From positions 1 through 32,092 of the forward strand of contig JAGQIK010000695.1 of assembly GCA_020431405.1 (NCBI GenBank): DNA of 32,092 nucleotides, written 5' to 3'. Within the stretch, counting starts at the first letter, position 1, and each line of letters opens with the position of its first letter. The stretch is from Myxococcales bacterium. Its GTDB lineage: Bacteria; Myxococcota_A; Polyangia; GCA-2747355. This document shows positions 1 to 32,092 of this stretch, in pieces. The notes beneath the pieces are model-generated. The model saw nothing but the letters and a program-made list of their open reading frames with translations, did no database searches and was not told where the DNA came from. The translations under genes and the position numbers were made by a program.

Positions 1-722
1 CGCAGCTGCGCGCGTGGCTGCCCTACGTGTTGATCGGCGTGGTGCTCGTCGTGACGCGAGTGCCCGCGCTGGGGCTCAAGGCGCTGCTCGCCGGCGTGCG
101 TATCCCCTTCGATGACATCCTCGGCTTCAGCAACGTCGACAACGCCATCGCGATCCTCTATCTGCCGGGCACGATCCCGTTTCTTCTGGTGGCGCTGATC
201 ACCGTGCCGCTGCACGGCTTGTCGCGCGCGCAGGTGGTGGGCGCCTACGGCCAGGCCGCGCGCAAGATCGCGAGGCCGGCGCTGGCGCTGCTCTTCTCGG
301 TGGCCATCGTCTCTATCTTCCGACTCTCGGCGAAAAACCCGGCCGGTTTGCCGTCGATGCCGCTGGCGCTGGCCGAGACGGTATCGGCGGCGGTGGGCGG
401 CGCGTGGCCGCTGGTGGCGGCGTTTGTCGGCGGCCTCGGCGCCTTCATCACCGGCTCGAACACCGTCTCCAACCTGCTGTTCGCCGAGTTTCAGCTCGGC
501 GTGGCGCAGAAGCTCTCGCTCTCGCCGACGCTGACTGTCGCCGCGCAGGTGGCGGGCGGCGCCATGGGCAACATGGTCTGCATCCACAACATCGTCGCCG
601 TCTGCGCGGTGACGGGGCTGTCGGGACGCGAAGGCACGCTGCTGCGGCGCACGGCGCGACCGTTCCTGGTCTACGGCGTGGTGGTGGGGCTGCTGACGTT
701 CGTGCTGTCGCGCCTGACGTGA
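1..722 (+). CDS. lldP: L-lactate permease (LctP/LldP family), C-terminal part
   Basis: The window opens inside this gene; the reading frame is open from base 3 and ends at TGA 720-722, leaving about 239 of the usual 550-600 residues. The fragment is made of hydrophobic membrane segments separated by short loops. It carries the conserved end of the lactate permease family, including the FITGSNTVSNLLF stretch and the GGAMGNMVCIHNIVAVCAV stretch near the C terminus, both strongly typical of LctP/LldP. By family knowledge it is an inner-membrane proton-coupled importer of L-lactate (also D-lactate or glycolate). No lactate dehydrogenase gene is seen downstream, so the rest of a lactate operon, if any, lies to the left of the window. 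The family call is sure; the substrate is inferred. Confidence 0.93.
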   Translation, partial: QLRAWLPYVLIGVVLVVTRVPALGLKALLAGVRIPFDDILGFSNVDNAIAILYLPGTIPFLLVALITVPLHGLSRAQVVGAYGQAARKIARPALALLFSVAIVSIFRLSAKNPAGLPSMPLALAETVSAAVGGAWPLVAAFVGGLGAFITGSNTVSNLLFAEFQLGVAQKLSLSPTLTVAAQVAGGAMGNMVCIHNIVAVCAVTGLSGREGTLLRRTARPFLVYGVVVGLLTFVLSRLT

Positions 723-739
723 TCGGCGGCGTCGCGGCC

Positions 740-745
740 TATACT
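740..745 (+). promoter_or_regulatory. Possible -10 element for a leaderless activator transcript
   Basis: TATACT lies 8 nt before the ATG at 754, and no purine-rich ribosome-binding sequence lies between them. A -10 here would start RNA almost at the ATG. I see no good -35 hexamer at 16-18 bp. The element sits in the 31-bp gap after the lactate permease stop codon. Confidence 0.35.
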
Positions 746-753
746 GGTGCGCG

Positions 754-2115
<1,362 letters not shown>

Positions 2116-2152
2116 CCAGCGTCGGAGCCAGGAGCTGCGCCTCGGCGTCGCA

Positions 2153-2369
2153 GGGCCTCGGACCTCGGGCCTCGGGCCTCGGGCCTCGGGCCTCGGGATC
2201 GATCGCGAGCGCTCAGCACGCTTCGAGGCAGCTCAGGCACCCGCGACGAAGCGAAGCGAGGCGTCGGCGGCCATGCTCGAACGTCTCGAGCGCATCTGCG
2301 AAGCGTGCAAGGCGCTCTCCGTGCGCCCCTGGGCCCGAGGCCGGGGGCCTGAGGCCCGAGGCCCGACTG
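2153..2369. repeat. Imperfect inverted-repeat element with CCTCGGG heptamer arrays
   Basis: This fills most of the gap between two convergent genes. The left arm holds six tandem heptamers (one CCTCGGA and five CCTCGGG, 2156-2197). The right arm (2331-2367) carries the complement, CCCGAGG, in degraded copies. Inside these, GAGCGC-N3-GCACGCTTCG (2207-2225) pairs exactly with CGAAGCGTGC-N3-GCGCTC (2299-2317). The whole could fold into one long interrupted hairpin around a loop of about 70 nt. It has no open reading frame and no transposase. It could be a dispersed palindromic (REP/MITE-like) repeat or act as a two-way transcription barrier; the sequence alone does not decide. Confidence 0.7.
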
Positions 2370-2384
2370 CCCGGACTAGGCGCT

Positions 2385-3203
2385 CTACTCCTCGCGCTGC
2401 GGCACGAAGACCACCAGGGCCGTGATGTTGTCGCGCCCACCGGCTTCGTAGGCGGCGTCCACCAGCGCGTCGGCCGCGGCACCAGCCGTGGCGGCGTGCA
2501 GGTGTTTGGCGATCGCTTCGTCGTCGAGCCGCTCGAGCAGGCCGTCGGTGCACAGCAGATAGCGGTCGCCCGCCGCGATCTCGACGCTGCGCACCTCGGG
2601 ATCTGCGGCGCCGTCCATGCCGATGGCGCGCGTGATGACGTTGCTCAGCGGGAACTCCTGCGGCGGGGGCAGGTCGGCGCCGCAGGCCTCCATCTCGGCG
2701 TAGAGCGAGTGGTCGCGCGTCAGCCGCTCGAGCGTGCCGTCGCGCAGGCGGTAGATGCGGCTGTCGCCGACGTGCGCCAACACGGCGGTACCCTCGCGCA
2801 GCACCAGCGCCGCCACGGTGGCGCCCATACGCGAAAGGCGGCCGACGCGCGCGCGGCTGACGCGTGCATGCGCCAGGCGCACGGCGACGGCGATGAGGTT
2901 CTCGTCGAACGTGCGGCCCTTGTCGAGCGCGAACGGCCACGTCATGTCCGAGTCGTCCTCGTTGCGGCGAAAGAACTCGGCCAGCGTGTCGACCACCAGC
3001 GCCGCCGCGATCTCGCCGCCCTCGTAGCCGCCCATGCCATCGGCGACGGCAAACAACCCGAGCTGCGGCTCGCAATGAAAGTCGTCCTCGTTGCGCTTGC
3101 GCCGCCCGATGTGCGTGCGCGCCGCGCTCTGCGGCACGCTCTTGGCGTCGATGATGATCGGGCTGCTGTCGGTGCTGGGAAGCTGAGTCTCGTTCGTCGT
3201 CAT
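2385..3203 (-). CDS. PP2C-family serine/threonine protein phosphatase
   Basis: A 272-residue PPM/PP2C phosphatase that removes phosphate from Ser/Thr using two metal ions. All main motifs are present: RNED (37-40), DGMGG (55-59) with the metal-binding Asp, the VGDSRIYRL strand, TDGL near residue 220 and the final DN (258-259). There are no membrane segments and no sensor domain, so it is a soluble, stand-alone catalytic domain of bacterial length with a disordered N-terminal stretch of about 28 residues. The ATG is preceded by a good GAGGAGAG ribosome-binding sequence. It converges on the FHA/sigma54 activator, and its upstream region has a sigma54-type promoter and paired repeats. It may therefore act on the kinase or substrate that the FHA protein reads; that link is inference. 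Confidence 0.95.
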   Translation of the reverse strand: MTTNETQLPSTDSSPIIIDAKSVPQSAARTHIGRRKRNEDDFHCEPQLGLFAVADGMGGYEGGEIAAALVVDTLAEFFRRNEDDSDMTWPFALDKGRTFDENLIAVAVRLAHARVSRARVGRLSRMGATVAALVLREGTAVLAHVGDSRIYRLRDGTLERLTRDHSLYAEMEACGADLPPPQEFPLSNVITRAIGMDGAADPEVRSVEIAAGDRYLLCTDGLLERLDDEAIAKHLHAATAGAAADALVDAAYEAGGRDNITALVVFVPQREE

Positions 3204-3236
3204 GGGGCTCTCCTCGCGGTGTCTGCCGCGAGATAG

Positions 3237-3252
3237 AGCGAGCCGCGTGCCG
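3237..3252 (-). promoter_or_regulatory. Candidate sigma54 (-24/-12) promoter of the PP2C gene
   Basis: Read on the minus strand the site is CGGCACGCGGCTCGCT. It matches the sigma54 consensus TGGCACG-N4-TTGCA with the required GG and GC exactly 10 bp apart; only the first T, one T of the -12 element and the last base differ. The predicted RNA start, near 3226, gives a leader of about 23 nt containing the GAGGAGAG ribosome-binding sequence before the ATG at 3203. The site lies at the right place and strand, next to a sigma54 activator gene. It is a visual match and has not been scored against the rest of the genome. Confidence 0.6.
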
Positions 3253-3283
3253 CCCGCAGAGCAGCGAGATCGCGAAGGCAGGT

Positions 3284-3340
3284 GGTGTAGCGCTACGCCA
3301 GGGCGCGCGTTCGCGCTGGTGTGGCGCTACGCCAGGGCGC
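3284..3340. promoter_or_regulatory. Two tandem 23-bp near-palindromic sites upstream of the PP2C gene
   Basis: The segments 3284-3306 and 3318-3340 are identical at 22 of 23 bases and repeat with a 34-bp period. Each centres on a dyad; copy 1 contains the perfect palindrome GTAGCGCTAC (3287-3296), and copy 2 has one change. They lie about 58-80 and 92-114 bp upstream of the predicted sigma54 start, where enhancer sites for sigma54 activators are usually found. The neighbouring FHA/Fis protein is the obvious candidate binder (inference). Confidence 0.6.
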
Positions 3341-3375
3341 ACCGCTCCGTTGCCTGCAGTAGCCTAGAGCTCTGT

Positions 3376-4995
3376 TCAGGGGGCGCAGGGTGAGACGCCG
3401 CTGGCGTTGCTCTGCTGGCGCAGGGTGGCGAGTGGGAGGGTGTTGCCGTCGCGCAGCGTGACCGACGTCGCGCTGGCCGCTGGGCAGGCGGCGCCGAGTA
3501 GGCGGTGGCCCGTGGGAGAGCCACTGCCGCCGATGACGTAGATCGCGAGGCGGCTGCTGTCGCTGCGGCGCGCGACGTCTTCGAGCCGCATCTGCACGCA
3601 GCCGGTGTCGCCGTTGGGCAACGCGCGCTGGCCGAGGCGGCGGTGCAGCTCGTCGATGCCGTCGCTGGCGCTCACCGGGTCGAGGCCGTAGAGCACCTCG
3701 ATGCCGTCAGGCACGCCGTCGCCATCGGTGTCGGCGCGCGCCGGCTCGGTGCCGAGCAGCCGCTCCTCGCAGTCGTTGAGCCCGTCGGCGTCGAGGTCGG
3801 CGAGGCGCTCGTCGGCGCTGCAGAGCGCGCCGCTGGCGCTGCCCAGGCGTCGCGCCACGCCGTCGCCGATGCCGTCGTTGTTGCTGTCGCGGCGCCGCGG
3901 GTCGGTGCCGCGCCGCAGCTCGTCGTCGTCGCCGACGCCGTCGGCGTCGCTGTCGACGACCAGCCGCCCTTGATCGTCGAGCGCGAGGGCGTGGTCGACG
4001 GCGAGCAGCGCCGTTTCGCGCACGTCGCCGGCGGCGTCGGGGGGTGTGAGCTCGAAGCGCGTGAGGTCGAGCTCGCTGGCGCTGCTGTAGCGCGTCACGG
4101 TGCCGGCCGAGCGCGTGGCTTGTGCGAGCTGCGCCAACCGCCCCTTGGCGGCGGGGTCACCATCGGGGCCCTGCATGTGGGCGATGCGCAGGTCGAAGCG
4201 GCTGCCGCGCGACTCGATCTGATAGGAGAGCGCCTGCATGGCGTAGTAGAGCGACGCCAGCGTGTTGCGCGCCTTGCACTGTTCGAGGCTGCTCAGCTGC
4301 GTCTCGAGCAGCGCGCAGTCGACGCCGCCAAGCCCGAGCCCAGCGCACCACATCGAGCGCGGCAGATTGCAGACGACGTCGTAGGGATGCGGCGCGGGTG
4401 TCGCCGGGAAGACAGGCTCGCAGCCGGTGACGCACTGCGGCGAGACCCCACCGTCGGTGATGATGTGCACGATGTAGCGCGTGCGCGCGCGCTGCGCTGC
4501 GGGCAGCGCTTCGATGTCGCGCACCAGCAGCGTGCGCGCGGCGCCGATGGCGCCTTCGAGATCGTCCCAGCCTTGATAGGGCCCTGGATCGAGCGTCGCC
4601 AGCAGGCGTGGGGCGACGAAGCCGATCCACGAGAGGCCGGGGTTGTCGCTCGCAGCTCCGCCGTAGACGATCACCGACATGGCCACGTCGCCCGACGTCT
4701 CGTGGGCGGCGGCGAGCGTCTTGATCGCGGTGGTCCAAAGGTCGCCCGGGTCATTGACCAGCGCCGACTGCGAGCGATCGAGCAGCAACAGCAGCCGCAC
4801 GGGCGCTGCGCCCGAAGTGCTCGTGCCAGCTCCCGCTGGACAGTATTCGCCGAGCACCGAGACGCGTGTGACGTTGGCCGGCCTCGTCGCGTCGCCGGCG
4901 CCATCGCCTGCGGCGTCGAGTCGGCTCGCGCCGCTGTCGCTGCACGCCGCCAGCAGCGACAGCGCCAGCGCGGCGATGGGGACGACGGCGCGCAT
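3376..4995 (-). CDS. Secreted lipoprotein with vWA domain and thrombospondin type 3-like Ca-binding repeats
   Basis: From the ATG at 4995 the product is 539 residues. It has a short signal peptide ending in the lipobox LAAC (Cys18), so it is probably lipid-anchored in the outer envelope. A von Willebrand factor A-type fold follows, with a MIDAS-like DRSQS (73-77) after a hydrophobic strand. The C-terminal part carries several Asp-rich repeats such as DSDADGVGDDDE, DLDADGLNDCEE and DTDGDGVPDGIE, typical of thrombospondin type 3 calcium-binding repeats. There are several Cys pairs, fitting an oxidising compartment. An in-frame ATG at 5028 would add 11 residues and overlap the sirtuin start; neither start has a clear ribosome-binding site, and 4995 gives the more normal lipoprotein signal. 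Similar vWA/TSP3 lipoproteins are frequent in myxobacteria. The function is unknown; adhesion or ligand binding is a guess. Confidence 0.85.
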   Translation of the reverse strand: MRAVVPIAALALSLLAACSDSGASRLDAAGDGAGDATRPANVTRVSVLGEYCPAGAGTSTSGAAPVRLLLLLDRSQSALVNDPGDLWTTAIKTLAAAHETSGDVAMSVIVYGGAASDNPGLSWIGFVAPRLLATLDPGPYQGWDDLEGAIGAARTLLVRDIEALPAAQRARTRYIVHIITDGGVSPQCVTGCEPVFPATPAPHPYDVVCNLPRSMWCAGLGLGGVDCALLETQLSSLEQCKARNTLASLYYAMQALSYQIESRGSRFDLRIAHMQGPDGDPAAKGRLAQLAQATRSAGTVTRYSSASELDLTRFELTPPDAAGDVRETALLAVDHALALDDQGRLVVDSDADGVGDDDELRRGTDPRRRDSNNDGIGDGVARRLGSASGALCSADERLADLDADGLNDCEERLLGTEPARADTDGDGVPDGIEVLYGLDPVSASDGIDELHRRLGQRALPNGDTGCVQMRLEDVARRSDSSRLAIYVIGGSGSPTGHRLLGAACPAASATSVTLRDGNTLPLATLRQQSNASGVSPCAP

Positions 4996-5009
4996 CGATA
5001 TGATCGTGC

Positions 5010-5015
5010 CATACT
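5010..5015 (+). promoter_or_regulatory. Possible -10 element for a leaderless sirtuin transcript
   Basis: CATACT stands 6 nt before the GTG at 5022 with no ribosome-binding sequence between. A second -10-like hexamer, TATGAT, lies at 4999-5004. The whole divergent gap to the lipoprotein start at 4995 is only 26 bp, so the promoters of the two genes must overlap or lie inside the opposite gene. Confidence 0.25.
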
Positions 5016-5021
5016 TGCGGC

Positions 5022-5792
5022 GTGTCATTCGAGCTACCGCGAGAGCTGGTGCATCGACTGCGTGCCGCGCGCTCGGTGGGCGCCATCACCGGCGCGGGCA
5101 TCTCCGCGGAGTCGGGGATTCGCCCCTATCGCGGCAAGGGCGGCATCTACGACGACCCGAGCGAAGGCGAGGCCACCGTCGAGGCCGTCAGCGCGCCGAC
5201 GCTCTACAGCGATCCGGACCGCACCTGGCGTGCCATCGCCGCCATCGCGCGCGGCGCGGCGGGCGCACGCCCCAACGCCGCCCACGAGGCCCTCGTCGCC
5301 ATCGAGAACGCCGTCGAGCGTTTCGCGCTGCTCACCCAGAACGTCGACGGGTTGCATCAAGCCGCTGGCAGCAAGGCGATCATCGACATTCATGGCAGCG
5401 TCGACGCCACGATCTGCATGCGCTGCGACACGCGCGCCCCGCTCGACGTCGCGAGCATCGCGACGCTCGAGCGCGCTCCTCGCTGCGCGCAGTGCAGTAT
5501 CGGCGTGCTGCGACCCGACGTGGTGCTCTTCGGCGAGATGTTGCCGATGGACAAGGTCGCTCGCATGCAGCGCGAGTTTCACGAAAACGTCCCCGACGTC
5601 GTGATCATCGCCGGCACGAGCGCGCTCTTTCCCTACATCGCAGAGCCGCTGCTGGTGGCACGCAAGGCGGGCAAGCTGACCATCGAGGTCAACCTCGAGC
5701 CCACCGACGTGACCGTCATCGCCGAGTTTTCGTTCCGCGAGCGGGCAGGCGCGGTCCTTCCGGCCATCGCCGAAGCGATCAACCTTCGATAA
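5022..5792 (+). CDS. Sirtuin, NAD-dependent protein deacylase (Sir2 family)
   Basis: A 256-residue single-domain sirtuin. The Rossmann-fold signature GAGISAESG (24-32), the QNVD motif (106-109), the catalytic His in IHGS (His124) and the zinc ribbon Cys132/Cys135 with Cys155/Cys158 are all present. So are the RPDVVLFGE stretch and the GTS near the C terminus. The enzyme uses NAD to remove acyl groups from lysines, giving nicotinamide and O-acyl-ADP-ribose; it is cytoplasmic, with no signal peptide. The GTG start gives the usual sirtuin N terminus. It is divergent from the lipoprotein gene and followed after 10 bp by the beta-helix gene on the same strand. No acetyltransferase or acetyl-CoA synthetase, the common sirtuin partners, is nearby, so the target is unknown. 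CobB is the common bacterial name but orthology is not shown. Confidence 0.96.
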   Translation: MSFELPRELVHRLRAARSVGAITGAGISAESGIRPYRGKGGIYDDPSEGEATVEAVSAPTLYSDPDRTWRAIAAIARGAAGARPNAAHEALVAIENAVERFALLTQNVDGLHQAAGSKAIIDIHGSVDATICMRCDTRAPLDVASIATLERAPRCAQCSIGVLRPDVVLFGEMLPMDKVARMQREFHENVPDVVIIAGTSALFPYIAEPLLVARKAGKLTIEVNLEPTDVTVIAEFSFRERAGAVLPAIAEAINLR

Positions 5793-5795
5793 GAT
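5790..5795 (+). promoter_or_regulatory. Possible -10 element for a leaderless beta-helix transcript
   Basis: TAAGAT overlaps the sirtuin stop codon and lies 7 nt before the ATG at 5803. No Shine-Dalgarno sequence is visible in the 10-bp gap and I see no convincing -35. It is one of several such start contexts in the window. Confidence 0.3.
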
Positions 5796-5802
5796 CGCCG
5801 TC

Positions 5803-7320
5803 ATGCAAAACGCGCTCTCGTGTCTCGCCGCGGCGACGCTGCTCGTCGCCGCTGCGCCCGCTCATGGCAAGACGGTTCAGGTCGGTCCGAGCAAGGCCAT
5901 CACGCATCCCAACACGGCCGTGGCGCAGCTCGCCGACGGCGACGTGCTCGAGATCGACGCTGGCACCTATACCAACGTCAAATGCAACTTCGGCAGCCGC
6001 AACAACCTCACCATCCGTGGCGTGGGTGGGCGTGTGTGGTTGCGCGGCACGGCCAACGACCTCGCCGCGGGCAAGGGCATCTTCGTCTTCGCCGGCAGCA
6101 ACATCACCGTCGAGGGCATCGAGTTTTCCGACGCCACGCTGGCGCAGGACAAGAATGGCGCCGGCATTCGCTGGCAAGGCCAAGGGCTCGTGGTGCGGCG
6201 CTGCAACTTCCACGACAACGACGACGGCATCCTCGCCGGCGACTCGCCCAACGCGGACGTGCTGATCGAGTACTCGATCTTCGACAACAACGGCTTCGGC
6301 GACGGCCAGTCGCACAACATCTACGTCAATCGCGCGCGCAAGCTCACCATCCAGCACAGCGTCTTCACGCGCGCCTACATCGGCCACGAGATCAAGAGCC
6401 GCGCCTTCGAGAACCTCATCCTCTACAACCGCATCAGCGACGGCAACGCGCGCACCAGCCGCAGCATCGACCTCTCCGAGGGGGGCACCAGCACCCTCAT
6501 CGGCAACGTCATCGAGCAAGGCGCCACCGCTGACAACAACACCGTGATCGGCTACGCCCTGGAGAACCCCAACACGCACACCCTCGCGCTGACGCTCGTC
6601 AACAACACCATCGTCAACAAGCGCCAGACCGTGCGCTTCATCCAGATGCGCGACACCACCAAGCTCACGCTGATCAACAACATCTTCTACTCCACCACCG
6701 TCGCCGGAACGCTCGTGGCGGGAAACGGCACGGTGACGGGCCAGAACAACTACGTGCCCAGCGGCGCGGCCGGCGCTGGCGGGCTGAGCGGCAGCTTCAA
6801 CGGCGCACTCAGCTTCGTCAGCCTCGCCAACGTCGACTTCCGCCTGCAGGCCGGCTCGGTGGCCATCGACAAAGGCATCGCACCGGTCGCGGCCACCCTC
6901 GAGCCCAAGTGGCAGTACGTGCACCCGGCGATGCGCGTCGCGCGCGCCGTGGTCAACGGCACGATCGACGTGGGCGCCTACGAATTTGGCACGCCCCAGT
7001 CGAGCGACGGCGGCTCGCCGCCGGCAGATGGCGGCTCGCCTCCCTCCGATGGCGCGGCCACCGAGAGTGGCCCGCCGCCCGGCGATGGCGCGCCACCGGC
7101 CGGCGACAGCGCGCGCGGCGTGGACGGCAGCTCGCCCGGCGCGGACGGTTCGAGCCCCGCGACAGACAGCGGCTCGAGCGGCGATGGCGGCGGTGGCGGC
7201 GGAGACGACGGCGGCTGCTGCTCGCTCGCAGGCGGCTCGGCGCCCACTGGCGGCGCGGTCTGCCTCGCGCTGCTGCTGCTTCTCGCCTGGAGCTGGCGCC
7301 GGCGGCGCCGACCGATCTAG
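5803..7320 (+). CDS. Exported right-handed beta-helix protein with MYXO-CTERM-type sorting tail
   Basis: The 505-residue product begins with a signal peptide (cut probably after AHG, near residue 22). About 370 residues of parallel beta-helix follow, with repeated rungs of the LTIRGV, ITVEGIEF, LVVRRCNF, LTIQHSVF and LTLVNNTIV kind, a fold shared by pectate lyase-like and NosD/CASH proteins. Next comes a low-complexity linker rich in Ser, Gly, Pro and Asp (about 400-470). The tail has a Cys-Cys pair in DDGGCCS, a hydrophobic stretch and the Arg cluster RRRRRP. This signal, linker and C-Ter pattern fits the MYXO-CTERM class, which in Myxococcota is thought to be cleaved and lipid-modified at the Cys for display at the cell surface. 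Binding or cleavage of polysaccharide is possible; I could not identify catalytic residues with confidence. Confidence 0.88.
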   Translation: MQNALSCLAAATLLVAAAPAHGKTVQVGPSKAITHPNTAVAQLADGDVLEIDAGTYTNVKCNFGSRNNLTIRGVGGRVWLRGTANDLAAGKGIFVFAGSNITVEGIEFSDATLAQDKNGAGIRWQGQGLVVRRCNFHDNDDGILAGDSPNADVLIEYSIFDNNGFGDGQSHNIYVNRARKLTIQHSVFTRAYIGHEIKSRAFENLILYNRISDGNARTSRSIDLSEGGTSTLIGNVIEQGATADNNTVIGYALENPNTHTLALTLVNNTIVNKRQTVRFIQMRDTTKLTLINNIFYSTTVAGTLVAGNGTVTGQNNYVPSGAAGAGGLSGSFNGALSFVSLANVDFRLQAGSVAIDKGIAPVAATLEPKWQYVHPAMRVARAVVNGTIDVGAYEFGTPQSSDGGSPPADGGSPPSDGAATESGPPPGDGAPPAGDSARGVDGSSPGADGSSPATDSGSSGDGGGGGGDDGGCCSLAGGSAPTGGAVCLALLLLLAWSWRRRRRPI

Positions 7321-7416
7321 ACGTGGGCGTCCGTCGTACAGCGAGGTATGCGAGCGAAACAGGCGTGCCGCTGCTACCCTAGTGAGACGAGCCGCCGTGG
7401 ACGGGGGGTGCCAAAC

Positions 7417-8487
7417 GTGGCGAGTGGGCAGCGGGGCCTAGCTGACCAGGGACTGACCGATCTGGGCCTCACTCTGCACTGGCAAGTTACCCGACGCACT
7501 CGCGAAAACGCGAGCTGCGCCGACGAGCTCGACCTCGCCACGATGCTGCTGGTGCTGCGGCAGTTCGAGGCCTTTGTCTCGCGCTGGCGCCTGGCACGGC
7601 GCGCGCCCGATACGCGCGCGCGCGTGGTGATTCATGGCGGCGAGCCGCTGCTGCGGCCCGACCTGTTCCAGCTTCTCGATCGCCTCGCGACAAAGCGAGA
7701 CACCTTCGAGTACGCGGTGATCAGCGACGGTCGCTGCATCGACGAGCGCATCGCCGCGCGGCTCGCTCGCGCGGGCGTCAGCTTCGTGCAGGTCGGGCTC
7801 GACGGAACGAGAGCCACACACGATCGCCTGCACGGCGAGGGCGCCTTCGATGGCTGCGTGGCCGCGCTGCGACACCTCCAGGCGAACGCCGTGCCCACCG
7901 TGGTTGCCTTTGGCGCCGACACGACGAACTACCACGAGCTCGGCGCCGTCGTGCGCATCGCGCGCGGCTTGCGCGCGACACGCGTGTGGGTCGACCTCGG
8001 CGCGCGCGTTTTTCGCGACGACGGCACGCACGTCGAGTCCGTGCTCTCGGCCGACCAAAATCGCGAGCTGAGCGCTGCCATCGCGGCCGAGCAGGACTCG
8101 AGCCGCAACGTGGAGCGCATCGAGGTCGTCGCCCATCGCTGTCTGCACTTTCTCGACGACCACTTCCTGATCGACTCCTGCGGCGCCGGCGACACGCGCA
8201 TCGCGGTCGCCGCCAACGGCGACCTGCTGCCCTGCGATCGCTTGGTGACCCCCATCGGCAACGTGCTCGATCGCTCCATCGCCGAGCTCTACGACCACAG
8301 CCATATCCTGCAGACGTTGCGCGACGCGACGCGAGTCGCCGATGGCTGCGAGGGCTGCGCCGACGAGCCCGCATGTCGCGGAGGGCTCAAGTGCATCTCC
8401 TACGCTGTGACGGGCAATCCGTTCGCGGCTGATCCCTGCTGCTGGCTCGCCATCCCGCTGCCCGATCTCGCTGAAGAAGCGCTCTAG
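7417..8487 (+). CDS. Radical SAM/SPASM-like protein lacking the SAM-cluster cysteines
   Basis: From the GTG at 7417, which follows a GGGGGTG ribosome-binding stretch, the product has 356 residues. The fold markers of a radical SAM/SPASM enzyme are there: a first strand LTLHWQVTRR, the HGGEP motif (73-77), the VQVGLDG strand with THDRLHGEGAFDG, and a C-terminal SPASM region with Cys255, 273, 311, 314, 320, 326 and 341/342. The CxxxCxxC loop that should hold the SAM-binding 4Fe-4S cluster, expected right after the first strand, reads TRENASC (28-34), so at least two of three cysteines are missing. The frame is intact there. It is either a catalytically changed paralogue, perhaps a scaffold, or uses another cofactor. 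Upstream in-frame starts (GTG 7408, ATG 7348) do not restore the motif. No RiPP-like precursor gene is evident nearby. Confidence 0.75.
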   Translation: MASGQRGLADQGLTDLGLTLHWQVTRRTRENASCADELDLATMLLVLRQFEAFVSRWRLARRAPDTRARVVIHGGEPLLRPDLFQLLDRLATKRDTFEYAVISDGRCIDERIAARLARAGVSFVQVGLDGTRATHDRLHGEGAFDGCVAALRHLQANAVPTVVAFGADTTNYHELGAVVRIARGLRATRVWVDLGARVFRDDGTHVESVLSADQNRELSAAIAAEQDSSRNVERIEVVAHRCLHFLDDHFLIDSCGAGDTRIAVAANGDLLPCDRLVTPIGNVLDRSIAELYDHSHILQTLRDATRVADGCEGCADEPACRGGLKCISYAVTGNPFAADPCCWLAIPLPDLAEEAL

Positions 8488-8520
8488 CCGCGCCGAACGC
8501 GGATTGTCGGCCGTCGGTCC

Positions 8521-8550
8521 TTGACGGACAGTGCATCGCCGCGCTAACGC
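8521..8550 (+). promoter_or_regulatory. Candidate sigma70-type promoter for carA
   Basis: TTGACG (8521-8526) is followed after 18 bp by TAACGC (8545-8550), in the 76-bp gap before carA. The -35 is close to TTGACA and the -10 is weak. No riboswitch-like or attenuator structure was recognised in this gap. Two small GC-rich hairpins just upstream (around 8488-8527) have no U-tract and are not convincing terminators. Confidence 0.4.
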
Positions 8551-8563
8551 TGTATCCCGACAG

Positions 8564-9769
8564 ATGGCACGCACTTCTCGTCAGCGCCCGTCGGCCCACC
8601 TCGTCCTCGAGGATGGACGTGTTTTCGATGGGCGAGCGCTCGGTGCCGAGCAGCGCGAGATCTTCGGCGAAGCGATCTTCAACACCAGCATGACGGGCTA
8701 TCAGGAGATCGTTAGCGATCCCTCCTACTGCGGCCAGCTGATCACCTTCACAGCGCCCCAGATCGGCAACTACGGCGTCTGCGCGACGGACGACCAGGCG
8801 CCCCGGCCCCATGCCGCCGGCGTGATCGTGCGCGAGCTGTCGCCGATGACGTCGAGCTGGCGCGCGGAGGGCGACTTCGAGGCCTGGCTCGAGCGCTGCG
8901 GCATCGGCGGTATCTGCGAGGTGGACACACGCGCGCTGACCCGACACATCCGGTCGGCGGGCGCCATGCGCGCCGGGATCTTCCGCGCGGATCTCCCCCC
9001 AGACGCCGTCGAGCGCGTGCGCGCGCAGCCCAAGATGGAGGGGCTCAACCTCGCCGAGGTCGTCTCGACGCGCGAGCCGTACAGCGCGGAGGCAGGTCGC
9101 GGCGCCGACGCCGGCCCCAGCGATCGCGTGATCAACGCGCCGCGCCCACGCCGCGTGGCGCTGCTCGACTTCGGCGTCAAGCGCGGCATCGTGCAGTGCC
9201 TAACCCGGCGCGGCGTCGACGTCACGGTGATGCCCGCGTCGAGCGACGCGGCGGCGGTGCGTGCGGCCAAACCCGACGGCGTGTTGCTCTCCAACGGTCC
9301 GGGCGATCCCGCGCCGGTGCAGCGCGGCATCGAGACCGCGCGCGCCTTGCTCGGCGAGCTGCCGCTGTTCGGCATCTGCTTGGGACATCAGATCCTGGCG
9401 CTGGCGCTCGGCGCCGAGACGTACAAGATGCGCTTCGGCCACCACGGTGGAAACCACCCGGTGCGCGACGAGCGCAGCGGCGAGGTCTGGATCACGGCGC
9501 AGAACCACGGTTTCGCGGTGCGCGCCGAGTCGCTGCCGGCGTCGGTGCAGCGCACGCACGTCAGCCTCTACGACGGGTCGCTGGAGGGCTTTGCCGACGA
9601 GGGCCGCCGCATCACCGCGGTGCAGTTTCACCCCGAAGCCTGTCCGGGGCCCTCCGACGCGCGCGGCGTCTTCGACCGCTTTGTCGGGCAGCTCGAGCCT
9701 GGGCTAGGGCCCGGCCCGAGCGGCAATGGCAACGGCAACGGCAACGGCAACGGGAAAAGCGCGCGCTGA
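8564..9769 (+). CDS. carA: Carbamoyl-phosphate synthase, small (glutaminase) subunit
   Basis: A 401-residue CarA. The N-terminal domain carries the family stretches FNTSMTGYQEIVSDPSY and GNYGVC. The class I glutamine amidotransferase domain has LLSNGPGDP, the nucleophile Cys272 in GICLGH, and His356/Glu358 in FHPE. It releases ammonia from glutamine and passes it through the tunnel to CarB for making carbamoyl phosphate for arginine and pyrimidines. The ATG at 8564 was preferred to an in-frame GTG at 8531, as it gives the usual CarA N terminus. carB starts 3 bp after the stop. An oddity is the C terminus: after the normal end near FDRFVGQL it has a flexible GPGPSG plus Gly-Asn repeat tail. 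Confidence 0.98.
   Translation: MARTSRQRPSAHLVLEDGRVFDGRALGAEQREIFGEAIFNTSMTGYQEIVSDPSYCGQLITFTAPQIGNYGVCATDDQAPRPHAAGVIVRELSPMTSSWRAEGDFEAWLERCGIGGICEVDTRALTRHIRSAGAMRAGIFRADLPPDAVERVRAQPKMEGLNLAEVVSTREPYSAEAGRGADAGPSDRVINAPRPRRVALLDFGVKRGIVQCLTRRGVDVTVMPASSDAAAVRAAKPDGVLLSNGPGDPAPVQRGIETARALLGELPLFGICLGHQILALALGAETYKMRFGHHGGNHPVRDERSGEVWITAQNHGFAVRAESLPASVQRTHVSLYDGSLEGFADEGRRITAVQFHPEACPGPSDARGVFDRFVGQLEPGLGPGPSGNGNGNGNGNGKSAR
9722..9751 (+). repeat. GGCAAC hexanucleotide microsatellite in the carA 3' end
   Basis: One GGCAAT and four GGCAAC units in tandem, followed by a related GGGAAA, encode the alternating Gly-Asn tail of CarA. A six-base unit keeps the frame when copies are gained or lost, so the tail length could vary between strains without harming the protein. 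Confidence 0.85.
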
Positions 9770-9772
9770 TCG

Positions 9773-13005
<3,233 letters not shown>

Positions 13006-13009
<4 letters not shown>

Positions 13010-13881
13010 CCGGCGCGACCGAGCCGGTGCGACGTGTCGCCGCGCTGGATGTTGGCAGCAACTCGGTGCTGCTGCTGGTCGCCGAGCGGCGTGACGGCGA
13101 GCTTCTAGAGGTCGCCGAGCACGCGCGCACGACGAGGCTCGCCGATCACAGCGCTGTCGCGCGCGAGCGCACGTTCTCGGCGATCATCGATCTCGTCGGC
13201 GAGGCGCGCCGGCTAGGCGTCGAGACCATCGGAGCCGTCGGCACGGCCGCGTTGCGCGTCGACGAGAACGCACAGGCCTTCCTCGCGGCGGTGCATGCCA
13301 GCGCCGGCGTCGAGCTCGAGGTGGTCGACGCGGAGCGCGAAGCGCAGCTCGCGCTCGCGGGTGCGCTCACCGACGTCGGGCCACTGGAGGGCCCGTGGTT
13401 GATGTGCGACGTGGGTGGCGCGTCCACCGAGCTGGCGCGCGTCGAGGCCGGCCGCGCGGTGGCGACGACGAGCCTCTACCTCGGGGCTGTGACGGTGCCC
13501 GAGCGCACCGAGCGGGCCGGCCTCGTGCTGCAGCTACGCTCGGCGTTGGCCGACATCGGCGCAGAAGGCGTGGCGGGCGTGCTGGCGCTGGGCGGAAGCG
13601 CCACGACACTGGCGGCGATGACGCTCGAGCTGCAGCCCTACGACCCGGCTCGAATCTCGCGCTACACGCTGGCGCGCGAGGCCATCGAGGGCTGGATCAC
13701 GCAGCTGCTTCCACTTCCGCCGGCGCAGCGTCGTGTCGCGGGGCTAGCGCTCGATCGCGCGCCGATCATCGTCGGCGGCGCGATGATCCTCGCGGCGGCG
13801 CTCGATGCCGCCCGCGTGCCGTCGGCGCTGGTCACCGACCGCTGTCTGCGCTGGGGGCTGGCGCTCGAGCTTCTCTCATAA
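13006..13881 (+). CDS. Ppx/GppA-family phosphatase (short form)
   Basis: A 291-residue protein of the sugar kinase/Hsp70-like ASKHA fold. Motifs: [13 protein letters not shown] (13-25, phosphate-binding loop 1), GTAALR near residue 80, DVGGASTEL near 135 (loop 2) and [11 protein letters not shown] near 195. The family removes terminal phosphate from inorganic polyphosphate or converts pppGpp to ppGpp. This is the short, single-module form without the C-terminal HD-like domain of Escherichia coli Ppx or GppA, so the substrate cannot be told. The GTG start overlaps the carB stop (GTGA), implying coupled translation in a carA-carB-ppx operon. No polyphosphate kinase gene is in the window. Confidence 0.9.
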
Positions 13882-13919
13882 CGGGCTAAATCTCGCAGTC
13901 GTCCTGCCGATCGAGGAGC

Positions 13920-13927
13920 AAGGAGGT
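13920..13927 (+). promoter_or_regulatory. Strong Shine-Dalgarno supporting a TTG start
   Basis: AAGGAGGT, a near-full complement of the 16S rRNA 3' end, lies 5 nt before the TTG at 13933. It is one of the clearest ribosome-binding sites in the window and decides the start of the HDOD gene. Confidence 0.85.
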
Positions 13928-13932
13928 CATCT

Positions 13933-15294
13933 TTGCTCGCGTTTGTTCCCGTCGCCGAAGGTCCGCAACTACTCGACCGCGCAGTAGATTCACTGCGCGC
14001 CCGCGGCGAGCTGCCGCTGCTGGCCAACGAGGGCGTCACGGCGCGGCTGCTGGCGCTGCTGGCGCGAGACGACTGGTCGGTGGCAGATCTCGGGGCGCTG
14101 GTTCGAAGCGACCAAGCGCTGGTCGTGGCGGTGCTGCACGCCGCCAGCTCGGCAGCCAGCGGTGGCGCGGTCGAGTCGCTGCGCGTCGCGATCACGCGGC
14201 TGGGAACGCGGCGTCTGGCGCGAGTGGCGCTGGGCGTCTCCGTGGGGCGCCGAGCTTGCGCACCAGGCCCGCTGCAGGCGCTGCGGCTGACCGCTTGGCG
14301 CGAGGCGCTCGCCACGGCGCTCGTCTCGCAGACGCTGGCGAAGCGCCGCGGCGAGGACGCGGGCGACGCCTACCTCATCGGTCTGCTCGCCAACATCGGT
14401 GTCACCATCGCGTTATGTGCCTTCGAAGAGCTTCGCGCCGAAGGGCTCGACGAGCTGATGGCGTCGCGCAGCGCCGCAGCGTGGCTCGCGCTCGTCGAGC
14501 GATATCAGATCCTGCTCGCCGACGAGGCCTTTCGCTGCTGGAAGCTCCCACCGCAGGTGGTGCGCGGCATCGGCTCGCGCTCGGCGACACTCGAGGACGC
14601 GCGTCGCGTGGCGGGCCTGCTGCGACAGCACACGAGCCTCGGCGAGGCCGAGCTGAGCGCCACCGGCATCACCGACTCCGCCGAACAGCGCGAGTTGCTC
14701 GCGCTCGTGCGCAACCTGCCTCGCATGATCGCTGCGATGAGCGGCGACCCCCACGAGACCTACGAGCACTCGGGACTGCTCGTGCTGGCGCCCGCCGCGC
14801 CCCGAGCGACGGGCGCGCGCGAGGGCGATGCGCAGCACGCTCGCCTGACCGCTTCGGTGCCACGCGGCAACGGCGACCTCGAGCGCTACGACGTGATGCA
14901 GCTGACTAGCGAGTGCCTACTGCTGCTCGGCGCGCCGCTCGCGCAAGGCGCCCTCGCGCGGGTCGTCATCGAGCCCGCGGACGACGAGCCCCTTTCCATG
15001 TGGGTCAACGTCGTCTCGGTCGCACCGCGCGACGACAGCTGGCTCGCCGAGGTTGTGCCCTTCGCGCTCGACCCCGAGACAGCGGCGCGCTGGCGCCGAC
15101 TGATCGACCCCACGAAGAAGCCGCCATCGACGCAGGACACGCTATTCATCGACGGCGACGACAGCGGCGCCAGCCCCCTCGAGATCCTCGGCGCCGCCCA
15201 ACACGCCTCCGCCACACAAGCGCCCTCGCGCGTCGCCAGCAACGCGCGCAAGGAAGCACCGCCGCGCCGTAGCTGGCTGCGCCGCCTGTTCTGA
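13933..15294 (+). CDS. HDOD-domain signalling protein with a PilZ-like C-terminal domain
   Basis: A 453-residue soluble protein starting at TTG behind a strong ribosome-binding sequence. The first half (about 20-215) fits the HDOD domain, an HD-related helical fold without the catalytic His-Asp pair, found in bacterial signalling proteins; recognisable parts are LRVAITRLGTRRLARVAL, the YLIGLLANIGV helix and the LALVERYQILLADEAFRCWKLP segment. After a variable linker, about residues 310-395 look like a PilZ-type barrel (QLTSECLLLL, then MWVNVVSV and WLAEVVPFAL with a helix), but I see no RxxxR motif, so cyclic-di-GMP binding is doubtful. The tail is disordered and ends in basic residues. It follows ppx by 51 bp on the same strand and converges on the ChaC-like gene. 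Function is inferred to be regulatory; no target is evident. Confidence 0.8.
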   Translation: MLAFVPVAEGPQLLDRAVDSLRARGELPLLANEGVTARLLALLARDDWSVADLGALVRSDQALVVAVLHAASSAASGGAVESLRVAITRLGTRRLARVALGVSVGRRACAPGPLQALRLTAWREALATALVSQTLAKRRGEDAGDAYLIGLLANIGVTIALCAFEELRAEGLDELMASRSAAAWLALVERYQILLADEAFRCWKLPPQVVRGIGSRSATLEDARRVAGLLRQHTSLGEAELSATGITDSAEQRELLALVRNLPRMIAAMSGDPHETYEHSGLLVLAPAAPRATGAREGDAQHARLTASVPRGNGDLERYDVMQLTSECLLLLGAPLAQGALARVVIEPADDEPLSMWVNVVSVAPRDDSWLAEVVPFALDPETAARWRRLIDPTKKPPSTQDTLFIDGDDSGASPLEILGAAQHASATQAPSRVASNARKEAPPRRSWLRRLF

Positions 15295-15350
15295 GACGAG
15301 AACGCGGATGCGGCGAGCGGTGTTCTATTAGACAAGCAGCGCTGCGCGCC

Positions 15351-16031
15351 TCAACGGAGAGCAGGCTGCGGGGGCGAGAGGGCGGCGAGCCAGGGGCCGT
15401 CCAGCGCGTAGATGGCGGCGGCGAGGGCTTCGAGGTGGCGGTCGACGATGCCGACGCTGCGCAGCGAGGCACGTGTGCCTTCGAGGTAGTGCAGGCCGCG
15501 GCTGTCGCGGGCGTCGCGGCGTTCGCGTGGCGTGGCGTTGATCAGGATCATGGCCTGCTGGCGCAGGGTGAGTGGGCCCGCGCGGTAGATGTGGGGGTCG
15601 GGGTTGGTCAGGTAGACGCTGGCGTCGGCGTGTTGCTCGCCGGCGCCGTCGAGGCGCTCGACCGAGCGCACGACGCGCACGTAGCCGTTGAGCCGCGACG
15701 CGCGCCCCTCGACGTAACCTTCGCGGCGGTCGGTGGCTTGGAGCGCCGCCTCGGCCGCGGCCGCTGAATAGCCGATGACCAGCCCATCGATGTGTGCGCT
15801 GTCGTCGGGCTCGGTGCCCAGCACGAGCGAATCGTAGATACCGTCCTTGCAGAAGCCCGTTGGCGCCTGATCGAAGAAGGCGTCGAAGCTCTCCTCGCGC
15901 GCGCAGAAGCGCGAGGCGCTGCGCTTGTTGAACGCGCGGCGCACGCCGCGCAGCCGCGCGCTGAAGCGCTCGACGACCTGATCGGGCAGCTCCGGATCGA
16001 AGCACAGCGAGCCGAAACCGAAGAGACGCAC
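15351..16031 (-). CDS. ChaC-like gamma-glutamylcyclotransferase
   Basis: From the GTG at 16031 the product has 226 residues. It opens with VRLFGFGSLCFDPELP, matching the substrate-loop strand (GYGSL type) of the gamma-glutamylcyclotransferase fold, and has the catalytic-type Glu104 in DRREGY. The middle resembles ChaC proteins, which split glutathione or gamma-glutamyl peptides into 5-oxoproline and the amine. Some spacing differs from the standard ChaC enzyme, so the exact substrate is open. The start lies 5 bp after the stop of the hydrolase gene on the same strand, so the two are almost surely co-transcribed. The same frame stays open far upstream through the hydrolase gene, but that part is out of frame with the real protein there. 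It is cytoplasmic, with no signal peptide. Confidence 0.8.
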   Translation of the reverse strand: MRLFGFGSLCFDPELPDQVVERFSARLRGVRRAFNKRSASRFCAREESFDAFFDQAPTGFCKDGIYDSLVLGTEPDDSAHIDGLVIGYSAAAAEAALQATDRREGYVEGRASRLNGYVRVVRSVERLDGAGEQHADASVYLTNPDPHIYRAGPLTLRQQAMILINATPRERRDARDSRGLHYLEGTRASLRSVGIVDRHLEALAAAIYALDGPWLAALSPPQPALR

Positions 16032-16036
16032 AGTCG

Positions 16037-17587
16037 CTAGCCTTTGGGCGGTGGGAAGCGTTTGGCCAGCCAGTCGGCGATCAGCTGCAGCGCGCCCTTG
16101 TCGAAGGTGATCGGAATGAGGGCGTACTCGTTCAGCAGACCGGTCTTGCAGGGCTGAAAGAGGTGGTTGAGGCCGGGCAGGCTCTTGATCGTCACGTCTG
16201 GGTTCTTCGCCTTCTTTAGCGCGGCCTCGATGCGCGGCAGGTTCTTGTCGGCGAGCACCTGCGTGTCCTTGGCGCCGTTGAGCGCGAGCACGCGTGCCTT
16301 CTTGACCTTGGCCCAGTGCACTGCGGGGTCGGTCTTGAGAAACGACTGGTACCACGGAGACAGCAGCTGCTTGACCTGCGCGTCGATCATCGCAGCGTTG
16401 ATCTGTCCGGCGCCTTTGAGGCCGATCTGCTTGCCCACGGCGGTGGCCTTCTTGACCACTTGCCGCAGCTTGTCGCGCGAGCCGCTCTTGGCGGCGGCAA
16501 GCACCTCGTTCTGCGCGGCGAGCAGCTTGTCGAGCTTGGCTTTGTCCATGCCCGGCTGCGCGCGCGCGATGGCCAGCACCTGCTCGGCCACGATCTTGTC
16601 GCCGGGCAGCGCCGAGCCGGCGAGCGAGATGACAAACGCCACGTCGGCGCGGCGCGCTGCGACGATCGGCGCGATGGCGCCGCCTTCGCTGTGGCCGATC
16701 AGCCCAATGGCCTTGCTGTTGACGACCTTTTGCTTCTTCAGAAAGTCGATCGCCGCGCCAGCGTCGGTGGCGTGGATCTGGATCGTCGCCGTGTTGGGGT
16801 CGCCGCCGCTGCCACCGACACCGCGATCGTCGATGCGCAGCACGGCAAAGCCGGCGCGCGTCAGATGGTCGGCGATCACGAGGAACGGCTTGTGCTGCAA
16901 GATCGTCTCGTCTCGGTCCTGCGATCCCGAGCCGGTGACGAGCACCGCCGCGGGGAATGGGCCATTGCCCTTGGGGTGCGTCAGCGTACCGGCGTGCTTG
17001 GTCTTGTCGGTCTTGTTGACGAACACCACCTCGCGCGCGGCGTAGGGGTAGGGCGGTTTGGGATGCTGCGGGCGCGGCAGCATGGCGGGCTTGAAGAACA
17101 GCCCCTGCACGCGTCCGGCCGCGTCGATGCTGACCACCACGTTGAAGGGCTGGTTTTCGAACAGCGCCGTCAGCTGGAACGTAAACGACGTGCCGATGGC
17201 CTTGCCTTCGACCTTGACCACGCGCTTGAACGCGCCGAGCTGCGAGCTGACGCCGCGCCACGTGGCACCCAGCCGCTCGGCGGGCATCGCCTGGAGCATG
17301 CGTGGGGTCATCATCTTGGCGGCCTCGCCGAAGCGGCCGCCGGTCATGTGCGCGACGAAGCGCTTCGCCTGCGTCTCGGCCTTGGCCTGGTCGAGCGTGT
17401 TGGCCTTCGCGGCCGTCCCGCCACCGCCACTGCCGCCGCTGCTGCCGCCGCCGCCGCCGGCGCTGCCCGCCGTGCTGCCCGCCTTGCTTCGGCCGTTCTG
17501 CTTGCCCTTCTTGCAGCCGCCCGCCGCCAGCGCGATCGCTGCGATCAGCAGCAGACACCGCAGACTAGGCCGTAGATTACGCTTCAT
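16037..17587 (-). CDS. Alpha/beta-hydrolase lipoprotein with N-terminal DUF3887-like domain
   Basis: A 516-residue protein. A signal peptide ends with the lipobox AGGC (Cys25), then a Gly/Ser-rich linker of about 35 residues. Residues about 65-165 resemble the small alpha+beta (NTF2/DUF3887-like) domain often found before hydrolases in secreted proteins. The C-terminal 330 residues are an alpha/beta hydrolase of the dienelactone/dipeptidyl-peptidase-like type with nucleophile elbow GHSEGG (Ser300), probable acid Asp441 in GAKDT and His475 in GLNHLF; an oxyanion-region motif VTGSGSQDRDE is also seen. It is likely an esterase or acyl-peptidase anchored in the envelope; the substrate is unknown. 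A hairpin covers its ribosome-binding site. The PilZ gene lies 42 bp upstream and the ChaC-like gene 5 bp downstream on the same strand. Confidence 0.9.
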   Translation of the reverse strand: MKRNLRPSLRCLLLIAAIALAAGGCKKGKQNGRSKAGSTAGSAGGGGGSSGGSGGGGTAAKANTLDQAKAETQAKRFVAHMTGGRFGEAAKMMTPRMLQAMPAERLGATWRGVSSQLGAFKRVVKVEGKAIGTSFTFQLTALFENQPFNVVVSIDAAGRVQGLFFKPAMLPRPQHPKPPYPYAAREVVFVNKTDKTKHAGTLTHPKGNGPFPAAVLVTGSGSQDRDETILQHKPFLVIADHLTRAGFAVLRIDDRGVGGSGGDPNTATIQIHATDAGAAIDFLKKQKVVNSKAIGLIGHSEGGAIAPIVAARRADVAFVISLAGSALPGDKIVAEQVLAIARAQPGMDKAKLDKLLAAQNEVLAAAKSGSRDKLRQVVKKATAVGKQIGLKGAGQINAAMIDAQVKQLLSPWYQSFLKTDPAVHWAKVKKARVLALNGAKDTQVLADKNLPRIEAALKKAKNPDVTIKSLPGLNHLFQPCKTGLLNEYALIPITFDKGALQLIADWLAKRFPPPKG

Positions 17588-17592
17588 GGTGA

Positions 17593-17613
17593 CGCCCTCC
17601 GCTCGGGAGGGCG
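17593..17613 (-). promoter_or_regulatory. Hairpin covering the hydrolase ribosome-binding site
   Basis: On the minus strand CGCCCTCC, a 5-nt loop and GGAGGGCG form a perfect 8-bp stem. The 3' arm contains the GGAGGG ribosome-binding sequence, ending 5 nt before the ATG at 17587. A -10-like TATGAT (17615-17620) directly precedes it. RNA started from that -10 would lack part of the 5' arm, while readthrough from the PilZ gene would form the full stem. No U-tract follows, so it is not a normal terminator. Confidence 0.55.
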
Positions 17614-17629
17614 CATCATAGCGCGGCGG

Positions 17630-18043
17630 CTACTCGCGGCTGGGATCGATCGCGGGGACGAGCGCCGTGCGAAAGCGCAGCCGCCCGCGCTCGTCCTCGG
17701 AGACCTCGCGAGACAGCAGGTACAGCAGCTGCTGCAGCGCCTGCGCGTGCACGCCGTCGAGCGCGTCGAACGCTGCGCCGACCTGGAAGCGGTCCGGCGA
17801 CAGCTCGGTGCACCACACGACGCGCGCCTCGATCTCGAGCGGCTCGCTGAAGCGATCCTGCCCGAGGTCGAGCATCAGGCGCAGCCGCCGACGCTCGCCG
17901 AGCGGGAGCCTCGCGCAATGGGTGAAGCAGACGCCGCCTTTGCTGATGTCGCGCGACTCGACGCCACGCTCTCCGTCGTCGAGAAGCAGGCCGATCTTGA
18001 GCTCGACGGCGCGGAATCTCGAATCGTTACGACGGTCGTCCAT
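17630..18043 (-). CDS. PilZ-domain protein (probable cyclic-di-GMP binding)
   Basis: A 137-residue single-domain PilZ protein from the ATG at 18043. The two sequence marks needed for cyclic-di-GMP binding are present: RxxxR (Arg5 to Arg9 in RRNDSRFR) and DxSxxG (Asp32, Ser34, Gly37 in RDISKGG). The remaining strands, such as LRLMLDLG and EIEARVVW, and the final helix after GAAFDAL fit the PilZ barrel. It has no signal peptide or second domain, so it probably acts as a cytoplasmic adaptor that binds a partner when cyclic-di-GMP is bound. A longer in-frame start at 18211 would add 56 residues of non-domain sequence across the promoter region and was rejected. Divergent from the secreted protein at 18239; the hydrolase gene follows after 42 bp. 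Confidence 0.9.
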   Translation of the reverse strand: MDDRRNDSRFRAVELKIGLLLDDGERGVESRDISKGGVCFTHCARLPLGERRRLRLMLDLGQDRFSEPLEIEARVVWCTELSPDRFQVGAAFDALDGVHAQALQQLLYLLSREVSEDERGRLRFRTALVPAIDPSRE

Positions 18044-18059
18044 AGGGGATCTAACAACA

Positions 18060-18088
18060 AGCGTAGGATCGAACCGCAGCCGGGGCAA
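18060..18088 (-). promoter_or_regulatory. Candidate sigma70-type promoter for the PilZ gene
   Basis: On the minus strand TTGCCC (18083-18088) and TACGCT (18060-18065) are 17 bp apart, with a short run of T just upstream. The -10 lies 16 nt before the ATG at 18043. It sits in the 195-bp gap shared with the divergent gene at 18239. For that second gene I found no convincing promoter, only nested dyads at 18147-18179. Confidence 0.4.
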
Positions 18089-18238
18089 AAAAGCGGTGTT
18101 ATTCGGTTGTGAGTGGCCCGTGCGAAATCCGGTCAGACAATTGGCCGCACTCCCTTGTAAGTGCATGTAATTGCAGTGCCCAGCTGTGGCCTGGGTCTTG
18201 GATAAGACCACCGATTACGCGACCAAGCGGGAGGACGC

Positions 18239-18799
18239 ATGAAAGCAATCGCCCTGATGGGCCTGACCCTGACGGTCTCCCTGACCGACTCCTCGGCCTG
18301 GGCCGAGCCTGCGCAGAAGGCGACAGTCTGGAACTACTTCAAGGCGCGGCGCGAGTACAACCGCACGCGCGATCGCGACGAGCGGCTCACGCACCGCGAG
18401 TTCTTCAACTATCACTTTCGCCAGATCGTCCCGATCCGCCTGCGTCCCAAACAGACGCTGCACAAGAAGATCACGCGCCTCAACGAGGCGCTGCATCAGC
18501 TCGAGCAGAAGGCCGAGCGCAGCCGCAATCGCCCCGGCAACACGCACGCCTTCATGGAGACAGTGCACGCGTTCAACGAGCTGGCCAGTCAGCTCGACGT
18601 CGCCAAGACCTTCGCCGACGATCGCAAGGTCAAGCCGCAGCCGGCCGAGCTCGATCAGATCCGGCTGCGCGCCGTCAAGGCGGTGGGCTTTCAGCTGAAG
18701 CCCGCCACCAACGCCACGCTGCGCTTTGGCCGCGCCGAAGAGGACAAGGCCTTCCGCGGCGCGCTCGCCAACTTCTGGGTGCTCTCCAACAACAAGTAG
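18239..18799 (+). CDS. Exported helical protein of unknown function
   Basis: A 186-residue protein with a signal peptide (hydrophobic core IALMGLTLTVSL, probable cut after AWA, residue 22) and no lipobox, so it should be periplasmic or secreted. The mature part is hydrophilic and basic, rich in Arg, Lys, Glu and Gln, and looks mostly alpha-helical, with a heptad-like middle part (KKITRLNEALHQLEQKAERSR). There is no Cys and no motif I recognise. The ATG is backed by the strong ribosome-binding sequence GGGAGG (18229-18234). It is divergent from the PilZ gene and ends only 3 bp from the stop of the convergent lipoprotein gene. I cannot assign a function; the clean signal peptide and ribosome-binding site argue that it is a real gene. 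Confidence 0.75.
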   Translation: MKAIALMGLTLTVSLTDSSAWAEPAQKATVWNYFKARREYNRTRDRDERLTHREFFNYHFRQIVPIRLRPKQTLHKKITRLNEALHQLEQKAERSRNRPGNTHAFMETVHAFNELASQLDVAKTFADDRKVKPQPAELDQIRLRAVKAVGFQLKPATNATLRFGRAEEDKAFRGALANFWVLSNNK

Positions 18800-18802
18800 C
18801 GA

Positions 18803-19969
18803 TCAGGGGCAGGGAAACAGGCCGTCGAGCGCGGCCTGGATCTGCACCGTGCTGCTCGGCGGCGTCGGCGATGCGATGGCGTTCTTCAGCAAGTCGGCGA
18901 GCGTCGTGTTGCGCGCGCGCGCGGCGCGGTCGAGCACGCGGCCGAGGATCTGGACGGTGATCCAGGCGGCCGGCCTGTGGGCCTCGCAGATCAGCGGCAG
19001 CACCGACACGCGCGCCTTGACCAGCAGCGCGATGCCGCGCAGTAGCGCCTTGTCCATCTGCGCCAACGCTTGATCGCGGCGCGCCGTGTCCTTGGCCGGT
19101 ACGTCGGGGTCGAGGTCGCGCCAGCAGCGTACGGCGAGGATGCCGTCGAAGACGCGGTCGTGCGCTTGCGTCGAGACCTCGCGCACGTAGCGCGCCAGCC
19201 CCTTGCCGCCAGCGCGCGCCTCGCCGCCGGTGTAGTAGGCGTAAGACGAGTCGCAGTCTTTGGTCACGTTGGTGCAAGTGAACGCTTCTTTGTAGGTCGA
19301 GACGTAGAGGAACCACAGAAGCCCCGCCTCGATGCGCGCCGCGTTGTCGAGCGGCTCGAGCCCGTTGGCGCCGTCAGCAAAGGCCTTGTTGAGCAGCGGC
19401 TGGATCTGCGCCTGGCCGACGCAGCGCTCGGCGTTGGCGTCGATCTCGCTCTGCGTCATGTCGGCGCAGACCTTGGCGGCGGCTGGCACGTGCTCGTCCT
19501 CTCGGCGCGAGACGCGCGAGTCGAGCCCCTCGGGCTCGCTGTAGATCACGCGCGCGTCGACGAAGTCCTGCGCCGTCGGGTTTTTCGCGCCGACCAGCAG
19601 CTTGGCGACGATGCCTTCGAAGCCCGCCACGCGCGCGATGCTCGAGATGTCGGGCAGCACGCGGTGGTAGGTGTTGTCATCGGAGATGCAGGCCGGCCAG
19701 GTGTCGTTGGCCGTGTTGGCGGGCTGGTATTCGTCAGCTTCGGCGACGCAGCTCGGCTTGTTGTTGTTCGCCGGCGCGACGAGCTTGTGCCAGCTGAGAC
19801 AGCCCCCCTGACCGTCGACAAAGATGTCGGCGACACCGCCGTCGCTGGCGTCGGTGCCGGCTTCGCTGCGGCCATCGAGGCCCGATGGTTTGGGGTCGTC
19901 TTCGGCGCAGCCGCTCGCGGCGAGCACCAGCGACACGAGCACGGCGATCAGCGTCTTCTTGTGCGGCAT
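18803..19969 (-). CDS. Lipoprotein of unknown function
   Basis: A 388-residue protein with a signal peptide and lipobox AASGC (Cys21), followed by a short Asp/Gly/Ser-rich spacer and a Cys-containing region. The mature part is largely helical and has about ten cysteines, which suggests disulfide bonds outside the cytoplasm. Stretches such as EAGLLWFLYVSTYKEAFTC and ARYVREVSTQAHDRVFDGIL look like conserved helices, but I recognise no named domain. The ATG at 19969 is 7 nt after a -10 element with no ribosome-binding site, so the transcript may be leaderless. A longer open frame continues upstream but lies in the divergent gene and lacks a signal peptide. The gene is divergent from the exported protein at 20072. 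Confidence 0.8.
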   Translation of the reverse strand: MPHKKTLIAVLVSLVLAASGCAEDDPKPSGLDGRSEAGTDASDGGVADIFVDGQGGCLSWHKLVAPANNNKPSCVAEADEYQPANTANDTWPACISDDNTYHRVLPDISSIARVAGFEGIVAKLLVGAKNPTAQDFVDARVIYSEPEGLDSRVSRREDEHVPAAAKVCADMTQSEIDANAERCVGQAQIQPLLNKAFADGANGLEPLDNAARIEAGLLWFLYVSTYKEAFTCTNVTKDCDSSYAYYTGGEARAGGKGLARYVREVSTQAHDRVFDGILAVRCWRDLDPDVPAKDTARRDQALAQMDKALLRGIALLVKARVSVLPLICEAHRPAAWITVQILGRVLDRAARARNTTLADLLKNAIASPTPPSSTVQIQAALDGLFPCP

Positions 19970-19976
19970 GCGCTGA

Positions 19977-20005
19977 AGCGTAGTGGCGCCGAGATGCGAT
20001 CGCAA
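19977..20005 (-). promoter_or_regulatory. Sigma70-type promoter of the 388-residue lipoprotein gene
   Basis: On the minus strand TTGCGA (20000-20005) and TACGCT (19977-19982) are exactly 17 bp apart, and the -10 ends 7 nt before the ATG at 19969. There is no ribosome-binding sequence. The geometry fits a leaderless mRNA. Confidence 0.5.
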
Positions 20006-20011
20006 CCGCGC

Positions 20012-20041
20012 TTGAACCGGCCGCCCGGCCGATGCTACAAC
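20012..20041 (+). promoter_or_regulatory. Sigma70-type promoter of the gene at 20072
   Basis: TTGAAC (20012-20017) and TACAAC (20036-20041) are 18 bp apart. The predicted RNA start near 20048 would give a leader of about 24 nt with the GGGAGGT ribosome-binding sequence at 20058-20064. The -35 elements of the two divergent promoters are only 6 bp apart, so the two may compete. Confidence 0.5.
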
Positions 20042-20071
20042 GCGCCTTCGTGCCGCCGGGAGGTCACCGCC

Positions 20072-21163
20072 GTGTTCCGTTCGCCTCGTCTCGCGCTGCT
20101 GCCGAACCTGTTGCTGCTGGTCGCGTCGCTCGCTAGTGCCGCGTGCGTAGGTGACGAGCCGCCGCCGCGCGACGTCGACCTCGCGATCTACGCCGGCGAA
20201 GCGATGGGCCTCGCCGCGGTCAGCGCCGAGCTCGACCTGCTCGCCGAGATGCGCACCGTCGCGCAGGTGGCGCTGCCATCGCGCGAGGTGCAGAGCGCGG
20301 CGCTCGGCGAGCTTTTGCGCGCGGCCGCCGATCGCGGCGTCGAGGTGCGCCTGTGGCCGCTGCTGCCCGAAGCCGACGGCTACTGGCCCAACGAGAACAA
20401 CATCGACAAGTACGCGCAGCTCGTGCGCGACATCCTCGCGCGGCTTCGGCGCGACGACCTTGTCGCCAGCGCCATCGTTTACGACATGGAGCCTGCCTTC
20501 GAGTACAGCGAGAAGCTCTTCGCGGCCACCGACGGCGGCGATCTCGGCACGGCGCTGCGGCTGCTGCAGCAACACGTCGACCGCAAGGCCTTCGCCGCGG
20601 CGCGCGAAAAGCTCGTCGCCAGCGTGCGCGAGGTGCAGGCGCAGGGCTTGCGCGCCGCATGCGTGACGTTCCCGCAGGTGCTCGACGATGTCGCCGACGG
20701 CGACAACGACGTCGAGGACGCCTTCGACATCCCGGTGCGCGACGTGCCGTGGGACAACGTCTCGCTGATGGTCTATCAGAGCGTCTACGCCAGCCTCGCT
20801 GGTGGCTGGATCGGCCCCGCGCTGGTGCAAAGCTACGCCGCCGACGCGCGCGCGACCTTCGGCGACGCCGCCACCATCGCGCTCGGCCTCGTCGGCCAAG
20901 CCGGCGTGCTGACGCCCGAGGGACGCCCGCGCTACCCCGACGCGCAGACGCTCGCCGATGACGTCGGCGCCGCGCTCGCCGCAGGCGTCAAGCGCGTGGA
21001 GCTGTTCTCCTTCGACGGCATGCTCGAGTCCGGGCGAGCCAAGGCGCGCGAGTGGCTCGCCGCGGCTGCCGCCGCCAAAGCCAAGCCCGTCGATGGCGTG
21101 TCGAGCCGCGTCAAGCGCGTGCGCGGCATCATCAGCGCGCTCGACGATCTGCTCGACAAATAG
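20072..21163 (+). CDS. Exported TIM-barrel-like protein of unknown function
   Basis: A 363-residue protein starting at GTG, fixed by the GGGAGGT ribosome-binding sequence 7 nt upstream. The signal peptide ends in ASAAC (Cys25); the -3 residue is Ser, so lipidation is likely but not certain. The rest alternates strands and helices (VDLAIYAGE, VEVRLWPLLPEADGYWPNEN, ASAIVYDMEPAFEYSE, LRAACVTFPQVLDD, DNVSLMVYQS, ATIALGLVGQAG, VKRVELFSFDGML), strongly suggesting a TIM barrel. The acidic YDMEP motif at the end of a strand (Asp138, Glu140) and the following Tyr-Gln and Phe-Asp strands resemble the active-site layout of glycoside hydrolases such as the GH18-like clan. The standard family signatures are not clear, so only a hydrolase-like role is proposed. 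Confidence 0.7.
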   Translation: MFRSPRLALLPNLLLLVASLASAACVGDEPPPRDVDLAIYAGEAMGLAAVSAELDLLAEMRTVAQVALPSREVQSAALGELLRAAADRGVEVRLWPLLPEADGYWPNENNIDKYAQLVRDILARLRRDDLVASAIVYDMEPAFEYSEKLFAATDGGDLGTALRLLQQHVDRKAFAAAREKLVASVREVQAQGLRAACVTFPQVLDDVADGDNDVEDAFDIPVRDVPWDNVSLMVYQSVYASLAGGWIGPALVQSYAADARATFGDAATIALGLVGQAGVLTPEGRPRYPDAQTLADDVGAALAAGVKRVELFSFDGMLESGRAKAREWLAAAAAAKAKPVDGVSSRVKRVRGIISALDDLLDK

Positions 21164-21166
21164 CCC

Positions 21167-23365
21167 CTAGGGCTTCAGCTCCACGCTGACGATCGCCTGC
21201 GCCCCGGCGCCGTTGACACTCGAGCCGTGGTAGCGATAGACGGCGTCGCCGACGTTTTCGACGACGAGCGAGGCCAGCAGATGCCGCGTCCAGCGGTAGC
21301 CGGCGCGCAGATCGAACACCACGAAGGCCGGTGTGCCGCCCGTGGGGATGCGCACGTCGGCCTCGTCGCCGATGGAGAGCCGGTCCTGGCGCAGCGCCCA
21401 GCGCATCGCGGCGCCGAGATACACGCCGCTGCCGTGGCGCCAGCGCAGCTCGACTACGCCGTTGAGCGGCGGGATGCGCGAAAGCGGCAGCCGCTCGGGC
21501 TGCGCGCCGATCACTGGATTGGGTCCCGAGCCGATAGCGTAGGCGAGCGTGGCGCGCAGCCCGACGTGCCACGGGAGCGCCAGGCGCAGCACCGCCTCGA
21601 CGCCGTGGATCGTCGCGAGGTCGTGCAGGTTGACCAGCTGGTAGCGTGTGGTCGAGGTCGCGCACTGCGGCGTGTTGGGGGGACAGTCGGCGACGAGGCG
21701 CGGCGCGCGCTCGATGGCGTCGGAGAGCATGGCGCGAAAGCCCCACAGCTCGGCGCGCAGCCGGCCGGCCTCGAGGCGCACGCCGCCTTCCAACGTGGTG
21801 GCCGTCTCGGGTAACAGCTCGGGGTTTTCGAACTGAAAGCCCGGGCCGGTCTGCTGTCGCGAGGTCATGTCGTCGAGGTTGGGTGCGCGAAAGGAGCGGT
21901 CGACGCTCGCCAGAACGCTCAGCCACGGCAGGGCGCGCCACTCGAGCCCGACGTTTCCCACCACGGTGGCCCAGTCGCGATCGACCGCGAGCGTGCCCGA
22001 CTCGACGTCGGCCGGTGCCCGCGCGAAGGTTGTCGTGACGCGCAGCCCAGCGCGCAGCGTGAGCCGCGAGAGCAGCGTCGCCTCGGCGCGCGTGTAGATC
22101 GCGCCCCAGGTGTACGTCGAGCCGTCGAGGTACTGGCCGCGCGTGGCCGGCACGACAACATCGATGTCGGAGAAGCTGGTCCACGCCACCGACTCGATGC
22201 GGTCGTGATAGACGTCGAGGCCGTAATGCAGCGCCAGCGATAGCCACGGGCGCGGCTGCAGCGCGGCGCTCGAGGCGCGCGCGAGGATCATCAGCGTGTG
22301 GACGTCGTCGCGGCCGCCGTTTTCGACAAACGAGGCCGGCCGTTGGTTACGGCGCCGCTCGTGCTGGTTTTGGTAGCCGACGGTCAGCGAGACGCGCCGA
22401 GCCGCAGCGAAGCCGAGGCGTCCGACCAGCCGCGCGTAGGCCAGCGTGCGAAACTGCTCGTCGTAGCGCAGACACGCCGTGATCGGCGCCAGGAAGGGCG
22501 GGCACTGATCGGTGCGTGGTGCGCCGAGCTGGCGATAGTCGTAGAGCGCGGCGGTGAGCTCGAAGCGTGGGCCGAGCGCCGCGACGAGGCGCACGTCGGA
22601 GGCGAGCTCGCGAAACCCGGTGCCGAGCTGCGTGCGTCCATCGTCGGCGAGACGCGCCACGGCCGCCGGCTCACCGGTGACCGGGCTGCGCAGCACGCCA
22701 CCGCCTTCGAGCAAGCCCAGCCGGCGAAAGCCGACACCGCCTAGCACGGCGACGTGACGTCCTACCTGAGCCGCCAGCTGAGCGCGCCCGCCGATCTCGC
22801 CGTCGGCCGTCGCCGCGCGCATGGTCAGCTTGGGCGAGACGCGCAGCAGCGCGCGCTGTCGGCCGTCGATGATCGGCGCCAGCGGATGCGCCGCGATGGC
22901 GCCGCCGATGGCGTCGGAGCCGTAGCGCGTCGAGGCGCCGCCGCGCACCACGGTGATGCTCTGGATGGTGCGCGCGTCGACGGTGAAGAAGTACTGGTTG
23001 GGCCCTTGGCGAAAGGTGCTGTTGTTGAGGCGGATGCCGTCGAAGAGCAGCACCGTCTGCTGTCCCGTGCGGCCGCGAATGTAGGCTGACGCCTGGCCGT
23101 GCGCGGTCTGCTGGATATAGACGCCCGGCTCGTATCGCAGCACGTCGGGCGCCGAGCGCGGCAGTCGCTCCTGCATCTCGCGCCGCGTGACCTTGCTGCT
23201 GGCGCGCCCTTCGCCGTGCGCTTCGCCGCTGCGGCCGTGCACCTCGGTGCGGTAGGGCTGCGATGTTGGCTGCGATGTGGGCTGCGACGTCGGCGCGTCG
23301 GCGCGCGCGTCGACAGAGAAGAGCAGGGCGGCCGCTACCAGCGCGGCGTTTGTACAGCGCAGCAC
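21167..23365 (-). CDS. TonB-dependent outer-membrane receptor
   Basis: A 732-residue receptor. A signal peptide (cut probably after ARA, residue 22) is followed by three TSQP repeats and a linker. The plug domain (about 55-165) has LPRSAPDVLRYEPGVYIQQ, IRGRTGQQTVLLFDGIRLNN and VVRGGASTRYGSDAIGGAI, all typical. The rest forms the 22-strand barrel, with FRAPNLDDM and NPELLPETATTLEGGVRL as late signatures. Such receptors import iron complexes, cobalamin or sugars with energy from TonB-ExbBD; no ligand is indicated and no TonB gene is present. The C terminus ends VELKP instead of the usual aromatic residue. The GTG at 23365 has no ribosome-binding site but a TATTGT 6 nt upstream. It follows a lipoprotein gene by 33 bp on the same strand. 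Confidence 0.95.
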   Translation of the reverse strand: MLRCTNAALVAAALLFSVDARADAPTSQPTSQPTSQPYRTEVHGRSGEAHGEGRASSKVTRREMQERLPRSAPDVLRYEPGVYIQQTAHGQASAYIRGRTGQQTVLLFDGIRLNNSTFRQGPNQYFFTVDARTIQSITVVRGGASTRYGSDAIGGAIAAHPLAPIIDGRQRALLRVSPKLTMRAATADGEIGGRAQLAAQVGRHVAVLGGVGFRRLGLLEGGGVLRSPVTGEPAAVARLADDGRTQLGTGFRELASDVRLVAALGPRFELTAALYDYRQLGAPRTDQCPPFLAPITACLRYDEQFRTLAYARLVGRLGFAAARRVSLTVGYQNQHERRRNQRPASFVENGGRDDVHTLMILARASSAALQPRPWLSLALHYGLDVYHDRIESVAWTSFSDIDVVVPATRGQYLDGSTYTWGAIYTRAEATLLSRLTLRAGLRVTTTFARAPADVESGTLAVDRDWATVVGNVGLEWRALPWLSVLASVDRSFRAPNLDDMTSRQQTGPGFQFENPELLPETATTLEGGVRLEAGRLRAELWGFRAMLSDAIERAPRLVADCPPNTPQCATSTTRYQLVNLHDLATIHGVEAVLRLALPWHVGLRATLAYAIGSGPNPVIGAQPERLPLSRIPPLNGVVELRWRHGSGVYLGAAMRWALRQDRLSIGDEADVRIPTGGTPAFVVFDLRAGYRWTRHLLASLVVENVGDAVYRYHGSSVNGAGAQAIVSVELKP
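23256..23291 (-). repeat. Three 12-bp repeats encoding TSQP in the receptor N terminus
   Basis: Three tandem copies of a GGCTGCGATGTK-type unit (plus-strand reading; the third copy has two changes) encode Thr-Ser-Gln-Pro repeats between the signal peptide and the plug. The unit is a multiple of three, so copy changes keep the frame. Confidence 0.8.
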
Positions 23366-23398
23366 GCGGCGACAATAGCGCGACGGAGGTGGCAGTAG

Positions 23399-24403
23399 CT
23401 AAGGGATGACCGCTCTGATGGCGTTGAATCCGACGCCGAGCGTTAGCTCGAGCTGCCCGTCGCCGTCGACATCGACGTCGCCGCTGAGAAACGTCTTGAT
23501 CAGCGCGTTGTCGCGCACCTCGGCAGCGGTGATGCGCTGGTCCTTATTCCTATCGAACAGGTTGAGCACCTGGTCGCGCGTGGCTTGTGGCGTGTTGGGA
23601 TCGTTCACAAGCCGATCGACGAGGACCGCGATGGCGGGAATGACCGAGTTGCTGATCTCGGACTGTGGGATGCCGCCGGTAATGCGACCGTTGGTGAGCT
23701 CGAGGTTGCCCACGCGTGCGGTGACGCGTGGTCTGCGCAGCCTGATCTGCATCGCCGAGCCGCCCAAGCTCATCTGCATCAAGAGGCTGCTGCCCGACAC
23801 CGCCAGGCTCGACGACGCGATCGCGCCTCGCAGCAGCGAGCCGCCGGAAGCGATCTTGAACGGGAAGTTGCCCGAAAAGCAGGTCGACTTGCCCTGCGAG
23901 CGGCAGGCGGCGTAGCTGGTGCGATCGCCACAGCAGGGAAAGGGCGCGCCTTGCCACAGCGTGAGCGCGACGTTGCTGTCGTTGACGAAGTTGTTGGCGG
24001 CGACTCGCACCAGCAGGATGTTGTCGCCGGCTGCCACCGACAGTCGCGTCGACTCGTAGACATCGACGCCCTGCAGCACGCCGCTGAGACCGGCGAGGAT
24101 GCCTCCGAACGCGTTGTCGGGGAGCCCGTCGCCGTCGTAGTCGAAGCCGAGCATGGCGGCTTGGTTCTGGTCGCGCGGCAGCTGCAGATCGTCGATGACA
24201 TAGTCGCGCCCCGAGCTCGGCGGCGTGCTGTCTGGCGGGGGAGTCGGCCGCATGTCGGGCACCGGCGTAGGGCCGAAGTCCCCAGGCGGTGGTGGCGGCG
24301 GCGGTGGGTTGGTTCCCGCCTCGTCGCTCTGGCGCGGTCCGGTGCGCGCGCCGCAGGCGACGAGGCTCGTCACCAGCAGCGCCGTCGCGAGCAGCCGCCG
24401 CAT
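23399..24403 (-). CDS. Lipoprotein with EF-hand/dockerin-like calcium motifs
   Basis: A 334-residue protein with signal peptide and lipobox LVAC (Cys17), then a proline-rich linker (a run of eight Pro followed by more Pro/Thr) of about 45 residues. Three Asp-rich calcium-type loops are seen: DYDGDGLPD near residue 88, an EF-hand-like DRNKDQRITAAEV near 285-297, and DVDVDGDGQLEL near 310-320. Between them is a Ser/Leu-rich domain with a four-Cys stretch (PFPCCGDRTSYAACRSQGKSTC) that I do not recognise. The ATG is 2 nt after the stop of the giant TPR gene, so the two are translationally linked. The TonB-dependent receptor follows 33 bp later. It is likely an envelope protein that may work with the receptor; no ligand is suggested by the sequence. 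Confidence 0.82.
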   Translation of the reverse strand: MRRLLATALLVTSLVACGARTGPRQSDEAGTNPPPPPPPPGDFGPTPVPDMRPTPPPDSTPPSSGRDYVIDDLQLPRDQNQAAMLGFDYDGDGLPDNAFGGILAGLSGVLQGVDVYESTRLSVAAGDNILLVRVAANNFVNDSNVALTLWQGAPFPCCGDRTSYAACRSQGKSTCFSGNFPFKIASGGSLLRGAIASSSLAVSGSSLLMQMSLGGSAMQIRLRRPRVTARVGNLELTNGRITGGIPQSEISNSVIPAIAVLVDRLVNDPNTPQATRDQVLNLFDRNKDQRITAAEVRDNALIKTFLSGDVDVDGDGQLELTLGVGFNAIRAVIP

Positions 24404-24405
24404 GG

Positions 24406-27400
24406 CTAGACGTTCGCCGTCTGCGCGTTGGCCATCAGCTTGCCAAAGCTCGGCGAAGCGGCGAAGGCCACCAGGTCCTGCAGGATCGGGCTCGAGTCGA
24501 CGTACTCGTCGAGCTCCTCGATGCGCGCCACCACGCGCGGCCGCGTGACGTCGGTTTCGAGGCGCGAGACGACGCGGAAAGCTTGCCGCAGGTCAGCACC
24601 CGCCAGAAGCCCCGCGCGGCGCGCCGACTTGCGCACGCCGAGCCAGTAACGCCGCCCCAGCTCGAGCGGGCTGACGTCGGCCCACTGCTCGAGCTGCTCG
24701 GCCCACGCCGCGCGCGTGCCCTCGTCGACCGCCTCGCGGATGCGATCCGAAAGCCGTGTCACCTGCTTGCCGGCGTCGCTCGAGAAGCCGAGCGCGCGCC
24801 ACAGCGCGGGCACTAGCTGCTCGCGCGCGTCGAGCGGCAGCGCGGCCAGCGCGCGGTGCCCGGGCCGGATCAAGGCCAGCGCGTAGGCGAACAGAAAGCC
24901 CACCTCGGCGTGCACCAGCTGCTGCATCACCTCGGTACGCACGACCACGGCGGCCGGGTCGCTGTTGACCACTACCACGCTCTCCGGCAGGTCCTGCGTG
25001 CGGTGCAGCGTGACGTCGTCGAAGCCGAGCTGGCTCGCCACCGCGCTGAAGGCCTTGCCGAGCGAGGTCTGCGGGCTGATCGCGATCGCGGCGCCGTCGC
25101 CGGCGTCCTCCACCGACGTGGTACCCAGCGGGCGCACCATCGTCTCGAGCTGCGCCAGCACGCCGGCCAGCGCGTCGATGGCGTCGCGGTGCATCAGCAT
25201 CTGGAAGTCCTCCGGACGCGGGCAGTACATCGGCGGACGCTCGTACTCCTTGCGCATCGCCTGCACCACGGCCTTGATGTCGGGCTCCACCTGGCTCACG
25301 CCGAGCAGCGGCGACATCATCGTCCAGGCCCAGCGCTTGTTGTCGGCGAGCAGCAGCTTGGCCAGCTCGAGCGTGCGCGTGAACCACGGCGGCCCAAACG
25401 CCACCAGCAGCCCCAGCACGTCGACGCGCTCCTCGCGGCGCGACGGATCGTTGCCGTACATCTCGTCGAGCTGCGAGAGCGCCTCGCGCGTGGGCAGCGC
25501 GTCGACGCTCTGGCGCAGGTACTGCTCGCAGCGCTCGCGGTCGCCGAGCTTGGCGCTGCAGATCAAGGCCATACGACGCAGCGACTCGGAGCGCTGCTCG
25601 GGCGTGCCGCTGTCGCAGCTCGCCTCGAGCACTTGCAGCACCTGCTGCCAGTCCTCGCGCCGCTCGAGCACCTCGACCAGGCCGTCGCGCGCCGGCTGGC
25701 GGCTCGGGTCGTAGGACAGCGCCATGTCGAAGGCCTCGATGGCCTCGTCCTCGCCGCCGTCGCGCGCCGCGAAGATCTCGCCGCGCACCTGCCACAACGT
25801 GGCCAGCTCGTCGGCGTCCTCGGCCGTCGGCAGAAGCCCGTCCACCACGGCGTCGCTCTCGTCGAGGCGTCCCGTGCGCTGATAGTGCCGCAGGGCGCGA
25901 TGCAAGAGGTCGCGGTGCCTCGGGTCGTCCTCGGGCAGGCCGTCGCTGAGCGCTTGCTCGTAGCAGGCACCGGCCTCCTCGGCGCGCCCGATGCCATCCT
26001 CCCAGAGCACGCCGATGCGGTAGTAGAGGTTGGCGCGGTCGGCTTCGTTTTCGACGACCGTCAGCGCGCGGATCAGGTACTCGAGCGCCGCCGCCACGCG
26101 ACCCGCCTCGGCTTGCGCATCGCCGATGGCCTCGAGGCAGTCGGCGCCGAGCGGCTCGATGTGCAGCGCCTCGCGGAAGTCGTCGATGGCCTCGTCGCGC
26201 CGCTCGAGGCGGCGCAACGTCACGCCGCGCGCGTAGTGCGCCGTGAAGCGCTGCTCGTCGGCGAGGTCGTCCTTGTAGTGCGACAGGATCTCGTCGAGCA
26301 GCTCGTGCGCCTGCTCGATGTTGTTGCTCTCGATGAGCTTCTCGGCGCGCGCCAGCGCCGCCGGCGCGTGGTTGGGCGTCAGCTCGTAGGCGCGCTGCAC
26401 CGCGCGCGCGTAGACGTCGGGGTGGTTGGCCGACTGCGCGCCGAGCGCGAGCAGGTAGAGTCGATCGGCTTCGTCCTTGAGCGCCTCGTGGTCGATCTTG
26501 CTGGTGCGCTCGACAGCCATCACCCACGAACGGCCGGCGCGATAGAGGCCCTCCGGATCGGCCGCGCGCTCGCACGCCGCCGCGAGCGCCTCCCAGGCCT
26601 CGGCGCCGTCGGGGTCGATGGCGACGGCGCGCTGATACCACGAGATCGCCTGCGGCACGTCGCTCTCGGCAGAGCCGTCGCCGAGCGCCTTGAGCCGCTT
26701 AGCCCGTTCGGCAGGCTCGAGCTCGCGCTCGCCTTCCATCGGCAGCAGCGCCGCCGCCGGTCGCAGGCTCTTGCGCCGGCGGCCGATGCCTTTGAGCGCC
26801 TCCATCGCGGGCTGGTTGTCGGGATCGACGCCGCGCGCCTCGCGATAGAACGGCACCATCTTGTCGTTGAGCTCGGGCGTCTCGTCACAGACCTCGGCGA
26901 GGTGACACAGCACCAGCGCCGACTCGGTGGGCGACAGCCCCTTGGCCTGCTGGTGGCGCAGGTCGACGTACTTGACCATATCGCCGGCGTGACGAGCCAA
27001 GCGCGCCATCGCCAGCAGCGCGCCCTCTTTGTGCTGCGGGTGTCCGTCGATGATGCGCTTCCAGTAGCCCTGCGCGCGCTCGCTGTCGTCGAGGTTGAGC
27101 TGGCAGATGCGCGCCATCTCGTAGAGCGAGTCGATCTTGTCGTGCTCGTCGAGGTTGTCCATCTGCTCGTCGAGCAGCTTGCACAGGTCGTCGAAGCGGC
27201 CGGCGCTGCGCAGCAGGCGCGACAGGCGCACGCGCACGGCGCGGTCTTGCGGACGCAGCTCGAGCACGAAGCGATAGAGCTCCTCGCGCAGCTCGGGCTC
27301 GCGCTCGGCGAAGTGCTCGTGACAGACGAGCAGCGCCTCGTCGAGGCTCTCGAGCTTCTCGTCACGCGGCTCGGCGGCGCGCGCGCGATCGCGCAGCACC

Positions 27401-30400
27401 AGCACGAGGTCCTTGTGGCGCTTCTCGGCGCGCAGCAGGCGCGCCAGCGGCTCGAAGCCGGGGCCGTCGGCGCCCGTCTCCTGCACCAGCTCGCGCAGCG
27501 TGGCGATGGCGCCGGCGCTGTCTTCCACATCGCGGCGCTGGATCTCGGCGATCTCCAGGCGCAGCGCGGTGCGCTTGGCCTGGTCGGCGGCCTTGAGCTC
27601 CATGCGCAGCCAGCGCAGGCGCAGGCTCGGCTCGGTGATGCTCAGCACCAGACCCTCGAGACCGGTGCGCGCGTCGGTCTGCTCGGCGTCGAGCTCGAGC
27701 ACGGTGCCGTAGGCTTCGAGCGCGCCCTCGGGGTCGCCGAGGTGCTGCTCGCTGATGCTCGCGATCTCGAGCAGCCGCGGGATGCGGTTGCCTTCCTCGG
27801 GTGCCAGATGCACCCATTGGTGCAGGCGGTCGCGCAGGTCGCGCCACTCGTTGCGCTCGCGGTGCCAGGCGATCATCACCTCCAGCGATCGCACCTCGTC
27901 CTGCTTGAGCGCCAGCAGCCGGCGATGGATGTCGATCGCGCGCTGCGGCTGATTCAGCTTCTGCTCGTAGATCTCGGCGATGCGCCGCAGCAGCGAGAGC
28001 GTCTGCTCGTGGTCATCGCTGCCGGCGGCGGCCATTCGCAGCGTGCTGGCCAGCGCCTCGTAGCGGTCGATCTTGCCGGCCAGCGAGTCGAGCTTGTCGG
28101 CGAGGTCGACGGCGCTGGGGTTCATCACGAACGCCTCGGAGTACAGCACGAAGGCGCGATCGAGATCGCCGAGCTTGTCCTCGTAGAGCGCGGCGGTGAC
28201 GGCCAGCTCGTCAGCCGAGCGTCGCTCCTGCGGCGCGAGCTGCGCCGCTTCGAGCACTGGCAGCAGCCAGTCCCATCCCTTGAGGCCCTCGGCGTCGCCG
28301 GTGAGCGCCTTGAGCAGGTCGAGATCCTCGGGCGCCAGGCGGAAGCGGCGCACCAGCATGTCGAAGGCGAGCTGCTGCTGCTTGAGCTTCTTGCGCGCTA
28401 CGTGCTCGCGTCGATCGAGCAGCGCGATGCGGTCCTTGTTGGACGTGGTGCGGTCCCACAGCTGCGCAAGCACCGCGTCGAGCTCGTTCCACAGGTAGTG
28501 CGCGCCGGCGAGACGCTCGAGCTCGGCGAGCGCGTCGCTGTCGACCGGGTCGAGCTCGACGATGCGGCGCACCTCGTGAAACGCGCGCAGCGGCGCCTCG
28601 AGCTTCTTTTCGCAGATCGCGGCGCGGCGGCGCAGCACCTTCTTGCGCTCGCCGATCTTGAACTCCGCCGTGGTGAGGCGATCGAGCACGGCGAGCAGGT
28701 CTTCGAAGCGTTTGGTCGGCTCGGCGAGCCGCTCGAGCTGCGAGAGCACCTTGCTTGCCTGATCGGGCGCGAGCAGCGCGCTCTGCAGCGCGAGATAGCC
28801 GCGCGGCGCGTCTTCGAGGTGCTCCTCGCAGACCTTGGCCAGCTGCTCGAGCACTTCGAGGCGCTCGTCGTCGTCTTTGGCCTGGCAGCAGAGCTGGATC
28901 AACACCGCCGCGTGCTCGGGCCACAGCTTGGCGTCCTGCTGCGCCTCGGCTTGCAGCTCGGCGAGCACCGCCCAGTCGCCGTCGCCGAGAAACAACACGC
29001 GCCGCAGCAGGAAGAAGCGCTTGATGTGCTCCTTGTCAGGCACCAGCGCGAGGCAGCGGCGCAAGAGGTCGATGCGGCGCTTGCTGTCGACGACCAGCAC
29101 GCTGGCGTGGTCGAGCGCGCCGGCGGCCTTGCCGGCCTGATCGGCGCCGGCGTAGATGTCGACCAGCTGGCCGAGTGCCTGCTGGTTGGTGGGCTCCCAG
29201 CGCAGGATGCGCTCGTAGGTGGCGGCTGCTGCCTTGGGCACCTCGAGCGCGCGCCAGATGTCGGCGATCTGCAGCGCCAGCGCCACGCGCTCGCCGACGT
29301 CGTCGACGGCGCGGATCTGCTGCTCTAGCGTGGCGATCAGCTCGCGGCGATTCTCGAGCGACGAGTAGTGTCCGGCCAGCGCCGAGAGCGCCTGCTTGTC
29401 GAGCGGCGCGAAGTCGAGCACGCGACGCCAGGCTTCTACCGAGCGCTCGGGCTCTTTGAAGTTCTCGTCGAGGTTCTCGGCGGCGAGGCGACACAGCTTC
29501 TGCGCGCGCTCGACGTCGTCGGTAAGCCAGATCTGGCGCATCAGCGCCGAGTTGAGCGACTCGAAGTCGCCGCGGCGCCGGTGAAGCTGCGTCAGCTCCT
29601 CGCGCACGAGCAGGTCGCTCGGGTCGAGCGCGAGGATCTCTTTCCAGCACGCCTCGGCGCGTTCGTCGTCGCCCATGCGGCGCGCGTAGTGGTCGCCCAG
29701 CGCGCGCAACAGATCGATGCGCCGGCGCGGCTCTTTGATCAGGTTGAGCTGCCCCTCGAGCGCGCGCGCCACGCCGCGCAGGTCGCCGAGCTTCTCGTAG
29801 AGTCGAGCCAGCGCCTCGAAGGAGCCGAGGTGCTCGGCGTCGATGCTGATGCGGCGCTCCCACAGCTTGACCGCGTGCTCGGCGTTCTTCTCGTGCTCCT
29901 CGGCGATTTCAGCGGCTTCGGCGAGCAGCGCACCGCGCTGGTCGTCATCGGCGACGGAGTCGGCCTTGGCCACCAGCAGCGACAGCAGCTCGTCCCACTT
30001 GCCGGTGCGCGTGAGGTACTCGCGCTTGCGCGTGGTGCCGTCGTGGTTGCTGGGGTCGACATCGAGGATGCGGTTGTACGCGGCGACGGCCTGCTCGAGC
30101 CGGTCGGCGCGCCACAGCTTGTCGGCGACGAGCTGCTGCAGGTCGAGCGCCGCCTCGGCCGGCACGGCGCCGTCGTTGGCGGCCTGCTTGCCGAGCCGCT
30201 CGAGCGCGTCCCAGTCGGAACGCTGCGCGTACACGCGCGCCAGCTGCAGCGTGGCGATGGGATCCTGCGGGCTGCGCTCGACGATCTGCTCGAGCACCCG
30301 CGAGGCCTCGTCGGCAGCCTGCTCGCCCGAGAGCTTGACCTCGGCCAGCTCGCGCAGCGCCACCAGCTGCGCCGGGCCCTCGAGGCGGTCGGCGCGCTCG

Positions 30401-31584
30401 CGCAGAAACGCCGCCATCTCCGACCAGCGACCGGTGAGACGATAGAGCCGCGTCAGCTCGCGCGACGCGTCGTCCATCGCGTCGCCGAGGTGCCACAGGC
30501 GCTCCCAGGCTTTGATCGCGAGGTCGACCTGCTTGAGCTGCTGCTGCGCGATGTCGGCCGCGCGCCGCGTCCAGCTCAAGCGGTCGTTGGGATCCCACGT
30601 CTCGTCGACGGCGCCCGCGTAGAGGTGATACATCTCCGACCAGGCGCGCTTGCTCTCGAAGCGCTCGGCGAGATAGCGCAGCGTCTGCTTGTCGGCGGGG
30701 TCGATCTTCGCTAGCTCGACGAATGCCTGCTCGGCGCGGCGCGTGTCCTTGAGGCGGTCACGGTAGATCTTGGCCAGGTCGAGCAGCAGCGACTTGCGCG
30801 TCTCGGCGACGGCAAACGGCGAGTGCATCAGCGCGTTGCCGGTGATCGCGGCGAGCTTCTTCCAGCCACCCACGCGCGCGAGCTTCTGCGCCACCGACTG
30901 GAAGATCTTGTAGCTGGTCAGCCAAGTGTTTTCGCCCTCGGGCAGCGGGCCGTCGTGCGGCAGCACGTCGAGCTCCACCGCCATGGTGGGCGGACGGCGG
31001 CTCGTCTGCGAGGCGGTGGTCTCGCGGCTGGCGGTCTCGCGGCTGGGGCGGCGCTCCTCGCGCGCTGGCTCGGCGCGCGGTGGTGGCTCGGAAGGCGCCG
31101 ACGCCGCGGCGACCGCCTGCGAGGCGCGCCGCTCGCGCACTTCGGGGGCGCCCTCGGTGACGCGGCCGGAGCGCGAGCGCTCCTCGGGCGCCGGCTCGGC
31201 CTGCGGCGCCGGTGCCGGCTCGATCGGCTCGGGCGCCAGCTCGGCGGGGGGCATCGTCGTGATCGCCGTGCGCTGCGCCTCGGGCGGCGCCGCGTCGAAC
31301 GAGGAGACGGCAGGCGGCGGCTCGGGGGCGGGCGCCTCGAGCGCCGCGACGGCGGCCACCGACTCGTCCATGTCGATGTCGATGCTCAGCTCCGACGAGT
31401 CGATGTTCCACATCTCGTCGGTGGTGCTCGGCTGCAGCCCGCCCGCGAGCAGGCTCTGCGCGCGGATCTCGCCGGGGTGATCCTCTACGCCCGTGTCGCT
31501 CTCTTCCTCGTCGAAGTCCTGACCCCAAGCATCGAGGTCGTCAGCGTCTGGGCTGGATTGATCGCGGCGAAGGTCGTCGGCCAT
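24406..31584 (-). CDS. Giant tetratricopeptide-repeat protein (2392 residues)
   Basis: One unbroken 7.2-kb gene. Residues 1-200 are acidic and then Pro/Glu/Ala/Arg-rich, probably disordered. From about 200 to 2090 runs a solenoid of tetratricopeptide-like repeats, for example WKEILALDPSDLLVREELTQLHRR and YERILRWEPTNQQALGQLVDIY, often alternating with helices of the type RIDLLRALGDHYARRMGDDERAEACW. The last 280 residues are a separate domain with segments such as GFLFAYALALIRPGHRALAALPLDAREQL. No signal peptide or membrane segment is visible, so it should be cytoplasmic and act as a scaffold. The ATG has a GAGAG-type ribosome-binding sequence. It lies between a hybrid kinase gene upstream and an envelope lipoprotein 2 nt downstream, all on one strand. 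The function is unknown. Its strong Leu/Ala/Glu/Arg periodicity also creates long false frames on the other strand. Confidence 0.92.
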   Translation of the reverse strand: MADDLRRDQSSPDADDLDAWGQDFDEEESDTGVEDHPGEIRAQSLLAGGLQPSTTDEMWNIDSSELSIDIDMDESVAAVAALEAPAPEPPPAVSSFDAAPPEAQRTAITTMPPAELAPEPIEPAPAPQAEPAPEERSRSGRVTEGAPEVRERRASQAVAAASAPSEPPPRAEPAREERRPSRETASRETTASQTSRRPPTMAVELDVLPHDGPLPEGENTWLTSYKIFQSVAQKLARVGGWKKLAAITGNALMHSPFAVAETRKSLLLDLAKIYRDRLKDTRRAEQAFVELAKIDPADKQTLRYLAERFESKRAWSEMYHLYAGAVDETWDPNDRLSWTRRAADIAQQQLKQVDLAIKAWERLWHLGDAMDDASRELTRLYRLTGRWSEMAAFLRERADRLEGPAQLVALRELAEVKLSGEQAADEASRVLEQIVERSPQDPIATLQLARVYAQRSDWDALERLGKQAANDGAVPAEAALDLQQLVADKLWRADRLEQAVAAYNRILDVDPSNHDGTTRKREYLTRTGKWDELLSLLVAKADSVADDDQRGALLAEAAEIAEEHEKNAEHAVKLWERRISIDAEHLGSFEALARLYEKLGDLRGVARALEGQLNLIKEPRRRIDLLRALGDHYARRMGDDERAEACWKEILALDPSDLLVREELTQLHRRRGDFESLNSALMRQIWLTDDVERAQKLCRLAAENLDENFKEPERSVEAWRRVLDFAPLDKQALSALAGHYSSLENRRELIATLEQQIRAVDDVGERVALALQIADIWRALEVPKAAAATYERILRWEPTNQQALGQLVDIYAGADQAGKAAGALDHASVLVVDSKRRIDLLRRCLALVPDKEHIKRFFLLRRVLFLGDGDWAVLAELQAEAQQDAKLWPEHAAVLIQLCCQAKDDDERLEVLEQLAKVCEEHLEDAPRGYLALQSALLAPDQASKVLSQLERLAEPTKRFEDLLAVLDRLTTAEFKIGERKKVLRRRAAICEKKLEAPLRAFHEVRRIVELDPVDSDALAELERLAGAHYLWNELDAVLAQLWDRTTSNKDRIALLDRREHVARKKLKQQQLAFDMLVRRFRLAPEDLDLLKALTGDAEGLKGWDWLLPVLEAAQLAPQERRSADELAVTAALYEDKLGDLDRAFVLYSEAFVMNPSAVDLADKLDSLAGKIDRYEALASTLRMAAAGSDDHEQTLSLLRRIAEIYEQKLNQPQRAIDIHRRLLALKQDEVRSLEVMIAWHRERNEWRDLRDRLHQWVHLAPEEGNRIPRLLEIASISEQHLGDPEGALEAYGTVLELDAEQTDARTGLEGLVLSITEPSLRLRWLRMELKAADQAKRTALRLEIAEIQRRDVEDSAGAIATLRELVQETGADGPGFEPLARLLRAEKRHKDLVLVLRDRARAAEPRDEKLESLDEALLVCHEHFAEREPELREELYRFVLELRPQDRAVRVRLSRLLRSAGRFDDLCKLLDEQMDNLDEHDKIDSLYEMARICQLNLDDSERAQGYWKRIIDGHPQHKEGALLAMARLARHAGDMVKYVDLRHQQAKGLSPTESALVLCHLAEVCDETPELNDKMVPFYREARGVDPDNQPAMEALKGIGRRRKSLRPAAALLPMEGERELEPAERAKRLKALGDGSAESDVPQAISWYQRAVAIDPDGAEAWEALAAACERAADPEGLYRAGRSWVMAVERTSKIDHEALKDEADRLYLLALGAQSANHPDVYARAVQRAYELTPNHAPAALARAEKLIESNNIEQAHELLDEILSHYKDDLADEQRFTAHYARGVTLRRLERRDEAIDDFREALHIEPLGADCLEAIGDAQAEAGRVAAALEYLIRALTVVENEADRANLYYRIGVLWEDGIGRAEEAGACYEQALSDGLPEDDPRHRDLLHRALRHYQRTGRLDESDAVVDGLLPTAEDADELATLWQVRGEIFAARDGGEDEAIEAFDMALSYDPSRQPARDGLVEVLERREDWQQVLQVLEASCDSGTPEQRSESLRRMALICSAKLGDRERCEQYLRQSVDALPTREALSQLDEMYGNDPSRREERVDVLGLLVAFGPPWFTRTLELAKLLLADNKRWAWTMMSPLLGVSQVEPDIKAVVQAMRKEYERPPMYCPRPEDFQMLMHRDAIDALAGVLAQLETMVRPLGTTSVEDAGDGAAIAISPQTSLGKAFSAVASQLGFDDVTLHRTQDLPESVVVVNSDPAAVVVRTEVMQQLVHAEVGFLFAYALALIRPGHRALAALPLDAREQLVPALWRALGFSSDAGKQVTRLSDRIREAVDEGTRAAWAEQLEQWADVSPLELGRRYWLGVRKSARRAGLLAGADLRQAFRVVSRLETDVTRPRVVARIEELDEYVDSSPILQDLVAFAASPSFGKLMANAQTANV

Positions 31585-31674
31585 CGGTCTCTCACTTGAT
31601 CGCGCAAGCGCGCGTCGCCCCGCGAGATGGGAGCGCGGCGAAGAGGACGCATCGTGCAGATTAACGTCGTTATC

Positions 31675-32092
31675 TTAACGAGTTTGCGCGACGCTGGGAA
31701 CCGTAGATGCGTCGGCGCGCGAGCGCGGAGACGCCAGCGCGAGCACCTCGTCGAGGCGTGACTCGTCGAGCGGCTTGGCCAGATACTCGTCCATGCCTCG
31801 CGCGATGCAGCGCTCGCGCTCGCCGCTCATGGCGTTGGCCGTCAGCGCGACCACCAGCAGCTCGCGCTCGCCCAGCGCGCGGATCTCGCGCGTGGCGGCA
31901 AAGCCGTCGAGCCGCGGCATCTGCACGTCCATCAGCACCATATCGAACGGCTCGCGCGCGCGCCGGCTCTTGACCGCGTCGACCGCCTCGCGGCCGTCGG
32001 CCACCACCACCACCTCGCAGCCGCGGCGCTCGAGCATCTTGCGCGCCACGAGCTGATTGACGGGGTTGTCTTCGGCGATGAGGACGCGCAGC
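31675..32092 (-). CDS. Hybrid sensor histidine kinase, C-terminal receiver domain (partial)
   Basis: The gene enters from the right edge and ends at TAA 31675-31677. The visible 138 residues are a complete receiver domain: LRVLIAEDNPVNQLVARKMLE at the edge (acidic pocket Glu-Asp), the phospho-acceptor Asp in VLMDVQMPRLDG, the switch Thr in VALTANAM and the Lys in YLAKPLD. The EDNPVNQ signature is typical of receivers attached to hybrid kinases of the BarA/ArcB kind, so the kinase core presumably lies outside the window. A short disordered tail follows. The gap to the TPR gene (90 bp) includes an AT-rich patch, 31661-31680, with two TTAACG repeats, possibly promoter DNA; I could not define -35 and -10 boxes there. 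Confidence 0.92.
   Translation of the reverse strand, partial: LRVLIAEDNPVNQLVARKMLERRGCEVVVVADGREAVDAVKSRRAREPFDMVLMDVQMPRLDGFAATREIRALGERELLVVALTANAMSGERERCIARGMDEYLAKPLDESRLDEVLALASPRSRADASTVPSVAQTR

Follow-up and report, generated by a model that had tools for sequence, protein, structure and literature searches.

The palindromic stretch between two convergent genes of the Myxococcales bacterium GCA_020431405.1 is made up of two facing copies of one dispersed element family. The tandem heptamer arrays that define the family are a real, ordered and lineage-specific repeat of gene 3′ ends. We infer, at a probability of roughly 0.5, that they are REP-like 3′-end elements that limit transcriptional read-through or protect RNA ends.

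A structured palindrome between convergent genes

The window, i.e., the whole stretch of DNA analyzed (32,092 nt; contig JAGQIK010000695.1 of the above assembly, whose 11.2 Mb genome is hereafter G000), features the palindromic stretch at positions 2153-2369. A first-pass annotation of this DNA had placed it between convergent genes, and this is borne out: the gene on the plus strand (754..2115) ends at 2115 and codes for a protein with an FHA domain and a sigma-54 activator (Pfam PF00158, E = 2.8e-62; PF00498, E = 1.1e-13), while the gene on the minus strand (2385..3203) ends at 2385 and codes for a PP2C-type protein phosphatase (PF13672, E = 9.4e-22). Viral contigs contained no relative of this phosphatase and only two stray matches to the array.

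The six tandem heptamers described for the left side are found at 2156..2197 on the plus strand as (CCTCGG[AG])6, i.e., CCTCGGA, a unit with one mismatch, followed by five perfect copies of CCTCGGG; this array is sense to the gene ending at 2115 and begins 40 nt past its stop codon. Their degraded complement on the right is equally present as GGCCCGAGGCCGGGGGCCTGAGGCCCGAGGCCCGA at 2332..2366 on the minus strand, sense to the gene ending at 2385 and 18 nt past its stop. Between the two arrays lie two copies of a motif, termed A below, one 3′ of the left array (2199..2225, plus strand; nhmmer E = 7.5e-5) and one 3′ of the right array (2296..2322, minus strand; E = 2.1e-4), with both E-values coming from a profile seeded with these very copies. 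The inner inverted match with equal spacing in both arms, also part of the first description, is exact: the left core GAGCGC-TCA-GCACGCTTCG (2207-2225, plus strand) has its exact inverse in the right core CGAAGCGTGC-AAG-GCGCTC (2299-2317), with a 3-nt spacer in each. The two layers are thus nested as claimed, but the symmetry of the nesting is inexact, since the array-to-core distance calculated from the coordinates is 9 nt on the left and 14 nt on the right.

That the arrangement is unlikely by chance is supported by its folding. The RNA of 2116-2384 folds with a z-score of −6.87 on the plus strand and −6.01 on the minus strand, with none of 200 dinucleotide shuffles as good on either strand; when 2156-2366 is folded with DNA parameters, the z-score is −6.36 and again 0/200 shuffles equal it. 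Across the whole window, Rfam gave no matches at the gathering score. Apart from the heptamer arrays, the window's sole long run of period 5-9 is a hexamer run, (GGCAAC)4, at 9728-9753.

A dispersed family of heptamer arrays

A genome-wide search for CCTCGGG arrays, proposed along with the first description of the stretch, recovered dispersed copies. Two tandem units (CCTCGGGx2) have 270 matches in G000, 142 and 128 on the two strands, compared to 0 for the reversed control; three units (CCTCGGGx3) have 151 matches and four (CCTCGGGx4) have 74. Rather than a lone, unconserved sequence without folding excess, what was found is a sequence with further copies in its genome, copies in related genomes and a clear excess of folding. 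A chance palindrome or an assembly artefact is ruled out as an explanation by the 270 versus 0 matches, the fold excess and the like arrays in three other MAGs, and its probability is negligible.

We then read 101 stretches of G000 (1,051,558 bases), most of them picked for an array (≥2 exact units), in which 889 genes were called by a simple codon model. The 26 stretches not picked for arrays (273,178 bases) held three arrays by a looser cut-off. Segments of period 7 were intergenic in 110 cases versus coding in 5, and each of the other periods from 4 to 12 gave at most 5 intergenic segments. From 146 period-7 segments, 9 within coding calls and 10 runs of the motif B word (see below) were removed, leaving 127 arrays, one of which is the left array of the window. 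GGCCTCG accounts for 360 of the 535 units; positions 1, 2, 3 and 6 of the unit are conserved at ~98% or more, and position 7 varies the most (G 411, A 92, C 16, T 16). Measured by length, 65 of the 127 arrays have four units, with arrays of less than ~3 units falling below detection. Many arrays in G000 stand single. Further enriched intergenic words in the same 101 stretches are GCATAGAGTGACC and ACAATGACAAAACC, with 6-7 exact copies each, and parts of GACGACTGCTCCGCGGCCAGC.

Placement and orientation relative to genes

The arrays show a stark bias in their placement with respect to genes. First, in genes with a sense array within 100 nt, the median distance from stop codon to array is 6.5 nt, with 55/94 lying within 10 nt and 79/94 within 30 nt. 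Second, in convergent gaps 66 of 70 arrays have their G-rich strand on the coding strand of the gene end closest to them, and in tandem gaps 31/46 arrays are sense and 15/46 antisense; with the dropped segments restored, the sense counts are 69/76 and 33/50, respectively. The remaining arrays lie in divergent gaps (7/127) or at contig edges (4). Third, 42 of 142 convergent gaps hold an array, compared to 35/511 of the tandem and 4/142 of the divergent ones. Fourth, the array-bearing tandem gaps have a median length of 189 nt even after subtraction of the array, versus 43 nt in the others, as expected at the ends of transcription units. Finally, a crude scan of G000 for T-tract terminators found them at 5/716 gene ends without an array and at 0/97 with one; at array-bearing gene ends of two related genomes (G391 and G393, introduced below) the counts were 0/19 and 1/16. 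With regard to the stop codons themselves, TAG is the commonest in G000 (454/823 genes) despite a GC content of ~70%, and its share is higher in array-followed genes (71/94).

This placement bears on whether the arrays are merely selfish or purely mutational repeats that arise by slippage and copying, are kept where they are harmless and have no function. Harmlessness alone predicts no strand, in contrast to the near-uniform sense orientation in convergent gaps; nor does it predict the preference for four units, insofar as this is visible above the detection limit.

Facing pairs and the origin of the palindrome

Among neighboring arrays at most 1.5 kb apart, 38 face each other, 0 are back-to-back and 10 point in the same direction. 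Of the 38 facing pairs, 31 are spaced 62-171 nt apart, and these lie in convergent (19), tandem (9) and divergent (2) gaps and at one contig edge. Two motifs are found repeatedly on the gene-distal side of the arrays, namely motif A (about GCGAGCGCnnTGCACGCTTCGC) and motif B (about TCGCGCCGTAGGCTCGCGCTTCGCGCTTCG). Profiles of these, searched in the stretches that had supplied their seeds and with the seeds counted among the matches, yielded, at E ≤ 0.05, 16 matches to A and 18 to B; all 16 of the former and 17 of the latter (33/34 together) follow an array in the same orientation. Such linkage in a fixed order is likewise unpredicted if the arrays are selfish or mutational repeats. By exact core, A, B and a third variant stand 3′ of 17, 12 and 5 of the 127 arrays, respectively; thus, many arrays are without a recognized motif. 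The inner palindrome of the window corresponds to two oppositely oriented copies of motif A.

Could selection have favored pairing between the two arms, so that they form a single large cruciform or RNA hairpin in the gap between convergent genes? The strong folding of the whole stretch and the combination of common facing pairs with absent back-to-back ones would accord with this, as would the like facing pairs reported for Xanthomonas (PMC4692102). A permutation test lends it no support: permuted arms reach the similarity observed for arms of the same element in 564 of 10,000 permutations (31 elements), and the inner arms are less alike than permuted ones in 9,199 of 10,000 (28 elements). 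The frequency of single arrays also speaks against selection for pairing, which we deem very improbable. Same-element arms are, within error, no better matched than others, and hence the long hairpin looks like a by-product. A single nested palindrome as the unit is not supported, because its halves are opposite-orientation copies of one family whose arms show no better match within an element. One copy per gene end best accounts for the palindrome: where each of two convergent genes ends in its own copy, the copies face each other and a large palindrome forms.

Phyletic patterns and stop-codon hairpins in related genomes

CCTCGGGx3 was not found in 36 of the 38 relatives searched and matched once in each of the other two; among 377 evenly sampled genomes of the phylum it occurs in 5, including G000, with 1 to 5 matches in the other four. 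Sampled stretches of G001, G002 and G003 (283 kb) contained no period-7 arrays, with gene calling in G001 being poor (41% coding). A scan of named genomes, in which records very near G000 possibly lie outside the set searched, gave at least 76 array stretches. At least 26 of the listed stretches are from records titled Myxococcales, Kofleriaceae, Polyangiaceae or Deltaproteobacteria. Among the listed matches, three MAGs are rich in arrays by CCTCGGGx2 counts: UBA2376 (G391) with 125, F1-120-MAGs089 (G393) with 48 and Kofleriaceae MAG_26 (G392) with 31. These are mutually related, with 52-94% protein identity in the listed blastp matches, and are more distant from G000, with best listed matches of 46-60%, the listings being cut off at 45% identity. 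As for marker genes, rpoB was not found in G000, G391 or G393, and RecA is partial in G391 and G393.

The other 50 listed stretches are from outside Myxococcota and hold 51 isolated arrays without a clear place: with genes called by the model borrowed from G000, 13/51 are sense within 100 nt of a stop, 27 lie elsewhere in intergenic DNA, 10 at edges and 1 in coding sequence. This scatter is what selfish or mutational repeats might be expected to show.

In G391, the arrays lie past stop codons, like those of G000, and are sense in 12/12 convergent and 8/11 tandem cases, while the orientation is weaker in G393 (9/13 and 4/10, respectively); segments unlike CCTCGGG, excluded from these counts, number 0 and 1. 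A further feature of G391 is a hairpin adjoining the array: the 45 nt that precede the array have a folding z-score < −2 in 15/19 cases, as against 6/78 control ends. There is no such excess in G000 (11/101 vs 8/150) and no clear one in G393 (3/17 vs 2/55), and we accordingly rejected the pre-array hairpin as a general feature of the family. In 15/19 of the G391 cases, the stop codon itself lies within the array-adjoining hairpin. In ~6 of these 15, the stop stands at or beside the loop, so that the gene's final codons are matched by their reverse complement in the 3′ arm, over up to 26 pairs; most of the remainder carry the stop in the 5′ arm, and 2/15 are weak or branched folds. Long hairpins that straddle the stop immediately before the array, and whose 3′ arm is complementary to the final codons, occur, for example, at L254 5197 and 9821, L249 2840, L258 4826 and L260 4615. 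Separately, a second dispersed repeat, ~88 bp long, was seen in G391 at L247 ~4208-4301, and G391 and G392 both contain many partial copies of it; the 110 bases around it fold at −53.8 kcal/mol. This repeat was not found in the 20 Y1 loci considered below.

Gain, loss and exchange of arrays

To follow individual sites, we compared a stretch of G391 with four arrays (L254) against the orthologous DNA of G392 and G393. The arrays at 9478 and 9821 are both absent from G392 and G393, and that at 5197 has a short remnant in G392 and none in G393. At the fourth, 3171, which was not found in G392, G393 lacks the CCTCGGG array, and (GCGCACG)6 begins 8 nt past the same stop (L333 4070-4112). Period-7 arrays of other words are rare, with 0 in the samples of G391, 1 in G393 and 1 in G000, which makes this heptamer replacement notable, though it is a single case. 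A G391 gene that we read as an ABC-transporter ATPase contains an array in frame; the corresponding place in G393 is taken up by a hexamer repeat instead of an array. Sites common to relatives also exist (L253/L276 and L256/L188), and by the translations one orthologous coding-gene pair has two arrays in G393 and one in G391. G391 also has further copies, identical at up to 98-100%, of a 51-bp unit that comprises the array, AAGAA and two degenerate heptamers.

Several of these observations favor selfish or purely mutational repeats, namely the differences between orthologous sites, the near-identical recurrence of the 51-bp unit and the different heptamer behind the same stop in G393. Taken with the strand, unit-number and motif regularities noted above, which such repeats do not predict, we consider this explanation possible but somewhat unlikely. 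The stop-codon hairpins of G391, along with the heptamer change at one orthologous stop, hint at a tail-building process at gene ends: a process that recognizes gene ends would at times fold back and copy the 3′ end, and would then add heptamers on one strand, in a telomere-like fashion. Although we regard this as quite unlikely, if true, it would keep period and place while the heptamer word changes, and would have been at work separately in Xanthomonas, Nostoc and Myxococcota.

Y1 transposases and the question of mobility

The first-pass annotation had likened the stretch to a REP-like or a non-autonomous mobile element. The REP-like description holds for the distribution, as the copies are dispersed, mostly extragenic, located at gene 3′ ends and often in facing pairs. 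The second part fared worse. Elements of the REPIN/MITE type that depend on a Y1 transposase acting in trans for their movement would account for the composite unit of array and motif in many copies, for the empty sites in some relatives and for the GTAG preceding the palindromic part of motif B in 5/12 seeds; furthermore, Y1 matches are present in each of the four array-rich genomes tested (12, 10, 6 and 3). This last link was striking in ten genomes, with 0 matches in five array-free ones and two in another, G178, but faded in the larger set of 377, where Y1 matches are widespread (175/377) as opposed to the rarity of CCTCGGGx3 (5/377). Moreover, in the 20 Y1 loci examined, 18 of them from array genomes (of the 31 matches there), we found neither a Y1 gene flanked by the heptamer repeat nor any heptamer array, the best motif-profile match being one of 17 bases to motif B in L363 with E = 0.0077. 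GTAG itself is lacking in 7/12 B seeds and 17/17 A seeds. Consistent with a mobile origin, array-free orthologous sites exist in the G391-G393 comparison, but their flanks differ and no target duplication was seen by eye. Thus, while sites vary, a Y1-driven mobile element is decidedly improbable. Several Y1 (HUH) transposase-like genes of G000 (at L367, L372, L375 and L378) have in common flanking repeats of ~100-250 bp, some of them inverted, like small IS elements.

A possible role at transcript ends

By its orientation, the G-rich strand of an array is placed in the predicted transcript leaving the adjacent gene. Returning to the preferred reading of a REP-like 3′-end element, we note that a copy comprises a (GGCCTCG)n array, usually of ~4 units and, in G000, often with motif A or B after it; we propose that it would act on its own gene, at the level of the RNA or of the elongation complex. 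As a hairpin or a G-quadruplex, the structured G-rich tail would stall RNA polymerase or stop 3′ exonucleases; the transcript end would thereby be fixed, in a genome where T-tract terminators look rare, and a convergent pair would limit read-through from both sides. The two-way transcription barrier suggested earlier for the stretch is thus in agreement with the placement of the arrays, while its action on transcripts is a prediction from that placement. As to the form of the tail, the sense strand of 56/127 arrays and the antisense strand of 0 match G3x4; yet, RNAfold prefers a hairpin for the GGCCTCG unit, and 40% of permuted heptamers give an equally stable array hairpin. Counting against a 3′-end role are the small share of genes with arrays, the differences between orthologous sites, the occurrence of some arrays in coding sequence, the 7/127 divergent and 15/46 antisense tandem arrays, the lack of a hairpin excess in G000 and of a clear one in G393, the weaker orientation in G393 and the ordinary stability of the array hairpin relative to permuted heptamers.

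Comparison with known systems

REP elements have known roles in RNA 3′-end stabilization, according to PMC13289151. With REP, BIME and REPIN elements, the arrays share the existence of many short, extragenic and dispersed copies with hairpin potential at gene ends, often in inverted pairs. They differ in that their core is a tandem heptamer array rather than one imperfect palindrome. Furthermore, REP palindromes are tagged by GTAG (or CGTC) at one end, going by the title of PMC3733652, whereas GTAG is present here only in 5/12 B and in 0/17 A seeds, and no array-flanked Y1 gene was found in the loci examined. With intrinsic (Rho-independent) terminators, the G391 arrays share a GC-rich hairpin that adjoins the array behind or across the stop; unlike such terminators, they have no U-tract, with the G-rich array in its place, and in G000 there is no excess of hairpins before the array. 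The TAACTGA heptamers of Beggiatoaceae, Cyanobacteria and Bacteroidetes (MacGregor 2015, PMC4679880) are likewise dispersed, intergenic and patchy over phyla, but lie mostly just upstream of start codons and are not G-rich, in contrast to the G000 arrays past stops.

Judged by titles and abstract openings, no paper on such arrays in Myxococcota was found in the open-licence literature, and the available passages of PMC12699852 mention neither "Myxococc" nor "heptanucleotide". The closest counterparts are the heptameric repeats described by Rehm et al. 2015 (PMC4692102), GGGAATC in Xanthomonas and GGGGA(C/T)T in Nostoc, whose function was left open in that work. There, the Xanthomonas repeats are found less often than expected in the middle of transcripts, and transcript starts or stops are more frequent at them than at control repeats, an effect seen on either strand. 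By analogy, the first two points speak for a role of our arrays at transcript ends, and the last against it. Our arrays closely match these repeats in period, unit number, place, strand and facing pairs. Both have a period of seven with four units the commonest, are dispersed and mostly intergenic, carry the G-rich strand as the coding strand just past stop codons, form facing pairs on opposite strands (70 in Xcc) and vary in length between relatives.

The differences are several. GGCCTCG is not G-skewed and forms a hairpin in RNAfold, unlike GGGAATC, which forms a quadruplex there. Convergent gaps are strongly preferred in G000, while they hold 16% of the repeats in Xanthomonas. The linkage of arrays to motif A or B in G000, and to the stop-straddling hairpin in G391, sets them apart from the Rehm repeats. 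Finally, 83% of the Xcc repeats are at the same place in Xac, whereas several of the sites in the G391 group differ, and the host phylum, Myxococcota, is another.

To the known repeats the present case adds Myxococcota, with a unit that is not G-skewed and a palindrome that amounts to one copy per gene end. It also ties the arrays to places where transcription units end and, in one relative, to stop-spanning hairpins. A plain question follows: where T-tract terminators are lacking, do the arrays define the ends of transcripts? Unrelated bacteria feature different seven-base words in ~4 copies, on the same strand past stop codons and often in facing pairs.

Follow-up and report, generated by a model that had tools for sequence, protein, structure and literature searches.

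The window, a stretch of 32,092 nucleotides from a Myxococcales bacterium (contig JAGQIK010000695.1), carries a gene for a radical-SAM/SPASM-like protein, hereafter pseudo-rSAM, preceded by a gene for a beta-helix protein and followed by carA and carB. The features of the locus on which the analysis relies are as follows.

5803-7320 (+), upstream gene for a right-handed beta-helix protein with a MYXO-CTERM tail at 7207-7311 (Pfam Beta_helix; TIGR03901)
7348-8487 (+), pseudo-radical-SAM/SPASM gene (open reading frame; Pfam Radical_SAM and SPASM; third-position GC content, GC3, of 0.84; AlphaFold model)
7498-7521 (+), loop after beta-1 at the expected CxxxCxxC site, residues 51-58, TRENASCA (alignments)
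7636-7647 (+), GGEP motif, kept, residues 97-100 (family alignment)
7795-7797 (+), G150 replacing the ribose-motif Ser, SkfB S211 (SkfB and family alignments, SkfB paper)
7831-7833 (+), H162 replacing the Arg that positions the SAM carboxylate and ribose, SkfB R223 (alignments, SkfB paper)
7912-7914 (+), G189 replacing the beta-5 motif Thr, SkfB T251 (SkfB and family alignments, SkfB paper)
8179-8442 (+), SPASM domain with all seven cysteines (Pfam, alignments)
8531-9769 (+), carA, downstream (Pfam)
9773-13009 (+), carB, downstream (Pfam)

The reading frame of the gene is open and encodes 379 residues from ATG 7348 or 356 residues from the in-frame GTG 7417. The GTG is probably the likelier start, because residues 1-37 are disordered in the AlphaFold model and a G-rich stretch precedes it. 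The product matches Pfam Radical_SAM at 48.6 bits, from residue 83 on and covering profile positions 37-163, and SPASM at 27.7 bits, above the cut-off of 21.5. GC3 is 0.84, compared with 0.85-0.94 in neighbouring genes, 0.86 in the intact paralogue of the same genome (L002) and 0.72 in the overlapping antisense frame, which is likewise open over 378 residues. The upstream beta-helix protein scores 25 bits against TIGR03901, over the cut-off, and its gene lies on the same strand at a distance of 27-96 nt, so that co-transcription with the pseudo-rSAM gene is possible. Genes for Ppx/GppA and HDOD proteins also lie downstream. The earlier note had proposed looking for a precursor peptide or a full radical-SAM gene in the neighbourhoods of orthologues; at the present locus neither adjoins the gene, whose neighbours are the MYXO-CTERM beta-helix protein and carA/carB. 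No transporter was found beside it, no second radical-SAM gene is present among the ORFs tested in the window, and Rfam and tRNA scans gave no matches.

The CxxxCxxC cluster motif of functional radical SAM enzymes is absent. Where relatives carry C(N/D)xxCxHCYQ, the alignments place residues 51-58, TRENASCA, and the substitution of TRENASC for the motif within an intact frame, as first read from the DNA, is borne out by the ORF and by these alignments. Relative to L002, the closest protein in the same genome, VTRRTRENASCADEL stands in place of VTERCNLRCAHCYQERYAGDEL, and the distance from the first Cys to the next Asp is shorter by a net 7 codons with the frame preserved. At most one of the three triad cysteines (C57) remains. 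The triad is present in 20/20 close family members (L002, L014-L032), in all of the more distant ones aligned, and in all other radical-SAM matches checked in the same genome (L003-L010). A triad hidden in another frame is ruled out, since the remaining two frames across the loop hold no Cys triad. A perfect small hairpin, CTCGCG-AAAA-CGCGAG (7499-7514), sits exactly at the expected position of the triad and is probably a chance product of GC-rich sequence. Derivation of the loop from an inserted repeat was rejected: the hairpin CTCGCGAAAACGCGAG has no second copy in either the window or the genome, and such inverted repeats are frequent in the gene.

The loss extends to the SAM site. In the crystal structure of SkfB, SAM is contacted by GGE 160-162, Ser211 (ribose), Arg223 (carboxylate and ribose), Thr251 of the beta-5 motif, Phe123 and Tyr125 (PMC6231123). 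These sites were transferred through a pairwise alignment in which positions were counted manually and a chain offset of 2 was applied. GGE is kept at 97-99, Ser is replaced by G150, Arg by H162 and Thr by G189, and Tyr is deleted; of the contact set required of functional radical SAM enzymes, only GGE is thus retained. The Ser, Arg and Tyr are conserved in 20/20 family members and the Thr in 19/20. HGGEP (96-100) and THDRLHGEGAFDG (157-169) had both been noted as kept, and both are present; however, H162 replaces an invariant Arg within THDRLHGEGAFDG, and the His of HGGEP replaces a family-invariant Thr, leaving GGEP as the part that is retained. The change in pseudo-rSAM exceeds chance, because it has lost 26 of 78 invariant or near-invariant family columns and every other complete member has lost only 0-6; some of the 26 fall within the SPASM region. 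The earlier judgement that a sequence error is unlikely is supported by the loss of several SAM-contact residues distant from the loop. Canonical SAM binding is very unlikely, and we consider the protein, with a high degree of confidence, to be SAM-dead.

All seven SPASM cysteines (C278, C296, C334, C337, C343, C349 and C365) are kept in the alignments. The earlier note, which counted at least six, was right about their retention and one short in the count, and its contrast between a lost catalytic cluster and a retained auxiliary-cluster region holds, supported by the missing triad and the seven cysteines. The consequences that the note suggested, namely a non-catalytic partner, a regulator or new chemistry, are hypotheses. 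Following the PapB numbering in PMC10470005, cluster I is predicted to be held by C278, C296 and C349 (a three-cysteine site, as in PapB) and cluster II by C334, C337, C343 and C365. By this assignment, the SPASM domain is expected to bind both auxiliary Fe-S clusters.

The AlphaFold model (mean pLDDT 83, pTM 0.82) is mostly confident beyond the disordered residues 1-37 and contains an intact partial barrel and a SPASM domain. The best PDB folds are PqqE (6c8v) and SkfB (6efn), with BlsE, SuiB and anSME among the other top matches; the partial TIM barrel and the Pfam Radical_SAM match place the protein in the radical SAM fold superfamily. Identity to L002 is 42-43%, and the tree favours the two as a sister pair (support 85/82), although alternatives are not rejected. 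The end branches measure 1.96 for pseudo-rSAM and 0.42 for L002. After about 2 changes per site, the protein has kept 55/84 conserved positions and 7/7 SPASM cysteines, and such retention under free drift over a branch of this length would be very unlikely. Losses at SAM-contact sites far from the loop, together with the intact frame, the coding-like GC3 and the confident fold, make both an error in the sequence and a recent pseudogene unlikely. A search of 59 relatives, of 379 genomes across the phylum and of 318 genomes of the class, in sets that overlap (about 700 in all), found no orthologue, and neither did pattern scans across 84,980 species genomes, which needed exact short peptide matches and were of limited sensitivity. 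Plasmid matches resembled ordinary radical-SAM proteins, and in the best of them the triad is intact.

The parent family (L002, L014-L032), whose members come from Acidobacteria, beta- and deltaproteobacteria and Clostridia, shares with pseudo-rSAM the same domains, the seven SPASM cysteines, DG(T)RxTHD and GGEP, with 42-43% identity between pseudo-rSAM and either L002 or L014, but has the CNxxCxHCYQ motif and the SAM-site Ser, Arg and Thr that pseudo-rSAM lacks. The haloarchaeal TIGR04347 is named in NCBIfam as a pseudo-SAM/SPASM family, which denotes proteins that resemble radical-SAM enzymes without being true ones; the score of pseudo-rSAM against that model is 69.7 bits, compared with a cut-off of 525, and the triad-intact L002 scores higher, at 110 bits. 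TIGR04304, the GeoRSP SPASM protein, is the named companion of the radical-SAM/SPASM enzyme TIGR04303; pseudo-rSAM reaches 55.9 bits where 300 are required, and the locus has no GeoRSP cassette. TIGR04150, which we take to be the pseudo-rSAM of the GG-Bacteroidales system, is absent among the matches listed for the protein, and no peptide cluster lies at the locus. In peptide clusters, members of that family have been reported to pair with a second radical-SAM protein (PMC4573289). Pseudo-rSAM/SPASM proteins have been described before in a few other bacteria and archaea. The present case is a singleton and apparently of separate origin, as its scores fall far under the TIGR04347 and TIGR04304 cut-offs.

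Genetic linkage offers a view of what the parent family does. At six loci (L014-L018, L029), a protein with a Gly/Cys-rich tail, e.g., GGCGGGGCGGGCGG, is encoded near the maturase gene; the same filter found none in the other loci scanned. The genes are as follows.

L014, 5162-5980, Gly/Cys-tail protein
L015, 5245-6102 (-), Gly/Cys-tail protein
L016, 4044-4928, Gly/Cys-tail protein
L017, 7024-7962 (-) and 8062-8940 (-), two Gly/Cys-tail proteins
L018, 7024-7227 (-), Gly/Cys-tail protein
L029, 7602-8711, Gly/Cys-tail protein

Five tail proteins exceed the TIGR04222 cut-off (L015, L016, two at L017, and L029); that of L014 has no family match and that of L018 is cut by the locus end. Parent-family loci with Gly/Cys-tailed membrane proteins often also carry a nucleotidyltransferase-like gene. 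For TIGR04222 proteins, a role as MNIO substrates has been discussed (PMC12452194). The linkage makes the parent enzymes plausible modifiers of the Gly/Cys-rich tails, and a radical-SAM partner for TIGR04222 proteins may represent a separate, little-described system. The genome of pseudo-rSAM contains no TIGR04222 protein, and the sole DNA pattern matches to a Gly/Cys-tail substrate there (C152) were rejected as antisense low-complexity sequence.

We propose that pseudo-rSAM and L002 share an origin in one SPASM maturase family, and that pseudo-rSAM has retained its partial TIM barrel and SPASM domain but no longer has a radical-SAM cluster or canonical SAM binding. That the protein is functional with its auxiliary clusters appears probable. 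Its role as a non-catalytic SPASM protein that binds a substrate or relays electrons, perhaps for L002, is the likeliest of the readings, and one to which we give equal chances of being right and wrong. In this role, the three-cysteine auxiliary cluster I would bind a substrate, either a peptide or a protein that contains Cys, and/or the protein would pass an electron to an active radical-SAM enzyme, for which L002 would be the best candidate. Both activities have a precedent in PapB: one of its auxiliary clusters binds the thiol of the substrate, and PapB without its radical-SAM cluster can still reduce QueE, another radical-SAM enzyme (PMC10470005). Paired SPASM proteins are exemplified by TrnC/TrnD of thuricin CD, which act as a complex in which only the radical-SAM activity of TrnC is strictly essential (PMC12093266). 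An active partner gene in the same locus, as would be expected of such two-protein maturase pairs, is absent from the ORFs tested in the window; L002 is on another contig, C27, near the contig start, where it adjoins an ORF without a Pfam match and a B12-binding-domain protein. L002 as the specific partner is a tentative and rather doubtful assignment. No operon, precursor or orthologue supports a partner role (about 700 relatives searched), and the parent family's partner type, TIGR04222, is missing from the genome. About one-third of family-invariant residues are lost, the SPASM region included, which counts against this reading and fits slow decay as well. Should pseudo-rSAM prove to function as a SPASM protein that lacks a radical-SAM cluster, it would allow a natural test of what such auxiliary clusters can do by themselves (substrate docking, electron relay). 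The PapB cluster-deletion work approached that question with unstable mutants, and the intact L002 in the same genome would serve as a built-in control.

The foremost alternative is a decaying paralogue that has lost its function and drifts, its frame having survived either by chance or because the decay began recently. A lone gene in a single genome with 26/78 invariant positions lost and a branch of 1.96 is what such decay would leave, and long frames are cheap at high GC, as the open antisense frame illustrates. Free drift is, however, hard to reconcile with the 7/7 SPASM cysteines and 55/84 conserved positions retained after about 2 changes per site, with a GC3 well above that of the antisense frame and with the confident fold. 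We therefore regard decay as unlikely, if still the most serious competitor; slow decay following a long functional period may also have occurred.

An improbable alternative is that pseudo-rSAM binds or handles the Gly/Cys-rich MYXO-CTERM tail of the upstream beta-helix protein. The closely spaced, same-strand gene encodes a tail, GGGGGGDDGGCC, that precedes a membrane segment, and the parent family is linked to Gly/Cys-rich tails, such as GGCGGGGCGG on proteins adjoining relatives of L002. The tails of parent-family loci are, however, unlike MYXO-CTERM, and chance adjacency is not rare (about 1-2% by hand estimate), because the genome contains about 85 MYXO-CTERM matches over the cut-off.

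Very improbable is a remodelled enzyme with a putative other metal site at the barrel mouth and new chemistry. His/Cys positions 44, 57, 96, 130, 162, 265, 267 and 272 would supply the site; conserved positions that are now His or Cys include H44, H96, C130, H162, C170, H267 and H272. Among 19 changed highly conserved columns, 6 became His or Cys, where 0.9 were expected (nominal P 0.0003, post hoc), but the test was picked after the data were seen, other members exceed expectation too (14 vs 8.4), and the His plus Cys total of the protein is not raised. That such a site replaces the catalytic Fe-S cluster and supports a non-SAM metal-dependent reaction beside the two SPASM clusters is, if anything, harder still to credit. 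An assembly or sequencing artefact in the loop, conceivable in that only one draft assembly is available, is extremely improbable, given a frame preserved despite the net 7-codon shortening and the independent losses at SAM-contact sites 150, 162 and 189.

Elsewhere in the window, 24406-31584 (-) encodes a 2392-residue protein rich in TPR repeats.
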